Assembly: GCA_016183065.1 (NCBI GenBank)
Contig: JACPFF010000015.1
Location: forward strand, 62,001-126,000
DNA from: Deltaproteobacteria bacterium
Lineage (GTDB): Bacteria > UBA10199 > GCA-002796325 > JACPFF01
Direction of reading: 5' to 3'
Length of the DNA: 64,000 bases
In this document: positions 1 through 64,000 of the stretch, piece after piece
Layout: the number at the start of each line of letters is the position of its first letter
Position numbering within the stretch: the first letter of the stretch is position 1
Made by a program: the position numbers and the translations under genes
Notes under the pieces: model-generated
Seen by the model: only the letters and a program-made list of their open reading frames with translations
Told to the model about the DNA's origin: nothing
Database searches by the model: none

Positions 1-1
1 C

Positions 2-787
2 CGGCGGAGCCACGAGATGGTCGAGCAGTCGGATTTTGAAATGGCCAAGGACAAGGTCTTGATGGGGTCCGAACGCCGGAGTCTCATTATCACCCCGGAA
101 GAGCGGCGGACCACGGCCTATCACGAGGCGGGACACGCCTTAGTGGCCCGGATGACTCCCGGGACCGATCCGGTCCACAAGGTCTCGATTATTCCCCGGG
201 GGCGGGCGCTCGGGGTGACGCAACAGCTCCCCACCGATGATCGATACACGCAATCGCGCACCTATTGTGAGCATACGATTGCCGTCCTGATGGGGGGACG
301 CGCCGCCGAAGAACTCGTGCTGAAACAGCGGACGACCGGCGCGGGGAATGACATCGAAAAGGCCACGGCCTTGGCGCGTAAAATGGTCTGCGAATGGGGA
401 ATGAGCGAGAAATTGGGACCGCTGACGTTCGGGAAAAAAGAGGAGATGATTTTTCTGGGTCGCGAAATTGCGCAGCCCTCGGAATATAGTGAAGAGACCG
501 CGCGGGAAATCGACGAGGAGATCCACCGACTCGTGACCGAAAATTACCAGCGTGCCCTCGTGATTCTCGGGGAACATGAGGCCACACTCCATACGATGGC
601 TGAGGCCCTGCTCGATCGCGAGGTGATCGATGCCCACGAAATCGACTTGATCCTGCACGGGAAACCGTTACCTCCGCGCCGCGTGGACCCGGCTGTCGTG
701 CGGCCGTCTCCCTCCACACCGGTCAATAGTCCCTCATCCACGGTCGCCACCAAGCGGAAGCCGAGGACAGCTCCCAGCAAGGCATAG
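2..787 (+). CDS. ftsH: ATP-dependent zinc metalloprotease FtsH, C-terminal part
   Basis: This is the carboxy-terminal half of FtsH, a membrane-anchored AAA protease that degrades misassembled membrane proteins and short-lived regulators. The gene runs off the left edge, so the membrane segments and AAA module are missing. Visible are the end of the AAA lid ([11 protein letters not shown]), the M41 zinc motif HEAGH, the downstream [11 protein letters not shown] and the conserved [10 protein letters not shown] block. The tail after about codon 225 is Pro/Ser/Thr-rich and ends in basic residues, as in many FtsH proteins. folP follows after 6 bases, so the two are probably co-transcribed. Confidence 0.96.
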
Positions 788-793
788 CCGGCC

Positions 794-1606
794 ATGACGG
801 GAACGCGTTGCCAGATCATGGGGATTGTCAATGTCACGCCGGATTCCTTCTACACCGGCAACCGTTTTGCCAGTGCCGAGGCCGCGATCGATGCGGCCTG
901 CCGGATGGTCGATGATGGCGCGGATCGGCTCGATATCGGCGGCGAGTCGTCGCGCCCCGGGGGAGTTGCGGTGAGCGCGACAGAAGAGTTGCGTCGCGTC
1001 ATCCCCGTGGTTGATGGTGTGCACGCACGATATCCTGCCATGCCGCTCTCCATTGATACGACCAAAGCCGTGGTCGCGCAGGAGGCCATTGCTGCCGGGG
1101 CGACGATGGTGAACGATATCACGGCAGGCCGTGGTGATCCGGCCATGATGCCGGTCGTTGCCACACACGGTGTCTCGTATCTCCTCATGCACATGCAAGG
1201 GACTCCGCAGACCATGCAGCAGGCGCCGCACTACGACGATGTCGAACGGGAGGTTGGCGATTTCCTGGCAGCACGTCTTCGTGCCGCGACCGCGGCAGGG
1301 ATCGATCCTTCTCGCTGTTACTTGGACCCCGGCATTGGGTTCGGCAAACGCCCCGACGACAACCTGCGACTCCTCAAGGCCCTTCCACGGTTGATTGCGG
1401 GGCCCACTCAGTGGGTCCTCGGTGTCTCCCGCAAGTCGATCATCGGTTTTCTGCTGGGTGGTGTGGCGGTGGAAGGGCGGTTGGAGGGAAGTCTGGCACT
1501 CGTTGCGTGGGGAGCCTGGCATGGGATTGCCATCGTCCGGGTCCATGACGTGGCCGAGACCCGCCGGTTTCTCACGGTGTGGGACGCGGTGGCCTCCGGT
1601 GGCTAA
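794..1606 (+). CDS. folP: Dihydropteroate synthase
   Basis: Condenses p-aminobenzoate with hydroxymethyl-dihydropterin pyrophosphate in folate synthesis (cytoplasmic TIM barrel). The 270-residue protein has the family motifs in order: MGIVNVTPDSF near the start, GGESSRPG, SIDTTK, NDI, DPGIGFGK, GVSRKS and a terminal RVHDV. Length is normal. The ATG lies 6 bases after the ftsH stop without an obvious ribosome binding site, so it is probably translated by coupling. ftsH-folP adjacency is common in bacteria. The next gene is glmM; the cdaA and ybbR genes often found between folP and glmM are absent. Confidence 0.97.
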   Translation: MTGTRCQIMGIVNVTPDSFYTGNRFASAEAAIDAACRMVDDGADRLDIGGESSRPGGVAVSATEELRRVIPVVDGVHARYPAMPLSIDTTKAVVAQEAIAAGATMVNDITAGRGDPAMMPVVATHGVSYLLMHMQGTPQTMQQAPHYDDVEREVGDFLAARLRAATAAGIDPSRCYLDPGIGFGKRPDDNLRLLKALPRLIAGPTQWVLGVSRKSIIGFLLGGVAVEGRLEGSLALVAWGAWHGIAIVRVHDVAETRRFLTVWDAVASGG

Positions 1607-1648
1607 GGACGCTTGCGTTTCGGCCACTGGCGGGATAAGAAGGCCGCA

Positions 1649-3007
1649 ATGACCGTGGAACGGACGATCTTTGGGACCGATGGCGTGCGCGGCGTGGCGA
1701 ATGAAGAGCCGATGACGGTCGAGGTCGCCTTGCGACTCGGGCAAGCCGTGGCCTATCAATTTCGTCACCGACGGCGTCACGGCATTGTCATCGGAAAAGA
1801 TACGCGCCTCTCGGGATACATGCTCGAAACTGCGCTTGCCTCCGGCATCTGCTCCATGGGTGGCGATGTCCTCTTGGTGGGTCCGCTGCCGACGCCCGGG
1901 GTTGCCTATATCACCCGGGGCATGCGTGCGGACGCCGGGGTGATGATCTCGGCCTCGCACAACCCGTATCAAGATAACGGCATTAAATTCTTCGATGGGC
2001 AGGGATATAAGCTTCCCGATGCCGTTGAACAGGCCATTGAAGCCATCATGGCCAATGGGGCGCTCGATCGGCAGCGGCCGACTGCCCAGGATATTGGTCG
2101 TGCAGCCCGGATCGATGACGCGGCCGGACGGTACATTACTTTTCTTAAGTCGACTGTCCCGGAGGGGATGACCTTTGACGGGATGAAGATCGTCGTCGAT
2201 TGTGCACATGGCGCCGGGTATCGTGTGGCGCCCGCGGTCCTCTCAGAATTGGGGGCCCACGTGATCGCCATCGGGATCAGTCCGGACGGGCGGAATATCA
2301 ATCGCGGCGGCGGGGCCCTGCATCCCGAATATGTGAGTCGCATCGTCCGAGAACATGGGGCGGATTGCGGTTTTGCACTCGATGGCGATGCCGACCGCGT
2401 CATCATGTGTGATGCCGATGGGACGGTGGTCGACGGCGATGCCATTCTTGCCCTGTGTGCCGTGGATATGCAGCGCAACGGCGAGCTGGCACATGGCACC
2501 GTGGTGGCCACCACCATGAGCAATCTGGGACTCATTCTCTCATTGCAGTCCCTTGGCATCACCGTCGTGCGGGCCAACGTGGGCGATCGCTATGTCATCC
2601 AGGAAATGCGTGCCGGTGGGTATATGCTCGGCGGTGAGCAATCCGGGCACATTATTTTTGCCAAACATAGCACCACAGGTGATGGGATTCTCGGCGCGCT
2701 CAAAGTGCTTTCCATTATGCACCAGACCGGGCAGTCGCTCTCGATGCTTCGCGCGGTGATGCAGACGGTCCCACAGGTCCTGGTCAATGTCCCGGTCCGG
2801 GAGAAACGCCCGATCGGTGATATGGCACCGGTCGCCTCGCTGATCGCCACCTATGAGAAAGAACTCGGCGCTCGTGGGAGGATCCTCGTACGGTATTCCG
2901 GGACGGAAAAAGTCGCGCGCGTCATGATCGAGGGGGAGCGGCAGGAGCAGATACGAAAAATGGCCGATACGTTGGCCGGCGAGATCTCCCAACAATTAGG
3001 GATATGA
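1649..3007 (+). CDS. glmM: Phosphoglucosamine mutase
   Basis: Interconverts glucosamine-6-phosphate and glucosamine-1-phosphate, the step toward UDP-GlcNAc for peptidoglycan and lipid A. The 452-residue protein contains the phosphoserine loop SASHNP, the metal-binding loop DGDADR, the sugar-binding EQSGH segment and the phosphate-binding RYSGTEK near the end. I chose ATG 1649 because it follows a good Shine-Dalgarno (AAGAAGG) and puts IFGTDGVRG at the usual distance from the N-terminus. An upstream TTG at 1613 would add 12 residues with no family match. pdxJ follows after 44 bases. Confidence 0.97.
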   Translation: MTVERTIFGTDGVRGVANEEPMTVEVALRLGQAVAYQFRHRRRHGIVIGKDTRLSGYMLETALASGICSMGGDVLLVGPLPTPGVAYITRGMRADAGVMISASHNPYQDNGIKFFDGQGYKLPDAVEQAIEAIMANGALDRQRPTAQDIGRAARIDDAAGRYITFLKSTVPEGMTFDGMKIVVDCAHGAGYRVAPAVLSELGAHVIAIGISPDGRNINRGGGALHPEYVSRIVREHGADCGFALDGDADRVIMCDADGTVVDGDAILALCAVDMQRNGELAHGTVVATTMSNLGLILSLQSLGITVVRANVGDRYVIQEMRAGGYMLGGEQSGHIIFAKHSTTGDGILGALKVLSIMHQTGQSLSMLRAVMQTVPQVLVNVPVREKRPIGDMAPVASLIATYEKELGARGRILVRYSGTEKVARVMIEGERQEQIRKMADTLAGEISQQLGI

Positions 3008-3051
3008 TGCACAAACGGACCTTTTTCGACAGTCTGTGAGGCTGGGACGAC

Positions 3052-3801
3052 ATGAAACGGCTCGGTGTGAATATTGATCATGTGGCCACGCTCCGGCAGG
3101 TCCGTGGCACGGTCTACCCGGATCCCGTGGCCGCCGCGGCATATGTGGAACAGGCGGGAGCTGATCAGGTGACCCTCCATCTGCGCGAAGATCGTCGACA
3201 TATCCAGGATCAGGATCTGCGGACATTACGCCGGATCGTCTCGACGCGCCTCAATCTCGAAATGGCCGCCACCGAGACCATGGCCACAATTGCCACCGAG
3301 GTACGCCCGGATGTGGTCACTCTCGTGCCGGAGCGGCGGCAGGAACTGACGACCGAAGGGGGACTCAATATGGTGGCCGGCGGGAAGCGGCTGCGCACAG
3401 TGATCGAGTCGTTGCGGGCCGCATCGATCCCTGTCAGCGCCTTTGTCGAACCCGATCCGCGGCAGATCGAATCCGCCAGAGAATTGGGCGTCGATGCGGT
3501 CGAGTTGCACACGGGCCCCTATGCCCTCGCCATCACGGCAGAGGCGGTCGCCACCGCGCTACGTCAATTGCAGGCTGCCGCGCGTTTGGCCGCATCCATG
3601 GACCTCACGGTCTGTGCAGGACACGGGTTACATTACGAGAATACCGCCCGTCTTGTGGTGGTCCTGCCGGAGGTTGAAGAGTATAATATCGGCCATAGTA
3701 TCATCGCGCGGGCCATCTTTGTCGGTTTGGAACAGGCAGTCCGGGAGATGCGCACGCTGCTCGATCATCCTGAGACGGCCACGCCCGCAAGGCGCACGTA
3801 A
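3052..3801 (+). CDS. pdxJ: Pyridoxine 5'-phosphate synthase
   Basis: Closes the ring of pyridoxine 5'-phosphate from 1-deoxyxylulose 5-phosphate and 3-amino-2-oxopropyl phosphate (DXP-dependent vitamin B6 route). The 249 residues match the family length. Recognisable motifs are LGVNIDHVATLRQVRG at the N-terminus (active-site His10), DQVTLHLREDRRHI, LNLEMAAT, VTLVPERR, and the C-terminal GHGLHYENT with EYNIGHSIIARA. The next gene, acpS, starts 10 bases later; pdxJ-acpS pairs are common in Proteobacteria. Confidence 0.98.
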   Translation: MKRLGVNIDHVATLRQVRGTVYPDPVAAAAYVEQAGADQVTLHLREDRRHIQDQDLRTLRRIVSTRLNLEMAATETMATIATEVRPDVVTLVPERRQELTTEGGLNMVAGGKRLRTVIESLRAASIPVSAFVEPDPRQIESARELGVDAVELHTGPYALAITAEAVATALRQLQAAARLAASMDLTVCAGHGLHYENTARLVVVLPEVEEYNIGHSIIARAIFVGLEQAVREMRTLLDHPETATPARRT

Positions 3802-3811
3802 AGGAGCCGGT

Positions 3812-4186
3812 ATGATCTTAGGGATCGGAATTGACCTGGTCGATGTGCGGCGGATCGAGGCGATTATTTTTCGATGGCAGGAACGATTCCTGCGGCGCAT
3901 TTTTACCGACCAAGAGATTGCGCGGTGCAACAATAAAAAAAATCCGGCCCAGCGGTTTGCCACGCGGTACGCGGCAAAAGAAGCGGTCTTTAAGGCCCTC
4001 TATCCCAAGGGAACCGAAGGGATCTGCATGCTCGATATCGAGATCGATGAGGCAAAAAATCGCCCTGTCGTCCATCTCTATCGCAAATGTCAGGCCGATG
4101 CCGAGGCCTTGGGCGTCAAGAAAATCTTCCTCATGCTCTCCCACGATGGCAATTATGGGGTCGCACAGGTCATCCTGGAAGGATGA
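3812..4186 (+). CDS. acpS: Holo-[acyl-carrier-protein] synthase
   Basis: Transfers the 4'-phosphopantetheine arm of CoA to apo-ACP, activating the carrier for fatty-acid synthesis. The 124-residue protein carries the two signature blocks: GIGIDLVDVRRIE (metal ligand Asp8) and RYAAKEAVFKAL (Glu57). Start 3812 follows a clear AAGGAG ribosome binding site, 10 bases after the pdxJ stop; a longer frame reaching back into pdxJ has no support. nnr begins 6 bases after the stop. Confidence 0.97.
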   Translation: MILGIGIDLVDVRRIEAIIFRWQERFLRRIFTDQEIARCNNKKNPAQRFATRYAAKEAVFKALYPKGTEGICMLDIEIDEAKNRPVVHLYRKCQADAEALGVKKIFLMLSHDGNYGVAQVILEG

Positions 4187-4192
4187 CCTGTC

Positions 4193-5746
4193 ATGAAAGT
4201 CGTCTCCGCGGCACAAATGCGGCAACTCGATGCAGCCACCATTTCCGCGGGTGTCCCTGCACTGAGGCTCATGGAGTGTGCCGGTAAAGGGCTGGCCGAT
4301 ACCGTACAACACCTCGTTGCACCACCGGCGCGGATTGGGCTCCTCTTGGGGAGTGGGAATAATGCCGGCGATGGGTGTGTCGCTGCGCGGTATCTGCAGG
4401 GTGCGGGGTATCAGCTCCGCATCTTCCTGACGAGCGATCCGGCGACCTTTTCCCCCGATGCCGCCACCAATTGGCAACGGCTCCCCCGACACGAATGTGA
4501 GATCGTGCCGGAATCCCTCCGATCGACCGAGGCCCTCACGACGTGTACGTTCCTGATCGATGCACTGCTTGGGACGGGACTGACACGGTCGGTGCAATCA
4601 CCGCTCCACGAGGTGATCGTGGCGGCCAATGCGAGCGGGGTGCCGATTGTTTCGGCAGATCTGCCGTCCGGACTCTCGGCAGATACGGGGATGCCGCTCG
4701 GCGTGGCCATTCGCGCGCAACACACCGTCACGTTTGGGCTGCCCAAGTTGGGGCATCTCCTGGGGGAGGCCGCGGATTATGTCGGTCGCTTGCACATTGT
4801 GGATATCGGCATTCCCTCGGCACTCGTCACTGCATTGGCGGATGTCCCGGTCATCAACGGACCGGAAGTCTTCGCCGCCCACTGGCCCGCGCGTCGCCGC
4901 GAGAGTCATAAAGGGGATTATGGCGCGGCCCTCGTGATCGCGGGATCACGGCAGATGCCGGGGGCCGGTTACATGGCCAGTCGTGCGGCGCTTCGCATGG
5001 GGTGCGGGACCGTGACCTATGCCCTACCCGAACAGGCGTATACCCGCTTTGATCTTTCGGCCGTGGAAGTAATGATGGCCCCGTGTGCCGATGACGGAAG
5101 TGGGTTTTTTACGCCCGCATCCCTTTCTGCGCTCCGCGCGGTTCTGCAGCGGAAAGAGGCAATCGCGATCGGCCCCGGCGTCGGGCGAGAGGAGGCGACG
5201 CGAGCCCTCTTCCTTCAGCTCCTGCCACATTGCGCATCCCCCCTGGTGGTCGATGCCGATGCCTTGTGGGCATTGGCCGATGCCCCGTCGGTCTGGTCGA
5301 GGATCAAGGTCCCGTGGAGTATCACGCCGCATCCTGGCGAGATGGCACGATTGATGGGGATCACCACAGAAGCCGTACAGCACGACCGTTTGGCGGTGGC
5401 GCGGACCTGTGCCGAACGCACCGGCGCGATCGTGGTCCTCAAGGGCGCCCGCACCGTCATTGCCGCTCCCGATGGGAGCGTGTGGATCAATCCCACGGGA
5501 AATTCCGGCATGGCGACCGCCGGCTCAGGAGATGTCCTGACCGGCATGATCGTCGGACTCTTGGCACAGGGAATGGCCACAGACCATGCCGCGGCAGCCG
5601 CCGTCTACCTGCATGGCATTGCAGGGGATCTCGCCATCCAGCAACAGGGCGAAGAAGGCCTTATTGCCGCTGATCTGATTGCGACCATTCCTGCGGCGAT
5701 CATCCAGTCTCTCCATGCACCACGCGAACCGATACCGCGCATATGA
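4193..5746 (+). CDS. nnr: Bifunctional NAD(P)H-hydrate repair enzyme (epimerase and ADP-dependent dehydratase)
   Basis: Repairs damaged NADH and NADPH hydrates. Residues about 1-215 form the YjeF-N epimerase domain (LLGSGNNAGDG dinucleotide loop, DALLGTGL, DLPSGLSADTG). Residues about 225-510 form the ribokinase-like dehydratase domain (TPHPGEMARL, then the NPTGNSGMATAGSGDVLTG loop that binds the substrate and ADP). At 517 residues it has the usual fused length. It overlaps tsaE by 4 bases (ATGA), so translation is coupled. The acpS-nnr-tsaE order is widely conserved. Confidence 0.97.
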   Translation: MKVVSAAQMRQLDAATISAGVPALRLMECAGKGLADTVQHLVAPPARIGLLLGSGNNAGDGCVAARYLQGAGYQLRIFLTSDPATFSPDAATNWQRLPRHECEIVPESLRSTEALTTCTFLIDALLGTGLTRSVQSPLHEVIVAANASGVPIVSADLPSGLSADTGMPLGVAIRAQHTVTFGLPKLGHLLGEAADYVGRLHIVDIGIPSALVTALADVPVINGPEVFAAHWPARRRESHKGDYGAALVIAGSRQMPGAGYMASRAALRMGCGTVTYALPEQAYTRFDLSAVEVMMAPCADDGSGFFTPASLSALRAVLQRKEAIAIGPGVGREEATRALFLQLLPHCASPLVVDADALWALADAPSVWSRIKVPWSITPHPGEMARLMGITTEAVQHDRLAVARTCAERTGAIVVLKGARTVIAAPDGSVWINPTGNSGMATAGSGDVLTGMIVGLLAQGMATDHAAAAAVYLHGIAGDLAIQQQGEEGLIAADLIATIPAAIIQSLHAPREPIPRI

Positions 5747-6204
5747 ATGCCTCCGACCGACGGCTGAGACGAACAACGACCTCTCCGGCAGAGACACGGG
5801 CCTTGGCGGCAGAGATCGCGAACCACCTTGTGCCGGGAACGGTCATTGCCCTGCATGGACCGCTTGGGGCCGGGAAGACCTGTTTTGTCCAGGGGCTTGC
5901 TCGCGCGCTCGAAGTGTCGTCGACGGTCATGGTTACCTCTCCCACGTATACGCTCCTCAACATCTATCCCGGTCGCTATCCGGTGTATCACTTTGATTGG
6001 TATCGACTCGATGACATTGATGCCGTCTGGCAGCTCGATTGCGAGGAGTACTTTGAGGGGCGTGGCATCACGGTCGTCGAATGGGGAGAGAAATTTCCGG
6101 CGGTGCTCCCGCCACGGACGATACACATGACGATTGAGATCGGGACCGGGACGCGACGCACGTGGGAGATCCCTGCATCGTTCTGCTTGACGGAACTTCC
6201 TTGA
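5743..6204 (+). CDS. tsaE: tRNA t6A synthesis ATPase TsaE
   Basis: ATPase subunit of the TsaBDE complex that places threonylcarbamoyl on A37 of ANN-decoding tRNAs. The 153 residues include the Walker A loop GPLGAGKT, the SPTYTLLN block and the HFDWYRLDD motif followed by WGEKFP, all typical of the family. The start codon overlaps the nnr stop (ATGA). No tsaB or tsaD is present in this window, so the partners must be encoded elsewhere. Confidence 0.96.
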   Translation: MNASDRRLRRTTTSPAETRALAAEIANHLVPGTVIALHGPLGAGKTCFVQGLARALEVSSTVMVTSPTYTLLNIYPGRYPVYHFDWYRLDDIDAVWQLDCEEYFEGRGITVVEWGEKFPAVLPPRTIHMTIEIGTGTRRTWEIPASFCLTELP

Positions 6205-6225
6205 ATTGTTACGGAAATTTTTCCT

Positions 6226-6591
6226 ATGCCCGCAAAACGCCGGTCGAGAATCAAATTGTGCAAAGAAGAGGGTTGCAAGAATGCCCAGACGACCGGTGGG
6301 TATTGTCGATTACATTATTTACGCAATTGGCGGCAGATCAAAAAGGAACAGCAAAAGGCGGCCGCAGAGCGTCTCAATCGGTATGTGGATCGCATGGCGC
6401 GGCAGCATCCGGGTCGTGTGGTGGAAGAGATCAAGAAAGATCTGCGGACCCGTTCTGTGGAAAGTTTTGCCGACGATGCGTACAGCGATGATGACGCGAG
6501 CGATGCCTTGGCCAACCTCTTTGCTGATGTCGACGCCCAGGAAGAAGTGGAGCGCCTGCTTCGGGAACTCAAAATCGAAAAAAATTTTTAG
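6226..6591 (+). CDS. Small Zn-finger-like hypothetical protein
   Basis: Unrecognised 121-residue protein. The N-terminus is very basic (MPAKRRSRIKL) and is followed by a compact Cys/His cluster, CKEEGCKNAQTTGGYCRLHY, spaced like a small zinc-binding knuckle (C-x4-C-x9-C-x2-H). The middle is a basic, probably helical stretch; the end is acidic. That charge pattern suggests nucleic-acid or ribosome binding, but this is inference. It starts 21 bases after tsaE in the same direction and is convergent with the transporter downstream. Confidence 0.75.
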   Translation: MPAKRRSRIKLCKEEGCKNAQTTGGYCRLHYLRNWRQIKKEQQKAAAERLNRYVDRMARQHPGRVVEEIKKDLRTRSVESFADDAYSDDDASDALANLFADVDAQEEVERLLRELKIEKNF

Positions 6592-6616
6592 ACCGAATGA
6601 TCAGCGCTCGTGCCAC

Positions 6617-8647
6617 CTATCGACGTCGGAGCGGGATGGCAAGGAGTGTCCATGCCACCAGCGCGAAGAGGACGAGCGAACACCAACCGCCGAACTGTTC
6701 AGCAAATGCCGCGATCCAGGTCGGCGAGAAGAGGGCGGAGAGGGAAAGGTGTTGCCCCAACGCTCCCCACGCCGATGGGTTGGCGGTGGCCATTTTGAGG
6801 AAGAGCATGACGACACCTGCTAACACCACGCCCGTCAACGCCTCTCCGGCAATGAATCCCGAGGCAAGGAGAATCCCCCGATTCTGGGCATCAATGCGCG
6901 CGGTCCCCGATGCCGGCCGCTTCGCCAGTTGCCGGTCGAGCAGCCATCGCAGGACGCCGCCGAGAAAAATGGCGGCCGTCGTATAGAACGAGAGATACAT
7001 CCCCACGGCCACGACCATGGGACCGGGAATCCGGCAGAGGATAATAAGCGCCCCAATCCCCATGCCAATGAGCATGAGCGTCCAATCGATCGAGCCGCCA
7101 AGGATGGCGGTGGCCACATGGGCCATGAGGCCTGCCTGGGGCGCTGGTAGCGCCTCGCCCCCGATGCCGATCGGCGGGAGGCCAGCCGCGAGATTGGTGG
7201 CAATCGTGCTTTCATGGAGGAGCACCATCGGATAGACGGCAAAGAACGCGACGACAATCGTCCCAAGGATTTGCGCGAGTTCCATTTTCCATGGCGTGGC
7301 GCCGAGCAGATGTCCGACCTTTAATTCCTGAATCAGGGTCCCGGAGAGTGCGGCGGCCGAACAAATAACGACTGCGAATGTCAGGGCCGCCGCCACACCA
7401 GCGCTGCCGGCTGTCTTCAGCAGAAAGAGGACGAGCGCCATGATAATGAGTGCGGTCAACGTGATACCGGAGACGGGCTGATTGGAACTCCCGACGAGTC
7501 CGCAGAGCCATCCACCGATGACGGCCAGAAAAAATCCGAGGACGAGGAGGAGAACGAGACCGACCAGCGCGACCACCATCGAATGGGTATAATGGTAAAA
7601 AACGACGGCCATCGGGAGCGCGAGGAGAAAGGCCACAATAAAACATCCCTTGATGTTGAGATCGTGTTCTGTGCGGCAGTGCCGTTCGACGGCCTCTTGC
7701 GGATGCGTGCGGCGAAAGGCCCGTTGAAATGCGGACGTGATCGACTGGCGGAGTCCCCACAGGGTGTAAAACGAGGCCATAAACATCGCCCCAATGGCCA
7801 TCGTCCGCACATGGTGTTTCCAGAGATGCTTTGTGGCATCGATCAGCGGATCCTGGGCAATGGTCGGATCGATGTTGAGCCCCATCAAGATCGGAATGAG
7901 GACGACCCACGCCATGAGCCCCCCGGTAAAGGCCAGTGTGGCATAGCGGGGTCCGATGATGAATCCCACACCGATGATCGCGGGCGATGCCAGCGGGGTT
8001 TGCAAGGCCAGCCCGTGTTTGCCGACAAACGAGAGAATGGCGGTTTTTGTGGCGGTGATCAGCGGGATGCCGGCGGTATTTTTGAACAACTCCAGGAGCA
8101 TGCCGCCTCCCATGGCGCCAAAGACATATTTGGCATCCGCCGCCCCCCGTTGGCCCGCGCGCACGATTTCGTAACAGGCATAACTTTCCGGAAAGGGGAG
8201 ATGGGAATCGACTGTCAGTGTGCGTCGCATGACAATGATGAAGAGGAGTCCCAGAATCCCGCCGAGTCCCAATATCGCAATACTCTGCCAGAGATTGAAT
8301 GTGGCCCAGACCGGCTCCCCATCGACGCGCGCGATCACAAAGGCCGGGAGGGTGAAAATGGCAGCGGCTACGAGCGCCTCGCCGACCGTCGCGGTGGTCC
8401 TGGCGATATTTTGTTCAAGGACTCCGCCGCGCATGAACGGGAGTCGAAACGCGGCAATCGCAATGACCGCTGCAGGAAACGTGGCCGCGACTGTCATGCC
8501 GGCCTTGAGTCCCAGATAGGCGTTGGCTGCACCGAGAATGGCGGCCAGGAGCAGGCCGAGCAGTAACGCCCTGAGACTCAACTCGGGTCCGGTCTGTTCG
8601 GCGGTCTCTGCTGGCGTCGGGATGTTCGGTGTTGCAGGTGTCTGCAT
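6617..8647 (-). CDS. OPT-family oligopeptide transporter
   Basis: Inner-membrane transporter of the OPT superfamily, probably moving peptides or metal-chelate compounds. The 676-residue protein is a chain of about 15 hydrophobic helices. It opens with the typical first block (LGAANAYLGLKAGMTVAATFPAAV) split by short loops, and later has the QELKVGHLLGATPW segment characteristic of prokaryotic OPT proteins. I chose ATG 8647 because a purine-rich AGGGGGAG precedes it and it lies 14 bases past the stop of the upstream amidase. The alternative 8695 start would overlap that gene. Substrate cannot be told from sequence. Confidence 0.9.
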   Translation of the reverse strand: MQTPATPNIPTPAETAEQTGPELSLRALLLGLLLAAILGAANAYLGLKAGMTVAATFPAAVIAIAAFRLPFMRGGVLEQNIARTTATVGEALVAAAIFTLPAFVIARVDGEPVWATFNLWQSIAILGLGGILGLLFIIVMRRTLTVDSHLPFPESYACYEIVRAGQRGAADAKYVFGAMGGGMLLELFKNTAGIPLITATKTAILSFVGKHGLALQTPLASPAIIGVGFIIGPRYATLAFTGGLMAWVVLIPILMGLNIDPTIAQDPLIDATKHLWKHHVRTMAIGAMFMASFYTLWGLRQSITSAFQRAFRRTHPQEAVERHCRTEHDLNIKGCFIVAFLLALPMAVVFYHYTHSMVVALVGLVLLLVLGFFLAVIGGWLCGLVGSSNQPVSGITLTALIIMALVLFLLKTAGSAGVAAALTFAVVICSAAALSGTLIQELKVGHLLGATPWKMELAQILGTIVVAFFAVYPMVLLHESTIATNLAAGLPPIGIGGEALPAPQAGLMAHVATAILGGSIDWTLMLIGMGIGALIILCRIPGPMVVAVGMYLSFYTTAAIFLGGVLRWLLDRQLAKRPASGTARIDAQNRGILLASGFIAGEALTGVVLAGVVMLFLKMATANPSAWGALGQHLSLSALFSPTWIAAFAEQFGGWCSLVLFALVAWTLLAIPLRRR

Positions 8648-8661
8648 GGCTCCCCCTTGTT

Positions 8662-9981
8662 CTATCGCGTTGCCTGTGCCGTGTGTCTCTGCCAAAATTG
8701 GGCAATGCCATCGGCAATGCCTTCTGCCACCGCGTCCTGGTAGGGAGTACTTTGCAATCGGCGCTCTTCCTCGGGATTGGAGAGATAGGAAGTCTCGACG
8801 AGGATCGCGGGGCTCTTTGCCCCGACCAGGACATAAAAGAGTGCGGACCGCACTTGCTGGTCGGCAATGCGGTCATAGGTCCGCTGTAGTCGGTGAATAA
8901 GCGATTGATGGACCGTCTCTGCCAGCTGTTGCGAGGATTCCGTGAAGGCGTTCTGGAGCATGGTACTGACGATATGTTCGAGGTCGGACAACGTCTTTCC
9001 GGCGCTCGCATTCTCGCGCGCCGCGAGGCGGGCGGAGGCCTCATCCGAGGCGTTATTCAAATAATAGGTCTGAATGCCGCGGGCTTCGGGCCGTAGCGCG
9101 GCGTTGGCGTGGATCGAAACGAAGAGATCCGCCTGCCGTCGTCCCGCCATGCTATTGCGTTCGTCCAGCGTGACGGTGCGATCACTCGTGCGTGTGAGCG
9201 AAATAGTGCAGGGGACATGATGTGCCAGAACCGCTTGAACACGCTTGGCAATCTCGAGCGTCACGGTTTTTTCCATAGTCCCGCCAGGACCCCGTGCGCC
9301 GGGATCCTTTCCTCCATGGCCGGGATCGAGGATCACATGACACGCCATCGCCGGATGTGCGGGGGGTGGTGTCGAGAGCTGCTCGCGCAGGGTGCGTGCC
9401 ACGTCCGTCGATGGGATCTCCAGCAATCCCGGTGCAAATCGAAAACGTTGGGGTGTCTGCTCCAATGCGGCAAGCGCCCGTTGGGCCGATGCGGCCATAT
9501 CGCCCTTTGGATGCCGTCGGACGAGCTGGTGAAGGTGTTGCATCGCCGGTTCCTTTGCGTGAAACCCTTCCCAGTCGATGATGGAGATACGATAGAGGGC
9601 ATCGTCGGCCAGCCGACTCCCCCGAAATCGCTGGGCGACGAGGCGATACTCGGTCTGCGCACGGCGCAGGTCTTCCGGATTGTGCGAGGCCCGATAGAGC
9701 AATTCATAGGTTTTTGCCGCGCTAAACTGGGCATCCGCCCCCTCGGCCCGGTCGCGAAATGTGGCGGCGATCTCCAGAAATTGCCCGATACAACGTTCCC
9801 ATTGGTCACGTCGCTGTTGCCGCTCGGGGCTGGCCAGGAGATCATAATAACACCGACGGCCTTTGTCATACGCCCCTTCCGGCGTATCGCGCATGGCCGT
9901 GGCATGCCCCAGCATCGGTATGACGCCCAGAAGAAGTGGGAGGAGGAGCGCCGAGCGGCAAAGGGGCCCATGGAGCATCAT
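8662..9981 (-). CDS. N-acetylmuramoyl-L-alanine amidase (AmiC-type) with N-terminal repeat domain
   Basis: Exported zinc amidase that cleaves the peptide stem from peptidoglycan. A signal peptide (residues ~1-30, LLLPLLLG core, ending GHATA) is followed by about 150 residues of TPR-like helices (AKTYELLYRA, DALYRISIIDW), then an Amidase_3 catalytic domain with ILDPGHGGKDPGA, the metal-ligand Glu in TMEKTVTLEIAKRV, SIHANA and the closing VETSYLSNPEEE. The start is uncertain: two adjacent ATGs (9981, 9978) best fit the signal peptide, while an upstream GTG at 10035 would add a basic extension. It heads a two-gene unit with the OPT transporter. Confidence 0.93.
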   Translation of the reverse strand: MMLHGPLCRSALLLPLLLGVIPMLGHATAMRDTPEGAYDKGRRCYYDLLASPERQQRRDQWERCIGQFLEIAATFRDRAEGADAQFSAAKTYELLYRASHNPEDLRRAQTEYRLVAQRFRGSRLADDALYRISIIDWEGFHAKEPAMQHLHQLVRRHPKGDMAASAQRALAALEQTPQRFRFAPGLLEIPSTDVARTLREQLSTPPPAHPAMACHVILDPGHGGKDPGARGPGGTMEKTVTLEIAKRVQAVLAHHVPCTISLTRTSDRTVTLDERNSMAGRRQADLFVSIHANAALRPEARGIQTYYLNNASDEASARLAARENASAGKTLSDLEHIVSTMLQNAFTESSQQLAETVHQSLIHRLQRTYDRIADQQVRSALFYVLVGAKSPAILVETSYLSNPEEERRLQSTPYQDAVAEGIADGIAQFWQRHTAQATR

Positions 9982-9990
9982 GAGGGTGAC

Positions 9991-10020
9991 CCTGTACCAT
10001 ACAGTGCGGGGGCGTCGCAA
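9991..10020 (-). promoter_or_regulatory. Possible promoter of the amidase gene
   Basis: Read on the minus strand, TTGCGA and TACAGG are separated by 18 bases. The -10 ends 9 bases before the ATG at 9981 and there is no Shine-Dalgarno between them, so the transcript would have almost no leader. The match is moderate. Confidence 0.3.
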
Positions 10021-10100
10021 CCGTCTCTTTGGCACGGCTGTGGGGCCCGTTGCGGGGAGCTATTCCAGATTGTTATGTCAAATCATATGGTTCAACCTTC

Positions 10101-10130
10101 TTGACACCTGAGGGGCTCTCCGCCTATGAT
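10101..10130 (+). promoter_or_regulatory. Strong sigma-70-type promoter
   Basis: A perfect TTGACA (10101-10106) and TATGAT (10125-10130) are separated by 18 bases. This is the best consensus promoter in the window. Transcription should begin near 10137 and run first into the small RNA/terminator and then, by read-through, into the ydcH-like gene and psd. Confidence 0.75.
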
Positions 10131-10136
10131 GGTGTA

Positions 10137-10195
10137 CAGATGCGTGATGCACGAGACTGGCGAAGGCCGTAGGCAGCAGGTGCTTACGGCTTTTT
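10137..10195 (+). ncRNA. Candidate short terminated RNA (leader or sRNA)
   Basis: Between the promoter at 10101 and the hairpin at 10166 there is room only for a transcript of about 60 bases with no credible reading frame. It could be a small RNA or an attenuated leader of the ydcH-psd-pssA operon. Its first part contains TGCGTGATGCAC, which could form a small second stem. No known RNA family is recognised. Confidence 0.45.
10166..10195 (+). terminator. Rho-independent terminator
   Basis: GCCGTAGGCA pairs with TGCTTACGGC (10 pairs including one G-U) around a 5-base loop, followed directly by TTTTT. It lies only about 30 bases after the expected start of transcription, so it behaves as an attenuator or the end of a tiny RNA. 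Confidence 0.75.
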
Positions 10196-10217
10196 CTATG
10201 TGTACGGAGGGAGGACT

Positions 10218-10466
10218 ATGGAGAAGACCGATCTAGAACTGATCGCGCGCTACAAAGGGGAAGATGGGGAGCTCGCCTCCTTATGGGAGGAACACCTGGC
10301 CTTTGAGCGTCAACTCGAAAAGCTCGAGCGGAAACCGTTTTTGAGCCCGGAAGAACAACTCGAGCGGAACGAATTGAAAAAACGGAAACTTGCAGGGCGC
10401 GATCAAATTGAGCAGCGCCTCGATAAATATCGTTATCGGGTTGCACGCGGTGCCCACAGCAGTTAA
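10218..10466 (+). CDS. YdcH/DUF465-like small coiled-coil protein
   Basis: An 82-residue, highly charged protein predicted to be two helices (LWEEHLAFERQLEKLE, then PFLSPEEQLERNELKKRKL and a basic end). This is the pattern of the DUF465/YdcH family of unknown function. ATG 10218 follows GGAGGGAGGACT, a strong ribosome binding site; the earlier in-frame ATG at 10200 lies upstream of that site. It sits between the terminator at 10166-10195 and psd. Confidence 0.85.
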   Translation: MEKTDLELIARYKGEDGELASLWEEHLAFERQLEKLERKPFLSPEEQLERNELKKRKLAGRDQIEQRLDKYRYRVARGAHSS

Positions 10467-10516
10467 GAAGTCCACGGTCGTCCGAATGAGTCGTTACGAT
10501 CGACGAAAGTGCCAGT

Positions 10517-11179
10517 ATGGGTGGATGGTCGCTCCATCATCGGAATGAGTGTGTGATCCGCGAAGGTTGGCCCTTTGTGGTGGTCTCTCTCGGTGTGGCC
10601 CTCGTGGGGTTTTTCAGTCACACTATGTGGATCGGATGGTGCGGTGTGATTGCGGCAGTGGCTACAGCGATCTTTTTTCGCAATCCCCGGCGTACGATCC
10701 CGCAATCGCCCGGATTGATTGTTTCTCCGGCCGATGGCAAGGTCATCGGGATTGAAGAACGTGACGATCCCTTTTTCGGGCGGGGTCGCATGCACTGCGT
10801 GACCATCTTTCTCTCCGTACTCAATGTCCATATCAACCGGATGCCGTTTGATGGCCGTGTGGCCTCGGTGCAATATATCCCGGGAAAGTATCTGCTCGCC
10901 TTTCATCCGAAGGCCTCGGCAGAGAATGAGCGGAATGCCGTCCACATTACCGGGACCGCATTGGGAGAAGAGGCCGTGATCGTCCAGATTGCCGGGTTGA
11001 TTGCGCGCCGGATCATCTCCTACCTCACGCCGGGAGATCCCGTCTCTCGCGGCATGCGGTATGGTCTCATCCGGTTCGGATCACGGGTGGATCTCTATCT
11101 GCCCCGTTCTGCCACTCTCCATGTGCGTATGGGGGATCGGGTACAGGGGGGAGCGACGACCATCGGGGCTTTCGCATGA
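10517..11179 (+). CDS. psd: Phosphatidylserine decarboxylase (short, self-cleaving type)
   Basis: Makes phosphatidylethanolamine from phosphatidylserine at the inner membrane. The 220-residue proenzyme has two N-terminal hydrophobic segments, FFRNPRRTIP, SPADGKV, FLSVLNVHINR (catalytic His region) and the self-cleavage site RFGSRVD, where Ser189 should become the pyruvoyl group. This matches the compact PSD subfamily. It overlaps pssA, which makes its substrate, by 4 bases (ATGA), so the two consecutive enzymes are translationally coupled. Confidence 0.96.
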   Translation: MGGWSLHHRNECVIREGWPFVVVSLGVALVGFFSHTMWIGWCGVIAAVATAIFFRNPRRTIPQSPGLIVSPADGKVIGIEERDDPFFGRGRMHCVTIFLSVLNVHINRMPFDGRVASVQYIPGKYLLAFHPKASAENERNAVHITGTALGEEAVIVQIAGLIARRIISYLTPGDPVSRGMRYGLIRFGSRVDLYLPRSATLHVRMGDRVQGGATTIGAFA

Positions 11180-12024
11180 GACGTCCCATGATGCAGACAC
11201 GCCGGAAACGTCGGACCGGGATTACACGGGGTATTTATCTCCTGCCGAATCTCTTGACGACGTTCGGTCTCTTTTTGGGGATTCTGGCGATCGTCAAGAC
11301 CTTGCATCATGAATTTGTCATGGCCTCCTGGGCGATCATTGTGGCCGGGCTCTGCGACAACCTCGATGGCCGCGTGGCCCGGTTGACCGGTTCCGCGTCG
11401 GAATTCGGCATTGAATACGATTCACTGGCCGACCTGATCGTTTTTGGCGTGGCGCCGGCCATCCTGATTTATAGTTGGTCGCTCGCCAGTTTTCCGCGAT
11501 TGGGATGGCTGGTCGCCTTTCTCTATGTCGCCTGCGGGGCGTTACGCCTCGCCCGTTACAATGTCCAGGTCGCAACGGTCGAGCGGACCTATTTCCAGGG
11601 TCTCCCCATCCCGATGGCGGCCGGGATGATTGTCTGCACGGTCCTCTTTTACGATGCCATCTACGGCCGCGTCTTTCCGGTGCGGAATTGGTGGCTGATC
11701 GGGATGACCGTGGTGCTGGCCCTCCTCATGATTTCCACCTGTCGGTATCGGAGCATGAAACAGATCCGGCTTGGATCACGGTGGTCATTTTTTGCCCTGG
11801 TCGCCGTGGTCGGCATCGTGACGCTGGTGGCGTTGCAGCCCGAAGTCATCTTGTTCGTGCTCAATGCGGTCTACCTCGTGAGCGGCGTGGTCGAGTCCAT
11901 CATGCATCGACGTGAGCAGGGAGGAGCGTCACGCAATGACCTGTCGGTCGACGACGAGGTCTTGCCAGAGGCGCTGCAGGAAAAAATTCGTCTCCTCCCC
12001 TCTATGGGTGGGGGGCGCGAGTGA
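11176..12024 (+). CDS. pssA: CDP-diacylglycerol--serine O-phosphatidyltransferase
   Basis: Membrane enzyme joining serine to CDP-diacylglycerol to give phosphatidylserine. The 282-residue protein has the CDP-alcohol phosphotransferase signature DNLDGRVAR followed by G and two Asp (GIEYDSLADL), embedded in about 7-8 hydrophobic helices. A polar C-terminal tail of about 40 residues is present. The start overlaps psd by 4 bases, and the stop overlaps the GTG of the next small Cys-rich gene. Confidence 0.96.
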   Translation: MRRPMMQTRRKRRTGITRGIYLLPNLLTTFGLFLGILAIVKTLHHEFVMASWAIIVAGLCDNLDGRVARLTGSASEFGIEYDSLADLIVFGVAPAILIYSWSLASFPRLGWLVAFLYVACGALRLARYNVQVATVERTYFQGLPIPMAAGMIVCTVLFYDAIYGRVFPVRNWWLIGMTVVLALLMISTCRYRSMKQIRLGSRWSFFALVAVVGIVTLVALQPEVILFVLNAVYLVSGVVESIMHRREQGGASRNDLSVDDEVLPEALQEKIRLLPSMGGGRE

Positions 12025-12323
12025 GGCGGGGGTGGTGCATCTTTTGCGGGGGAGAGATTGCCTTGCTCGAGCACGTGCCACCAGGACGCACGGAGAGTTG
12101 CCCGCACTGCCAGCACGACCTCCATGCCTGTCGACAGTGCCGGTTTTACGATGCCCGCGTTCGCCAGGAATGTCATGAGCCGCGCGCCGAATCTGTTCGT
12201 GAAAAAGATCGGGCAAACTTTTGTGAATGGTTCGAATTTCGCGGTGGCTGCGGGGCTGCAGATCCGGAATGCGAGCGGGCAGATGCAGCGAAGCGGTCCT
12301 TAGAGGGGCTATTTCGGCGATGA
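12021..12323 (+). CDS. Cys-rich small protein, multiple CxxC knuckles
   Basis: Unrecognised 100-residue protein with three CxxC pairs (CIFCGG, CPHCQ, CRQCRFY) plus more Cys in QECHEP, NFCEWFEF and GGCGAADPEC. It probably binds one or two zinc ions. The GTG start overlaps the pssA stop and its TGA overlaps the asd ATG, so it is translated as part of a pssA-asd chain. No function is assigned. Confidence 0.75.
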   Translation: MRRGWCIFCGGEIALLEHVPPGRTESCPHCQHDLHACRQCRFYDARVRQECHEPRAESVREKDRANFCEWFEFRGGCGAADPECERADAAKRSLEGLFRR

Positions 12324-13354
12324 GCACATTACAGAAAAAACCGGCCTATGTGGTCGCGGTGGTCGGGGCGACCGGCGCTGTCGGTTCGGAGATGATTCAT
12401 CTCCTCGAGGAGCGCAAATTTCCCGTGGAGCGATTGGTGCCACTGGCCTCCGACCGCTCGATGGGTCGACAGGTGACGTTTGGCGGCGCAGAACTCGATG
12501 TCGTGGCACTCCACCCCAAGGCATTGGCCAGTGTCGACATTGCGCTTTTTTCCGCCGGGGGGAGCGTGAGCGCCGAATATGCCCCGATGGCGGCTGCAGC
12601 AGGGACTTTGGTCATTGACAATAGTTCGACGTTCCGCATGGAGCCCGACGTGCCGCTCGTGGTCCCGGAGGTCAATAGTGCCACGGCGGCCGGGTGGCGC
12701 CGGCGCGGTATGATTGCCAACCCGAATTGCTCGACCATCCAACTGACCGTGGTCCTCAAGCCGCTCCACGAGGCTGCAGGGCTCACGCGCGTGGTGGTCG
12801 CGACGTATCAGGCGACTTCGGGGGCGGGTGGACGGGCCATGGACGAAATGCTCGCGCAAATTCGGGCCGTGTTTGCGGGAGAAGAACCGGAGAACCACAT
12901 CTTCCCGCATCCCATTGCCTTTAACTGTCTTCCGCAGATCGACCGCTTCCTCGACAACGGATATACCAAGGAAGAATGGAAGGTGATCGAGGAGAGCAAG
13001 AAGATTCTCGGTCTTCCCGACCTGTGCGTGACCGCCACTGCCGTGCGGGTCCCCGTGTTTATCGGGCATTCCGAGGCAGTCAATGTCTCGCTGGAACGAC
13101 CGCTCTCCGCGGATGAGGCTCGCGCGTTTCTCCGCGTTGCCCCGGGGGTTATCGTGGAAGATGATCCGGCAACTCAGACCTACCCGCAGGCCAGGCGCGT
13201 TGCCGGGAGCGATGCGGTCTATGTGGGGCGGATCCGCCAGGACGTGTCACAACCGCGCGGGCTTGACTTCTGGGTCGTGGCCGATAATTTGCGCAAGGGC
13301 GCGGCGCTGAATGCCGTACAGATCGCCGAGATTGTCACGGCGCGGTATCTGTAA
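12320..13354 (+). CDS. asd: Aspartate-semialdehyde dehydrogenase
   Basis: Reduces aspartyl phosphate to the semialdehyde, the branch point to lysine/diaminopimelate, methionine and threonine. The 344 residues include the NADP loop VGATGAVGSEM, the catalytic Cys in NPNCSTIQL, TYQATSGAG, and the RVPVFIGHSEAVN segment with the active-site His. ATG 12320 overlaps the preceding stop (ATGA); a longer frame from 12227 runs inside the upstream gene and is unsupported. The preceding enzyme in the pathway, lysC, lies at 60.4 kb. Confidence 0.97.
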   Translation: MSTLQKKPAYVVAVVGATGAVGSEMIHLLEERKFPVERLVPLASDRSMGRQVTFGGAELDVVALHPKALASVDIALFSAGGSVSAEYAPMAAAAGTLVIDNSSTFRMEPDVPLVVPEVNSATAAGWRRRGMIANPNCSTIQLTVVLKPLHEAAGLTRVVVATYQATSGAGGRAMDEMLAQIRAVFAGEEPENHIFPHPIAFNCLPQIDRFLDNGYTKEEWKVIEESKKILGLPDLCVTATAVRVPVFIGHSEAVNVSLERPLSADEARAFLRVAPGVIVEDDPATQTYPQARRVAGSDAVYVGRIRQDVSQPRGLDFWVVADNLRKGAALNAVQIAEIVTARYL

Positions 13355-13378
13355 TCGATGATCCCGCGAGAGGGCATC

Positions 13379-15166
13379 ATGCGGATTCGCATCATGACAC
13401 TCGGGCTGCTGTGCGGTGTCCCGATGGTCGTTCCCTCCGTGCTCCTGGCCTATCCCAATGAGGAACGAGCCGTCCTCGATCTCTCCCTCTCGGTTCCAAC
13501 CAGTGCACGCCTCGATACGGAGCGGCAATGGTTACTCCTCGCCAGTGGCGAAACATTGACCGTGGTGGATCTGGCGACCTTTGCCAAGGTGGGGGCAAGC
13601 GACACGCCCTATGCCATTGCGTCCGACGAAGACGTAAACGGTTCCATCCAGGGGCTGGCGATCAGTCTCGAGAATGACCAGCTCTATGCCACGCAGGATG
13701 GTGGCGCACTCCTGATCTACGACCTCACCGACCTGACCGAGGCCCCGACACGTCATCTGGTTTCCACGGGAAGCAATCTGACGTTGGTCGAATATGATTC
13801 CGATCGTGACGAACTCCTGATGCTCAACGAGACCAACGCGAGCATCATTCGCTTCTCGGCCTCCGAGGGCCAGGTTCTTGGCCAAGTACCGCTGACCACG
13901 ACGGGGAGCCTCACGATTGCTGCCATGCACTATGTCCCCAATATTGCCAATGGGGTGGGGGCCCTCTACCTGACAGGGACGACCGGAAAACTCTATCTCT
14001 TGCCGTCCGTAGGATCGGCTGTGGCCACGGTCGTGCTCGATGTGGCCGGTACCGATGATCTGACCGGAATTGCCGCACGTCCTGACAGTAGCATCGTCTA
14101 TGTCATCAACCGATCCGACAAAGTGCTCCACCCACTCACGGCGACCAACCAGGCGCAACTGGCGACGATTGCGCTCGGAGAAAATAGCGACATGGAGTCG
14201 ATCGCCGTGACCGATGTGACCAATCCCTCCGGGACCTATGGATTTGTGGTGGGGAGTGCCGGACTCTCCGTGTTTGATACGGCCAATAACGATCTCTTTG
14301 ACCTCGGCACCACCGACGACGAGGATGAACCGCTCTTGCTGAGCGGGAGTGGACCGATTCTGGCGGGCGATGACGGCTATCTCTATGTGCCCTTCGGGAA
14401 AATTTCGGTGGTGAGCGACAATCCCTTCATCACCGTAAGTACGGTGGAATATTCGAACGGTGGTACGAGCATGGGGAGCGGCGAGTCGGTGGCCCTCACG
14501 TTTTCCTCGGACGAAGGGGGGACGTATGAGACGCGACTCGGCGGTGATACGACCCAGAATGGGAGCCTCATCGCCGATGTCACGGGTGCGTCCTCGGGGT
14601 CGGTCACCGCGGATACCGCCACGACCATCATATTTCAGAAAGACGATTCCTCGCTCTGGGACGAGGGGAATAATCGTTTTTTTCTCTTTGTGACCGATAC
14701 GGAAGGGAATATCGGCCGGCGCGCCACTGCCGTTACCGTGGATACCCCACCGCCGGCCGTCGCCATCTCCAGTGTCGGGTTTGGCAATAGCAAATTATAT
14801 GTCAATATCAATCGGCTCCCCGCGAGCGATATTTCGACCTACCGGGTCTATGCCGATACCGATCCAAACGTCGTCGCCGCAAAGGGGGAGGTGGCAGGGA
14901 CGGCAGCGCAGTCATCGAGCGGGACGATTACGGTGGTGGTGACTGGTCTGCAAAATGGCACCACCTACTATTTGGCCGCAGAGGCCGTCGATTCCGGGGG
15001 CAATGTCAGTGTGTCCCGCACCGTGACCCTGGCCGATGGTGCGGTGGCCAGCGGGTTTCCCGAGGCCACGGTCGGACCGGTGGGGCTCTCCGGCGAGGCG
15101 GGCTGCACGTTGCGGCCGTGGCAGGCCGTCGATGGCCGACAAGTGAGGGCACGTGAATCGCGGTAG
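13379..15166 (+). CDS. Secreted propeller/FN3-like repeat protein
   Basis: Unrecognised 595-residue exported protein. A signal peptide (IMTLGLLCGVPMVVPSVLLA) is followed by about 330 residues of short beta-rich repeats (LLIYDLTDL, GALYLTGTTGKLYLL, IVYVINRSDK), suggesting a beta-propeller. Then come one or two Ig/FN3-like domains (FFLFVTDTEGNIGRR, ATAVTVD, GLQNGTTYYLAAEAVDSGGN). The tail has a lone Cys in GLSGEAGCTLRPW. The ATG at 13379 is preceded by a GAGAGGG stretch; 13358 is an alternative start. It overlaps the next gene, an outer-membrane barrel, by 14 bases, so the two probably act together at the cell surface (inference). Confidence 0.75.
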   Translation: MRIRIMTLGLLCGVPMVVPSVLLAYPNEERAVLDLSLSVPTSARLDTERQWLLLASGETLTVVDLATFAKVGASDTPYAIASDEDVNGSIQGLAISLENDQLYATQDGGALLIYDLTDLTEAPTRHLVSTGSNLTLVEYDSDRDELLMLNETNASIIRFSASEGQVLGQVPLTTTGSLTIAAMHYVPNIANGVGALYLTGTTGKLYLLPSVGSAVATVVLDVAGTDDLTGIAARPDSSIVYVINRSDKVLHPLTATNQAQLATIALGENSDMESIAVTDVTNPSGTYGFVVGSAGLSVFDTANNDLFDLGTTDDEDEPLLLSGSGPILAGDDGYLYVPFGKISVVSDNPFITVSTVEYSNGGTSMGSGESVALTFSSDEGGTYETRLGGDTTQNGSLIADVTGASSGSVTADTATTIIFQKDDSSLWDEGNNRFFLFVTDTEGNIGRRATAVTVDTPPPAVAISSVGFGNSKLYVNINRLPASDISTYRVYADTDPNVVAAKGEVAGTAAQSSSGTITVVVTGLQNGTTYYLAAEAVDSGGNVSVSRTVTLADGAVASGFPEATVGPVGLSGEAGCTLRPWQAVDGRQVRARESR

Positions 15167-15803
15167 ATGGTGGTGGTTGAGTGGATGCCTCATCACTCTG
15201 CTCGGAGGTCTGGGGAGCGCGAGTGCCGCTTCGGCCACCCACAATCCGGAACACTGGAGTCTGGAGTTGCGGGGCGGCGTGTTCGGACCGAGTGGTGATG
15301 TCATGAAGAGTTTTTTTGGGACCTGTTGCTCGCCGACGATCGCCCTGAGCGGCGGTCCCCTGATCGATTCGAAGCTCGGGATCGAAGTGGGTCTGGGGAT
15401 GGTCTCACGACAGGGAAGGGCCCGTGGCGAGATTACTGGCCGCGAGTCGCAAGACGGCTTTTCGCTCCTCCTGTTACCGGTCACGGTCGAGGTGGCCTAC
15501 CGGATTGATTATCATGCCGACCAACCCCTGGCCCCCTATGTCAAAGCGGGTCTCGATGGCGTCTACTTTCGCGAGTCGAGCGCCGGCCAAGGGAGAAAAG
15601 GATTCAAGATGGGTCTGCATGGTGGTGGCGGGTTGATGATTCTCCTCAATGATCTGGCCGAGGGGCGCCTTGATGCGCAGTACGGCTTCAATGACATTTT
15701 TTTTGTGATCGATGGACGATATCGTTGGGCCAACAGTTTTGGCAAGGCCGGATTCAATCTCTCCGGATGGGAAGCCACCGGTGGGGTCCACCTCCAATTT
15801 TGA
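15153..15803 (+). CDS. Predicted outer-membrane beta-barrel protein
   Basis: A 216-residue protein with a signal peptide (WWWLSGCLITLLGG, ending ASA) and alternating beta strands (WSLELRGGVFGPSGD, TVEVAYRI, ASVKAGLDGVYF-like repeats) finishing on an aromatic residue (VHLQF). These are features of small eight-stranded outer-membrane barrels. The paired Cys in GTCCSP are unusual for a barrel loop. The GTG start lies inside the end of the preceding secreted-protein gene. truA follows 1 base after the stop. Confidence 0.75.
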   Translation: MNRGRWWWLSGCLITLLGGLGSASAASATHNPEHWSLELRGGVFGPSGDVMKSFFGTCCSPTIALSGGPLIDSKLGIEVGLGMVSRQGRARGEITGRESQDGFSLLLLPVTVEVAYRIDYHADQPLAPYVKAGLDGVYFRESSAGQGRKGFKMGLHGGGGLMILLNDLAEGRLDAQYGFNDIFFVIDGRYRWANSFGKAGFNLSGWEATGGVHLQF

Positions 15804-15804
15804 G

Positions 15805-16692
15805 ATGCGCACCATTATCCTCCGTATTGCCTATGATGGGAGCCATTATGCGGGCTGGCAGCAGCAGCAGAATGCGCTGGGCATCCAGTCGGTCATTTGT
15901 GCCGCCCTGCAGCGGATGACGCGGGAAGAGCAGCGGCTCGTGGCAGCATCGCGGACCGATGCCGGCGTGCATGCTCTGGGCCAGATCGCGGTCTTTCGCA
16001 CCGCGACGGCCATTGCACCATCGGCATTTGTTGCCGGACTGCGCGGGTATTTACCGCCGGAGATCGTTGTCACCGATGCCGTGGAAGGGCCGGGGGATTT
16101 TCATCCACGGCGGGATGCCACGGCGAAAACCTATCGGTATCTCCTGCACTGTGGCGCACCGTTCCACCCATTACTGCGTGAGCGTGTCTGGATGCTTCAC
16201 CACTCCTTGCACACAGACGCCATGACGCAGGCCGCCGCTGTTCTGTGTGGCGAGCATGATTTCCGTGCCTTTGCCGCGAGCAATGACCACAACCGGTCGA
16301 AAGTGTGTGTGCTGTCGCGGTTCCACATTGCATGCGTCCCGGCGGCACAATATTTTCCCTCGTTACAGCCGATCACTGGAACCGTGATCGGCTGTGAAAT
16401 CACGGGGAATCGTTTTCTCAAGCAGATGATCCGGAATATGGTCGGAACGCTGATGGAAGTGGGGGAGGGACGACGTGCCCCGGACACCATGACGGGCATC
16501 CTCGCCAGCCAGGATCGCCGACGGGCGGGCCGCTGTGCCCCAGGATGCGGTCTCTATTTGACCGCCATCGACTATCCATGTCCATTATTTGAGCGCTCTG
16601 TCGCGACCGTACGTCCCGACGTCAGCGGGGAAGTCCCTGGACCGCTTTGGTCAGTCGAGAGACCAGTCGAGAAGCGCGGGTCTTCGGAATGA
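15805..16692 (+). CDS. truA: tRNA pseudouridine(38-40) synthase
   Basis: Modifies uridines 38-40 in the anticodon stem-loop. The 295-residue protein has the N-terminal AYDGSHYAGWQ, catalytic Asp52 in SRTDAGVHALGQ, and FLKQMIRNMVG with the expected spacing. ATG 15805 fits the family N-terminus. The C-terminus runs about 25-30 residues beyond the usual end and this extension is antisense to the 3' end of rpsT (71-base convergent overlap). Confidence 0.96.
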   Translation: MRTIILRIAYDGSHYAGWQQQQNALGIQSVICAALQRMTREEQRLVAASRTDAGVHALGQIAVFRTATAIAPSAFVAGLRGYLPPEIVVTDAVEGPGDFHPRRDATAKTYRYLLHCGAPFHPLLRERVWMLHHSLHTDAMTQAAAVLCGEHDFRAFAASNDHNRSKVCVLSRFHIACVPAAQYFPSLQPITGTVIGCEITGNRFLKQMIRNMVGTLMEVGEGRRAPDTMTGILASQDRRRAGRCAPGCGLYLTAIDYPCPLFERSVATVRPDVSGEVPGPLWSVERPVEKRGSSE

Positions 16693-16921
16693 TTCCCTTC
16701 CCGCCGATGCGCGCCACTGCAGGGATTGCTGATTGCAAGGCCGTGCTAGCCGCCGAGCGATCTCCGCGTGCCACCGCTCCACGCACGGCCTTGACCGAGG
16801 CACGCAACAATTTTCGTTGTTCGGTGTTATACCGTTTGCGCGCCGTATTTTGTCGTGCGCGCTTCATGGCCGACGCGTGGCGTCCGCTGTGAAGGACCTT
16901 CTTCTCCGTGGGTGCGGCCAT
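16622..16921 (-). CDS. rpsT: 30S ribosomal protein S20
   Basis: Binds 16S rRNA in the small subunit. The 99-residue, highly basic protein has the family pattern of SAMKRARQNTARKRYN, followed by helices rich in Ala and Lys/Arg and a conserved IPKTRASRLVSRL end. An AAAGGAG ribosome binding site lies just upstream of the ATG. It has its own promoter, back to back with that of murJ. Confidence 0.97.
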   Translation of the reverse strand: MAAPTEKKVLHSGRHASAMKRARQNTARKRYNTEQRKLLRASVKAVRGAVARGDRSAASTALQSAIPAVARIGGKGIIPKTRASRLVSRLTKAVQGLPR

Positions 16922-16956
16922 ACGTCTCCTTTTATCCTCTGCTGAACGAGACCGCT

Positions 16957-16985
16957 CTCCTAGTCGCTGCCTGGAAACTTGTCAA
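16957..16985 (-). promoter_or_regulatory. rpsT promoter
   Basis: On the minus strand TTGACA (16980-16985) and TAGGAG (16957-16962) are separated by 17 bases, leaving a leader of about 30 bases before rpsT. Its -35 hexamer overlaps that of the divergent murJ promoter. Confidence 0.6.
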
Positions 16986-17007
16986 GGTCGCGTAAAGCCG
17001 CTATACG
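16979..17007 (+). promoter_or_regulatory. murJ promoter, 7 bases from the start codon
   Basis: TTGTCA (16979-16984) and TATACG (17002-17007) are separated by 17 bases. The ATG at 17015 begins 7 bases after the -10, about where transcription should start, and there is no Shine-Dalgarno. The murJ mRNA is therefore predicted to be leaderless. Confidence 0.55.
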
Positions 17008-17014
17008 CCCGCGG

Positions 17015-18619
17015 ATGTCCTCCGAGGTACAGGATGCGCAAGGGGTCTCTGGGCGACCGGCAGAGGGGGAAGGCCATGCGGCGATCAGTCGCCGCGCCGG
17101 GACGGTCGGTGGACTGACACTCTTAAGCCGTATCGCCGGGCTCATTCGCGACATGGTCGTGGCCTATGCGTTTGGTGCGCGGGCCACGGCAGATGCGTTC
17201 TATGTCGCCTTTCGGATTCCCAATCTCATGCGTCGTCTCCTCGCCGAGGGGGCGCTTACCATGGCATTTCTTCCCATCTATTCGGAATATAAAAGAAAAT
17301 CAGCTTCTGAAGCCGCAACAGCCGCCTCGACAATCTTTACCGCCCTCCTGGTCTTTTTGACCCTCCTCGTGCTCCTCGGCATGCTGGCCACCCCGTGGAT
17401 TGTCCAACTGGTGGCCTATGGTTTTGTGGATGAGCCGGAAAAATTCGCCCTGACGGTCTCGCTCTCCCGTCTCATGTTTCCCTATCTGATGATGGCAAGC
17501 GTCATGGCACTGCTGATGGCGATCTTGAATAGTTGGCGGCATTTTGCCGCCCCGGCAGCGGCGCCCATTGCACTCAATGGTGCCATGATCCTTGGGGCAC
17601 TCGTCTTTGCCCCCTGGTTCGCGCAACCGGTCTATGGTTTGGCCGTCGGCGTGCTGGTCGGCGGGCTCTTGCAGATCGGCGTCCAGTGCTACCCCTTGCT
17701 CCGTCGCCACCTCTTTCCCCGACTGACGCTCTCGCTCACACATCCCAGTCTGCAGCAGTTGGTCCGGATCATGATCCCTTCGGTGTATGGTGGTGCGGTC
17801 TATCAATTAAATGTCCTGATGATCACCCTCTTTGCCTCGTTTTTGCCCCATGGGAGTGTCTCCTATCTCTGGTATGCCGATCGGATCACGGAATTCCCGC
17901 TCGGGATTTTTGCGGTCGCGCTGGCGACAGTCACTTTGCCCACGCTCTCTGAACAACAGAGCGCCGGGGATGGGGCCGCGTTTCGTGCCACCTACAATTT
18001 TGGCCTGCGGCTGTTGTGGGCGGGGGCACTCCCGGCCACGGTCGGTCTCATGATCCTGGCCGAGCCGATCGTGCGGCTCTTGTTCCAGGGTGGAGCATTC
18101 ACGGCAGCGTCCACACAGGCCACGGCCGATGCACTCTTCTACTTTGCCATGGGCATTCCGTGTGTGAGTGGCGTCCGCAATACGGTCCCGGCATTTTATG
18201 CCATGAAAGATGCCAAGACGCCCGTGAAGGTCGCCACGATCACGCTCCTCGTCAATGCTGCTGCGGCCTGGTCCTTGATGCGCCCGATGCAACATGCCGG
18301 ACTCGCCTTCGCGATGGTGATCTCCACTGCGGTGCAGTTTGCCTTATTGACGATCCTCTTGCGTCGCCAATTGGGTCCGCTGGGCGGTCGCCGGCTCCTC
18401 CGCAGTTTTCTCGGGAGTAGTGTGGCGGCCATGGCCATGGGGATGATCCTCTGGATGGTGGTGCGGGCCGGGATGATCACGACCATGGCGAACCGCTGGC
18501 ATTTATTGCTGGCGATCACGGGGCTTGTCCTGCTCGGATCGGGGATTTATTATGGACTCCTCTGGATGCTGAATCGTGAAGAGGCCCGGCATCTCTGGTG
18601 GCTGGTCCGACGGCGATGA
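17015..18619 (+). CDS. murJ: Lipid II flippase MurJ
   Basis: Flips the peptidoglycan precursor lipid II across the inner membrane. The 534-residue protein has about 14 hydrophobic helices and the MurJ/MviN hallmarks: TLLSRIAGLIRDMVVAYAFG, TADAFYVAFRIPNLMRRLLAEGALTMAFLPIY, and an internal YRATYNFGLRLLW-like repeat of the second half. ATG 17015 was chosen over a TTG at 16979 because the TTG belongs to the -35 box. About 30 polar residues precede the first helix. The 3' end overlaps the convergent kinase gene by 117 bases. Confidence 0.96.
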   Translation: MSSEVQDAQGVSGRPAEGEGHAAISRRAGTVGGLTLLSRIAGLIRDMVVAYAFGARATADAFYVAFRIPNLMRRLLAEGALTMAFLPIYSEYKRKSASEAATAASTIFTALLVFLTLLVLLGMLATPWIVQLVAYGFVDEPEKFALTVSLSRLMFPYLMMASVMALLMAILNSWRHFAAPAAAPIALNGAMILGALVFAPWFAQPVYGLAVGVLVGGLLQIGVQCYPLLRRHLFPRLTLSLTHPSLQQLVRIMIPSVYGGAVYQLNVLMITLFASFLPHGSVSYLWYADRITEFPLGIFAVALATVTLPTLSEQQSAGDGAAFRATYNFGLRLLWAGALPATVGLMILAEPIVRLLFQGGAFTAASTQATADALFYFAMGIPCVSGVRNTVPAFYAMKDAKTPVKVATITLLVNAAAAWSLMRPMQHAGLAFAMVISTAVQFALLTILLRRQLGPLGGRRLLRSFLGSSVAAMAMGMILWMVVRAGMITTMANRWHLLLAITGLVLLGSGIYYGLLWMLNREEARHLWWLVRRR

Positions 18620-21600
18620 ATCGACCAAGAGGGCTTTTGCCCGTCGCAGGATCGCCCGTGCACTGACCGTATCTCCGAGGATGCGATAGAGTTCTCCCCG
18701 CGACAGATGAATGCGGTAGCGGATGTGGGGGGACACTCCGTGACTCCGTTCTCCCAAGACCGCGGCTTTTTCCAGGTGATATCTGGCCTGGGCATGCCGT
18801 TGTTGGCGGAGGGCCAGTGAACCAAGATGGTAATGCAACTGACAGGCCAGTCGGCCATGGGTCCCCAAGGTGCCCTGGACGACGTCGAGTTCCGCCAAGG
18901 CCGTGCGAAAGATCGTTTCTGCCTCGGCAATCTCGCCACGGCGCCGATGATTATTCCCCATTTCCATGGCACACGTGATTGCCAGGGAACGATTGCCGAG
19001 CAATGCCGCATATCGCGATCCCTCTTGAAAGCTGTGAAACGCCTCGGTGAGGGCATGCTGCGCGGAATAGATCTGTCCCAGGAGGAGATACGTGCGGGCC
19101 AAGAGCTCTCGGTGACCCTGCGCATGCATCGCAGGGAGTGTTGCGGTGAGGAGGGCGTTCGCGTCCGCATGCTGGCCCTCCCTATGGGCGACGGCGGCCT
19201 GAAGCCATTGCGCAGAGAGGGCGCGCAGTGGTTGCTGAAAACGCTCGGCGCGTTCTCTTTCGTGGAGGGCATGGGTCATGGCATCGTCGTAGCGTCTGGC
19301 CGCCAGATACCCATCTCCGAGGGCCGCGTAGGCGATCTCGGGCCGCTGGGTGTGATCGCCGTGATCGGCCAGTGCCGTCGTCCGTTCCAGCGCGGCAATG
19401 GCAGCCTCGGTAGCGCCCCTTGCCAACCATACCATGGCCAGCGCGTGCTCAATGACCACGCGTCTGCTCTGGGCTTCAGGGGTCTCGGGAAGGAGATGGA
19501 GGGCGCGCGCATAGGCTTCTTCCGCCACGGTCCATTGATCGTGCTGATAGGCCGCCATCCCGATTGAGGAGAGCGTCGTGACGAGGCGCTCCTGCAACAG
19601 GGGAGCGAGGGTTGCATACTGCGCCAATCCTTGGACGATCTGGCATTCGCATTGCAAGGCGGCGTGAAACTGATGGGCCTCAGCATACGATTGGGCGCGC
19701 AGGAGGAGGATTTCGAGGGCCGGGCCGCCGCCGGCGCACGACGGGAGCAATCGTTCGACCTCGGCCAGTGTTTCAAGCGCCGCGGCTGGGGAGGCTCCCC
19801 GCATCTGTTCATGATAGAGTTGCCATAACGCAAGCACGGTGGTGTCCGAGGTCGCCTCTGTCAGATGTCGAATGAGTTCTTCCATGGGCGCGCTCGGCGA
19901 ATGTTGCAACTGCGCCGCAATGCGCGCATGGTAGATTGCCCGTTGTGACGTGTTGATCTGGGCATAGTGCCCCTCCCGCGCTGCGGGCGAGACATAGGCA
20001 TAGTCTCCGGTCACGGGATCGCGGTGCACGATGCCGAGTTCGATGAGAGCCTCCAGGGCCGATGGTGATGGCGGACGTTCGAGGATGGCGTGCAGCCCGG
20101 TTGTTGTCAGGGGTTGCTGTGAGACGGCGAGCACGTTGAGAATCTCTTCCCTGTCAGGGTGATCCCGCGGATGTTGTACGGTTGGATGGAGCGTCCGTGC
20201 GTGGGATGTCGGGGCCTGCAGTGGGTCTGTATGGCGCAGGGCGTGCATCATCGCAGAGGGATTTCCCGCAGAGATCCGGTGTACCTGATTGGGTGAAATT
20301 GTCATGCCGGTCATCACGCGCCACTGTTCGAGGACCTGCCGGACCTCCTCCCTGGAAAAATTTTCCAGGATGATCGCACCGGTTTCAGACGGGGGAAGGC
20401 CGAGCGCCGCTGCGAGGCGATGCCGCCCCGCTTCCTCTGCCGGACCGGTCATGATGACCGCGACCCGCAGTGGATGATCAACGGTCGCATGCGGGAGCGC
20501 CGTGCGGAGCGATTGGATTACTGCCCGCAGGCTCGCCACGATCTCCGCACCATAGCCTTCATCCACTCGTGCCACTGCTTCATCGAGAAAAAAGAGTGCC
20601 GGAACATTCAGATGGGCCAATGACTGATCAATGGCGGCCAACCAATGCATGCGGGCCATCAAGTCGATCCGGTCAAAACGGTGCGTGGCAAAGCCCAAGA
20701 GTTGGGCCTGGTATTTGATTTCCTGCAAGAACCGGGTCTTGCCAGCCCCGGCCGTGCCACCGATCCAGTAGAGGAGCGGTCGCGGCGTTCCGGTCTCGAC
20801 GATATGGTGGAGCCATCCATCGAGCATGGCCATTTCTCTGCGGCGGCCCACAAAGGTCGGCTCCCATGCATGAACTGTGTCGGGCCCGATCGGGAGTGGG
20901 CGGTGATCGGTATCTGACGCGAGCGCCTGTCGTACGGCCGATGCCGAGGGAAAACGGTCCTCGCGCCGTTTGGCGAGCAGCCGCAGGATGAGGGTATCCA
21001 TGAGAGAGGAAATATCGGGATTGTGGACGGAGGGCGGCGGAGGCGTGTAGCGGAGATGTTGTGCAAACGTGGCCTCACGATTGGTGGAACGATACGGATT
21101 GATCCCGGTCAAGACATAATAGAGTAGGACCCCGAACGAGTAGAGATCTGCCCGATGATCTGCAGAGGCGCGTTCAATAATCTCCGGGGCCATATAGCTC
21201 GGTGTGCCGACCACACGGTGCTGGTGGCTGACCGCAGCAAGCCCGAAGTCGATCAATTTCACGTGGCTGCCGACCGCATCGTCCCCGATGCGTGTGTCAC
21301 CCTGGGTCACTAACACATTCTGCGGTTTGATATCGAGATGCAAAATCTGATGACCGTGAAGATACGCCAAGGCGTCCAAGGCTTCTCCTATCAGGGGGAG
21401 ACATTCGGCGAGCGGGAGTCCCCGGAGTGCGGAAGAATAGTCCGTGCCGTCGACATATTCTGACGTAAAGAAATAATAGCCATGATCATCATCGTGCGCA
21501 AAATCATAGACCTGAGTAATGTGGGGATGGCGGAGCTGTGTGAGCGTGGCAAATTCCGATTTGAAATAGGCAAGGCCCTCGGCGGTCGGCATTCTCCGCG

Positions 21601-21742
21601 TCAGGATTTTCATCGCGACGCGCTGTTGCAAAATACCATCGTGGACCAGAAAGACCTCACCACTGGCCCCGGCGCCGATCCGTTGTTGCAGGAGATAGCG
21701 ACCGTTGATCACGGTGCCAACGTGGAGTGGTTCTTTCACCAC
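18503..21742 (-). CDS. Ser/Thr protein kinase fused to an ATPase and TPR repeats
   Basis: A 1079-residue cytoplasmic signalling protein. Residues ~10-275 form a Hanks-type kinase: glycine loop GAGASGEVF, Lys45, HLDIKPQN (non-RD loop, Leu in place of Arg), IDFG, APEII. Residues ~297-560 begin with TFVGRRREM and the Walker A GGTAGAGKTR (Lys335), a STAND/MalT-like ATPase. The rest is helical repeats resembling TPR (LAMVWLARGATEAAIAALERT, IYHARIAAQL). The layout recalls large kinase-ATPase sensors of Deltaproteobacteria and Chloroflexi. The start is uncertain; GTG 21742 has GAGG 9 bases upstream, while a TTG at 21787 would add 15 residues. Inducer and target are unknown. Confidence 0.9.
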   Translation of the reverse strand: MVKEPLHVGTVINGRYLLQQRIGAGASGEVFLVHDGILQQRVAMKILTRRMPTAEGLAYFKSEFATLTQLRHPHITQVYDFAHDDDHGYYFFTSEYVDGTDYSSALRGLPLAECLPLIGEALDALAYLHGHQILHLDIKPQNVLVTQGDTRIGDDAVGSHVKLIDFGLAAVSHQHRVVGTPSYMAPEIIERASADHRADLYSFGVLLYYVLTGINPYRSTNREATFAQHLRYTPPPPSVHNPDISSLMDTLILRLLAKRREDRFPSASAVRQALASDTDHRPLPIGPDTVHAWEPTFVGRRREMAMLDGWLHHIVETGTPRPLLYWIGGTAGAGKTRFLQEIKYQAQLLGFATHRFDRIDLMARMHWLAAIDQSLAHLNVPALFFLDEAVARVDEGYGAEIVASLRAVIQSLRTALPHATVDHPLRVAVIMTGPAEEAGRHRLAAALGLPPSETGAIILENFSREEVRQVLEQWRVMTGMTISPNQVHRISAGNPSAMMHALRHTDPLQAPTSHARTLHPTVQHPRDHPDREEILNVLAVSQQPLTTTGLHAILERPPSPSALEALIELGIVHRDPVTGDYAYVSPAAREGHYAQINTSQRAIYHARIAAQLQHSPSAPMEELIRHLTEATSDTTVLALWQLYHEQMRGASPAAALETLAEVERLLPSCAGGGPALEILLLRAQSYAEAHQFHAALQCECQIVQGLAQYATLAPLLQERLVTTLSSIGMAAYQHDQWTVAEEAYARALHLLPETPEAQSRRVVIEHALAMVWLARGATEAAIAALERTTALADHGDHTQRPEIAYAALGDGYLAARRYDDAMTHALHERERAERFQQPLRALSAQWLQAAVAHREGQHADANALLTATLPAMHAQGHRELLARTYLLLGQIYSAQHALTEAFHSFQEGSRYAALLGNRSLAITCAMEMGNNHRRRGEIAEAETIFRTALAELDVVQGTLGTHGRLACQLHYHLGSLALRQQRHAQARYHLEKAAVLGERSHGVSPHIRYRIHLSRGELYRILGDTVSARAILRRAKALLVDSSPSDQPPEMPGLFTIQHPEESIINPRSEQDKPRDRQQ

Positions 21743-21837
21743 GGCATTATACCTCGATTCCGACCGGCACGAAATAAAATGGCTCAACTTGTGGATTACA
21801 CTAGACTTTTTTATTCTCCATATGTTACGAACGCCGC

Positions 21838-23613
21838 ATGGGTACCTGGCTTCAGCATTTTCACGACAATGTCGCGCGTGGTGCCGATCGTCCCTGTTGG
21901 CGGTACAAATCGAACGGGAGATGGCACGTCATCAGCTGGCGGGAGATGGGAGACCGGGTAAGAGGCGTGGCCGGCTGGCTGATCGCACACGGTCTGCAAC
22001 CCGGGGATCGCGTGGCACTCTGGAGTTCCACCCGGTGGGAATGGTCGCTCATCGATCTGGCCGTCGTCATGGCGGGTGGCGTGACCGTACCAATCTATCA
22101 CACGCTGCCGCTGGCACAGGGGGAGCTCATCGTGCGGGAACCCGCGTGCCGGTTTCTTTTTCTCGAACTGCCGATTGAGCATGATTTTTTGCCGCAGTTG
22201 CACCGCTGCGCATTGCCATTGGAGGGCGTGATTTTTATTGACGCCGAAGCGACCTGTCCACAGTATCCCACATCGTCTCTCCGGACGATCTTGACACAAC
22301 CGCAGCAGTGCATCGCCGCGTATGAGGCCCGGTGGCGGGCGCGTCAACCCGATGACGTGGTCACCATTGTCTATACCTCGGGGACCACGGGAACACCAAA
22401 GGGTGTGGAGCTCACCACCCGGAATCTGCAGGCCGAGATTGAAGGGCTCAACGAGGCCTTCCATTTGACTCCTGGGACCGAGTGTCTGATGTTTCTCCCC
22501 CTGGCGCATATTGTGGCGCGGGCCATGCAATTTTTTCAGATTGAATACGGTTTGGTCGCCGCCTATGCCGAGTCGATCGACACCATCGGCGACAATCTCC
22601 GCGAAGTCGCCCCGCATTTTTTTGTCGGCGTCCCACGCGTCTTCGAAAAAATGGAGGCGCGACTCCGGGAGGCGGTCGCGCAGAGTCCTCCGTGCAAACA
22701 GCGACTCTTTGCCTGGGCGCTGGCGATGGGCGAATGCGTGAGTCGGTGCCGGGAACACCATCAACGGTTGTCCCTCCGTCTGCGCCTCGGTGCGCTGCTG
22801 GTCCGACTGATCTTTCGTTCGGTGCATCGACGGCTCGGCGGTCGGCTCACCTTTGCCATTTCTGGTGGTGCCCCGTTGCCGCAGCGCGTGGCGCAATTTT
22901 TTGCCAGCCTCGGTGTGCTGATCATAGAAGGGTACGGACTCACGGAGACCACGGCTGCCGTGACGATTAATCAGCGCTCCGACTATCGTTTTGGCACAGT
23001 TGGCAAGCCGCTGCGCGGTGTCACCGTCTCCATTGCCACGGATGGAGAAATCCTGGTGCGTGGGGCGACAGTGTTTCGCGGCTATTACCGGCGTTCTGAG
23101 GAGACCGCGGCCGTACTGGACCACGATGGATGGTTGCACACCGGCGACATTGGTCAGTGGAGTCGCGATGGTTTTTTGCGGATTACCGACCGCAAAAAGG
23201 ATCTGATCAAGACCTCGGGCGGAAAATATATCGCCCCGCAACCGATCGAACATCAACTGAAGGCCTCACCGTATATCAGCGATGTGATTGTCCATGGCGA
23301 TCGGGAAAAGTTTCTCACGGCCCTCATCATTCTCGATCGGGACGCGATCACCCGCTATCTCGATCGCAAAGGGATGACATGGGCAACGTGGGAAGAGGTC
23401 GTGCGGCATCCCGCCGTGGTGGCCGTGGTGCAGGAGGCGATCGATCGCGTGAATCGCGGATTGGCCCGATGGGAAACCATTAAGCGGTTTTCAATTCTGG
23501 AACGCGAACTCGCGGTCGAACGTGGTGAACTGACGCCGACGCTCAAGATTCGGCGCCAAATCGCCTATGAGCGATATAAGGATCATTTCGATCGGATGTA
23601 TCGCGAGGCATGA
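21838..23613 (+). CDS. Long-chain acyl-CoA synthetase (AMP-binding)
   Basis: Activates fatty acids to acyl-CoA through an acyl-adenylate. The 591-residue protein has the ATP loop YTSGTTGTPKG, PLAHIVARAM, ISGGAPLP, the YGLTETTAAV adenylate motif, GDIGQWSRDGFLRITDRKKD (hinge region) and the C-terminal Lys in GELTPTLKIRR. It matches the FadD/FAA1-like long-chain group. A possible promoter, TTGTGG-N17-TATTCT, lies at 21789-21817; the leader of about 14 bases lacks a Shine-Dalgarno. Two small membrane proteins and an SCP2-like protein follow, hinting at a lipid-handling unit. Confidence 0.94.
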   Translation: MGTWLQHFHDNVARGADRPCWRYKSNGRWHVISWREMGDRVRGVAGWLIAHGLQPGDRVALWSSTRWEWSLIDLAVVMAGGVTVPIYHTLPLAQGELIVREPACRFLFLELPIEHDFLPQLHRCALPLEGVIFIDAEATCPQYPTSSLRTILTQPQQCIAAYEARWRARQPDDVVTIVYTSGTTGTPKGVELTTRNLQAEIEGLNEAFHLTPGTECLMFLPLAHIVARAMQFFQIEYGLVAAYAESIDTIGDNLREVAPHFFVGVPRVFEKMEARLREAVAQSPPCKQRLFAWALAMGECVSRCREHHQRLSLRLRLGALLVRLIFRSVHRRLGGRLTFAISGGAPLPQRVAQFFASLGVLIIEGYGLTETTAAVTINQRSDYRFGTVGKPLRGVTVSIATDGEILVRGATVFRGYYRRSEETAAVLDHDGWLHTGDIGQWSRDGFLRITDRKKDLIKTSGGKYIAPQPIEHQLKASPYISDVIVHGDREKFLTALIILDRDAITRYLDRKGMTWATWEEVVRHPAVVAVVQEAIDRVNRGLARWETIKRFSILERELAVERGELTPTLKIRRQIAYERYKDHFDRMYREA

Positions 23614-23625
23614 AGGAAACTCGTT

Positions 23626-24048
23626 ATGGCCCCACCGGCAGAACGTCCCGTCTTAGAGCCCCATATTGCGAGTCTTCTCTCGTATGTGCTGATGCTCTTT
23701 TTTTGTGGAATCCCGATCCCCGGGGCCGTCATGTTGATGATCGAAAAGGAGGATCGCCTGGTGCAATTTCATGCCTGGCAGAGTATTTTACTGGGCGGAA
23801 TTGCCTGGGGGGGGTCGCTCCTGCTGGTCATGATGGGACATCTTGCCGGGCTCGTGATCGGATTGTTTGAGTGGTTGTTTACCCTGATACGGTTCCTCCT
23901 GCTGGGGGGGGTGCTGGTCGCGTGGATTCTTGCCATGGTGCATGCCTATCAATGCGAGGCCTGGCGCATCCCGATCCTGGGCGATCTCGCGGCTACATGG
24001 GCCGGCCTTGCCCGTGGCGGACCGCGACCCTCCGATATGGTACGGTGA
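23626..24048 (+). CDS. Small multi-pass membrane protein (DUF4870/Tic20-like)
   Basis: A 140-residue protein with about four hydrophobic segments. The ASLLSYVLMLFFCGIPIPGAVMLMI opening and the RLVQFHAWQSILLG block resemble the DUF4870/Tic20-like family of small membrane proteins of unknown function. It starts 12 bases after the acyl-CoA ligase. The next gene encodes a second protein with the same RFHAWQ block, so the pair are probably diverged paralogues. Confidence 0.75.
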   Translation: MAPPAERPVLEPHIASLLSYVLMLFFCGIPIPGAVMLMIEKEDRLVQFHAWQSILLGGIAWGGSLLLVMMGHLAGLVIGLFEWLFTLIRFLLLGGVLVAWILAMVHAYQCEAWRIPILGDLAATWAGLARGGPRPSDMVR

Positions 24049-24053
24049 GACGC

Positions 24054-24395
24054 ATGCCTGGACGATTACGGATTGTCTGGTGTTATCTTGGCCCGCCATT
24101 GACCTCGCTCATTTTCCTCCGGAGTCGACGACCGAGCGTGCGGTTTCACGCGTGGCAAGCCTTCTATTTCGGGCTCTCCTTTCTCCTCGGTCTTGTCGGG
24201 TGCACGCTGACCGAAGTGCTGGTGGGCCAGATACACCGGGCCTATGCGCGGTTGATTGCATATTGCGTTCCGGCCATTGGCGCGATAGGCATTGTCCTGT
24301 GGTTATGGTGTATGGTGCGTCTCATGCAGCGTGGGGAATGTCATCTGCCATGGGTTGGTCGGTGGGCAACCATGCGAGCGCAGCGAGGCGGATGA
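24054..24395 (+). CDS. Second small membrane protein of the same type
   Basis: A 113-residue protein with three or four hydrophobic helices and the block VRFHAWQAFYFGLSFLLG, matching the preceding gene. ATG 24054 starts 5 bases after the previous stop; a GTG at 24045 would overlap that stop and add three residues. A longer frame from 23871 is only the shadow of the upstream gene. Function unknown. Confidence 0.7.
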   Translation: MPGRLRIVWCYLGPPLTSLIFLRSRRPSVRFHAWQAFYFGLSFLLGLVGCTLTEVLVGQIHRAYARLIAYCVPAIGAIGIVLWLWCMVRLMQRGECHLPWVGRWATMRAQRGG

Positions 24396-24407
24396 GAGGA
24401 GCGGGTC

Positions 24408-24731
24408 GTGGATGCCAAGGAAATTCTCGAAGTCAAGATTCTCAAACGGGCAAAAGAACATCCCGCAGTGGGGAAGGCGATCAATGCCCCCGTCGTGTTT
24501 GATTTGAGTGGTGATGGCGGGGGGACATGGACCCTCGACTTTACGACACCGGAGGTCTCGGTCTATCCGGGAGTGGTGGAGAATCCCAAGGTCACATTCT
24601 GCATGGCGGCCGCGGATTTTGTGGCCATGGTCGAAGGGGAACTGAATGCTCAGAAGGCGTTTCTCACGGGAAAACTGAAGGTGAAGGGGGACATGGGCTC
24701 TGCCCTCAAACTGGGACAGCTCCTTTCTTAA
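24408..24731 (+). CDS. SCP2 sterol-carrier-domain protein
   Basis: A 107-residue single-domain protein with the SCP2-like pattern: a strand-rich centre (GTWTLDFTTPEVSVYPG, KVTFCMAAADF) followed by the conserved helix-turn GELNAQKAFLTGKLKVKGD and a short closing helix. SCP2 domains bind lipids in a hydrophobic tunnel. Its position behind an acyl-CoA ligase fits lipid or fatty-acid handling (inference). It starts with GTG. Confidence 0.85.
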   Translation: MDAKEILEVKILKRAKEHPAVGKAINAPVVFDLSGDGGGTWTLDFTTPEVSVYPGVVENPKVTFCMAAADFVAMVEGELNAQKAFLTGKLKVKGDMGSALKLGQLLS

Positions 24732-24840
24732 AGGATTTCAGCGTGTCGCGAGTACACAGTACACAGGTCCTCATGAAACGTGAGAAGTACGGTTGGGACT
24801 CATGGGATGCGTGTACGAACGCAAAGCGAATGCACCATAC

Positions 24841-26481
24841 ATGAAGATGGCCATTGCGCAGATTAACACCACGATCGGTGATTTTGACGGGAACGGGCGT
24901 CGCATCGAAGCCGAAATGGCGTGGGCACGTGTGCAGGGCGCGAGGCTCGTGGTCTTTCCTGAATTAACGACCACGGGATATCCACCGCGTGACTGCCTCG
25001 GTCGTCCCATCTTTGTCGAACAGAATCTGCGTCTGCTTGAGGCGTTGGCGAAGCAGGCGACGGATATCAGTGTGGTGCTGGGGTATGTAGGGCATGCCGC
25101 TGATGCTGAAGGCCCCTGGCGCACCAATAGCGTGGCCCTGCTGGCTGGCGGAAAAATCGCGGCCACGCGACAGAAGACACTCCTTCCGGCCTACGACGTC
25201 TTCGATGAAACGCGCTATTTTGTTCCGGCGACCACGTGGCAGCCGGTCGCCTGTGGTCCCTGGCAGTTGGGACTCACGATTTGTGAAGACGCGTGGCATG
25301 ATGCGACCGGGATTAACGGGCCACTGCGGTATCACGTCGATCCGCTGCAGGAATTGCAGCGGGCCGGCGCCACCTGCATTCTCAATATTTCGGCATCACC
25401 CTTCATGGTGGGGAAGCGGCGCATGCGCCAAGAGCTCTTGGCACAGGCCGCACGACGGTACGGACTTCCCATGGTCTATGTGAATCTCGTGGGGGGCAAT
25501 GACCAGCTGGTCTTCGATGGCGGGAGTTTTGTCGTCAATCGACGCGGCGAGGTGACGTGGTGCCTCGAACGCTTTGTCGAGGCCCATGGCGTCATCGATG
25601 CGGCAACGCTCGATGGCCCGGCCATGGTGCAACGCCTCTTGACACCGGTGGAAGCAACCGTGGAGGCCTTGCAATTGGGCCTGCGCGATTATTTGCGCAA
25701 ATGTGGTTTTCGGTCGGTCCTGATCGGGCTCTCTGGCGGCATTGATTCCGCGGTCGTTGCGGCGTTGGCCGTCGCTGCGCTCGGCTCTGACGCCGTTACG
25801 GGAATTGCCATGCCCTCGCCGTACAGCAGTGCCGCAAGCCTGGCGGATGCCGAAGCCCTTGCAAGGAATTTGGGCATGCATCTCGATGTCATGCCGATTG
25901 ACACCATGTACGAGACCTATCGGGATCGGCTCGGGACCGATCGCCACGCAGCGCCCGATCTGGCCGATGAGAATTTGCAGGCACGCATTCGGGGAACGAT
26001 CCTGATGACCCTCTCGAACCGCACGGGCGCGATGGTCCTCTCCACGGGCAACAAGTCCGAACTGGCCGTTGGCTATTGCACACTCTACGGCGACATGGTG
26101 GGCGGGCTGGCCTTACTCTCCGATGTCCCGAAAACGATGGTCTACGCGCTCGCCGCGTGGATCAATCGCGAGCAACCGCTCATTCCTCCGAGCATTCTCC
26201 AGAAGCCGCCCTCGGCAGAATTGAGACCGGGACAGGTTGATCAGGAGACCCTCCCACCATATCCGCTGTTGGATGCCATTCTCACCTATTATATCGAAGA
26301 CCACCGGAGTATCGACGAGATCATCGATATGGGACTCGATGCGAACATTGTACATGATGTCATCTATCGGGTGAATTGTAATGAGTACAAGCGTCGTCAG
26401 GCTGCTCCCGGGATCCAGATTAGTCGAAAGGCCTTTGGCATCGGACGGCGATTTCCCATCGCCATGCATCTCGATCGATAA
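24841..26481 (+). CDS. nadE: Glutamine-dependent NAD+ synthetase
   Basis: Converts nicotinate adenine dinucleotide to NAD+, using ammonia from an attached glutaminase. Residues ~1-250 are the nitrilase-type glutaminase with the Glu-Lys-Cys triad in FPELTTTGYPPRD, RQKTLLP and TICEDAW. Residues ~270-546 are the synthetase with the P-loop GLSGGIDSAVVAALA and the STGNKSELAVGYCTLYGDM block. I chose ATG 24841 because homologues begin with a short MKxAxAQIN segment; an in-frame ATG at 24793 would add 16 unmatched residues. It shares the pathway with nadB at 32.6 kb. Confidence 0.97.
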   Translation: MKMAIAQINTTIGDFDGNGRRIEAEMAWARVQGARLVVFPELTTTGYPPRDCLGRPIFVEQNLRLLEALAKQATDISVVLGYVGHAADAEGPWRTNSVALLAGGKIAATRQKTLLPAYDVFDETRYFVPATTWQPVACGPWQLGLTICEDAWHDATGINGPLRYHVDPLQELQRAGATCILNISASPFMVGKRRMRQELLAQAARRYGLPMVYVNLVGGNDQLVFDGGSFVVNRRGEVTWCLERFVEAHGVIDAATLDGPAMVQRLLTPVEATVEALQLGLRDYLRKCGFRSVLIGLSGGIDSAVVAALAVAALGSDAVTGIAMPSPYSSAASLADAEALARNLGMHLDVMPIDTMYETYRDRLGTDRHAAPDLADENLQARIRGTILMTLSNRTGAMVLSTGNKSELAVGYCTLYGDMVGGLALLSDVPKTMVYALAAWINREQPLIPPSILQKPPSAELRPGQVDQETLPPYPLLDAILTYYIEDHRSIDEIIDMGLDANIVHDVIYRVNCNEYKRRQAAPGIQISRKAFGIGRRFPIAMHLDR

Positions 26482-27167
26482 TGATGATGGCCGGGACACT
26501 CTACATTGTTGCAACACCGATCGGGAACCTCGAGGATATGTCGGCGCGGGGGATCCGGATCTTGCGGACCGTGGATTATATTGCCGCAGAAGATACCCGT
26601 CGGACCCGGAAGCTGTTGTCAGCGCTCGACATCCATACGCCGTTGACCAGTTATCATGGGCATAACGAACTCGAGAAGGGGGAGGCGCTGCTCCAAACGC
26701 TCGTTGGCGGGAAATCTATCGCCCTGGTGAGCGATGCCGGGACACCGGGCATCTCCGATCCAGGGACGCGGCTGGTCGAGGAGGCCCGTGGGCGTGGAGT
26801 GGCCGTGGTGCCCATTCCCGGACCGAGTGCGATCGTGACTGCCTTGTCCGCTGCAGGTGTTCCGACCACACGTTTCACGTTCGTCGGTTTTTTGCCGGGA
26901 AAACGAAGTCGCCGCCGCGTGCTTTTGACACAACTGGCCGCATTGCATCATACGGTTGTCCTCTACGTGGCGCCGTGGGATGTCGCCAAATATCTGCCGG
27001 AGATGGAGGAAGTTTTTGGCGATCGCGATGTGGTGCTCTGTCGTGAATTGACAAAGGTCCATGAGGAATTCCGGCGGAGCACCATGCGGGCCTTGCGGGT
27101 CTGGGCCACGCGGGAAAAAGTGCGTGGCGAAATCACGTTGATCATCGTTGGAGAGGACGCGGGATGA
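26481..27167 (+). CDS. rsmI: 16S rRNA (cytidine1402-2'-O)-methyltransferase
   Basis: SAM-dependent ribose methylation of C1402 in 16S rRNA, tuning decoding. The 228-residue tetrapyrrole-methylase-fold protein has YIVATPIGNLEDMS, AAEDTRRTRKLL, SDAGTPGISDPG and the C-terminal CRELTKVHEEF. The start overlaps the last base of the nadE stop codon, and the stop overlaps the next gene by 4 bases. Confidence 0.97.
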   Translation: MMMAGTLYIVATPIGNLEDMSARGIRILRTVDYIAAEDTRRTRKLLSALDIHTPLTSYHGHNELEKGEALLQTLVGGKSIALVSDAGTPGISDPGTRLVEEARGRGVAVVPIPGPSAIVTALSAAGVPTTRFTFVGFLPGKRSRRRVLLTQLAALHHTVVLYVAPWDVAKYLPEMEEVFGDRDVVLCRELTKVHEEFRRSTMRALRVWATREKVRGEITLIIVGEDAG

Positions 27168-27808
27168 CGCGCATCGGGTGGGACATTATCGCCTCGCTTG
27201 GCGCGGGCGTCATGGTGTGGTGGTCCGTGCGGGTGCTACGGCGCCGTCATCGCCGCCACCGGCGGATCCTTGCGGCGTTGCATGCCATGAGCGGTCACCT
27301 CCTCTTGGAAGAACAACGGATGCAATCAAGGCCCATGCCGACATTGCATGGGCGGTATCACAGCTATTCTATGGCCATTGATGCGGATGATCGGGCAACG
27401 TCGTGGTGTTGGCGCGTGCATACCGAACTGCACAATGTCTGGGACGGTCGTCTTTTCCTGCAGGGCGATGACCGTCCCGGAAAAATGCGGGAACTCTATG
27501 GCAAAGACGTGATGTTCACGGGGGATCGTCTCTTTGACCGACAGGTCATTGTCGCCGGGAGCGACCGCGAGCGCATGCGGTTGCTCTTCACGCCGTATCT
27601 GCGGGCACGATATCAACAATTATCGGAAACGCATTTTCAGATCGAAATGCGGCAGCGGGCGGTCTATGCGGAGTTTGTCACCGGAATAGCACACCCCGAA
27701 GCCCGCGTTGCCACATATCTCGACCTCTTGGCAGTGACCTGCGCGGCGCTCGACCTTCTGTTGCAGGGTCCATTGAACACGGCGACGGACACGTCACTCC
27801 AGGACTGA
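27164..27808 (+). CDS. Membrane-anchored hypothetical protein
   Basis: Unrecognised 214-residue protein. One N-terminal hydrophobic helix (IIASLGAGVMVWWSVRVL) is followed by a strongly basic stretch (RRRHRRHRR), implying an N-out anchor and a cytoplasmic body. The body mixes strands and helices (SYSMAIDADDR, REYGKDVMF-like, SETHFQIEM). The start overlaps rsmI (ATGA), so it is co-translated. It ends just before the GC-rich repeat element. No family is assigned. Confidence 0.7.
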   Translation: MTRIGWDIIASLGAGVMVWWSVRVLRRRHRRHRRILAALHAMSGHLLLEEQRMQSRPMPTLHGRYHSYSMAIDADDRATSWCWRVHTELHNVWDGRLFLQGDDRPGKMRELYGKDVMFTGDRLFDRQVIVAGSDRERMRLLFTPYLRARYQQLSETHFQIEMRQRAVYAEFVTGIAHPEARVATYLDLLAVTCAALDLLLQGPLNTATDTSLQD

Positions 27809-27810
27809 CA

Positions 27811-27975
27811 TCCGGGGTCCCACGACCCAGCGCGCACCGCGCGCGCGAGGGGGAGGCTCCAGCGGCTTTGCCGCTGGAGGGGTCGGTGGCGACGACCGAG
27901 TCCGGGGACCCAGCGAAGCTGGGTGGACGAGGAAGTACCCGGAGGCGGAGCCGCAGGGTACGTGAGCCCCTCTAA
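27811..27975. repeat. GC-rich modular repeat element, single copy
   Basis: Shares the modules GACCCAGCGCGCACCGCGCG, GACGACCGAGTCCGGGGA and CCCAGCGAAGCTGGGTGGAC with the tandem array at 34.4 kb. This copy has two extra hairpins: one at about 27857-27880 (CTCCAGCGGC against its complement) and one at about 27936-27960 (TACCC...GGGTA arms). It fills the convergent gap between the hypothetical gene and dnaK and could also serve as a transcription barrier. Confidence 0.8.
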
Positions 27976-27990
27976 TAGTATGCGTCCCGA

Positions 27991-29910
27991 TTATGACATC
28001 TCTTCGAATTCGGCGTCGACGACCTTGCCATCTTTTGGCGGGGACTCGCCGCCTTCCTTCGGCTGCTTTTCCCCGCCACCCGCCGTCCCGGTCGCCTGTT
28101 GGGCCTGCTGGGTGCTCGCCTTGTACATGGCCTCGGCCATGGCGTGAGAACATTGCTGCAACTTCTCCATCGCTCCCTTCAATTTTGCGCCGTCTTTGGA
28201 TTCAATGGCTCTCTTGCATTCTGCCACTGCGGCTTCGACCGGAGCGCGTTGCTCGGCGGGAATCTTCTCGTGATTCTCCTTCACCGTTTTCTCTGTGGCA
28301 TAAACGAGCGAATCGGCCTGATTGCGCAGATCGATCTCCTCGCGTCGTTTTTTGTCGTCGGTTTCATGCGACTTGGCCTCGGTAACGAGACGCTCAACGT
28401 CCTCTTTCGCCAGACCGCTGGAGGCCGTGATGGTAATGTGCTGTTTCTTGTTCGTGGCCTTGTCCACTGCGCCGACGTTCACGATGCCGTTGGCATCGAT
28501 GTCGAAGGTGACCTCAATCTGTGGAATCCCTCTCGGTGCCGCGGGAATGCCATCCAGCATGAATTTTCCGAGCGAGCGATTGTCGGAGGCCATCGAGCGT
28601 TCCCCCTGCAACACATGCACTTCGACGGACGTCTGCCCGTCGCCGGCCGTGGAGAAGATCTGCGACTTCCGCGTGGGAATCGTGGTATTGCGCTCGATCA
28701 TCGGGGTCATCACGCTCCCCTGCGTCTCGATGCCCAAGGTCAGCGGCGTGACATCGAGCAGCAGCATGTCTTTGACGTCGCCGGCCAGGACGCCACCCTG
28801 GACCGCCGCACCGCAGGCGACGACTTCATCGGGGTTGACCCCTTTGTGCGGTTCACGACCGAAAAATTCCTGCACCAACTGTTGCACTTTCGGGATCCGT
28901 GTCGAACCACCCACCAGAATGACTTCGTCAATATCGCTCGCCTGTTTGCCGGCATCCTGCAGGCAGCGCTTGCACGGTTCCAGCGTGCGATGGACGAGAT
29001 CGGCGACCAGGGATTCGAATTTGGCCCGCGAAATTTTCATCACGAGATGTTTGGGACCTGTCTGATCCGCGGTAATGAATGGGAGATTGATCTCGGTCTC
29101 CATGGTGCCCGATAATTCACATTTGGCTTTTTCGGCGGCCTCTTTGAGGCGCTGCAAGGCCTGTTTGTCCTTCGACAGATCAATGCCCTGGTCCCGTCGA
29201 AACTCCTGCATGATATATTCGGTCAAGGTGTGATCGAGGTCGTCACCACCCAGATGGGTGTCGCCATTGGTGGCGACGACTTCGACGACATTTTCGCCGA
29301 CTTCCAAAATGGAGATATCGAAGGTCCCTCCACCAAAGTCGAAGACCGCAACGGTCTCGTCTTTTTTCTTGTCGATGCCATAGGCCAGTGCTGCGGCGGT
29401 TGGTTCATTAATGATCCGTTTCACCTCCAGCCCCGCGATTTTTCCGGCGTCTTTCGTGGCCTGCCGCTGACTATCGTTGAAATAGGCCGGGACGGTAATC
29501 ACGGCCTCTTGCACGGATTCACCCAAATAATCTTCAGCGGCCTTTTTCAGTTTCCGCAAAACATGGGCGGAAATCGCCGGTGGGGCATACCGCTGACCCC
29601 GCGCCTGAATGTGGGCATCGCCGTTATCCGCGGCGACGACCGTATAGGGGACCCGTTGTGATTCTGCCGTGACTTCATCGTGCCGACGCCCGATAAATCG
29701 CTTGGCGGAAAAAATCGTATTCTCCGGATTAATGGCGGCTTGCCGTTTTGCGGATTGTCCGATCAGGATCTCACCACCCTCCCCAAAGGCGACGACCGAG
29801 GGGGTCGTACGGGCGCCCTCTTCGTTTTGAATGACTTTCGGTTGGCCGCCCTCCATGACAGCCACACAGGAGTTCGTGGTTCCAAGATCAATTCCGATGA
29901 TTTTTCCCAT
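27991..29910 (-). CDS. dnaK: Chaperone protein DnaK (Hsp70)
   Basis: ATP-driven chaperone that binds exposed hydrophobic segments of client proteins. The 639-residue protein has [11 protein letters not shown] at the N-terminus, [27 protein letters not shown], the linker/substrate domain [15 protein letters not shown], and the usual low-complexity tail ending DAEFEE. ATG 29910 is preceded by GGAGGAG; a longer frame to 29976 overlies the promoter. It is transcribed away from dnaJ rather than with it, and grpE and hrcA are not adjacent. Confidence 0.98.
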
Positions 29911-29974
29911 AGTTGGCTCCTCCAATCGGGGTAAAATTTGCGAAGGCCTCTCGTGCCTCCAAGGGTAGGAGGGC

Positions 29975-30002
29975 ATATGAGGGTCACCGCGCTAATGTCA
30001 AG
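29975..30002 (-). promoter_or_regulatory. dnaK promoter, heat-shock sigma-32 type
   Basis: On the minus strand CTTGACA (29996-30002) is followed 12 bases later by CCCTCATAT (29975-29983), close to the sigma-32 consensus (CTTGAA, CCCCATNT). The same bases also read as TTGACA-N18-TATGCC, so a sigma-70 start may overlap. No CIRCE inverted repeat was seen. Confidence 0.6.
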
Positions 30003-30029
30003 GAAGGACAGAGTTTTTTTGTTCATAAA

Positions 30030-30057
30030 TTGACTTTTTTCGTGAAGTTCCTATGTA
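30030..30057 (+). promoter_or_regulatory. dnaJ promoter
   Basis: TTGACT (30030-30035) and TATGTA (30052-30057) are 16 bases apart. The dnaJ ATG lies 10 bases beyond the -10 and is not preceded by a Shine-Dalgarno (the bases are GATCCTCCCT), so the leader should be only a few bases long. Confidence 0.5.
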
Positions 30058-30067
30058 GATCCTCCCT

Positions 30068-31132
30068 ATGAAAAACGACGATTATTACGAGGTGTTAGGT
30101 CTTCCTCGCGATGCCGATGCCGTGGCCATCAAAAAGGCCTACCGCCGAGTGGCCATGGATTGCCATCCCGATCGGAATCCGGGGGACCATACGGCCGAAG
30201 AGCGGTTTAAGGCTGCGGCAGAGGCCTACGAAGTCTTAAGCGACCCGGAAAAACGCCAGATTTATGATCGGTACGGGCGGCGTGGCCTCGATCGACAGGG
30301 GATGCACCACGGCTTTCATGGAATGGACGATATTTTCAGCCACTTTGGCGATATCTTTGAGGGACTCTTTGGCGGGGGAGGTTTTGGGGTGCATCGCGGC
30401 CGTGGGAGACAATCCCAAACGGGGGAGCACCTGCAGACGTCGGTGGCGATTGATCTCCAGGAGGCCGCGGTCGGTGTGGAGCGGGAGGTGGCGATCGAAC
30501 GGCAGATGCCATGTGCGCGGTGTCAGGGGAGCGGCGCACGGCCCGGTTCGAAGCGCATTCCCTGTGTGGCCTGTGGAGGTGCCGGATATCAAACCGTCCG
30601 ACAGGGTTTTTTTGTGATGCAATCCACCTGTGGCCATTGTCATGGGGAAGGGACGCGGATTGACGCGGCCTGCGACGAGTGTCGGGGACGTGGTGCGGTG
30701 CGTACAGAGCGCACGTTGAAGGTGAAAATTCCTGCAGGCGTGGAAGACGGGATGCACCTGGTCTTGCGCGGCGAGGGAGATGCCGGCCCACACGGCGGTC
30801 CTGCAGGGGATCTCTATGTCATGGTGCAGGTCGATCCGCATCCGCACTTCCAGCGCGAGGGTCATGATATTTTTGCACGAGTCACTCTCTCATTTCCCGA
30901 GATGGTGTTGGGGACGCAATTGACTGTTCCCACGTTATATGGAAAGGAGTCGCTCACCATTCCGGCCGGGACCGATGTCGGCAGCATCTTCCGACTCAAG
31001 GGGAAGGGGATGCGGGATGTGCATACCGGGAAGATGGGGGACCACTGTGTGGAAATCATGATCACCATCCCGAAAAAGTTGACGCGCACGCAGCGGACGT
31101 TGCTCGAAGAGTTTCTCCATGAGACGACATAA
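30068..31132 (+). CDS. dnaJ: Chaperone protein DnaJ (Hsp40)
   Basis: Co-chaperone that delivers clients to DnaK and stimulates its ATPase. The 354-residue protein has the J domain (HPD at residues 33-35), a Gly/Phe-rich segment with GGGGFG, four zinc-finger repeats ([32 protein letters not shown]) and two beta-rich C-terminal domains. It is slightly shorter than E. coli DnaJ, in the linker and C-terminus. It is divergent from dnaK with 157 bases between them, and overlaps the next gene by 14 bases. Confidence 0.97.
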
Positions 31133-32072
31133 TCACGATGGCCAATGGGCGGTCCTTTCGCGGTTTCCCGTCACGAACCAGCTCTCGCTCTATTATGAAT
31201 GGTGGGTTCCGGCCGCGCCAAAAGGGATTCTGCTCGTCGCTCACGGCATTGGTGAACATTCCGGACGGTACGGTCCCTTTGCGCGCGCGTTCTATCACCA
31301 CGGTTTTGCCGTTGCGCTCTTTGACCAGCGCGGCCATGGCCAGTCTGATGGTCCCCGGGGGGAGCTCGTCCATATTCAGGAACATTTGGGCGACCTTGCG
31401 GCCTTTGTCCAACTGACGCGGGAGCGGTTTCCCCATCTCCCGATGTTTTTGGTCGGCCACAGTTTTGGGGGGCAACTGGCCCTCAACTTTGTGGTGCGAT
31501 ATTCAAAGGGGTTGCGGGGCCTCATTCTCAGTTCGCCCAATATCGGGCTGAAGTTGCAGCTTTCGTGGTGGCAGCAATGGCTCTGCCGCGTGGGATCACG
31601 CTGGATGCCTTCACTGCCGCTGCGCGATTCCATCCGGCCGGAATGGCTGAGCCACGATCCGGCCATCGTCGAACAGTATCGCAGGGATCCCCGGGTTGTC
31701 CGTGTCTTTACGGTCCATGCGGTGATGGAGGTCTTGCGGAATCTCGATATTGTCATGGCATTGGCCCCACGCATCCATCTGCCGTCGCTCTTTCTCCATG
31801 CCGGTGATGACCGTATTTGCGATCCGGATGCGACCCGACGGTTCTATCGGCGCGTGCCGGTCGGCTACAAACGGCTGAAAATTTATGACGGCTTCTATCA
31901 TGAGTTGTTCAATGAAGTAGAGAAGGGACAGGTCTTTCGCGATATTGTGCAATGGATTGACGAATATAGGTTGGAGGAGTTGCGCCCGTTGCCAGGCGTG
32001 ACCCAGCATCGCACATACCGAGAGTCTGTAACAACCGAGGGGGCGACATGGTCCGGATCTTCACGTGGGTGA
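31119..32072 (+). CDS. Alpha/beta hydrolase, monoglyceride-lipase/lysophospholipase type
   Basis: A 317-residue serine hydrolase. The family blocks are [32 protein letters not shown], the nucleophile elbow [10 protein letters not shown] (Ser), [11 protein letters not shown] (Asp) and [11 protein letters not shown] (His). This arrangement is typical of lysophospholipase/monoacylglycerol lipase. The start lies 14 bases inside dnaJ and the last ~25 residues run into the next gene. No signal peptide is seen, so it acts in the cytoplasm or at the inner face of the membrane. Confidence 0.9.
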
Positions 32073-32599
32073 GTAGTCTCTCCCTCTTGGTGTCCCTTGC
32101 CCATTGTACGGAAGTGGGGTCGAGCTATAAACATTCCCTGCGGGCATGGCATCGCCATGCCGAGGTCTTCGATGTGAATTCGTTGCGGGCCGAACTCCTG
32201 TGGGATGCCGTGCATGTGACGCCCACCTTGCGTGACATCCGGATGGATCGAGAGGCCCAGCTACGGCACACCTCGGTGAACGATGTCCGTCGGCACATTG
32301 ATGCAGCATGGTGGTGGGAAGGGACGCTCTTTTATATCAACTTTTTTGCGCCACGGGATGCGAAAGACCTTCTCGCGCCGGATGGCTATTGGCGTTTGGA
32401 ATTGACGGATGGCCATGGAACACCATATGCGCAGGGACGGATCGTCGAGGTGCCGGTCACGCCGATTGCCCGAAAACTCTTCCCCTTTCTCACGCATTGG
32501 TCCAAGACGTATCTGGTGGTCTTTCCCCGGGTTGGCCCGGGTCCGCTTGCCTTGACTTTGTATGGGCTCAATGCGACTTCAACGCTCCGATGGGAATAA
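32048..32599 (+). CDS. Hypothetical lipoprotein
   Basis: Unrecognised 183-residue protein with a short lipoprotein signal ([16 protein letters not shown], Cys at residue 20). The mature part is beta-rich with many aromatics (AAWWWEGTLFYINFFAP, GYWRLELTDGHG). It overlaps the preceding hydrolase by 25 bases. It is convergent with nadB, with 32 bases between their ends. No function is assigned. Confidence 0.7.
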   Translation: MVRIFTWVSSLSLLVSLAHCTEVGSSYKHSLRAWHRHAEVFDVNSLRAELLWDAVHVTPTLRDIRMDREAQLRHTSVNDVRRHIDAAWWWEGTLFYINFFAPRDAKDLLAPDGYWRLELTDGHGTPYAQGRIVEVPVTPIARKLFPFLTHWSKTYLVVFPRVGPGPLALTLYGLNATSTLRWE

Positions 32600-32631
32600 C
32601 AACGCGTCATACCATGAGATGAGACACGCTG

Positions 32632-34242
32632 TCAGGGACCATCGGCACGGTTCCAGTGGGAGTCTTTCGGCGCTTCCCACGTCTCAACCGTATTGATATT
32701 GTAATGGAGACCGCGGCTTTCGCGGCGCCACTGGGCGGACCGGATGATCAGCGCCGCCACCAGGGCAATGTTGCGCAATTCAATCAGGTCCGCTGTAATC
32801 GAAAAATTCCAGTAGTACTCATTGATTTCCTGCTGCAGCAACGTGATGCGCGCGGCGGCCCTGGCCAGGCGCTTATCCGAGCGGACAATCCCCACATAAT
32901 TCCACATCAGGCGCCGGACTTCGTCCCAGTTGTGGGAGATGACGACCGATTCGTCGCTATCCGTCGTGCCACAAGGGTCCCACTGGGGGATGGCCGATGC
33001 GGGAAGCGCCCGTGCGATCGGTACATGACGGATCGTCTCGGCAATATGTTCGGCCATGACGATGGCCTCCATCAGGGAGTTCGAGGCAAGGCGATTGGCG
33101 CCATGGAGACCGGTATGGGCCACTTCACCGCAGGCAAAGAGCTGGGCAATGTCCGTGCGACCATGGAGATCGGTCGCGACGCCGCCACAACAGTAGTGGG
33201 CGGCCGGGACCACCGGAATCGGCGCTCGGGTGATATCAATGCCATAGTGGAGGCAGGTGGCATGGATCTGCGGAAATCGCGCGCGGATCTCGGCAGCGGG
33301 TCGATGCGAGAGATCGAGGAGCACGTGGGAATGGCCGTGACGTTTCAGTTCGGCATCAATGGCCCTTGCGACAATATCGCGCGTTGCCAACTCGCCGCGC
33401 GGATCATACCGTTCCATAAAGGGTTCGCCGGTGAGCAACCGGAGTTTTCCCCCTTCACCACGGACGGCCTCCGAGATCAAAAATGACTTGGCCTGCGGAT
33501 GATAGAGACACGTGGGATGAAACTGGATGAATTCGAGGTTCGCCACGGTCGCCCCCGCGCGATAGGCCATGGCAATCCCGTCACCCGTGGCGATGTCCGG
33601 GTTGGAGGTGTAGAGGTACACTTTCCCGGCGCCGCCGGTCGCGAGGCAGGTCTGCCGGGCATTGATCGTCCAGATCGTCCCGCTGGGCCGGTGCAGGGCA
33701 TAGGCCCCAAAACACGTGGTGGTGCGGCAATGCCGTCGTTGGTCTTGCTGCGTGAGTGTCCGATCCGTGATCAGGTTGACGGCGAGCATCTCCTCGAACA
33801 GCGTGATCCGGGGTTCTGCGGTCACCCGGGCGAGGAGGGCCCCCATGATGGCGCGGCCCGTTTGATCGGTCGCATGGAGCACGCGACGATGCTTGTGGCC
33901 CCCTTCTTGATGCAGATCAAAGTGGTCATCATGGCGCGTGAAATCAACCCCCCAGCCGAGGAGGCGTTCAATGGCCTTGGGGCCTTCCCGGACAATCATC
34001 TCCACGGCCGCGGTCTTGCAGAGACCGTCCCCGGCACGGAGGGTATCGTCCACATGGGATCCCAGGCTGTCGGTCGCTTCCATGACGGCCGCAATGCCGC
34101 CTTGGGCACACGCGGTATTGGTCTCTGCAGCACGGCGTTTTGTCAGGACCGTGACGCGGCGGGTGGGGGCGAGCAGGAGGGCAAGGCTCAACCCCGCAAT
34201 GCCACTCCCAATGATCAGAACATCGGTCTCGGTATACGCCAT
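32632..34242 (-). CDS. nadB: L-aspartate oxidase
   Basis: FAD enzyme oxidising L-aspartate to iminoaspartate, the first step of de novo NAD synthesis. The 536-residue protein has the dinucleotide loop [25 protein letters not shown], the substrate block [35 protein letters not shown] and [11 protein letters not shown], all in family order. nadA and nadC are not adjacent. A long inverted repeat overlaps the likely promoter upstream. Confidence 0.97.
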
Positions 34243-34287
34243 GACCCGGTGCCGCTACCATGGGGCGCAGGACGAGACAACGCCTAT

Positions 34288-34340
34288 AGTATTTCAACGT
34301 GTAATGAGTACAAATGTGCTCATTACACGTTAGAAATACT
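34288..34340. promoter_or_regulatory. Long inverted repeat overlapping the nadB promoter
   Basis: Arms AGTATTTCAACGTGTAATGAG (one base shorter on the left than the right) and their complement flank a loop of about four bases: 8 pairs, a bulge, 12 pairs and then three more including G-U. On the minus strand TTGTAC-N16-TACTAT, a plausible nadB promoter, runs through it, so it looks like an operator. No T-run follows, so it is not a typical terminator. The regulator is unknown. Confidence 0.6.
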
Positions 34341-34424
34341 TATGGTACCGTAAGACGCATGTACTCAGGAAAAGTTAACGCACCATATCGCAGAAAGGAT
34401 GCCTTCAAGCAGCAGGCACGTGGG

Positions 34425-34720
34425 GCCCCACCACCCAGCGCGCACCGCGCGCGAGAGGGGGAGGCAGTGGCGACGACCGAGTCCGGGGACCCAGCGAAGC
34501 TGGGTGGACGAGGGAGTCCCCCAGCGCGCACCGCGCGCGAGAGGGGGGGCAGTGGCGACGACCGAGTCCGGGGATCCAGCGAAGCTGGGTGGACGAGGGA
34601 GTCCCCCAGCGCGCACCGCGCGCGAGAGGGGGGCAGTGGCGACGACCGAGTCCGGGGATCCAGCGAAGCTGGGTGGACGAGGGAGTCCCCCAGCGCGCAC
34701 CGCGCGCAATAGTGGGGCAC
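34425..34720. repeat. Tandem GC-rich repeat array (three full and one partial unit)
   Basis: Unit of about 85 bases, beginning CCCAGCGCGCACCGCGCGCG at 34434, 34520, 34605 and (partial) 34689. Spacings of 86, 85 and 84 differ mainly by the length of a G-run. Each unit carries the hairpin CCAGCGAAGCTGG and the self-complementary GCGCGCACCGCGCGC. Related sequence occurs once at 27.8 kb. There are no unique spacers, so it is not CRISPR. Long reading frames through it on both strands are artefacts of composition. Confidence 0.9.
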
Positions 34721-34736
34721 GTGTGCCGGGATCATT

Positions 34737-34765
34737 TTGACTTCTCGCTATGAATCTTCTACTAT
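34737..34765 (+). promoter_or_regulatory. pgsA promoter, 7 bases from the start codon
   Basis: TTGACT (34737-34742) and TACTAT (34760-34765) are 17 bases apart. The pgsA ATG at 34773 begins 7 bases after the -10 with no Shine-Dalgarno, so the message is predicted to be leaderless, as for murJ. Confidence 0.55.
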
Positions 34766-34772
34766 CCGCGGC

Positions 34773-35375
34773 ATGCCTGCCACGCGGTTTCTGAATGTCC
34801 CGAACCTGATCTCCGTCTTGCGCGTCGGCACCGTTCCAGCCATCGTCATTTTACTGGCCAGTATTCCCCGAGGACACCCCGGGAATCTCTCGTGGGATCG
34901 CACCGCGAGCTTCTGGGCGGCGTTCCTCTTCGGCGTTGCAGCGGTCTCGGATATCATCGATGGGTTCTTGGCCCGTCGATTCCAGACCGTGACCACCTTT
35001 GGGAAGTTCTTTGATCCCCTAGCCGATAAACTCCTGACGTTCGGGGCGCTCGTGATGCTGATTCCCCTGGGCCGCATGGCCGCATGGGTCGTGGTGCTCC
35101 TCCTGGCCCGCGAACTCGCGGTCACGACATTGCGGGGGATTGCCAGCGGAGAAGGGATTGTGATGGCCGCAGGCAAGTGGGGGAAGATGAAGAATGCCTT
35201 TGGCAATGTGGGCATTCCACTCGTGATGCTCCATTATCCCCACGGTGGCATTGCTTGGGCATCAATCGGATGGGTCCTCTTTTTCTGTTCCATAGTGTTG
35301 GCGATATGGTCTGGGGGAGGGTACCTGATCAGTTTTTTCCGGACCATGGGCCTTCGACAGCAGATGTTTGCATAA
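34773..35375 (+). CDS. pgsA: CDP-diacylglycerol--glycerol-3-phosphate 3-phosphatidyltransferase
   Basis: Membrane enzyme making phosphatidylglycerol phosphate, the route to phosphatidylglycerol and cardiolipin. The 200-residue protein begins RFLNVPNLISVLRVGTVP and has the CDP-alcohol phosphotransferase motif DIIDGFLARRFQTVTTFGKF followed by FDPLADKL, then LARELAVTTLRG and the KMKNAFGN segment. About five hydrophobic helices are visible. ATG 34773 fits the family N-terminus; an upstream TTG at 34737 is the -35 box. Confidence 0.96.
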   Translation: MPATRFLNVPNLISVLRVGTVPAIVILLASIPRGHPGNLSWDRTASFWAAFLFGVAAVSDIIDGFLARRFQTVTTFGKFFDPLADKLLTFGALVMLIPLGRMAAWVVVLLLARELAVTTLRGIASGEGIVMAAGKWGKMKNAFGNVGIPLVMLHYPHGGIAWASIGWVLFFCSIVLAIWSGGGYLISFFRTMGLRQQMFA

Positions 35376-35386
35376 AGGGGGGGTCG

Positions 35387-35635
35387 ATGAAACAGCGAAA
35401 AGGGGATGGCGGACGGATTCTCTATCCTGGATTGATCATTCGGGGGGGTGGTGAGGCGCTCCTGATGATGGGATCAGCTAATTCGTCACCCCGTCAGGGG
35501 TTTACTCGGCGCACACACGGTCTGGTGCAAATTCTCAGGGAAGTTGGTGGGGTGCACAAATCCTCATTTTCTGTGGATAACCCTGTGGATCATCAGAGAA
35601 ATCCGCATAGTAATGCTTGTAAGAAGTTGGTTTAA
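35387..35635 (+). CDS. Possible small ORF after pgsA
   Basis: An 82-codon frame starting ATG 35387, 11 bases after pgsA, with AAAGGGGGGG just upstream. The product is basic and without recognisable motifs (MKQRKGDGGRILYPGLIIRG opens it). Its 3' third contains two DnaA-box-like sequences, and its composition does not resemble the neighbouring genes. I cannot say whether it is translated. Confidence 0.25.
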   Translation: MKQRKGDGGRILYPGLIIRGGGEALLMMGSANSSPRQGFTRRTHGLVQILREVGGVHKSSFSVDNPVDHQRNPHSNACKKLV

Positions 35636-35760
35636 ACGGATTGCCTAAATAGTAATCAGATAAAACACTATTTAATTCAGGATCTATCAAAAATGAACCT
35701 CAGGTAGTCTTTCCAGACTTCTTTAGATTTTTGGGGAACATATTTTTGTGGATAAGAAGT
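35560..35760. other. DnaA-box cluster in an AT-rich gap (candidate origin or DnaA-binding site)
   Basis: Two perfect DnaA boxes (TGTGGATAA, the complement of TTATCCACA) at 35572-35580 and 35747-35755 and a near match (TGTGGATCA) at 35584-35592, all in the same orientation, flank about 120 bases that are markedly AT-rich against a GC-rich background (35625-35746). This is the only long AT-rich non-coding stretch of this kind in the window. However, flanking genes point toward it, which is the opposite of what an origin usually shows. Confidence 0.4.
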
Positions 35761-35783
35761 CAATTGCTGTATTGATAAAGGGT

Positions 35784-38453
35784 TCAACGCCATTCTTGAA
35801 GTTTTTCTTGAAGAATGGTTCCTGTAGTGGACTCGGTCCACTCCACCCGGATGATCGGTCGACCCCGGGAGAGCTCTTCGTGGACGGTCAATACCCCCAT
35901 GGCTGTGAAGGCGCGAATGGCATTCCGGAAGGTGACTTCAGAAATGGCCTCGGGGTCGCCCAGTCTCCCGAGCCGTAAGAGATGGGTCCCATAGGCCCTC
36001 GCCTCCCGACAGAGTTGTCGGACGTCGAGTGGCGCTTCTGCACACTGCACCGCGGTCTGCAGGAGCACATGGTAGGAGGTGAAATAATTGCGAAGGACGT
36101 TCGCAAAGATCTGCAAGGTGTCGAGCGACTGGGGGATGACCTCAATCCCTGATATGATGGGATCGGTCGCAAGGTCGGTTTCGTGCCTCAGGGTAATCAT
36201 CCCACGCTCCACCAAGTAATTGAGATCTCTTTTGAGATGCGGTCGTAATTCCCTGTGCGTGGCGAAGACAAACTCCTCCCGAAAGAGGCTCTGACAGAGA
36301 CGAAAGTCCTCCTCAAAGGCGGCGAGTGAGACCGCACGACTGGCGCCAGGGCGGGCACTCGCCTTGAGCACGGTCGCTATGGTGCTGATCGTCACCAGGT
36401 AATGGATCATGGTGTTTTTGCTCAAGTCGAGGGCCGGTCGATGACGATGGTCGAGCAGATAGTAGATCGGTTCGAACTGATCATGATAGTCAAGGAGCCG
36501 TTGTCGGCGGAGCTGCACGAGGACTTCGTCGATGGTCTGCTCCGGGTCGCGTTCGAGACGCTTTGTGCATTCCACCGTCCGCCACCGGAGATAGTCGAGG
36601 AGGCCATGGACTGCTGCGGTAATCTCCTGCCGTGTAATCGCGGGCCTCTGAGAGAGGAGGAGTGCCGTGGCCGTCAATGCCATGGGGGTCACGAGGATCC
36701 CGCGATTGATCTGTCGCATCAGGGTCGTGGCCAGATGTTGCGTGACCGCGCGGTGGTCATGATCCGCAAGGTCGGTGGCCTTGATCGATGGCCCCACGAC
36801 CTCCTGCAGCACGGTGTGGTAGCGCACGGGTTCACCGAACGTGAGGTAAATCCGCCCATACCGATGCCTGAGGTGTCGGCCCAGTCGGATCATTTCCCAG
36901 AACGATTCGCGTTTCTTCTGGTCGCCGGCAATTTCCGACAAATAGGCCCGCTCTTCCGCCACTTGATCATAGGTCAGCGACACGGGAATGTAGCGGAGAT
37001 CGGTCAGCACGCCACGCCGCAGGGTCTCCCCCATCATGGAAAGGATGCCCATCCGGGGCATCAGGGGTTTTCCCGTTCGGGACCGTCCTCCCTCGATAAA
37101 AAATTCGACCACACTCCCTTCACGCAACAGGAGGGTGAGATAGGCGGAAAAAACGGCACGATAGAGGGGGTTGCCGCGAAAAGAGCGACGGACGAAAAAG
37201 GCCCCGCAGCGGCGCGCAATCTGTCCAAAGGGCCAGAAGGCGAGGTTCATGCCTCCGGCCACATAGGGGAGAGCCAGCTGATGTTGATAGAGAAAGGTCG
37301 AGAGGAGCATATAATCGACATGACTGCGGTGGTTGGGGACAAGGACGATCGGTCCCTCGGCCATGGCCGTGCGAAGGGTTTCCAGGGAGCGTGGATCATG
37401 CTCGATCCCGTCAAACATGAGCCGGAAGATCCACCGGACGATCTTGCCGACGATTTCGACGTACCGATAATTGACGTCTGCAGCAATTTCCCCGACATAT
37501 CGACGGGCAAGGAGTTGGAGGTCGTCGACCGATCGCTGCTGCTCCTGGGCGATTGTGTAGAGAGCCCGCTGGAGTTGGGGGTCTTCCAGCGTCTGTTCGA
37601 TCATCCAGCGTCGCGGTTTCAGTCGGGGTCCGGCAATCGCCTTTCGTTCGCAAAAGAAACGATGGAGAAGCTGGTCACGCAAAAGTTGTGCCCGCGCTCC
37701 TTGATCGCCCTCCGGGTGGCGTGCCAGAAAATCGGTCAGGAGGATCGGTTCGCCACATTGGACCAGGGTGCGCGTCTTGTAATTGCGGAGGAAGAGGAGG
37801 CACTTGCGTAATCGCCCCGGTGTGATCCGGTCTCCAAAGAGGAGGTCGAAGAGGGACTTGGCGCTCTTTTCGGGCCGTCGGTCCCAGAGAAACTGGATCG
37901 GCACGACCGTACACGGGGAAGCGATGGTCCCGGCGGCAGTCAGAACGGCCTCAAGCGGGTCGGAGCGGCTGCTCTCCCAAAAGCGGTCATCGTAGAGTCG
38001 CGAGGTCCGGATGCGAAGCAGCACCGCATGCCCCTGGGTGATGAGCTGCTGGAGGTGGCCACTCGTCACTGGATGGGGGATGGACTGCCGTTGCAGCCAC
38101 TGCCGACAGCGTTGCCACCATTGCGCACGATACGGCCGCCAGCGCTGCCAATGGGTGGTATGGACATTCGGGGCGTAGGCCGTGAGCGGCAGGCGGTGTT
38201 CGAGAAACAACCAGTTGAAATAGTGATACTCGAAGGGACCGAGCAGCGGGGTCACAAAGATGAGGGGTCCTTGAGCCGCACGCGTTCGGAGCTCTTCCAT
38301 GGCATACCCCGTGATGGTGATCTCACGGAAAAATGGGGCGATCAGCCGGTGGTGGAGCGGCGAGAGGGCGGGTGCCATGGCCGATGTATACGGATCGTGG
38401 TCTGGCATGGCGGGGGGGACTGCCGGAAAGAGGCGCAATGTCGGTTGGGTCAT
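35784..38453 (-). CDS. plsB: Glycerol-3-phosphate 1-O-acyltransferase PlsB
   Basis: Inner-membrane enzyme adding the first acyl chain to glycerol-3-phosphate. The 889-residue protein has the catalytic acyltransferase centre NHRSHVDYM (His375, Asp380), GAFFVRRSFRGN, FIEGGRSRTGK and YIPVSLTYDQ, plus a long helical C-terminal half as in gammaproteobacterial PlsB. The N-terminal ~280 residues contain a second, diverged acyltransferase-like region (FVTPLLGPFEYHYFN, VVPIQFLWDRRPEKS). The ATG lacks a clear Shine-Dalgarno and an in-frame ATG lies 15 codons inside. pgsA and plsB face each other across the AT-rich gap. Confidence 0.94.
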   Translation of the reverse strand: MTQPTLRLFPAVPPAMPDHDPYTSAMAPALSPLHHRLIAPFFREITITGYAMEELRTRAAQGPLIFVTPLLGPFEYHYFNWLFLEHRLPLTAYAPNVHTTHWQRWRPYRAQWWQRCRQWLQRQSIPHPVTSGHLQQLITQGHAVLLRIRTSRLYDDRFWESSRSDPLEAVLTAAGTIASPCTVVPIQFLWDRRPEKSAKSLFDLLFGDRITPGRLRKCLLFLRNYKTRTLVQCGEPILLTDFLARHPEGDQGARAQLLRDQLLHRFFCERKAIAGPRLKPRRWMIEQTLEDPQLQRALYTIAQEQQRSVDDLQLLARRYVGEIAADVNYRYVEIVGKIVRWIFRLMFDGIEHDPRSLETLRTAMAEGPIVLVPNHRSHVDYMLLSTFLYQHQLALPYVAGGMNLAFWPFGQIARRCGAFFVRRSFRGNPLYRAVFSAYLTLLLREGSVVEFFIEGGRSRTGKPLMPRMGILSMMGETLRRGVLTDLRYIPVSLTYDQVAEERAYLSEIAGDQKKRESFWEMIRLGRHLRHRYGRIYLTFGEPVRYHTVLQEVVGPSIKATDLADHDHRAVTQHLATTLMRQINRGILVTPMALTATALLLSQRPAITRQEITAAVHGLLDYLRWRTVECTKRLERDPEQTIDEVLVQLRRQRLLDYHDQFEPIYYLLDHRHRPALDLSKNTMIHYLVTISTIATVLKASARPGASRAVSLAAFEEDFRLCQSLFREEFVFATHRELRPHLKRDLNYLVERGMITLRHETDLATDPIISGIEVIPQSLDTLQIFANVLRNYFTSYHVLLQTAVQCAEAPLDVRQLCREARAYGTHLLRLGRLGDPEAISEVTFRNAIRAFTAMGVLTVHEELSRGRPIIRVEWTESTTGTILQEKLQEWR

Positions 38454-38503
38454 GTGGCCATGGTACTGAAGGCGCAGGGCGCTGGCCAGCTGAAAAAGAG
38501 TGA

Positions 38504-40693
38504 CTACTCGCCATTGAGTTGCTTTTCGAGTTTCTTCTTCTCGGCCTCTTTTGCCGCGATCTGCCCCTTGAGATCATCGATCTCGTCGGCGAGTTCCTCG
38601 TTTTTCTCCTCGAGTTGTTCTTCGTCGGAGAGCTCGTTGTAGGCTTGTTCTTTTAATCCGAGTTCCTGTTCAAGGTTGGTAATTTCGTCCTTCAGCGTTG
38701 CCAACTTGTCTTGATCGGAGACATTTTCATCAACCATGGGGGTGAAATCAAAGGGATAGGTCCCGGTAATGGTGTCCCCTTTCACCTCACTCACATCGAC
38801 AGAGGTCCCCGAGGCAATGACCGTATTATTCCCCACCTTGTCGTGGACGTGGGTGATGCCGCCGACCACTTCGACCGGGCTCCCATCGACCAGAATGGGT
38901 GTGCTGGCGGGGATGCCATGCAGTTCGACCACGAGCTGCTCGTAGCCCTCCATGGTCTGTTGGATGAAGACGAGCTGGAGGACGCCATTATGTTCCATCA
39001 GAATGGCATCGGTAAATCCCTCGGGCATGGCAAAATCGAGACTCGACGGGTCGGACCCGGCGCCGGTCAGGACGATCTTCTCGCCAACGATGAAATCTTC
39101 AAGGTCCTCCGAATCATAACTGGCCCAATGGAAACTGTCGTCATCGGCGTTCTGAGTACCCCAGGTCATGAGACTCGTTTCCACGCCCTCGTCATCCGTC
39201 GAGATCTCGAGCTGTTGTTCGAGGACCTCTTTCATCCCACTTGTGCTGAGGGTCGTCTGTCCCAATTCATCGAGAGGAATCCCGAGCGAGTCCAGATAGG
39301 TCTTCGGGGCGAGAATCACGTCATTCCCGACGGTATCGAAGATCCCCATCGATGTCCCACCGGTCAACGTGACCTGGCTGAAGTCGATCATGTTCGTCTC
39401 GCCATTGCCATAAAAGTTGAGTGTCAATGCCTGGTCGGGATCAAAAAAGCCGTTGATCTTGATGCGCAGCGTCCGTGGGGTGCCATTGGCATCAAAGCCG
39501 ACCATGGTGATGATGAGCGCATTGCCACTGCTGGCCGGCTCCGCGCTCGCCATGGTGTAGCCCTTCGGCATATCGATCGAGAGCGTGCCGTTGGTGACAT
39601 CATCGGCGTCGATCACGAGGGTGCCACTCTTGTAATCGCTCTGGGAGAGATCCACACCGGTGATAAATGAGGAAGGTGGCGGGGTCTCCAGGATCTCGGT
39701 CGCCCCGGGATTTTCATGTTCCGAGACTGCATCGCCGGCGGAGTTGACGACCTTGTCCTGACTGCCGCCACCGGCACGGATGATGTCGATCCCCGCACCG
39801 CCGTCGATCGTGTCATTGCCGTCGTCGCTCCCAAAGCCGATGGCGCCATTTTCGTTGAAGCCATCGCCGAAGAGACGGTCCTTACCTGCGCCGCCGTAGA
39901 TCTTGTCGTTGCCCGCACCACCGACGAGGACATCGTTCCCCTGTGAACCGAGAATGACGTCATTGCCTTGACCACCGAAGACCACAATGCCCCCTGGTTC
40001 ACCAAAGGGCGTGCCCCAATTACCATCGCTGACGCGGGCCAGGAGGTGATTGTCGGAGACCAGTTTTTGCGCCTTGTCCGCGCCATAGATGTAGAACATC
40101 TCCGGCCGGACCGCCATGTTCTTGAGGACGTAAACCTCCTTGGTGCCATCGGTCTTGACGACCTGCACATGGATGTCTTTCCCCACGGTCATGGTGTTCA
40201 CTTCTGCAATCGAATCATCGGCCACAAAGGCCAGGGCATTCGAGGTGGCGGGATTGTTCGGATCGTAGCCACTGTTTTCGAGCATGATCGTCCCGGCATA
40301 GGTCCCGCTCATGGCATGCGGGACCCCGGCATCCACGGGATAGGTCTCGAGGGCACCACTCATGTCGTTCCATCCGACCGACATCTGCGCGAGTTCCTCT
40401 TTCACCGCATCAAAATCGACGTCCGTGCCATCGGGATATTTGCCGGTTTTGACAAAGGTCTCGTAGTTGTCCACGAGGGCCTGTTCTGCCTCGAAGAGTG
40501 CCATGGTCTCGGCATATTTGGCCTGGTCTTCCATGGAGAGATACGCGGAAAATTCCCCCGCGTTCTCGAACTCCTTTTTTTGCAGTTCGAGGTCCTGCTT
40601 GAGCTGCTCCAGGGTCAACTGTTCCTCTTGCGAGAGGACGTTGCTCTCCGTCTTTGGTGCTGCTCCGGCCTTGGCGATCCCTTTGATACTCAT
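38504..40693 (-). CDS. RTX-type calcium-binding repeat protein
   Basis: A 729-residue protein without a Sec signal. Residues ~1-100 and ~660-729 are charged helices or coiled coil (LTLEQLKQDLELQKKEFEN; IAAKEAEKKKLEKQLNGE). Residues ~240-308 carry RTX nonapeptides (GGQGNDVILGSQGNDVLVG and following units), which fold as a calcium-binding beta-roll in type I secreted proteins. The remainder is beta-rich and acidic. A GGGAG ribosome binding site precedes the ATG, which overlaps the stop of the upstream large gene (ATGA). Secretion is likely; no transporter is nearby. Function unknown. Confidence 0.85.
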   Translation of the reverse strand: MSIKGIAKAGAAPKTESNVLSQEEQLTLEQLKQDLELQKKEFENAGEFSAYLSMEDQAKYAETMALFEAEQALVDNYETFVKTGKYPDGTDVDFDAVKEELAQMSVGWNDMSGALETYPVDAGVPHAMSGTYAGTIMLENSGYDPNNPATSNALAFVADDSIAEVNTMTVGKDIHVQVVKTDGTKEVYVLKNMAVRPEMFYIYGADKAQKLVSDNHLLARVSDGNWGTPFGEPGGIVVFGGQGNDVILGSQGNDVLVGGAGNDKIYGGAGKDRLFGDGFNENGAIGFGSDDGNDTIDGGAGIDIIRAGGGSQDKVVNSAGDAVSEHENPGATEILETPPPSSFITGVDLSQSDYKSGTLVIDADDVTNGTLSIDMPKGYTMASAEPASSGNALIITMVGFDANGTPRTLRIKINGFFDPDQALTLNFYGNGETNMIDFSQVTLTGGTSMGIFDTVGNDVILAPKTYLDSLGIPLDELGQTTLSTSGMKEVLEQQLEISTDDEGVETSLMTWGTQNADDDSFHWASYDSEDLEDFIVGEKIVLTGAGSDPSSLDFAMPEGFTDAILMEHNGVLQLVFIQQTMEGYEQLVVELHGIPASTPILVDGSPVEVVGGITHVHDKVGNNTVIASGTSVDVSEVKGDTITGTYPFDFTPMVDENVSDQDKLATLKDEITNLEQELGLKEQAYNELSDEEQLEEKNEELADEIDDLKGQIAAKEAEKKKLEKQLNGE

Positions 40694-43125
40694 ACCGTAC
40701 TCCCGGATGTGTCACCCGCTTCGAATTCTTTTTCGAGCAGGGCCTCTTCCCCCTCGAGGCTTTCGTCCATTGGGACGGATATGCCAAAGACATTGCGATA
40801 TTCATCGAAGAAGGCCGTGATGTTATTTTGTGTCTCCTGATAGACCGGGCCGTATTCGTTCCAGGCCTCTTGTTCAAGGAGGTCGCCCTCTGCCACCAGG
40901 GTCGGGTCTTTGTTGATCTCCTCCAGGAGTGCATTGCGCGCATCGGTATAGGCGTCGACCATCTCCTGGTCGGAATTGGCACTCTCGCCGCTATAGCCGG
41001 TCGGGAGATCATAGACCCCTTCGGTCACGGTAAACTGCAGGTCGCCGCCGGAGATCTTGTATTCATCGTCGTTATACATCCGTTCATTCGAGGCATTATC
41101 GCCGACGTACTCATCGGCTTCGTCTGTCCCCACCTTGGTCTTGATCGTCCCACCGATCACTTCAATGTCATCGCCCGGTTTCCCCGGTTCGGTCGGATTG
41201 TCGATCATGGTGAGGCCTTCCGGGGTATCGTTTTCCACATACACGCCGGGATTCTCCAGATATCCCTTGGTGGTGCCGCGCTTGCCGTCAGACTCATCGA
41301 GATATCGTCCCTCAATCTTGCCCAAGGTATGGATGTAGTTTTCATCCCCTTTGCCACCGTTCGTGATCGTCACGTGGGTGACATTGCGGAGGTGCTTGTT
41401 CCCATCGTGTGCAAACACCGCTGTATGGGCATTGCCCGACCCGTTCACAATCGTCGTATACGCGGGATCACCCTTGGTGATGTCGAACTGCTCCTTCGGG
41501 GGGATATCGATGATGCTATTATATTTATCGACATCAATAACCCCATCGATACCGGCAATAATGGGGCCATTGCGGTTGATGACGTCGGCACTTTCTTTCC
41601 AATAGCCATCTTCTGTTAATGTCGGGCCGACATAGCGACCGCCATCGCCAAAAAAATGTCCGAGCGCGTCGCTGTAGCTCCCGCCTGGTGTATTGAAATA
41701 TCCCTGATTGGTCGTCGAGAAGAACCCGCTATCGACCGTGAGATGAATGGGGCTCCGGAGCATCCGGTTGGGATCATCTTTGCTCCCCCCAATATCGTAT
41801 CCGCTCGTCAGGGCGATGGACAATGAAGAGGCGTAGACTTCGTCATTGACCGTTCCCCCGCTCGGACTGGGATGTTTGAGCGGCTCGAGATACTGCTGGT
41901 TGCTGGGCGTGATGGTGGCACTGCCGATCTGCATCTTGAAGAGCTGGTTCCCGTCGGCATCATTGAAGATCAGCAGATGGTCGGCCCCGAGTTCGATCGC
42001 ATCGTTTCCTGGCGCGGTATATTTTTTCGACGTGAGGACAACGTCCGCGACCTGTATCTGCATATAGCGGTCGCGGATCTCCTCGGGCGGGGCCGCGAGC
42101 TCGCCGTTTTCCATCCCCCCGGTGTAGACGACATACCGTTCGTCGACGATTTTTGGGGTCCCATCGGCATAGGTCTCGACCCAGAAGGAATTCGGGATCG
42201 GAATCGTGAGAGATGTTTTGAAGGTGTTCGTTGACCCTTCATACGTGTCGACCCATTGAGAGGGCGCGTTTCCCGTGGCATTGACAAACAGGTCAACACC
42301 TTCCTCAGCATTCGCTGGTGTGGTCTCAAAATTTTTCACACCGGAAGCGCTTAAATCCCAGACGAAATTCGGATTCATGGCATTGCCTTCAAGAAATTCT
42401 CCCGTCACTGAGTCAAACCGGACTGGCTGCATCGTGCTCTTATTGAGCATGGCGTATTCATCCGTCCCCTGTTCGGTCAGTCGGGTGCCGATGAGATACG
42501 AGGAGGTCATGGGATTGCCAATAATTCCGTCATTGTTCACGTCGTAGTAGTCGATCTGGGATTCCGGGACGCCGTGGTCATTGCCATATTTGAGGCCATA
42601 TTCTTTGGCACGCTCGATCTCGATGGCATAGAGCTTGAGCTGTTCGAGTCGGACCTGCTTCACTTCGGCAATGGCGATGTCGATATTGAGGATTGCCTTT
42701 ATGAGCGAATCAAGGGTCTTGACCTCATCCGGCGTGATGGTCCCCTGATGGAGGCGTTCTTCGAGGGCAATTTTTTCGCTCAGATAAATGATCCGGAGGT
42801 CTTCATACTGCTGGAGCACGGTGCCGTCGGCGAACGTGTTCCCCGTAGGGTCCGCCGATTTGCGCAACTCGGCGACCGTGGGGACGCGATAGTCAGGCGC
42901 CATCCCTTGCGAGGCCGCAATAGCCGCATGGAGGGCACCCAAGGGACCGGTGTTCGGATTCTCCACCGGCGGGACGGTCTCGGACGCGACAAATTGAAAC
43001 ATATCTTCCACCGGATCCACCGGGGTGTCGGCGGCGGTGGACCCCCCACCCAGCGGGAGGGTCTCAGTCCCTTTTGCCGAGGCGGGTGAGAGTAGAGAAA
43101 CGGCCTTGAGTGGCTTGATCTCCAT
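40690..43125 (-). CDS. Large uncharacterised protein of the RTX operon
   Basis: Unrecognised 811-residue acidic protein lacking a Sec signal. Residues ~100-190 form a helical, coiled-coil-like block (EDLRIIYLSEKIALEERL, IDIAIAEVKQVRLEQLKLYA). It is followed by an EF-hand-like loop DVNNDGIIG and a long beta-rich part with several Asp/Gly-rich turns (ADHLLIFNDADGNQLFKMQI, AFVHDGNKHL-like). The ATG at 43125 follows TGGAG; an in-frame ATG at 43173 has no ribosome binding site. It overlaps the RTX gene by 4 bases, so the two large proteins are made together and are probably exported partners (inference). Confidence 0.75.
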   Translation of the reverse strand: MEIKPLKAVSLLSPASAKGTETLPLGGGSTAADTPVDPVEDMFQFVASETVPPVENPNTGPLGALHAAIAASQGMAPDYRVPTVAELRKSADPTGNTFADGTVLQQYEDLRIIYLSEKIALEERLHQGTITPDEVKTLDSLIKAILNIDIAIAEVKQVRLEQLKLYAIEIERAKEYGLKYGNDHGVPESQIDYYDVNNDGIIGNPMTSSYLIGTRLTEQGTDEYAMLNKSTMQPVRFDSVTGEFLEGNAMNPNFVWDLSASGVKNFETTPANAEEGVDLFVNATGNAPSQWVDTYEGSTNTFKTSLTIPIPNSFWVETYADGTPKIVDERYVVYTGGMENGELAAPPEEIRDRYMQIQVADVVLTSKKYTAPGNDAIELGADHLLIFNDADGNQLFKMQIGSATITPSNQQYLEPLKHPSPSGGTVNDEVYASSLSIALTSGYDIGGSKDDPNRMLRSPIHLTVDSGFFSTTNQGYFNTPGGSYSDALGHFFGDGGRYVGPTLTEDGYWKESADVINRNGPIIAGIDGVIDVDKYNSIIDIPPKEQFDITKGDPAYTTIVNGSGNAHTAVFAHDGNKHLRNVTHVTITNGGKGDENYIHTLGKIEGRYLDESDGKRGTTKGYLENPGVYVENDTPEGLTMIDNPTEPGKPGDDIEVIGGTIKTKVGTDEADEYVGDNASNERMYNDDEYKISGGDLQFTVTEGVYDLPTGYSGESANSDQEMVDAYTDARNALLEEINKDPTLVAEGDLLEQEAWNEYGPVYQETQNNITAFFDEYRNVFGISVPMDESLEGEEALLEKEFEAGDTSGSTV

Positions 43126-43296
43126 CGCGACTCCAGAAGGAGCAATTTCCTTGCCAAGATGAAAGGGGAGCATCAGAAATAGTGTATTCTATATGACTGA
43201 AATTATTGATGAAATTTGTCGAATATTCCAGTCGACGTCTGTCGCAACATCTGCAGGAGGGGGTATTCGCTCCATCATGGGACCCAAAGTCCCAGG

Positions 43297-43482
43297 TTAG
43301 GGTCTGACCGGAAATACCTGTTCTGTTTTGGCGCTCAGCTTGGGGCCAGATTTGCCCGATCTGAGAGAGCAAAACCGGAGGCATAGCCGGGCTATGTTGA
43401 GGATTTTGCGAGTGAAGATCGGGAAAAGATGGTCCCAAGATGAGATGCCAAAATGAATAGGTATTTCCGGTCAGACCCTTAA
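43297..43482. repeat. Palindromic MITE-like element, about 186 bp
   Basis: The two ends match as an inverted repeat: GGGTCTGACCGGAAATACCT at 43300-43319 and its complement at about 43460-43479. Homology continues inward with mismatches to a central CATAGCC-G-GGCTATG at 43382-43396, so the whole element can fold into one long hairpin. It is bounded by TTA on the left and TTAA on the right and supplies the stop codon of the 208-residue gene. No transposase is encoded. It resembles non-autonomous palindromic elements such as MITEs or REP relatives. Confidence 0.8.
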
Positions 43483-44105
43483 GAGGGGATTTTGTACAGC
43501 GTCCGATGCTCGTGGACCTTGCCGATTTCGGCGTCTAATCGGAGGAGGGCATCTTTCAGGAGTCCCAACATATCGCGGGCATATTCCGTCGTGGCATAAT
43601 TGCTCCCCTGCAGCTGCCCCTGATATTCGGTGATCAGCGCTCTCAGTTCGTCGCGGCGGATCCGGTAATGGTCCTCGATATCGCGCAGGAGCGAAGGACG
43701 CTGTTTGGCATCTTTCCAGGCATCTTCTGAAAATTGCATGAGATCGCGAAAGAGAGGGACAGCGGGGAGTGCGGCCTCACTCGAGAGGCCAGGGCGTTCC
43801 ACCGTCGCACGGATCCCCTGAAACGTCTCGAGCATCGTCTGGCCCGTCCCGTTCTGCAGGAGCTTCATCTTTGCCTCGTAGAGCGACAGCGCATTGCTCA
43901 GTTCAGAGAAGGCGGCATGATCCGGTTCCAGTGCGGCAGTCCCACCGGCAACAGCGGTGGCCTTGGGCCAAAACCCTCCATCGACCATGAAGTGATCCCC
44001 CGGCACGGCAGTCTCATGCGCGGGAGAGGCCGTGTCAGGCGCGCCAGCCGGCGGGAAGAGGAGCTGACTCCCCTTCGGCTTGCCGATCGAGGGGTCAAAG
44101 CTCAT
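43479..44105 (-). CDS. Uncharacterised 208-residue protein, RTX operon
   Basis: Unrecognised. The first ~70 residues are low-complexity and rich in Pro/Ala/Gly; from about 75 the protein is predicted to be helical (FSELSNALSLYEAKMKLLQN, RDIEDHYRIRRDELRALITE, DMLGLLKDALLRLDAEIGK). There is no signal peptide or membrane segment. The start overlaps the upstream 91-residue gene (ATGA), and its stop codon lies at the edge of the palindromic element, so the element may have trimmed or replaced the original end. Confidence 0.7.
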   Translation of the reverse strand: MSFDPSIGKPKGSQLLFPPAGAPDTASPAHETAVPGDHFMVDGGFWPKATAVAGGTAALEPDHAAFSELSNALSLYEAKMKLLQNGTGQTMLETFQGIRATVERPGLSSEAALPAVPLFRDLMQFSEDAWKDAKQRPSLLRDIEDHYRIRRDELRALITEYQGQLQGSNYATTEYARDMLGLLKDALLRLDAEIGKVHEHRTLYKIPS

Positions 44106-44377
44106 TCGAGTCCCCCTCCCTCTGCGAGCAGTGCCGTGAGAAGGCCTTGGGCCTCCTGGAGGGCAGCCTTGAGGGCCTCCCCCTCGCCCCCGATGGCTGT
44201 TTTTCGTTCGAGGATCTCCAAGATCTTGGCCTGCGACTTAAACTGGCACAGGAGGGTCTCCGGGTCGTATGCACGGTCCTCCTCTGGTTGGGGCGCAGGC
44301 GCGGTCTCCGCTGTCGCCCCCCCATAGGGGGTATTCGACAATGGACGCCGATCGATGTGGGCGATCTCTCTTCCCAT
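44102..44377 (-). CDS. Uncharacterised 91-residue protein, first gene of the RTX operon
   Basis: Unrecognised small protein. The first ~40 residues are polar and Pro/Ala-rich; the rest is one or two amphipathic helices (CQFKSQAKILEILERKTAIG, ALKAALQEAQGLLTALLAEG). GAGGG precedes the ATG. An AT-rich stretch at about 44400-44470 upstream probably holds the operon promoter (possible -10 TATAGA on the minus strand). Size and helicity would suit a chaperone or subunit of the larger operon proteins, but this is speculation. Confidence 0.65.
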   Translation of the reverse strand: MGREIAHIDRRPLSNTPYGGATAETAPAPQPEEDRAYDPETLLCQFKSQAKILEILERKTAIGGEGEALKAALQEAQGLLTALLAEGGGLE

Positions 44378-44513
44378 ATGCCCTCAGAGAGTGAGCAAGA
44401 AAAGTGCCAAACCTGTTTGGAGGGGCAAAATTGTATCTATAGAGTATTATTGTGTTTTTTAACTATTTTTCCTGAACGAGCGATGGGCAATGAGGAGAAA
44501 ATTCCCGGCAACC

Positions 44514-45122
44514 CTATGGTTTGGGGCCTCTTTTCCCCAGCGATGCCCCCACAGTTTCGAGGTGCTGACAGATCTCTCCAAGGCGGAGGGTGAGTGGATC
44601 GTGTGGCCCACGGCCCAGCGTGTTCGGATCGTGCAGGATCGTATCGAGTGCACGGAGCATACGATGCCCAAGCACAACGGCCGGCGCGGTTTCCGCAGGA
44701 GAGTGGAGATGCCGACTCTTGCGTTGACGCAAGAGCTGTGTGATGACGGGAACCAGTTTTTGCAGGGTGTCGGGGGTCTTGACGAGGTATTCATCGGCAC
44801 CGCATTTGATGGCATCCGCGGCCGAAGCGGGATCGCCACTCCGCGAGAGGACCAGGATCGGCGTGCGTCCTGCAGCCATGCGGAGTTGTGGGAGTTCATC
44901 GAGGATCGGTCGCCCGCCCAGATAGAAGCTCGTCATGAAGAGGGCCGGTCGCAATCTCTGCAGGGCCTCGATGGCTTCATCGGGGGTATAGACCCGCTGT
45001 ACGATGAACTCCGGATGTTCTGCGGTCATAGCGCGGCGCACCAGCTGCGCATGGTCGTCATTCTCTTCCAGATAGAGGATCCGGGGTGGCACCGGTTTTT
45101 TCCCCGCAGCGTCTCCGATCAT
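44514..45122 (-). CDS. Response-regulator-like protein with a degenerate receiver domain
   Basis: A 202-residue protein. Residues ~14-135 have the CheY fold pattern: acidic cluster [37 protein letters not shown] with the conserved Lys. The position of the phosphorylated Asp reads [11 protein letters not shown], with Ser65 where Asp is expected. It is therefore probably a pseudo-receiver working without phosphorylation. The ~60-residue tail is helical with no recognised output domain. Its start overlaps the metK stop by 4 bases, so it is made with MetK. Confidence 0.85.
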
Positions 45123-46291
45123 GCCAGATTTAAGAGATGCCGGAGGGGATCGACCCGATCAAGCCGTTCCCAGGTAAAGGACGGTTCATTCCGTCCGAAA
45201 TGGCCATACGCCGCAGTCTTTTTGTAGATTGGACGTCGCAGATCAAGCTGCTCAATAATCGTCCGCGGCTTGAGGGGAAAGATCTCCCGAATGGCGGTCT
45301 CAATGGCCTCCGGATCGACCTGATGCGTGCCAAAGGTGTTGATCAACAATGAGACCGGGTCTGGATATCCAATGGCATAGGCAATCTGCACCTCGCATCG
45401 CCGGGCTGCGCCACTGGCCACGACATTTTTTGCCACGTATCGTGCCATGTAGGAGGCGGAGCGATCGACCTTGGTCGGATCCTTGCCGGAAAATGCACCG
45501 CCACCATGACTCCCCATCCCACCATAGGTATCGGCGATGATTTTCCGGCCGGTCAGGCCGCAATCGGCATGGGGGCCGCCCAACACAAAGCGCCCCGTGG
45601 GATTGATCAAAAATCGGGTCTCTGTGCTGAGCATGTCCTCTGGCAGGACCAGCCGGATCACGTGACGAATGACATCGTCTTGCAGGGTATCGTGCGAGAC
45701 CTCCGGGGTGTGCTGGGTCGAAATGACGACCGTATCGATCTGCGCGGGGGCACCATTCTCGTAGCGGACCGTGACCTGCGACTTTCCGTCGGGCCGCAGA
45801 TAGGGAAGCGTCTTTGCCTTGCGGACCTCCGCCAACTGGCGGGTCAGCTGATGGGCGAAGAGAATCGGCAATGGCATCAATTCCGCGGATTCATCGGTCG
45901 CATATCCGAACATCAGGCCCTGATCTCCCGCGCCCTGTTCGGAAAAGAGGCCGGTTCCTTCATCGACCCCTTGCGCAATATCCGGGGATTGTCGATCGAT
46001 CGAGGTCATGACGGCACAGGTCTCCCAATCAAACCCCATCGAGTGGTGGTTGTAACCGATCTCCTTGATGGTCTCGCGGACAATGTCGGGATAGTGGACC
46101 TGGGCGGTGGTGCTGATCTCTCCGGCAATCATGGCAAGGCCGGTGGTGACGAGCGTTTCACACCCCACGCGGGAAGTCCGATCCTGTGCCAGCAGGGCAT
46201 CGAGTATGGCATCGGAGATCTGGTCCGCGACTTTATCGGGATGCCCCTCGGTTACGGATTCTGACGTAAAAAGATATCGGCGTTTGTTCAC
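45119..46291 (-). CDS. metK: S-adenosylmethionine synthetase
   Basis: Forms SAM from methionine and ATP. The 390-residue protein has [20 protein letters not shown] at the N-terminus, the ATP-binding [23 protein letters not shown], and [17 protein letters not shown] with its catalytic lysines. The start is GTG 46291, preceded by AAAGGGG. The receiver-like gene follows with a 4-base overlap. The 5' leader was checked for SAM riboswitch features and none were recognised. Confidence 0.98.
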
Positions 46292-46365
46292 GTGTGTGTA
46301 CCCCTTTCACAGAGTTGACGTCATCCCCGGACACGGTGCTGACGAGCGTGCATGGAATTTCCGCA

Positions 46366-46395
46366 TCCATAGGGAGAATGGCGTCCATTTGTCAA
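46366..46395 (-). promoter_or_regulatory. metK promoter
   Basis: On the minus strand TTGACA (46390-46395) and TATGGA (46366-46371) are 18 bases apart. Transcription should begin near 46359, leaving a leader of about 65 bases before the metK GTG. It separates metK from the upstream ptsI gene. Confidence 0.55.
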
Positions 46396-46425
46396 GGTGT
46401 GCGGAGAATCACGCTCTTGCCACTA

Positions 46426-48162
46426 TCACAGGAGGTGTGCGACTTCGGCCCGGACGAGGGCCTCGACGGCATCGGCCGTGTCGGCCTGCAGGGCCGAGGC
46501 TGCCAGTGTCTTGGCATTGCGAAATTCCAGGGCGCGCAGGAGGCGCCGGACACGCGGAATCGTGATGGAGTTCATGCTCAGCGTGTCAATGTCGAGTCCG
46601 AGCAGCAGCGGAATCGCCATGGGGTCTCCGGCCATTTCTCCGCAACAGGTCACCGGAATGCGATGTCGCTGTGCGGCGAGTGTGGTCCGATGGATCATGC
46701 GGAGTACGGCCGGGTGGAGCGGACGTGACAGGAAGGCCACATGTTCATTAGCACGATCGACGGCGAGGGTATATTGGGTCAGGTCGTTGGTCCCGATGCT
46801 GAAAAAATCGACCAGCGACGCCAATTGATCCCCGAGCATGACTGCCGCGGGGATTTCGATCATGATCCCGATGGGAACCTCCGGATCGAACGGTACCTCC
46901 TGCCGTCGCAGCGTTTCCTGCACCTGCGCAATCAGTTGGAACGTCTGACGCACCTCCTCCACACTGCTGATAAACGGCAGGAGAATCCGCAGGGGGCCAT
47001 GGATGCTGGCGCGATAGAGGGCGCGCAGTTGGGTGGCAAAGAGGTCGGGATTGTGGAGGCAAAACCGGATGGCCCGGAGGCCCAGCGCGGGATTGGTGTG
47101 GGCCGCCTGATCGCCAAAGCCGCTGATGTTGTCTCCGCCGATGTCGAGCGTGCGGATGGTCACCGGGCGGGGGGCCATGTGGCGGAGCGTCTCCCGATAT
47201 TGCAGGAACTGTTCCTCTTCGGTGGGGAGCGCAGGCCGGTTCAGAAAAAGATATTCGGTCCGGAACATCCCGATCTGCTCGGCCCCATGTTCCAGGGCCG
47301 CGGGGACCTCATCGAGCAGCTCGATATTGGCCCCGAGCGCCATGGTATGTCCGTCGACTGTGGTCGCGGGGAGAGCGCGCTCCTTGAGCAGATCACGCAG
47401 GGACTCCCGCTGGCGCGTGCGGCGATTGCGATACGTGGCGACCTCGGTCGGCGAGGGATCGAGGATCACCTCTCGGGCGTCGGCATCGAGAATGACGGTG
47501 CCTCCCTCCGTGATCTGCTCGAAGAGATCGCCGATCCCCAACAACGCTGGAATTTCCAGTGAACGCGCAATAATGGCCGTATGCGACGTCTGTCCGCCCT
47601 GGGCCGTCAGCATCCCCTTGGTCGTCCGGCGGGGGACGGCCGCCACTTCCGCCGGAGTCAGATCTCGGGCGACGAGAATCGTCGAGGCATAGGGCATTTT
47701 GGTGAGCGTCCGCTCGGGGGTCCCGAGCAGATTCCACATGAGACGCTGGCCGATCTGTTCAATGTCTTCCCGTCGCTGCCGGAGGTAATCGTGATGCATT
47801 CCCCCGAAAGTCCCCATCAGGCTGTCGAGTGTTTTGGCCAGCGCCCACTCGGCGTTGATGGCCTGCTGCGTCATCGTCGTCATCGTTTGTGTCACCAACA
47901 ACTCGTCTTTCAGGATCAGGATATGGGCTTCAATGATCTCGCCCTGTTCGCGCTGATGAAAAAGGGAGAGGCGCGCCCGGGCCTCGGTGAGCTGGGCAAT
48001 GCTCTGTTCCACGGCGCGCTGAAATCGCTCGATTTCGGCCTTGCATTGTTGATCGGTGATCCAGTAGCTCGGCCGGTCCGCGATGAACGGGTTCATCACA
48101 TGGGCCCGACCGATCGCAATCCCCGGGGAGGCCCCGGCATGCGTCAGGCAATGGCGCGCCAT
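46426..48162 (-). CDS. ptsI: Phosphoenolpyruvate--protein phosphotransferase (PTS enzyme I)
   Basis: Takes phosphate from phosphoenolpyruvate onto a histidine and passes it to HPr. The 578-residue protein has the phospho-His loop GGQTSHTAIIAR (His194), the FRTEYLFLNR block, the PEP-binding MIEIPAAV and the catalytic Cys near the end in VTCCGEMAGDP. It begins with the start/stop overlap TAATG with HPr. No sugar-specific EIIB or EIIC gene accompanies it, so the chain probably has a regulatory role. Confidence 0.97.
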   Translation of the reverse strand: MARHCLTHAGASPGIAIGRAHVMNPFIADRPSYWITDQQCKAEIERFQRAVEQSIAQLTEARARLSLFHQREQGEIIEAHILILKDELLVTQTMTTMTQQAINAEWALAKTLDSLMGTFGGMHHDYLRQRREDIEQIGQRLMWNLLGTPERTLTKMPYASTILVARDLTPAEVAAVPRRTTKGMLTAQGGQTSHTAIIARSLEIPALLGIGDLFEQITEGGTVILDADAREVILDPSPTEVATYRNRRTRQRESLRDLLKERALPATTVDGHTMALGANIELLDEVPAALEHGAEQIGMFRTEYLFLNRPALPTEEEQFLQYRETLRHMAPRPVTIRTLDIGGDNISGFGDQAAHTNPALGLRAIRFCLHNPDLFATQLRALYRASIHGPLRILLPFISSVEEVRQTFQLIAQVQETLRRQEVPFDPEVPIGIMIEIPAAVMLGDQLASLVDFFSIGTNDLTQYTLAVDRANEHVAFLSRPLHPAVLRMIHRTTLAAQRHRIPVTCCGEMAGDPMAIPLLLGLDIDTLSMNSITIPRVRRLLRALEFRNAKTLAASALQADTADAVEALVRAEVAHLL

Positions 48163-48437
48163 TATTCCTCCCCGAAGCGCTGTTGCACCAAGTGACAGAG
48201 GGTATGGACCGCTTCCTGGGCATCGGTCCCTTCGGCATGAATCGTAATGGCGGTCCCTTTGGCCGCGGCCAGCATGAGGACGCCCATGATGCTCTTGCCA
48301 TTGACAGAGACCGTCCCCTTTTGCACAGAGACCGTGCAGCGGAACCGGTTCGCCATTTTGACAAAATTGGCTGCCGCCCGTGCGTGCAGTCCGAGCGTGT
48401 TCGTGATCGTCACGGCTTGTCGATGCCGCTCATTCAT
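48162..48437 (-). CDS. ptsH: Phosphocarrier protein HPr
   Basis: A 91-residue phosphocarrier between enzyme I and EIIA. The phospho-acceptor His18 sits in NTLGLHARAA and the regulatory Ser49 (classical Ser46) in GKSIMGVLML, the site used by HPr kinase. ATG 48437 gives the normal length; a longer frame upstream lies inside the EIIA gene. It overlaps EIIA by 8 bases and enzyme I by 1 base. With hprK two genes upstream, Ser phosphorylation is very likely. Confidence 0.96.
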   Translation of the reverse strand: MNERHRQAVTITNTLGLHARAAANFVKMANRFRCTVSVQKGTVSVNGKSIMGVLMLAAAKGTAITIHAEGTDAQEAVHTLCHLVQQRFGEE

Positions 48438-48852
48438 CGAGTTTTCCCTGCAAGACATTGCTGGCATTGACAATATTTTTTTGGCCATAGATCTGGAGAA
48501 AGGGGATGATTTTTTCAAAAGGCTCACGTTGGAGGCCTCCCGCCAGCTTGATCAACATGGGGAGGTTCACGCCGCTGATGACCTCGAGTAATTTGGGCTG
48601 CAGAAAGGAGAGACAGAGATTCGACGGCGTGCCACCAAACATATCGGTCAGGAGGACAACGCCATGTCCCAGATCGACTTCGCGAATGGCCGACGCAATC
48701 TGCTGCCGATTCAATTCGACGGGCGCGCTGGAATCGATAGCGACCCCCACGACATGGGAAATATCCCCGAGGATCGACCGGGCGGCCTGCACCATGGCCG
48801 GGGCAAAATTGCCGTGACCGACCACAACAACACCGATACATGGTTGTGTCAT
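48430..48852 (-). CDS. PTS EIIA component, mannose/fructose-sorbose type
   Basis: A 140-residue EIIA-Man-family domain. His13 in VVVVGHGNFA is the phospho-acceptor; LLTDMFGGTPSN and GVNLPMLIKLA are the other family blocks. It stands alone without EIIB or membrane subunits, as in the regulatory PTS clusters of Deltaproteobacteria next to rpoN. It overlaps both neighbours (hprK by 4 and HPr by 8 bases). Confidence 0.94.
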   Translation of the reverse strand: MTQPCIGVVVVGHGNFAPAMVQAARSILGDISHVVGVAIDSSAPVELNRQQIASAIREVDLGHGVVLLTDMFGGTPSNLCLSFLQPKLLEVISGVNLPMLIKLAGGLQREPFEKIIPFLQIYGQKNIVNASNVLQGKLDE

Positions 48853-49817
48853 TCGAGCATCTCCCAGACGGACTGCTGCGCGTCATGTTGGGCCACAATT
48901 TCCTGGTTCAGCCGCTCCTGGAATTCGCGGGCCGAGTAGTGGCCGCCGAGTTTGAGTAACTGGTTCCGGGCCGCCACCTCAATAATCGTCGTGATATTGC
49001 GTCCCGGACGGACGGGGATCTGGATATACGGCACATGGACATCGAGGACGGTATATTTTTGATCATCCACCCCCAGCCGATCATATTCAATCCGCGGATC
49101 CCATTCCATCAGTTCGACCACGACTTCAATCAACTTCCGGTCCCGGATGGCGGCAATCCCGAAAAGATCCTTGATGTTGATAATCCCCAATCCCCGGATT
49201 TCCATGTGGTATTTGATGATTTCCGATCCCGTGCCATACAATTGCGCCGGGGGACGTTTCTTGATGTTGACGATGTCGTCTGCAACCAAGCGATGGCCGC
49301 GAAGGATGAGATCGAGGGCGCATTCGCTCTTCCCAATCCCGCTTTTTCCGATGATCAAAATACCGACGCCGAACACGTCGAGGAGGACGCCATGAATACA
49401 CGTGGACGCTGTCAGATGATCTTCAAGAAATCGGGAGACGCGATTGATAAAGGTGGAAGTCAAGAGATGCGTGCAAAAGAGCGGGATATTATTTTTTTCG
49501 CACTCTTGCTCCAGTGGCACCGGCGGTTCCAGATTGGAGGTGACGACAAACCCCGCGATATCAATCTGGCAGATGGCGGTAATAATGGTGCGACGATCCG
49601 TGGCCGAGAGGCGGCTGAGATAGCCGATCTCGCTTTGTCCCAAGACCTGCAACCGGCCCGTGTGAATCCCGGAGGTGTCGCCCGTAAGCGCCAGACCGGG
49701 CTTTTGAATCCTCGGGATGGTGATTTTCTTGCTTAAGCCCCGTTCACCGGCAATGAGTCGGAGGTGGAGTTGGTGTTCCTGATTTTTCGCCAACTGGATG
49801 ATCGGAATGGCCAGCAT
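48849..49817 (-). CDS. hprK: HPr kinase/phosphorylase
   Basis: Phosphorylates and dephosphorylates HPr on its regulatory Ser. The 322-residue protein has an N-terminal MurF-like regulatory domain (~1-130) and the catalytic domain with P-loop GKSGIGKSE (157-165), VADDIVNIKK and the family signature EIRGLGIINIKDLFG. I chose ATG 49817 because upstream codons in the same frame (to 50069) overlie hpf and have no family match. It is 49 bases from hpf and overlaps EIIA. Confidence 0.96.
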   Translation of the reverse strand: MLAIPIIQLAKNQEHQLHLRLIAGERGLSKKITIPRIQKPGLALTGDTSGIHTGRLQVLGQSEIGYLSRLSATDRRTIITAICQIDIAGFVVTSNLEPPVPLEQECEKNNIPLFCTHLLTSTFINRVSRFLEDHLTASTCIHGVLLDVFGVGILIIGKSGIGKSECALDLILRGHRLVADDIVNIKKRPPAQLYGTGSEIIKYHMEIRGLGIINIKDLFGIAAIRDRKLIEVVVELMEWDPRIEYDRLGVDDQKYTVLDVHVPYIQIPVRPGRNITTIIEVAARNQLLKLGGHYSAREFQERLNQEIVAQHDAQQSVWEMLE

Positions 49818-49866
49818 GCGACCGCTTCTAGCCCACTCTGGAGGTGGGATGCAACTCCCGAATATG

Positions 49867-50184
49867 CTACACAGTCGAGGAGGTGGCCGTGTGCCCCTTG
49901 TGATGGGTCTGCCGTTCTTTTTTCCGCCGCAGCTGTGCCTCCAAACGATGGAAGGCGAGGTCAATGGAGGCGTACATGTCCGGTGAATTCGCGTGGCTGA
50001 CAAAATGCTCACCGTGGTCCACAAAGGTGATTTCCGCAAAGTGGTCGAGGTGCTCCACGCGGAGGACAATATGGGCGGACTCCGGTTTGAATGAGTATTT
50101 TTGGAGACGATCGAGTTTTTCTTTGGTGTGCGTCTTTAAGCCATCCGTGGACTCGATATTTCGGAATGTAAAGGTTGGTTGCAT
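49867..50184 (-). CDS. hpf: Ribosome hibernation promoting factor (short HPF/YfiA type)
   Basis: A 105-residue protein that binds the 30S decoding region and silences ribosomes in slow growth. The sequence has FRNIESTDGLKTHTKEKLDRL at the start (written here as adjoining motifs FRNIESTDGL and KEKLDRLQKY), MYASIDLAFHRLEAQLRRKKERQ at the core end, and a short His/Thr-rich tail. It lacks the long C-terminal dimerisation domain. It follows rpoN by 9 bases, as in many Proteobacteria. Confidence 0.95.
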   Translation of the reverse strand: MQPTFTFRNIESTDGLKTHTKEKLDRLQKYSFKPESAHIVLRVEHLDHFAEITFVDHGEHFVSHANSPDMYASIDLAFHRLEAQLRRKKERQTHHKGHTATSSTV

Positions 50185-50193
50185 ATTCTTCCC

Positions 50194-51657
50194 CTAATCT
50201 TCCATGCGGCGGCGTTGTGACGAGGGTGGGATGGTCAGGTTTTCTCGGTATTTTGCCACCGTCCGCCGTGCAATCATGATCTGCTCTCCTTGCAAGATTT
50301 TGGCGATCGCCTGGTCGCTCAACGGGTGACGGGGATCCTCGGCATGAATAAGTTTCTCGATGCGACTTCGGACCGCTTCCGCGGCCATATCGCCGCCCTC
50401 GGTTTTTTGGACGGCACTATTAAAGAAAAACTTCAGTTCGAAAATGCCGCGGGGCGTGTGGAGATATTTGTTCGTGGTAACGCGGCTGACGGTTGATTCA
50501 TGCATGCCAATATCCTCGGCCACATCGCGGAGAATCATGGGACGGAGCACAGCAATGCCGCGGTCGAGAAAATCGCGCTGGAATTTCACGATACTCTGGG
50601 CCACCTTGTACAAGGTGCGTTGCCGTTGGTGGATGCTCTTGATCAACCAGAGGGCCGAGCGGAGCTTGTTGTGCAAGTATTCGCGCTCTTCGCTCTTGAT
50701 CGCGGACTCTTTATTGAGTGCCTGGCGATAAAACTGGCTGATCTGCAACTTGGGGAGTCCATCTTCATTGAGAAAGATTTCATACTGGTCGCCCAGTTTG
50801 ACGACGTAGACATCGGGGATGATGTATTGGGCGGTCTCTCCGGCATACGGGCGACCCGGTTTTGGTTCCATATGATGGATGATTTCGACCAATTCCCGGG
50901 CGCGCTCATAGGGAACTTTCAGCTTCTTTGCGATCGGGGTGTAGTGGTGGCGTTCCAGCTCATGCATGTGATTGTCGATAATGGCATGGAGCAGTGCGGC
51001 ATCCCCAGCGGGATACTGCCGGGCCTGGATGTGGAGGCATTCTTGCAGATTCCGCGCCGCCACGCCCGGCGGATCAAAGCGTTGGATTTTGTGGAGGACC
51101 GTCACAATGTCGTCGACCGCCACGGTACATTCGACGGCGATCTCGTCGACGGAGGCCGCAAGATAGCCATCGTCACTCACATTGCCGATGATTTCTTCCC
51201 CGATCAGGCATTCCTTGGGCGTGAAATTCGAGAGATGCAGCTGCCACAAGAGGTGATCCTGGAGTGATTCCGTGGAGGTGACGAGGTTCTCGTAGGTCGG
51301 CCCCTCTTCGGCGAGCGGCGGCGGTTGCCCCGCCGGGTAGGGACTGTTGTAGATGCCGATATAGGTCTCCCAATCGAAGTCATTCGGTTCCTTCAGTTCC
51401 CCTTCCTTGGAACCGACTTCCTCGACCTGCTCTTCCGGCGCGGCGTCCTGAGTCTCTCCCTCCGGCTGTTCAGGGCCTGCCGCCTCGCCATCGCCTTCAG
51501 TCTGTTCTTCCAGTGCCGGATTTTCTGTCAATTCCTGTTGGACGAGATTTTGGAGTTCCAGGCGCGACAGTTGCAACAACTTGATCGCCTGCTGCAGCTG
51601 CGGGGTAATCACGAGCTGCTGGGCCAATCTCAGGTGTTGTTTGATCTCAAGTGCCAT
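50194..51657 (-). CDS. rpoN: RNA polymerase sigma-54 factor
   Basis: Alternative sigma factor that needs enhancer-binding ATPases. The 487-residue protein has region I (Gln/Leu-rich: QLVITPQLQQAIKLLQLSRL), an acidic linker rich in Glu/Gly/Pro (~50-100), the core-binding domain, the helix-turn-helix region (DIGMHESTVSRVTTNKYLHT) and the C-terminal RpoN box ARRTVAKYRE. All domains are intact. It heads the regulatory block rpoN-hpf-hprK-EIIA-HPr-ptsI. Confidence 0.97.
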   Translation of the reverse strand: MALEIKQHLRLAQQLVITPQLQQAIKLLQLSRLELQNLVQQELTENPALEEQTEGDGEAAGPEQPEGETQDAAPEEQVEEVGSKEGELKEPNDFDWETYIGIYNSPYPAGQPPPLAEEGPTYENLVTSTESLQDHLLWQLHLSNFTPKECLIGEEIIGNVSDDGYLAASVDEIAVECTVAVDDIVTVLHKIQRFDPPGVAARNLQECLHIQARQYPAGDAALLHAIIDNHMHELERHHYTPIAKKLKVPYERARELVEIIHHMEPKPGRPYAGETAQYIIPDVYVVKLGDQYEIFLNEDGLPKLQISQFYRQALNKESAIKSEEREYLHNKLRSALWLIKSIHQRQRTLYKVAQSIVKFQRDFLDRGIAVLRPMILRDVAEDIGMHESTVSRVTTNKYLHTPRGIFELKFFFNSAVQKTEGGDMAAEAVRSRIEKLIHAEDPRHPLSDQAIAKILQGEQIMIARRTVAKYRENLTIPPSSQRRRMED

Positions 51658-51744
51658 GGAGTCTCACCTGGTAATGATACGGAGGGCCCTGGGGATTTGT
51701 CAAGAAAAGGCGGAGATCGGTGCCGGGGGTGAGAACCGGAAAAA

Positions 51745-53486
<1,742 letters not shown>

Positions 53487-53514
53487 GCGATCAGCACGTT
53501 TTTTTTGCTGTCGG

Positions 53515-53544
53515 TTGTACGCGTCCTGTATGTTATGGTAGGAT
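53515..53544 (+). promoter_or_regulatory. prfB promoter
   Basis: TTGTAC (53515-53520) and TAGGAT (53539-53544) are 18 bases apart, giving a leader of about 30 bases that includes the ribosome binding site GAGGAG of prfB. Confidence 0.45.
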
Positions 53545-53580
53545 CCATTCCCTCATTGTGACACTGAACGAGGAGTCGGC

Positions 53581-54676
53581 ATGCAAGCGTTAAAGGAACG
53601 ATACGAGACGGTGCACACATCGATGGCCGCTTTGCGGAGGCATCTTTGACATCGAACAGAAGATCGCGGAATTACAGCGACTGACCGAGGCCTCCCAGGC
53701 CCCTGACTTGTGGAACGATCAGGCGGCGGCAAAAACGGTGACACAACAATTGACGGCAGTAAAAGAGATGATGACGGAGTGGCAGCGTGCGGAAGGCGCA
53801 TTGCACGATGTAGAGGCCTCATTCGAATTGCTGGAGGAGGCGGGGGATGCCGAACTCGAACGCGAAGCCGAGCTCAAACTCGATCAGGTCGCCCAGACCG
53901 TGGAACGGTTTGAGTTTCGCCGGATGCTCTCCGGACCACATGACCATGGCGATGCCATCGTGCAAATCAATGCGGGGGCCGGAGGCACCGAGGCCTGTGA
54001 CTGGGCAGCGATGTTACTGCGGATGTACGCCCGGTGGGCGGATACGCAAGGATTTCGGGCCGAGCTCGTCGATTTCACGCCGGGCGATGAAGCCGGGTAC
54101 CGCAATGTGACGATGACCGTGGCCGGACCGTATGCCTATGGCTATCTCCGCGCGGAAGTGGGGGTCCATCGACTGGTCCGCATTTCCCCGTTCGATGCCA
54201 ACAAGCGGCGGCACACCTCCTTTTGTTCGCTCTTTGTCTTGCCCGATATTGGCGATGAGGTCGAAATCGAAATCAATGAAAACGATCTCCGGGTGGATAC
54301 TTTTCGTGCCGGCGGGGCGGGCGGTCAGCACGTGAACAAGACCGATTCGGCCGTCCGCTTGACCCATCTTCCCACCGGCATTGTGGTCGCCTGTCAGAAC
54401 GAACGCTCTCAGCACAAAAACCGGGCCCGCGCGATGAAACTCCTGAAGGCGAAGTTGTATGAGGCGGAAGAAGAGAAGAAACGAAAGGCGCGGGAGGCAT
54501 TAGAAGCGGAAAAATCCGAAATCGCGTGGGGTTCTCAAATTCGGTCCTACGTGCTACAGCCGTACCAAATGGTGAAAGACCATCGCACCGGCGTGGAACT
54601 CGGGAATGTGCAGGGAGTGCTCGATGGGGCGTTAAACCCGCTCATGCGGGCCTATCTGCTGCAGTCAGGGACCTAG
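53581..54676 (+). CDS. prfB: Peptide chain release factor 2, with programmed +1 frameshift
   Basis: Recognises UGA and UAA stop codons. The gene must be read as 53581-53646 joined to 53648-54676, giving 364 residues, the usual RF2 length. The first 22 codons end CAT CTT TGA; a +1 slip at CTT lets translation continue at GAC. The main frame has the SPF tripeptide region ([11 protein letters not shown]), the catalytic GGQ in [20 protein letters not shown] (RF family signature) and the C-terminal [16 protein letters not shown] precedes the ATG. A call of only the downstream frame (ATG 53708) would lose the N-terminus. Confidence 0.96.
53636..53650 (+). other. RF2 programmed frameshift site
   Basis: The slip codon CTT is followed directly by TGA C (53644-53650), and a Shine-Dalgarno-like GGAGG (about 53636-53640) lies just upstream. 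This is the classical RF2 autoregulatory arrangement: low RF2 favours the +1 shift, so the protein controls its own synthesis. Confidence 0.93.
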
Positions 54677-54737
54677 ATCGACACCGTATCACGTCACAAG
54701 ACGGAGCGACAGCTGTCACATGACAAGGGGGGATACC

Positions 54738-56900
54738 ATGCGTACCATCGTGATCTGGGGAAGTCTGGTGGTCTTCCTGGCGATCGGATGCCAGCGGAGA
54801 GCGCCTGTGACTCCGGTCCCCACTCCCGACACCGCCTCTCTCTCTGCGGAAGCCATACAACCGCCGGCAAATGCCGCTGAGGCCTCCGCCGACGTTGCAC
54901 CCTCTGTGTCAGCCGAACCCGCCGGCGATGTTGCCGACAATACCGAAGCCGAAGCCGAACCACAGGCGGTCGATATTCCGGCGCCGACGGAGGAGCTCAA
55001 TGTGACCGATGCGGGCATCACCACTCCTGGAGAAAGCGAGATGCCTGTCGAGACAGCGCCATCGGCAGTGCCGCAGGTGACCACGCCGTTGTTGCCATCG
55101 CCACCGAGCGAACGGCCCCCACAGGATTCCCGACGGCATCGCACCCTCTTTAATCAGGTGGCCGCCCTGTATGTCCCGTTGCAATGGGTGCGTGACGTGG
55201 GGACACCCCATCAGGTCGATATTGATGCCGAGGAATTGTCGCTGCCGGATGTCCTGCGCCCTGCCTTCGGGCTTTCCAGCGAGGGATGGAGCGAGACAAC
55301 GCCGGTACGACAGGCGATCACCGTCGTGCGCGAGGAGTTAGAAAGACGGAGAGTGCATGCGTTGGAGACGACCGTGGCGCGATTCCACCCGGTGGTCGAG
55401 TCGCCTGCCATCAAGCACCTTTCCGCCGCCGACCAGACCGCTGTGAAAATACTCGCCACGATGGGGGCGCATATCGATCAACTCTACGCCCGGCAGCTCC
55501 ATGACGAGGGGCCGACGCTCGTGGCGGACATCTATGCGGCGGGAGCGCCACATGCCCTGCGTCTCTTGCAGTGGCAGGGACTTGCGGCGTGTGAACGGAT
55601 GCGTGCGGGTGACTACTGCAGCCTTCTCCCGACATTCCCGACGATTCGGCCAGGCGGAACGCTCTGGCCGGAGACCGTCTCTTCAGTGCTGTTGGACGAT
55701 CTGAGGGCCCGCGAAGAAACACCCAACCCCTGGCTCTCTTTCGCCACCGTGGTCTCGCGCGATGAGGACGGGACCCTGCAGTGGACGCCCTTTGGCCGGA
55801 TGGAGGGCTGGCACGATGATCTTCATCAGATTGCGCAACGGTTTGACGAACTCGCGGCGGTGGAAGGGGCGGAAGCGCTGCGGGAGATGGCCACGGCCTT
55901 TGCCGCGGCATTCCGTGCAGAAACGCCATTCCCTTTTGCCGACGCCATGGCCGCCTGGGGACGGGCCCGGGGGACCATTGAAGTCGTGGCAGGACCATTC
56001 GCTACGCACGCAGATCCGTGGCAGACGAAAGGGTTCTTCACCTTTCTCCTTGGCGTGCATGATCCAGACACGGCCGCAACACTCGTGACCGCCTATCCGC
56101 AGCTCCGTCAATCTTTGGAATCCCGCCTGAGTGGACTCGCGCCGCAACAGTATGCGGCACGCACGCTCGGTGCGGCCTCACTGGTCCGACCGATCACCGT
56201 GCTGGCCGCCGCCGGCGACGCCCGCGGACTGGGAGAGCCGACCTATGCCATGCCGCCACTCGACGCGTTGATTGAGGCTGGAGAGGGGAAACGCCTCATT
56301 TTGCGCAATGTCGCGGCAGCGGTCGGGCCGCTCTATCGCCAGCTGGCCGATCAGCTGCTCGCCGCCACCGATCGAGAGGATGTGACCGCAGAGGGCATTC
56401 TCTCTAATGCGGTGGCAGAGGCCTTGGTTAGTGATGTCGGGCCACAGATGGCCCGCGATCTCCCCTTGGCCGAGACATGGAAGACCCTGCAGCGCGAAGT
56501 AATTGCGCAGTGGGCGTTCGCCTTCTTTGTCCAGCACCAGGTGATCGATGAGCGTCTTGCGGCGCAGTGTACGATGACGCATCTGGTCTCGCTCATGCAT
56601 CGCGTGCGCCAGTCCGCGTCCCCTGTGGCCGCGGTCCAGCTGACCCATCTGGTACGGCAGGGGGCGGTACGGTTGGACGCGGGAGAGATGGTGGTCGATC
56701 GCTCCCGCCTGACACCCGCGTACGAATCGCTCCTCCGAGAAATCATCCGTGTCGCCGCGCGTCCCGAATCCGCCGAGATGGCGACATTGATCAACGGGTA
56801 CACGACCCTGCTCCCCGGGCCAATAGCGCAACGGCTCCACGCACTCGAAAATGTGGCGATGCCGCAACGCCTGGTCGTCCTTTTCACACCTCTTGAGTAA
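54738..56900 (+). CDS. Lipoprotein related to M49 (dipeptidyl-peptidase III-like) proteins, catalytic motif lost
   Basis: A 720-residue predicted lipoprotein (signal SLVVFLAIGC, Cys18), followed by about 110 Pro/Ala/Glu-rich residues. The rest follows the order of blocks I know from the DPP III/Nudix-associated M49 family: HLSAADQTAVKILATMGAHI, SRDEDGTLQWTPF, EVVAGPFATHAD (419-421 GPF) and GEGKRLILRN. Where those proteins have the zinc motif (HELSHGLGP) this one reads AEALVSDVGP (560-569), with both His gone. It is therefore probably a non-enzymatic relative. ATG 54738 follows AGGGGG; an earlier ATG at 54720 precedes that site. glnD follows after 3 bases. Confidence 0.75.
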   Translation: MRTIVIWGSLVVFLAIGCQRRAPVTPVPTPDTASLSAEAIQPPANAAEASADVAPSVSAEPAGDVADNTEAEAEPQAVDIPAPTEELNVTDAGITTPGESEMPVETAPSAVPQVTTPLLPSPPSERPPQDSRRHRTLFNQVAALYVPLQWVRDVGTPHQVDIDAEELSLPDVLRPAFGLSSEGWSETTPVRQAITVVREELERRRVHALETTVARFHPVVESPAIKHLSAADQTAVKILATMGAHIDQLYARQLHDEGPTLVADIYAAGAPHALRLLQWQGLAACERMRAGDYCSLLPTFPTIRPGGTLWPETVSSVLLDDLRAREETPNPWLSFATVVSRDEDGTLQWTPFGRMEGWHDDLHQIAQRFDELAAVEGAEALREMATAFAAAFRAETPFPFADAMAAWGRARGTIEVVAGPFATHADPWQTKGFFTFLLGVHDPDTAATLVTAYPQLRQSLESRLSGLAPQQYAARTLGAASLVRPITVLAAAGDARGLGEPTYAMPPLDALIEAGEGKRLILRNVAAAVGPLYRQLADQLLAATDREDVTAEGILSNAVAEALVSDVGPQMARDLPLAETWKTLQREVIAQWAFAFFVQHQVIDERLAAQCTMTHLVSLMHRVRQSASPVAAVQLTHLVRQGAVRLDAGEMVVDRSRLTPAYESLLREIIRVAARPESAEMATLINGYTTLLPGPIAQRLHALENVAMPQRLVVLFTPLE

Positions 56901-56903
56901 TGC

Positions 56904-59483
56904 ATGCACGATCTCCCACGGCAGCAGACACTCCGCGAACGCCTCACGCAACACCGTGACCGCCTCCGGGCAGCCTATGCGGCCCATGCCACCATTGCGG
57001 AGTTGCTCCGAGGCCAGACGACATTTTTTGATGCCCTCCTGGCACTTGAATATGCCAGGCTCCAGACCGCGACCGTCCCGCCGGAATCACTGAGCATTGT
57101 GGCCATTGGCGGTTATGGACGATCGGAATTATCGCCGCATTCAGACCTTGATCTCCTCTTCCTTGCCGAAGGTTCCGCAGCGGAATCCGCCGCCAGTGCC
57201 CTGTTGTATGCCCTCTGGGATGGGGGCGTGGAGGTCACGGGGGTCGTGCGCAGTCTGGCCGATTGCGAGGTGATTTTACGCACCGGGGAGATTCGGGCGC
57301 AGACCGCCTTGTTGGATGCCCGATCGGTTGCCGGCGGGAGAGTACTCTGGGAGGCCTGGCAGACGCGGGCGAGTCGGTTGATGGAGAGCCGCCGATGGCA
57401 GCAATACTTTGTGCGCGGGAAGCGCGCGGAAATGGCACAGCGGCGGCAACAGTATGGGGGATCGCCATTTCTCCTCGAGCCGAATGTCAAGGAGAGCGAA
57501 GGGGGTCTGCGGGACTGGCAGACGGCCTGGTGGATCGGGCGGGCCCTCCACACCGTCACGCGACCGGAAGATCTGGTGGGCCGATGGTGTCCGCGCGATG
57601 ACTGGGATGCGCTGCACTGCGCGCTCGACTGGTTACTCTCGGTCCGATGGGGACTCCATACGATTGCCGGACGGAAACAGGATCGCTTCGGATTTGATCA
57701 ACAGACCCAGTTGGCTGCCTTTCATGAGGGAGATGTCGTGTCGCCGGTGCCGTTGCCACCAGAGGCCGAGTTGATGCGGCGATACTATGCCGCGGCCGCC
57801 ACGGTGCGCGACATGAGCAATTGGTGCATTGCGCAGTGGTGCCGTTCGCGTTGGCAACGGCGCTATTGGGCTGTACGACTGGCAGCGGTGTCACGACCGT
57901 GGGCCATCGTGCATGGGACCATGGTGCTTCGGCCGCGGGCGGCGTGGACCGCTCTGGACATCGAGCAGTGCTGGCAGGCCATTGCGCAGCGTGGAGCGGT
58001 CTGTCCGCCAGAGACGCGATATCAATTCCGGCGGTTGCATCAGACCCTCCACGCATTTACCCCCACCACAGGGATCGGTCGGTTTTTTCGCCACGTCGGA
58101 CGGATTGCCCCCCTCTTGCGGGAGATGCACCGGACCCTCTGGCTGGAACGGTTCATTCCGGAATTGACGCGTCTGCGCTACCGCATGCAACGGGACGCCT
58201 ATCATTGTTACACGATCGATATGCATCTGATCGAAACCGTGGCGCAGTGTGAGTGGCTCCTGACAGCGCCTCCGCAGGATCTGCCGCCGCACGCCGATAT
58301 GGCACGCCGACAGCTAGAGGATCCGCTCCCCGTCGTGCTCGCCGCACTCCTGCATGACATCGGCAAGGGCCGCGGACGTCCGCATGCCCAGGAGGGGGCG
58401 CGACTCGCGGGGGAGGCGGCACAGCGGTGGCGGTTGCCACCGGAGACCATCGCGCTCCTGCAATTTCTCGTCCGATCGCATCAGCTGATGAGCCGACTGG
58501 CATTTACGCGAGATCTCACGGATGCCGTGCTCATCGAGCAGTTTGCCGATACGGTCGCGTCGCCCGAGCGATTGTCCGCCCTCTTTCTCCTGACCCTTGC
58601 AGATATCCGCGCGGTGGGTCCCAAAGTCTATTCTCCGTGGAAGGGGGAGTTGTTGGGAGCACTCTATGCACGGACCTACCGCTTTATACAACCCGAGGAG
58701 ACCACGACGGAGGATACCGGTCTGCGGCGGCAGGCGTTGGTACAGGCCATTACGGCATTACTCACACCGACCGAAAGCGCTCCGCTCGTCGAGCGGTGGA
58801 TTGATGGCATGCCGGAACGGTATCTGCGACAGATGTCCCCGGAGGAGATCGCTGCGCATGTGGCCCTCTGGTACACCTTTGGCGAGGTCCCCGTCGCCCT
58901 CTCGCATCGCACCGGGAGCGATGGACGGGTGACGATCGATATCCTGGCGCACGATGCGCCACGCCTGTTTGCCAAGATCTGTGGCGTGTTGGCTGCACGG
59001 GGCATGAATATCGTGGAGGCCCATGCCTTCACCGGGACGCACCACTTTGTCATCGATCGCTTTCTGGTGCTCCCGACTGACCGCTATCAGTATGCCGCCA
59101 CCTGGGACGTGGTGCAAAAAGACCTTGCCGATGTGATCCACGGATATCGACAGGTCGCGCCGCTGATCGATCAGCGCAGGCGGGGATTCTTGCGCCGGCC
59201 ACGGCGTATTTCCGTGTCGCCGGCGGTCACCGTCGACAATGCCATTTCGGAGGACTATACTGTTTTTGATATCCAGGCGCATGATCGACTCGGTCTTCTT
59301 GCGGCCATTGCGGAGGCGATCTATCAATGCGATTGCCATATTGTGATGGCCAAGGTGTTGACCATTGGAGAACGGGTACAAGACGCTTTTTATGTCCAGA
59401 AGGTGTCGGGCGAAAAAATGGTCGAGGCCGGGGAGATCGCGCAGGTGACCGAGGCCTTGCGTCAGGTAGTGCGGGAGGGGTAG
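56904..59483 (+). CDS. glnD: [Protein-PII] uridylyltransferase/uridylyl-removing enzyme
   Basis: Senses glutamine and adds or removes UMP on PII proteins, controlling glutamine synthetase and nitrogen genes. The 859-residue protein has the nucleotidyltransferase motif GGYGRSELSPHSDLD (69-83, metal Asp81/Asp83), the VKESEGGLRD block, an HD hydrolase domain (AALLHDIGKGRG, about residue 485) and two C-terminal ACT domains (~670-750 and ~785-859) that bind glutamine. All parts look intact. No glnB or glnA is in the window; rpoN lies 6 kb upstream. Confidence 0.96.
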   Translation: MHDLPRQQTLRERLTQHRDRLRAAYAAHATIAELLRGQTTFFDALLALEYARLQTATVPPESLSIVAIGGYGRSELSPHSDLDLLFLAEGSAAESAASALLYALWDGGVEVTGVVRSLADCEVILRTGEIRAQTALLDARSVAGGRVLWEAWQTRASRLMESRRWQQYFVRGKRAEMAQRRQQYGGSPFLLEPNVKESEGGLRDWQTAWWIGRALHTVTRPEDLVGRWCPRDDWDALHCALDWLLSVRWGLHTIAGRKQDRFGFDQQTQLAAFHEGDVVSPVPLPPEAELMRRYYAAAATVRDMSNWCIAQWCRSRWQRRYWAVRLAAVSRPWAIVHGTMVLRPRAAWTALDIEQCWQAIAQRGAVCPPETRYQFRRLHQTLHAFTPTTGIGRFFRHVGRIAPLLREMHRTLWLERFIPELTRLRYRMQRDAYHCYTIDMHLIETVAQCEWLLTAPPQDLPPHADMARRQLEDPLPVVLAALLHDIGKGRGRPHAQEGARLAGEAAQRWRLPPETIALLQFLVRSHQLMSRLAFTRDLTDAVLIEQFADTVASPERLSALFLLTLADIRAVGPKVYSPWKGELLGALYARTYRFIQPEETTTEDTGLRRQALVQAITALLTPTESAPLVERWIDGMPERYLRQMSPEEIAAHVALWYTFGEVPVALSHRTGSDGRVTIDILAHDAPRLFAKICGVLAARGMNIVEAHAFTGTHHFVIDRFLVLPTDRYQYAATWDVVQKDLADVIHGYRQVAPLIDQRRRGFLRRPRRISVSPAVTVDNAISEDYTVFDIQAHDRLGLLAAIAEAIYQCDCHIVMAKVLTIGERVQDAFYVQKVSGEKMVEAGEIAQVTEALRQVVREG

Positions 59484-59486
59484 GGG

Positions 59487-59708
59487 ATGCGGTACTCGAT
59501 TCTGCTCACACTGGTGCTATTGGTCCTGATCAGTTGGATCGCGTTCCTCGCCCATCGTGATCGTCGCCGCCGTCATCAGCGCGTGCGTGAGGTGATCAGC
59601 CCAGAGGTTGTGGCCGAGCTTGAAGTCGAAAGAGAAACGGCGTTGTTGCGGAAGGGACACTTTGAACAGGTACTCCATGAGATGGCTGACCGACATGACC
59701 CCTCGTAA
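59487..59708 (+). CDS. Small single-pass membrane protein
   Basis: Unrecognised 73-residue protein. One N-terminal hydrophobic helix (ILLTLVLLVLISWIAFLA) is followed by a basic stretch (HRDRRRRHQRVRE) and an acidic amphipathic tail. GGAGGGG precedes the ATG, 3 bases after glnD. It overlaps the next lipoprotein gene by 14 bases. Confidence 0.7.
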   Translation: MRYSILLTLVLLVLISWIAFLAHRDRRRRHQRVREVISPEVVAELEVERETALLRKGHFEQVLHEMADRHDPS

Positions 59709-60360
59709 CCTGCTCCACGCACTCTCGCTGCTCCTCCCCGCGATCTTGGGGAGTGCGGGGTGCGGCGGATGCCCCCATAACGGGGCGGTGACGGTGGTGA
59801 GCAGTCCTCCGGTGCAGTTGACCTATGCGCCGCCGCCTCCACCACCCCCACCACCGATGAAAAAGGTGCAAGAGAGCCTTGTCAGCGCCTCGCCGCCAAA
59901 AAAAGCGCCGCCGCGTGTGGCCGAAGTTCCCCCAGATGAAATTTTGTCAGATCTGACCTCGAGCGGGCCACCCCCGGTGCCGCCATCGGCATTTCAGGCC
60001 GACGATCTGACGATGCGGCTGCGGGAGAAGATGGCCGAGGCCTATGGGGGTGACGTCAGTCGGGTCCCCAATGCCACCATCTATCTCTCGAACGATACGA
60101 TCGAGGGCTTCATCGATTTTTATGAGGAACGCGGATATACGGTCACGCGCATTGCCGTGCCGGTGACGCGGATTTTGCAACCGGTCCTCCGCGACAAACC
60201 GGAGCTGGCCGAGAAGATTCATCTCGACGATTATGAGGGGATCACCATTCACCAGGTCATGGTCGAGGGGACCGGCGTCAGCGCGGCGGACAAATATATT
60301 GACCCCGACACGTATGAAGTGGTTGATCGGCTCTTTGTGACGGAGATGCCCCTGAAATAA
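59695..60360 (+). CDS. Proline-rich probable lipoprotein
   Basis: Unrecognised 221-residue protein. An N-terminal signal (LLHALSLLLPAILGSAGC) ends in Cys and resembles a lipobox. A run of ten prolines and a Lys/Pro-rich linker follow (PPKKAPPRVAEVPP), suggesting a spacer across the periplasm. The last ~130 residues form a folded domain (NATIYLSNDTIEGFIDFYEE, DYEGITIHQVMVEG). ATG 59695 places the signal at the N-terminus; earlier starts at 59677 and 59608 lie in the previous gene. lysC follows after 9 bases. Confidence 0.7.
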   Translation: MTPRNLLHALSLLLPAILGSAGCGGCPHNGAVTVVSSPPVQLTYAPPPPPPPPPMKKVQESLVSASPPKKAPPRVAEVPPDEILSDLTSSGPPPVPPSAFQADDLTMRLREKMAEAYGGDVSRVPNATIYLSNDTIEGFIDFYEERGYTVTRIAVPVTRILQPVLRDKPELAEKIHLDDYEGITIHQVMVEGTGVSAADKYIDPDTYEVVDRLFVTEMPLK

Positions 60361-60369
60361 GGATGGACC

Positions 60370-61611
60370 ATGTTGATCGTGCAAAAATATGGCGGAACGT
60401 CTGTCGGATCTGTCGAGCGGATTGCGGCCGTGGCCCGTCACATCCGTGACACGCAGGCCGCCGGTCACCGGATCGTCGTGACCGTGTCGGCCATGGCCGG
60501 CGAGACGAATCGGCTGCTGGCCTTGGTGGGTCGCATGGGGGAGCATCCGAGCGACCGCGAATCCGATGTCGTGGTGAGCACGGGCGAGCAGGTGAGTGCG
60601 GGACTCGTAACACTGGCCGTGCAGCAATTGGGCGTGCCGGCGATTTCACTCCTGTCGCACCAGATCCCGATTATCACGGATGGCATTTACGGCCGCGCGC
60701 GGATCGAGTGGATTCACGCCGAACCGATCCAGCAGCAGCTCGCGGCGGATCAGATCGTCGTCATTCCGGGATTTCAGGGGGTCGATAGCGCTGGTCACAT
60801 GACCACGCTGGGCCGTGGCGGGTCGGATACCTCCGCGGTCGCCCTTGCGGCGGCCTTGCAGGCGGATCGGTGCGAGATCTATACGGATGTGGACGGGATT
60901 TTCACCACGGATCCACGCGATTGTCCCCATGCACGGATGATTCAACGGATGGACTACGAAGAATTGCTCGAAATGGCCGGTGCCGGGGCCAAGGTGATGC
61001 ATACCCGCGCCATCCAGTTGGGTGCGCGATACCGGATTCCTCTGGAGGTCCGCTCCGCGATGGAGACCGCGATGTCGGGGACGTGCGTGGAGGCGGAAGA
61101 CCCCCGGGTCGAGGCGACACTGGTCACCGGCATTTCTGCCACCCGCAATGAAGCCAAGGTGGTGTTGCGTGGCGTCCCCATCGGGACGGGGATTGCGCAC
61201 CGGTTCTTTTCTCCCCTGGCGCGTGCCAATATTAATGTCGATATGATCGTCGCAACGACGAATGCCGATGGAGAATCGGAGATCGGCTTTACGGTCGCCA
61301 AGGAGGATTTGCGAAAGACCATGCAGATTACGGAGGGTGTTGCGCGAGAACTCGGCGTGCGCAATGTCGAGGCCGCCGGCGATATCTCCAAAGTCTCGAT
61401 TATCGGTCTGGGGATGCGGTGTCACGCCGGCGTGGCGGCGCGCATGTTCGATGCCCTTGCGCAGGCCGGGATCAACATCCAGCTCATATCGACCTCGGAA
61501 ATCAAGGTCTCGGTGGTCGTCAATATGGATGAAGCCGCCGCTGCCGTGCAGGCCCTGCACACGGTTTTTGGCCTCGATGCCACCACCGCGGTGCTCCCTC
61601 GGACATCATGA
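60370..61611 (+). CDS. lysC: Aspartate kinase
   Basis: Phosphorylates aspartate, the first step to lysine, threonine and methionine. The 413-residue protein has the kinase opening [31 protein letters not shown] (substrate loop, two adjoining halves), [15 protein letters not shown] and two C-terminal ACT domains ([25 protein letters not shown]). The length fits the single-function lysine/threonine-inhibited type. SD-like AAGGATGG precedes the ATG. The stop overlaps the next gene by 4 bases. Confidence 0.97.
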
Positions 61612-62096
61612 AACAGCGCTGGGTGGTCATGGTCACACTCCTCTGGCTTGGCGCGCTCATGACGCTCGACAGGCCGGGATCGGGTTGTCGCGGAGAGAGG
61701 TCGTTTGCGATGCCCTCACGGGCACCGACGGCCGACACCGATTTTCTCCTGTTCGGACACCCGATTGATCTGAATTGTGCATCGACAAGTCTCTTGCAGA
61801 CGCTGCCGACGATCGGTCCGACACTGGCGGGGCGCATTGTGCGCGAGCGGACTGTTGGTGGGCTGTTCACCACCGTTGCGGGGCTCCGTCGTGTGTCCGG
61901 CATCGGACCGGTCCGGTTCCGTCTGCTCCAACCCTACGTCACGGTGTCGACAGGGGAATGTGGCGGCGGGTGGAATCGAACCACCGACCTAGGGGTTATG
62001 AATCCCTCGCTCTCACCACTGAGCTACGCCGCCAGGAAGGCCGTGATCTCCGCAAAAACCCCCGACCAGAGGCTGCTACGCGCTTGGCGGGGATGA
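61608..62096 (+). CDS. Helix-hairpin-helix (ComEA-like) exported protein, 3' end antisense to a tRNA
   Basis: A small protein with an N-terminal hydrophobic segment ([13 protein letters not shown]) and one helix-hairpin-helix DNA-binding domain: [49 protein letters not shown]. This recalls ComEA, the DNA receptor of transformation. The domain ends near 61955; after that the frame runs antisense through tRNA-Met, producing a meaningless tail ([14 protein letters not shown] and so on) before the stop at 62096. The start overlaps lysC (ATGA). Confidence 0.75.
61961..62033 (-). tRNA. tRNA-Met (anticodon CAT)
   Basis: A complete cloverleaf on the minus strand: acceptor GGCGGCG/CGCCGCC with discriminator A, D arm GCTC...GAGC, anticodon loop TTCATAA, and T arm GGTGG-TTCGATT-CCACC. 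The paired first base and lack of an initiator-type GGG/CCC stem next to the loop favour elongator Met (or Ile2 if lysidine-modified). The innermost anticodon-stem pair is an A-C mismatch. The 3' CCA is not encoded. Confidence 0.93.
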
Positions 62097-62132
62097 CATC
62101 ACCGTAGCGTATTCGGCCGGGAGAATCAAATA

Positions 62133-63788
62133 TTAATACCGGAACGCGCTCCGCCCGATAAATTCGCGCAAGATCGAGGTATGCGGGACATCCTCGGATT
62201 GGAGCGGGACAAAGAGGTCGAGGAATCGGAAGAGCCGGAGGGCTTCCACATAGGAGGGATGCTCATTCGGGACCTCGGTCAGGTACCGCTCGGCATAGTT
62301 CTTGAGAACCGCCTGCTCATAACAGAGTGCGGAATCAAACATGACGTCGGCGTCCTCCTGGAAGGGGTAGATCCACCGCTCTTCGCCCGCACGGACACTC
62401 GGCCAGATGGTAATGGTCTCTGCGGCATTGGTGCCGCGAAACTTCCAGTCGCGCACGATGCGGCGGATCAATCGGCAATCCGAGGTAAAAATCCGGTTAT
62501 GATCATCGATACAGATCTGTGTGAGCGCCGAGACAAAAATCTTGAAGCAACTCTCTCGCGGAATGGCCTCGGCAATGCGGGGGTTGAGGGCGTGAATCCC
62601 CTCGATGAGGATCACCTGTCCAGCGTGGAGTTGCAATGGATGCGTTTTATGGATGCGTCGACCGCGCGGAAACGAGAAGATCGGGGTCTCCACGAGCGCG
62701 CCCTTGAGCAATTGTTGCAGCTGGGTGTTGAAGAGCCCCAGGTCGAGGGCCTCAACCGATTCAAAGTCATAGCTTCCGTCCGGATGGAGCGGCGAGTTTT
62801 CGCGATTGCGATAATAATTGTCCATGGAGAGGGCCACAGGTTTGAGGCCGATCACCTGTAGCTGAATGGCCAATCGTTTGCTAAACGTGGTCTTGCCGGA
62901 CGAGGAAGGGCCGGCAATAAAGAGAAATCGGACATCCCGACGCGCCTTGATCGTATCGGAAATGGCCGCGATCTTTTTTTCGTGCAGGGCTTCGGCCACG
63001 AGGACCACTTCGGACACGGTGCCACCACTGACCATCTCGTTGAGTCGGGCCACATTGGCGACGCCCATGAGCTGTTGCCAGGCCTTGGTCTCCATGTAGG
63101 TGGCAAAGAGCTTTGGCCGCTGCGGGACCTGATCGGGAAATTCGCCGTTCTTCCCCGGGAACTGCAGGAGGAGTCCGGAGGCATAGGGATGGAGGCGGAA
63201 GTGGTTGATCAAGCCTGTCTGCGGGGCCACGGGCCCATGGACATACCCGATGTATTGATCGATCGTCAGGAGGGGGAGATCGGACCGGCGCATCTGTCGG
63301 AGCAAGAGGACGCGGTCTTGGCGACCGAGGCGCTCAAATATCTGGATCGCTTCCTCGATCGGCGTCCAGACCGGATCGAGTGGGAGGTCGGCGCCCACAT
63401 AATCGCGCATGATCTCTTCGAGTCTGGCAATATGCCCGGCGGTCGGTGAAAAACCGATCGGTTCAAAAAAGTAGCTGTCATCGATCGATTGCCCGATGAC
63501 CACGCGGGCCTCCGGATCGAACCGGGCGAGTGCCGCGTAAAAGATCATCCCTGCCGTGCGGCGGTAGATTTCCATCCCCTCGCGCATGGTCGTGTCGATG
63601 GTCGTGATGCGGGCTGCGTGCTGGATGGCACGGTTGAGCCCGCCGATCCGGTTATCGACGACCGCGCCAATGGCCGGTGCCGTGCCAGGATGGGGGTGGA
63701 GTGCCAGCATCTGGGCAATCGTGGTGCCACTGAGGATGGTGATTGGTCGATCATTGAGCAGGACATGCAGCGGCGGGATCGGTGGCAT
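62133..63788 (-). CDS. Uridine-kinase-like P-loop protein with N-terminal TGS/ThrRS-like region
   Basis: A 551-residue protein of the COG0572-type. Residues ~1-80 resemble a TGS domain, ~80-250 resemble the threonyl-tRNA synthetase second additional domain (DDSYFFEPIGFSP, REIMRDYVGADLPLD-like), and ~265-551 form a phosphoribulokinase/uridine kinase domain with Walker A AGPSSSGKTTF, SMDNYY and VILIEGIHALN. The exact substrate is unknown for this fusion family. ATG 63788 follows GAGAGG; a TTG at 63833 would add 15 residues. It is convergent with the HHH gene. Confidence 0.9.
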   Translation of the reverse strand: MPPIPPLHVLLNDRPITILSGTTIAQMLALHPHPGTAPAIGAVVDNRIGGLNRAIQHAARITTIDTTMREGMEIYRRTAGMIFYAALARFDPEARVVIGQSIDDSYFFEPIGFSPTAGHIARLEEIMRDYVGADLPLDPVWTPIEEAIQIFERLGRQDRVLLLRQMRRSDLPLLTIDQYIGYVHGPVAPQTGLINHFRLHPYASGLLLQFPGKNGEFPDQVPQRPKLFATYMETKAWQQLMGVANVARLNEMVSGGTVSEVVLVAEALHEKKIAAISDTIKARRDVRFLFIAGPSSSGKTTFSKRLAIQLQVIGLKPVALSMDNYYRNRENSPLHPDGSYDFESVEALDLGLFNTQLQQLLKGALVETPIFSFPRGRRIHKTHPLQLHAGQVILIEGIHALNPRIAEAIPRESCFKIFVSALTQICIDDHNRIFTSDCRLIRRIVRDWKFRGTNAAETITIWPSVRAGEERWIYPFQEDADVMFDSALCYEQAVLKNYAERYLTEVPNEHPSYVEALRLFRFLDLFVPLQSEDVPHTSILREFIGRSAFRY

Positions 63789-63833
63789 AGGCCTCTCATT
63801 GTGCCGAAAAGATGACGAAATGTCACGAGACAA

Positions 63834-64000
63834 TACTGCGCGCGTTGGTCAGCGCAAAACTGAACATCTTTTCATTTCATTCGGGAGAGGATATTTCTGG
63901 CGGTATCTCCTCCAAACCCTTCTGATACCTGGGCACTCCTCTTCCATGTTCAAAATCGAGCTCCGAAAAAACAGAAACCGGTGGTGCATAAATGGTGATC
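63834..64000. other. Right-edge segment without a supportable gene
   Basis: The last 167 bases hold no gene I can support. A frame from ATG 63946 stays open for 18 codons to the window edge but has no ribosome binding site. This segment is probably the promoter region of the kinase-like gene. Confidence 0.5.

What the first reader, a model, noticed from the sequence alone, without database searches (positions are those of the whole stretch)
35560..35760. DnaA boxes flanking an AT-rich stretch: candidate replication origin or DnaA site
Two perfect and one near-perfect DnaA boxes in the same orientation surround about 120 AT-rich bases between pgsA and plsB. This is what a minimal bacterial origin looks like. 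Against it: genes on both sides point toward the site, as near a terminus, and dnaA, dnaN, gyrB or rpmH are not here.
Basis: partly seen in the sequence, partly recalled or inferred. Interest (0 to 1): 0.6.

Follow-up and report, generated by a model that had tools for sequence, protein, structure and literature searches.

The report
DARS-like DnaA control site beside plsB
The DnaA boxes are real but do not mark where this bacterium starts copying its chromosome; they belong to a conserved element laid out like the E. coli DARS sites that recharge the initiator protein DnaA, in a group of uncultured 'deltaproteobacteria' for which I found no report of such a site.

Summary
Observation confirmed: TTATCCACA at 35572 and 35747 and TGATCCACA at 35584, same strand, AT-rich spacer, in the convergent pgsA/plsB gap. 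The origin reading fails: GC skew does not switch anywhere on this 151-kb contig. Its minimum lies beside dnaA on another contig, and at dnaA in two relatives.

The site is conserved in 12 of the class's 21 held families, although PlsB is only 30-49% identical. Core: two same-strand boxes 12 bp apart and an opposed box 14 bp further on. Order, orientation and spacing equal boxes III-II-I of E. coli DARS1 and DARS2, measured here on MG1655. A dyad fitting the Fis consensus lies 65 bp outside box III, with one or two more boxes beyond. A profile built without six genomes (the window's included) finds the site in all six (E 6e-11 to 1e-6); E. coli DARS1 ranks next (2.5e-4). In two genomes the element sits away from plsB with its architecture kept. 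In the window itself, box I is degenerate.

Best reading: a DARS-like, non-origin element that adjusts DnaA activity, perhaps by regenerating ATP-DnaA. The architecture is shown; the biochemistry is inferred.

The parts
35572..35580 (-). DnaA box II of the DARS-like core (TTATCCACA, perfect)
   Evidence: core columns invariant across 18 genomes
35584..35592 (-). DnaA box III of the core (TGATCCACA, one mismatch), 12 bp from box II
   Evidence: a same-strand box at this offset in 14 of 17 sites
35558..35566 (+). place of opposed DnaA box I (AAATCCTCA, degenerate: 3 mismatches), 14 bp from box II
   Evidence: opposed box at this offset in 12 of 17 sites of the class; weak in the window's own order
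35643..35657 (-). dyad GATTACTATTTAGGC, perfect match to the Fis consensus GnnYAnnnnnTRnnC, 65 bp outside box III
35747..35755 (-). outer DnaA box A1 (TTATCCACA, perfect), 163 bp from box III
   Evidence: A1-like box 157-160 bp from box III in f3, f9, f14 and f20
35560..35666 (-). whole dyad-to-box-I element as found by a profile that excludes this genome
   Evidence: 40.6 bits, E 5.7e-11
35387..35635 (+). small conserved ORF (82 aa, motif LYPGxxxR) whose 3' half overlaps boxes I-III; conserved in the window's order only
   Evidence: no Pfam match
35784..38453 (-). plsB, glycerol-3-phosphate acyltransferase; usual neighbour of the element in the class

Best explanation
A conserved, non-origin DnaA-binding control element built like the E. 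coli DARS core, shared by a class of uncultured 'deltaproteobacterial' genomes. Shown from sequence: box III, 12 bp, box II, 14 bp, opposed box I; a Fis-consensus dyad 65 bp outside box III; one or two further boxes (A1, A2) 80-160 bp from box III; uniform GC skew around the site, away from dnaA; one strong copy per genome. Inferred: DnaA molecules on boxes II and I meet head to head; a dimeric DNA-bending protein on the dyad folds the outer boxes towards the core; the complex changes the nucleotide state of DnaA, most likely releasing ADP so that ATP-DnaA is regenerated for the next initiation at the origin beside dnaA. In the window's own order box I is weak, so there the tandem pair and outer box may carry the function.
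For: Boxes present and clustered. Site follows plsB across 12 families. Spacing statistics: box III offset 14/17, box I offset 12/17, dyad at -65 in 10/17 with at most one mismatch, nothing comparable at other offsets. Same geometry measured in E. coli DARS1 and DARS2, which is the published definition of the DARS core (PMC5742627). Core pattern: 23 hits in 20 of 46 class genomes, reversed control 0; it matches DARS1 and DARS2, not datA. Held-out profile recovers all six excluded genomes. Relocated copies keep the architecture. Skew excludes an origin.
Against: No biochemistry. Box I is degenerate in the window and weak in its order. No consistent IHF site, which E. coli DARS2 needs. No protein passes NCBI's cut-off for Fis. 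The profile scores the DARS2 core only weakly (E 0.016) and also gives partial hits to datA and another part of DARS2 (E 0.002-0.003). Nine families show no convincing site.
Confidence: 0.6

Rival explanations
1. A datA-like or titration site: same-strand boxes about 160 bp apart, with a bent spacer, sequester DnaA or promote hydrolysis of its bound ATP after initiation.
For: In the window the two perfect boxes and the near-perfect one share one strand and A1 lies 163 bp from box III; in E. coli datA same-strand boxes lie 162 bp apart. Box I is weak in this order.
Against: Across the class the core has the opposed box at 14 bp, which datA lacks; the core pattern matches DARS1 and DARS2, not datA; no conserved IHF site.
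Confidence: 0.22
2. A DnaA-controlled regulatory region for a neighbouring gene (small ORF, thiolase, plsB).
For: In several families (f8, f13, f19) the core lies just upstream of a thiolase start codon.
Against: Neighbours differ between families while the element stays; in the window all genes converge on it; copies have moved.
Confidence: 0.08
3. The chromosomal replication origin.
For: DnaA boxes flank an AT-rich stretch.
Against: Skew minimum at or beside dnaA in three genomes; no switch at the site in 17 genomes.
Confidence: 0.02
4. Chance, or a by-product of a coding repeat (VDKxVDK) in the small ORF.
For: In G000, G001, G003 and G005 the box pair is in frame in the small ORF.
Against: In G002 the pair lies after the ORF's stop, and other families keep the pair without the ORF motif; held-out profile test.
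Confidence: 0.02

Closest known systems
DARS1 / DARS2 of E. coli (DnaA-reactivating sequences)
   Same: Three-box core with identical order, orientation and spacing (12 and 14 bp); intergenic; away from oriC; accessory sites on the box III side; a Fis-consensus site nearby.
   Different: Other lineage; dyad at -65 where DARS2 has IHF sites at -87 and -71 and a Fis consensus at -125; extra outer boxes A1/A2; no consistent IHF site; box I degenerate in the window; one strong copy per genome instead of two DARS.
datA of E. coli
   Same: Same-strand boxes about 160 bp apart with a presumed bending site between; intergenic.
   Different: No conserved IHF site; tandem 12-bp pair plus opposed box at 14 bp; the core pattern does not match datA.
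DnaA-box clusters of Bacillus subtilis
   Same: DnaA-box cluster outside the origin.
   Different: Not compared by sequence here. B. subtilis is reported to have six clusters and to lack datA, DARS1 and DARS2 (PMC13220808); here one element has a fixed geometry and a dyad.

Membership tests
DARS | three boxes, I opposed to II and III, with the spacing shared by DARS1 and DARS2 | tested here: met
   Met for the class: offsets 12 and 14. In the window boxes II and III are met, box I is degenerate.
DARS | box I functional in this genome | tested here: inconclusive
   AAATCCTCA at 35558-35566, three mismatches; binding not testable.
DARS | IHF site in the regulatory region (DARS2) | tested here: not met
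   No consistent IHF consensus; one perfect site in G002 only.
DARS | Fis site in the regulatory region (DARS2) | tested here: inconclusive
   Consensus dyad at a fixed place, but at -65 rather than -125, and no protein above NCBI's Fis cut-off.
DARS | promotes release of ADP from DnaA | not testable with these tools
   needs biochemistry
datA | IHF site between same-strand boxes 2 and 3 | tested here: not met
   Same-strand boxes present, no conserved IHF site; core pattern does not match datA.
oriC | lies at the minimum of cumulative GC skew | tested here: not met
oriC | next to dnaA or other origin-linked genes | tested here: not met
   dnaA is on another contig, at the skew minimum.

The most novel reading that the evidence does not exclude
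Control of DnaA's nucleotide state by a dedicated non-origin DNA element (DARS) is not restricted to E. coli-like beta/gamma-proteobacteria. It exists in a separate lineage of uncultured 'deltaproteobacteria' with its own accessory geometry (a Fis-consensus dyad 65 bp from the core and an outer box pair), so it is either ancient or arose independently.
Probability: 0.45. Interest if true: 0.85.

Novelty: new variant of a known kind. Interest (0 to 1): 0.7.

Why it matters
In the papers read here, DARS sites are described only from E. coli and its beta/gamma-proteobacterial neighbours, and B. subtilis is stated to lack them. A core with the same three-box spacing, conserved in 12 families of another lineage, would mean that resetting DnaA through a dedicated DNA element is old or readily reinvented. 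It also provides natural variants (weak box I, different spacers, relocated copies) for working out what the core and accessory parts do.

Tried and rejected
Origin: rejected on GC skew in three genomes with a located minimum and 14 more with local skew. Coding origin of the boxes (VDKxVDK in the small ORF): rejected because G002 and other families keep the boxes outside it. IHF site: searched, not consistent. Hda: no stand-alone Hda above cut-off; the best hits are mostly dnaA itself. Fis gene: only Fis-like C-terminal domains, several in NtrC-type proteins and a short 97-aa one in G013; co-occurrence with the site is only suggestive (f5 and f21 lack both, but f6, f7 and f12 have the protein and no visible site). 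Plasmid search with the intergenic region: no match. First PlsB scan of genome contigs found nothing; the second gave named relatives. Out-of-class pattern hits in G058, G059 and G060 look like chance or other box clusters (one reversed-control hit in the same set).

Full report
Observation. They lie in the 408-bp gap between convergent pgsA and plsB, with 67.5% AT between the outer boxes. The genome (G000, 1.97 Mb in 30 contigs, 89% complete) holds only 10 perfect boxes.

Not an origin. dnaA is on contig C8 at about 53.8-55.0 kb, with a perfect box just upstream of its start. Cumulative GC skew on C8 has its minimum at 57.8 kb; on the window's contig C28 it rises steadily over 151 kb. In G002 the minimum is at 75,971 and the dnaA C-terminal match starts at 76,004; in G031 it is at 746,719 and that match spans 746,434-746,640. 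The plsB-linked site sits in uniform skew in both. In 14 further genomes the strand that carries the core boxes has negative skew on the better-sampled side and no significant switch at the site; in some, one side is only 1-4 kb. So the element lies within a replication arm, in the same orientation relative to the inferred fork in all 17 genomes. I draw no functional conclusion from that orientation.

Conservation. I located plsB in the 46 held genomes of the class and read the DNA downstream of it. A tandem box pair 12 bp apart, on the plsB strand, follows the plsB stop within about 100-210 bp in G000, G001, G002, G003, G005, G006, G017, G026, G032, G040, G043 and G045, and in weaker form in G010, G011, G013, G021, G027, G031 and G036. 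PlsB identity is only 30-49%. No pgsA match was found in the ten relatives' loci searched for it. A search for the 12-bp pair alone shows the same, and a second group of pairs upstream of dnaA.

Architecture. Anchored on box II: a same-strand box 12 bp before it in 14 of 17 sites (0-2 at other offsets), an opposed box 14 bp after it in 12 of 17 (at most 3 at other offsets). A dyad fitting the Fis consensus GnnYAnnnnnTRnnC starts exactly 65 bp before box III in 10 of 17 with at most one mismatch (6 perfect); no other offset comes near. In alignment A3 the TG...CA ends of the dyad and the box II core are invariant. Further out lie one or two more boxes: A1 157-163 bp from box III in f1, f3, f9, f14 and f20, or the opposed partner A2 at 81, 91 or 101 bp in others; where both exist they face each other at an 11-bp (G040: 12-bp) offset. 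In the window A1 is 35747-35755, the dyad 35643-35657, box III 35584-35592, box II 35572-35580, and the place of box I 35558-35566, where the match is poor.

Match to DARS. I read the E. coli DARS1, DARS2 and datA regions from MG1655. In both DARS the boxes run III-12-II-14-I with box I opposed, exactly the geometry found here. The published definition is the same: boxes I-III with the same spacing in DARS1 and DARS2, box I opposite to II and III (PMC5742627; PMC8682772). The class pattern matches DARS1 and DARS2 with two mismatches each, as it does the window site, and does not match datA. The literature read here reports the DARS2 core only from E. coli-like beta/gamma-proteobacteria (PMC4245941; PMC5742627) and says B. 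subtilis lacks DARS (PMC13220808). I found no report from 'deltaproteobacteria' in the open-access library; that is not proof of absence.

Tests. (a) Reversed-pattern control: 0 hits in 46 class genomes against 23 for the true pattern. Outside the class there were 3 hits and one reversed hit in 34 genomes. (b) G013 and G022 were found from the boxes alone, and both carry a perfect Fis consensus at -65. (c) A sequence profile built without G000, G001, G002, G013, G016 and G022 finds the site in all six at E 6e-11 to 1e-6; the next hit is E. coli DARS1 at 2.5e-4. The DARS2 core scores weakly (E 0.016), and partial hits in datA and elsewhere in DARS2 score 0.002-0.003, so the profile alone does not separate DARS from other box clusters; the spacing does. 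(d) G022 carries the element beside mutL, with no plsB found in the genome. G016, also without a plsB hit, has it just upstream of a thiolase gene with mutL nearby; there A2, the dyad and the opposed box I are intact.

Distribution. Model R1 gives one strong hit (E below 1e-6) in each of 20 genomes; 18 of these were in its training set, G002 and G016 were not. Including G021 the site is seen in 12 of 21 families. Families f5, f12, f21 and several single-genome families show no convincing site. From memory I suspect the GTDB lineage UBA10199; this was not tested.

Mechanism. Shown: geometry, conservation, single strong copy, non-origin position. Inferred from the DARS literature: opposed boxes I and II bring two DnaA AAA+ domains head to head, which in E. 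coli promotes release of ADP. The dyad probably binds a DNA-bending dimer that brings the outer boxes near the core. Fis-like C-terminal domains are encoded in most genomes with the site: within a 372-aa NtrC-like protein in the window's genome, and as a 97-aa protein in G013. None reaches NCBI's Fis cut-off, so the dyad's partner is unknown. Because box I is weak in the window's order, a datA-like or titrating role remains possible there.

Small ORF. In the window's order an ORF with the motif LYPGxxxR runs towards plsB; the box pair lies in frame in it in four of five genomes but after its stop in G002. It has no Pfam match.

Noticed in passing
35387-35635 (+): Small ORF (82 aa) with a conserved N-terminal motif LYPGxxxR, also next to the element in G001, G002, G003 and G005 (same order) although pgsA is not; no Pfam match. 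May be a real small protein.
   Followed up: partly
34434-34707: An 84-bp GC-rich unit repeated 3.2 times, 98% identical, just upstream of pgsA; a similar 19-mer with 2 mismatches recurs at 27922.
   Followed up: no
L245 (G002:C5 around record position 28432): A second tandem box pair with an opposed box (TTATCCCCA-12-TTATCCACA, then TGTGTATA at offset 13) in G002, away from plsB; no clear dyad.
   Followed up: no
L243 (G012:C23:55699), L059 (G003:C10:11762), L077 (G005:C104:6821): Tandem pair 12 bp apart followed by an opposed box at offset 11 instead of 14: upstream of dnaA in G003 and G005, elsewhere in G012. A different fixed arrangement, perhaps part of the origin or the dnaA promoter.
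   Followed up: no
38504-43173 (-): Two long adjacent ORFs (729 and 827 aa), the first with glycine/aspartate-rich repeats of RTX type (GGQGNDVILGSQGNDVLVGGAGNDKIYGG).
   Followed up: no
L230:652-1770 (G000:C24): NtrC-like 372-aa protein whose C-terminus is close to full-length Fis (74 bits to NF001659, below cut-off); in G013 a 97-aa protein consists of little more than that domain.
   Followed up: partly

What the first reader, a model, noticed from the sequence alone, without database searches (positions are those of the whole stretch)
38504..44377. Uncharacterised four-gene operon with an RTX protein and no secretion genes
Genes for 91, 208, 811 and 729 residues lie in one direction; the first two and the last two overlap by 4 bases, and the palindromic element lies between the pairs. 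The last is an RTX calcium-binding protein with coiled-coil ends; the third has an EF-hand-like loop and a coiled-coil block; the first two are small helical proteins. None has a Sec signal. They could be subunits of a large exported surface structure or appendage served by a type I or other exporter elsewhere. I know no described system with this composition.
Basis: partly seen in the sequence, partly recalled or inferred. Interest (0 to 1): 0.7.

Follow-up and report, generated by a model that had tools for sequence, protein, structure and literature searches.

The report
Sigma-54-driven RTX and beta-helix operon
In one group of uncultured "deltaproteobacteria", a conserved set of genes under sigma-54 promoters encodes two large calcium-binding fibre-like proteins and two small helical partners, with no ordinary export signal and no type I exporter, so the needle-less type III secretion machine that nearly all these bacteria carry becomes the leading, unproven, candidate for exporting them.

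Summary
The four genes are real and as described: 91, 208, 811 and 729 aa, two 4-base overlaps, no Sec-like segment. The order is conserved. A profile of the third protein finds it in 20 of 46 genomes of the class and in none of 244 others, always in the same neighbourhood: metK - [ahcY] - [degenerate receiver] - [S1 - S2] - third - RTX - truA. S1 and/or S2 are missing in some lineages. The "palindrome" is a MITE-like repeat and does not belong to the system.
New: (1) a sigma-54 promoter (TGGCA-N6-TTGC) lies just upstream of the first gene of each block; all 19 loci scanned have at least one. (2) S2's C-terminal hairpin is homologous to the third protein's N-terminal hairpin. (3) The third protein is modelled, at low confidence, as hairpin + parallel beta-helix + coiled coil. 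(4) No type I adaptor (HlyD) passes its cut-off in the class, whereas a secretin-less non-flagellar T3SS is near-universal, and in three genomes a sigma-54 activator lies in or beside the T3SS locus.
Best reading: a sigma-54-controlled, calcium-stabilised exported surface complex, probably a T3SS cargo. Export is inferred, not shown.

The parts
44102..44377 (-). S1: 91-aa protein, disordered N-terminus and short C-terminal helical hairpin
   Evidence: ORF; homologues of 80-130 aa in the same place in 13 loci; no Pfam or NCBIfam match
43479..44105 (-). S2: 208-aa protein, disordered N-terminus, C-terminal helical hairpin; overlaps S1 by 4 bases
   Evidence: ORF; homologues in alignment A7; no credible Pfam or NCBIfam match
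43491..43766 (-). S2 hairpin module, homologous to the hairpin of the third protein
   Evidence: hhalign probability 96.7%, E 3.7e-10; the third-protein profile finds S2 in two other genomes at 1.8e-9 and 1.4e-7
40690..43125 (-). Third protein, 811 aa: disordered ~80-residue N-terminus, helical hairpin, EF-hand-like loop, predicted right-handed parallel beta-helix, C-terminal coiled coil
   Evidence: family in 20 of 46 class genomes, 0 of 244 others; model pLDDT 57; beta-helix proteins recur among structural matches, Z 7.4 or less
42574..42822 (-). N-terminal helical hairpin of the third protein (residues 102-184)
   Evidence: model, homologous to S2
42517..42543 (-). EF-hand-like calcium loop DVNNDGIIG, conserved as D-x-N-x-D-G-x-I-G
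   Evidence: read in the sequence; conserved columns in A5
38504..40693 (-). RTX protein, 729 aa; overlaps the third gene by 4 bases
   Evidence: PF00353 4.5e-12; family alignment A6; model pLDDT 72
39752..39979 (-). RTX nonapeptide block (about residues 239-314), in the middle of the protein
   Evidence: Pfam; profile hits on CyaA RTX, serralysins, RTX lipases; VIA Z 10.4, rmsd 3.2, 150 aligned to CyaA RTX blocks IV-V (6sus)
40445..40630 (-). N-terminal helical hairpin of the RTX protein (residues 22-83)
   Evidence: model
38516..38716 (-). C-terminal helical hairpin of the RTX protein (residues 660-726), not conserved in relatives
   Evidence: model; alignment A6
44393..44411 (-). Sigma-54 promoter of S1-S2: TTTGGCACTTTTCTTGCTC
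   Evidence: second-best of all sites in the window (16.7 bits); conserved position in relatives
43140..43158 (-). Sigma-54 promoter of third-RTX: CTTGGCAAGGAAATTGCTC
   Evidence: best site in the window (18.9 bits; next unrelated site 12.1, Markov controls 10.0-15.3); conserved position in relatives
44514..45122 (-). Receiver-domain protein upstream of S1; the usual phospho-acceptor Asp position is not conserved
   Evidence: PF00072 2.8e-8; alignment A9; neighbour in most relatives but not in family f5
50194..51657 (-). rpoN (sigma-54), part of the same conserved chromosomal neighbourhood
   Evidence: PF04552/PF04963/PF00309; synteny
43286..43492 (.). MITE-like palindromic repeat inserted between S2 and the third gene's promoter; not part of the system
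   Evidence: 103-nt arms; three copies at 96-100% identity in the own genome

Best explanation
S1-S2 and third-RTX are two short operons, each switched on by RNA polymerase with sigma-54 (promoters shown by conservation). They make one exported, calcium-stabilised assembly: a predicted parallel beta-helix protein and an RTX beta-roll protein, each with helical hairpin ends, plus small helical partners. S2, which carries the same hairpin as the third protein, pairs with it as adaptor, cap or chaperone (inferred). In the calcium-poor cytosol the RTX block and EF-hand-like loop stay unfolded, and they fold on meeting calcium outside (inferred from RTX biology). The cargo leaves without Sec or a type I machine, most likely through the class's secretin-less non-flagellar T3SS, whose locus carries sigma-54 activators in three genomes, and ends up as an adhesive or contact structure on the surface (inferred).
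For: Conservation and order: third family in 20/46 class genomes, 0/244 outside, one syntenic locus. Sigma-54: 31 of 47 core-consensus hits in the 19 loci scanned lie just upstream of the operon genes, against 0.008 expected per 300-base upstream region; all 19 loci have one. rpoN sits in the same neighbourhood. Sigma-54 activators (PF00158, 1e-65 to 1e-69) lie in or beside the T3SS loci of the own genome, G014 and G007. T3SS: SctV (TIGR01399, 767 bits, cut-off 692), SctN, SctJ, SctD-like, SctT in the own genome; SctV/FlhA-type protein in 44/46 class genomes; SctJ also in the two SctV-negative operon carriers G032 and G045. No HlyD over cut-off; no Sec-like segment. Calcium sites: RTX and EF-hand-like loop. 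S2-third hairpin homology. Literature: sigma-54 as controller of the bacterial exterior (PMC3162934).
Against: No export is shown. The T3SS is near-universal in the class while the operon is in 20/46, so co-occurrence says little. No T3SS-type secretin reaches its cut-off in any class genome, so crossing the outer membrane is unexplained. No sigma-54 site stands out from the background in the own T3SS locus (best 13.2 bits, within the range of the controls). N-terminal similarity of the third and RTX proteins to T3SS-locus proteins is only suggestive. The third protein's model is poor (pLDDT 57) and its beta-helix matches have Z below 8. S1/S2 are dispensable in some lineages.
Confidence: 0.42

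Rival explanations
1. The proteins are effectors or toxin-like cargo delivered into another cell through the T3SS, rather than parts of a surface structure; S1 and S2 would be chaperones or companion effectors.
For: Near-universal T3SS; no Sec segment and long disordered N-termini; other signal-less, disordered proteins lie behind similar sigma-54 sites. The Myxococcus needleless T3SS* is needed for prey lysis and its cargo is discussed as still unidentified (PMC12075869).
Against: No enzymatic domain was found in any of the four proteins. Beta-helix, RTX and coiled-coil parts are typical of adhesins and fibres (general knowledge). The chromosomal site is vertically conserved among housekeeping genes, unlike most effector genes (inference).
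Confidence: 0.2
2. The RTX protein and its partners leave through a type I secretion system encoded elsewhere, or one too divergent to be recognised.
For: Most characterised RTX proteins are type I substrates (general knowledge); the RTX match itself is solid.
Against: No HlyD-type adaptor over the curated cut-off in any of 46 genomes and no match at 1e-5 in the own genome. The RTX block is central rather than C-terminal (residues ~239-314 of 729) and C-termini vary between relatives.
Confidence: 0.1
3. The complex is not exported: it is an intracellular or periplasmic scaffold that uses RTX and coiled-coil parts without needing high calcium, or that leaves only by cell lysis.
For: No signal peptide in any member; the upstream degenerate receiver and PTS/sigma-54 neighbours are cytoplasmic regulators.
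Against: Repeated nonapeptide RTX motifs and the conserved EF-hand-like loop need calcium levels found outside the cytoplasm (general knowledge of these families); large acidic beta-solenoid proteins are typical of extracellular proteins (inference).
Confidence: 0.2
4. Chance grouping of unrelated genes.
For: S1 and S2 are missing in some relatives.
Against: Same order in distinct families at 20-30% identity, two 4-base overlaps, shared hairpin module, shared promoter type.
Confidence: 0.02

Closest known systems
RTX proteins (PF00353; CyaA RTX blocks, serralysins, RTX lipases)
   Same: Nonapeptide calcium-binding beta-roll; profile and structural matches.
   Different: The RTX block is short and central, flanked by family-specific beta domains and a helical hairpin; no type I adaptor over cut-off in the genomes; always paired with an unrelated beta-helix-like protein.
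Secretin-less 'Myxo' non-flagellar T3SS / needleless T3SS* of Myxococcus xanthus (PMC3459982, PMC12075869)
   Same: The class carries a non-flagellar T3SS (SctV, SctJ, SctN, SctT, FHA-type SctD) without a T3SS secretin over cut-off.
   Different: The operon is not part of that locus; whether it supplies cargo is untested. The own locus also encodes FliG-, FliK- and FliO-like proteins and a sigma-70-family factor.
Right-handed parallel beta-helix surface proteins and tail fibres (SRRP adhesin 5ny0, FHA secretion domain 1rwr, antigen 43, phage tail fibres)
   Same: Predicted fold of residues ~265-717 of the third protein (Z 5.1-7.4).
   Different: No sequence match to solved structures; Z is in the range of common arrangements; those proteins use Sec, autotransporter or phage routes.
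Sigma-54 regulons of the bacterial exterior (PMC3162934)
   Same: -24/-12 promoters, rpoN next to PTS genes, activators with FHA or receiver domains.
   Different: This regulon member set is undescribed as far as I could find.

Membership tests
Type I-secreted RTX proteins | Calcium-binding nonapeptide repeats | tested here: met
   PF00353 E 4.5e-12, 3 stretches
Type I-secreted RTX proteins | RTX block near the C-terminus, followed only by a short secretion signal | tested here: not met
   block at residues ~239-314 of 729; C-termini not conserved
Type I-secreted RTX proteins | HlyD-type adaptor in the genome | tested here: not met
   TIGR01843: none over cut-off in 46 genomes, no match in the own genome (88.8% complete)
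T3SS substrate | No Sec signal or membrane segment | tested here: met
   hydropathy of all members
T3SS substrate | T3SS in every carrier genome | tested here: inconclusive
   SctV/FlhA-type protein in 18 of the 20 carriers, SctJ in the other two; but the T3SS is near-universal in the class anyway, so the test does not discriminate
T3SS substrate | N-terminal export signal recognised by a T3SS | not testable with these tools
   only a weak shared N-terminal pattern
T3SS substrate | Outer-membrane passage (T3SS secretin) | tested here: not met
   TIGR02516 over cut-off in 0 of 46 genomes
Sigma-54-dependent genes | TGGC-N7-TTGC -24/-12 element at a fixed place upstream, conserved in relatives | tested here: met
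   19 of 19 loci, 31 of 47 hits in the upstream regions
Sigma-54-dependent genes | rpoN and at least one enhancer-binding activator in the genome | tested here: met
   rpoN; PF00158 proteins near the T3SS
Sigma-54-dependent genes | Activator binding sites upstream | not tested
   not examined
MITE-like element (the palindrome) | Several near-identical copies with long inverted repeats and no coding capacity | tested here: met
   3 copies at 96-100% identity, 103-nt arms
Parallel beta-helix proteins (third protein) | Solenoid fold | tested here: inconclusive
   low-confidence model; beta-helix proteins recur with Z 5.1-7.4

The most novel reading that the evidence does not exclude
The operon encodes the distal, calcium-folded structure (or main cargo) of a secretin-less, needle-less T3SS, so that this class uses a sigma-54-controlled beta-helix/RTX assembly where injectisomes use needle, tip and translocon.
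Probability: 0.15. Interest if true: 0.85.

Novelty: new variant of a known kind. Interest (0 to 1): 0.55.

Why it matters
The cargo of secretin-less non-flagellar T3SSs (as in Myxococcus predation) is still discussed as unidentified. A conserved, sigma-54-driven, signal-less protein set in a class where such a T3SS is near-universal gives concrete, testable candidates. It would also be an unusual export route for an RTX protein, with a plausible logic: unfolded in low calcium inside, folded by calcium outside. Even if the T3SS link fails, three protein families without Pfam or NCBIfam models and one clade-specific sigma-54 regulon are newly described.

Tried and rejected
Single-sequence search of genome contigs found nothing; the 14-row alignment had no stretch conserved enough to scan with. 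An alignment of family f5 gave four named records (Deltaproteobacteria MAGs), among them the source contigs of loci already held. The first class search (14 of 46) missed six divergent members that the 14-sequence profile found. Third protein against PDB by sequence: best 0.0051 to a UV damage endonuclease, judged chance; Foldseek nothing at E <= 0.001; PHROGs one stray weak hit; Pfam only weak coiled-coil-type hits such as FliJ 0.0015 in 2 of 14. No match in plasmids (relative's protein) or phages (window protein). Homology of S1 to S2 or to the RTX hairpin, and of the third to the RTX protein, not supported. N-terminal comparison of the third and RTX proteins with T3SS-locus proteins: suggestive in G014, G007 and G027, not significant. 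Helical matches of the RTX C-terminal hairpin (seryl-tRNA synthetase, LSD1, WipA, CdsO) taken as generic coiled coils. VasL/Aldedh hits on S2 are far below cut-off.

Full report
OBSERVATION. On the minus strand lie S1 (44102-44377, 91 aa), S2 (43479-44105, 208 aa), the third gene (40690-43125, 811 aa) and the RTX gene (38504-40693, 729 aa); S1/S2 and third/RTX overlap by 4 bases. Upstream are a receiver-domain protein and metK; downstream is plsB. The window is 64 kb of a 1.97-Mb draft genome in 30 contigs, 88.8% complete.

CONSERVATION. In G019, another family of the same class, the same four genes stand in the same order after metK-ahcY, each 25-29% identical. A two-sequence profile of the third protein found 14 of 46 class genomes; a 14-sequence profile found 20 of 46 and none of 244 genomes outside the class. 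I read twenty loci. The order is rpoN - hpf - PTS genes - metK - [ahcY] - [receiver] - [S1 - S2] - third - RTX - truA. Wherever the contig reaches that far, the RTX gene follows the third gene (for G037 this rests on the RTX match in a 735-aa open frame). S1 and S2 are both present in thirteen loci. Both are absent in G014, G040 and G002, S1 is not seen in G007 and G022, and in G001 S2 is not seen, where the assembly has gaps. In the window itself truA and asd are not next to the operon; plsB is. Named records carrying the family are MAGs labelled Deltaproteobacteria, some from groundwater.

THE PALINDROME. The element between the pairs has 103-nt arms that are 71% complementary. Two further copies at 96-98% identity occur elsewhere in the own genome, and I saw none in the upstream regions of relatives that I read. 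It is a MITE-like insertion and not part of the system.

PROMOTERS. Reading upstream regions side by side showed a sigma-54 -24/-12 element (TTGGCA-N6-TTGC) before S1 (or S2) and before the third gene. A weight matrix built from 23 such sites scores the two window sites 18.9 and 16.7; the next best place in 64 kb scores 12.1 and five Markov controls peak at 10.0-15.3. The matrix was trained on these sites, so I repeated the test with the plain consensus TGGC[AC]N6TTGC. In 19 loci (590 kb, both strands) 31 of 47 matches lie 15-133 bases upstream of an operon gene, where 0.008 per region is expected, and every locus has at least one. In order members G003-G005 only S1 carries the site, so the whole block is probably one transcript. 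In G027 and G022 the RTX gene has a site of its own. Across six genomes the pattern TTGGCAVNNNNNTTGCW occurs 4 to 28 times, against 1 to 4 for its reversed control.

PROTEINS. S2's C-terminal hairpin and the third protein's N-terminal hairpin are homologous (hhalign 96.7%, E 3.7e-10; third-protein profile hitting S2 in G029 and G007). The other pairs of families show no homology. The RTX model (pLDDT 72) has an N-terminal hairpin, beta domains, a central RTX block and, in the window's copy only, a C-terminal hairpin. The RTX part matches CyaA RTX blocks IV-V (Z 10.4, rmsd 3.2, 150 aligned) and serralysins. The third protein's model is poor (pLDDT 57). Residues ~265-717 align repeatedly with right-handed parallel beta-helix proteins (SRRP adhesin Z 7.4, inulin lyase 6.8, FHA secretion domain 6.2, tail fibres), all below Z 8, so this is a lead only. 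A D-x-N-x-D-G-x-I-G calcium loop is conserved. No member has a hydrophobic signal. S1, S2 and the third protein have no credible Pfam or NCBIfam match. The upstream receiver protein lacks the conserved phospho-acceptor Asp in most members.

EXPORT. No HlyD-type adaptor passes its cut-off in 46 class genomes and the own genome has no match; the RTX block is not C-terminal. By contrast SctV/FlhA-type proteins occur in 44 of 46 genomes. In the own genome this is a non-flagellar T3SS: SctV 767 bits (cut-off 692), SctJ, SctN, FHA-type SctD, SctT, a weak SctI, FliG-, FliK- and FliO-like proteins and a sigma-70-family factor. The two operon carriers without an SctV hit (G032, G045) have SctJ. No T3SS-type secretin passes its cut-off anywhere in the class, which resembles the Myxococcus systems (PMC3459982; needleless T3SS*, PMC12075869). 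Sigma-54 activators (PF00158) lie beside the T3SS genes of the own genome (FHA-type, next to a Ser/Thr kinase) and in the T3SS loci of G014 and G007 (receiver-type). This links the T3SS locus to sigma-54 control, though no sigma-54 site in the own T3SS locus stands above background.

WHAT IS SHOWN AND WHAT IS INFERRED. Shown by sequence: the genes, their order, their clade restriction, the shared hairpin, the RTX and EF-hand-like motifs, the promoters, the missing type I adaptor, the T3SS. Inferred: export, calcium-dependent folding after export, assembly into one surface complex, use of the T3SS. My estimates: conserved gene set 0.97; sigma-54 control 0.9; extracytoplasmic location 0.75; T3SS export 0.4; surface structure rather than injected effector 0.45. 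These are judgements, not computed values.

NOVELTY. RTX proteins, beta-helix proteins, sigma-54 regulons and secretin-less T3SSs are all known. Their combination here, and three of the four families, are undescribed as far as the tools and the held literature show. I therefore call it a new variant of a known kind.

Noticed in passing
L135 (start of the contig side, site at G000:C18:5522-5538), L140 519-1072, L145 467-881: A/G-type sigma-54 sites (TTGGCA[AG]N5TTGC) also stand before the rpmE-prfA locus in the own genome, G011 and G017; in G011 and G017 the first gene is a signal-less disordered protein, and the two share a C-terminal pattern (FLDxII...LxSQAxIxKxV).
   Followed up: partly
L146 467-4001, L148 488-4001: After nagZ in G017 and G014, a similar sigma-54 site precedes long signal-less disordered and coiled-coil proteins without Pfam matches: possibly further members of the same regulon.
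   Followed up: partly
L100, L179 (own T3SS locus, G000:C15 ~220-249 kb): The class's non-flagellar T3SS lacks a recognisable secretin and encodes FliG-, FliK- and FliO-like proteins and a sigma-70-family factor: a flagellum-like mix of interest for T3SS evolution.
   Followed up: partly
L196 15433-16548, L201 3655-4827, L202 5317-6510: T3SS-locus proteins of 371-397 aa without Pfam matches carry EF-hand-like loops near the N-terminus (e.g. DTNNDGKINDAE).
   Followed up: no
window 13358-15803: A 602-aa ORF and an overlapping 216-aa outer-membrane-barrel ORF next to asd; several relatives have a single 847-878 aa secreted protein near asd and truA, beside the operon. Possible gene split or frameshift, plus relocation in this genome.
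   Followed up: no
window 44514-45122: Receiver-domain protein next to the operon has lost the conserved phospho-acceptor Asp in most relatives, suggesting a phosphorylation-independent regulator.
   Followed up: partly
window 43286-43492: MITE-like palindromic element with three near-identical copies in the genome, inserted between the two transcription units.
   Followed up: yes
L065 625-1782: In G024 a 385-aa ATPase-like ORF (GDRRIGKTSLLM motif) is inserted between ahcY and S1.
   Followed up: no
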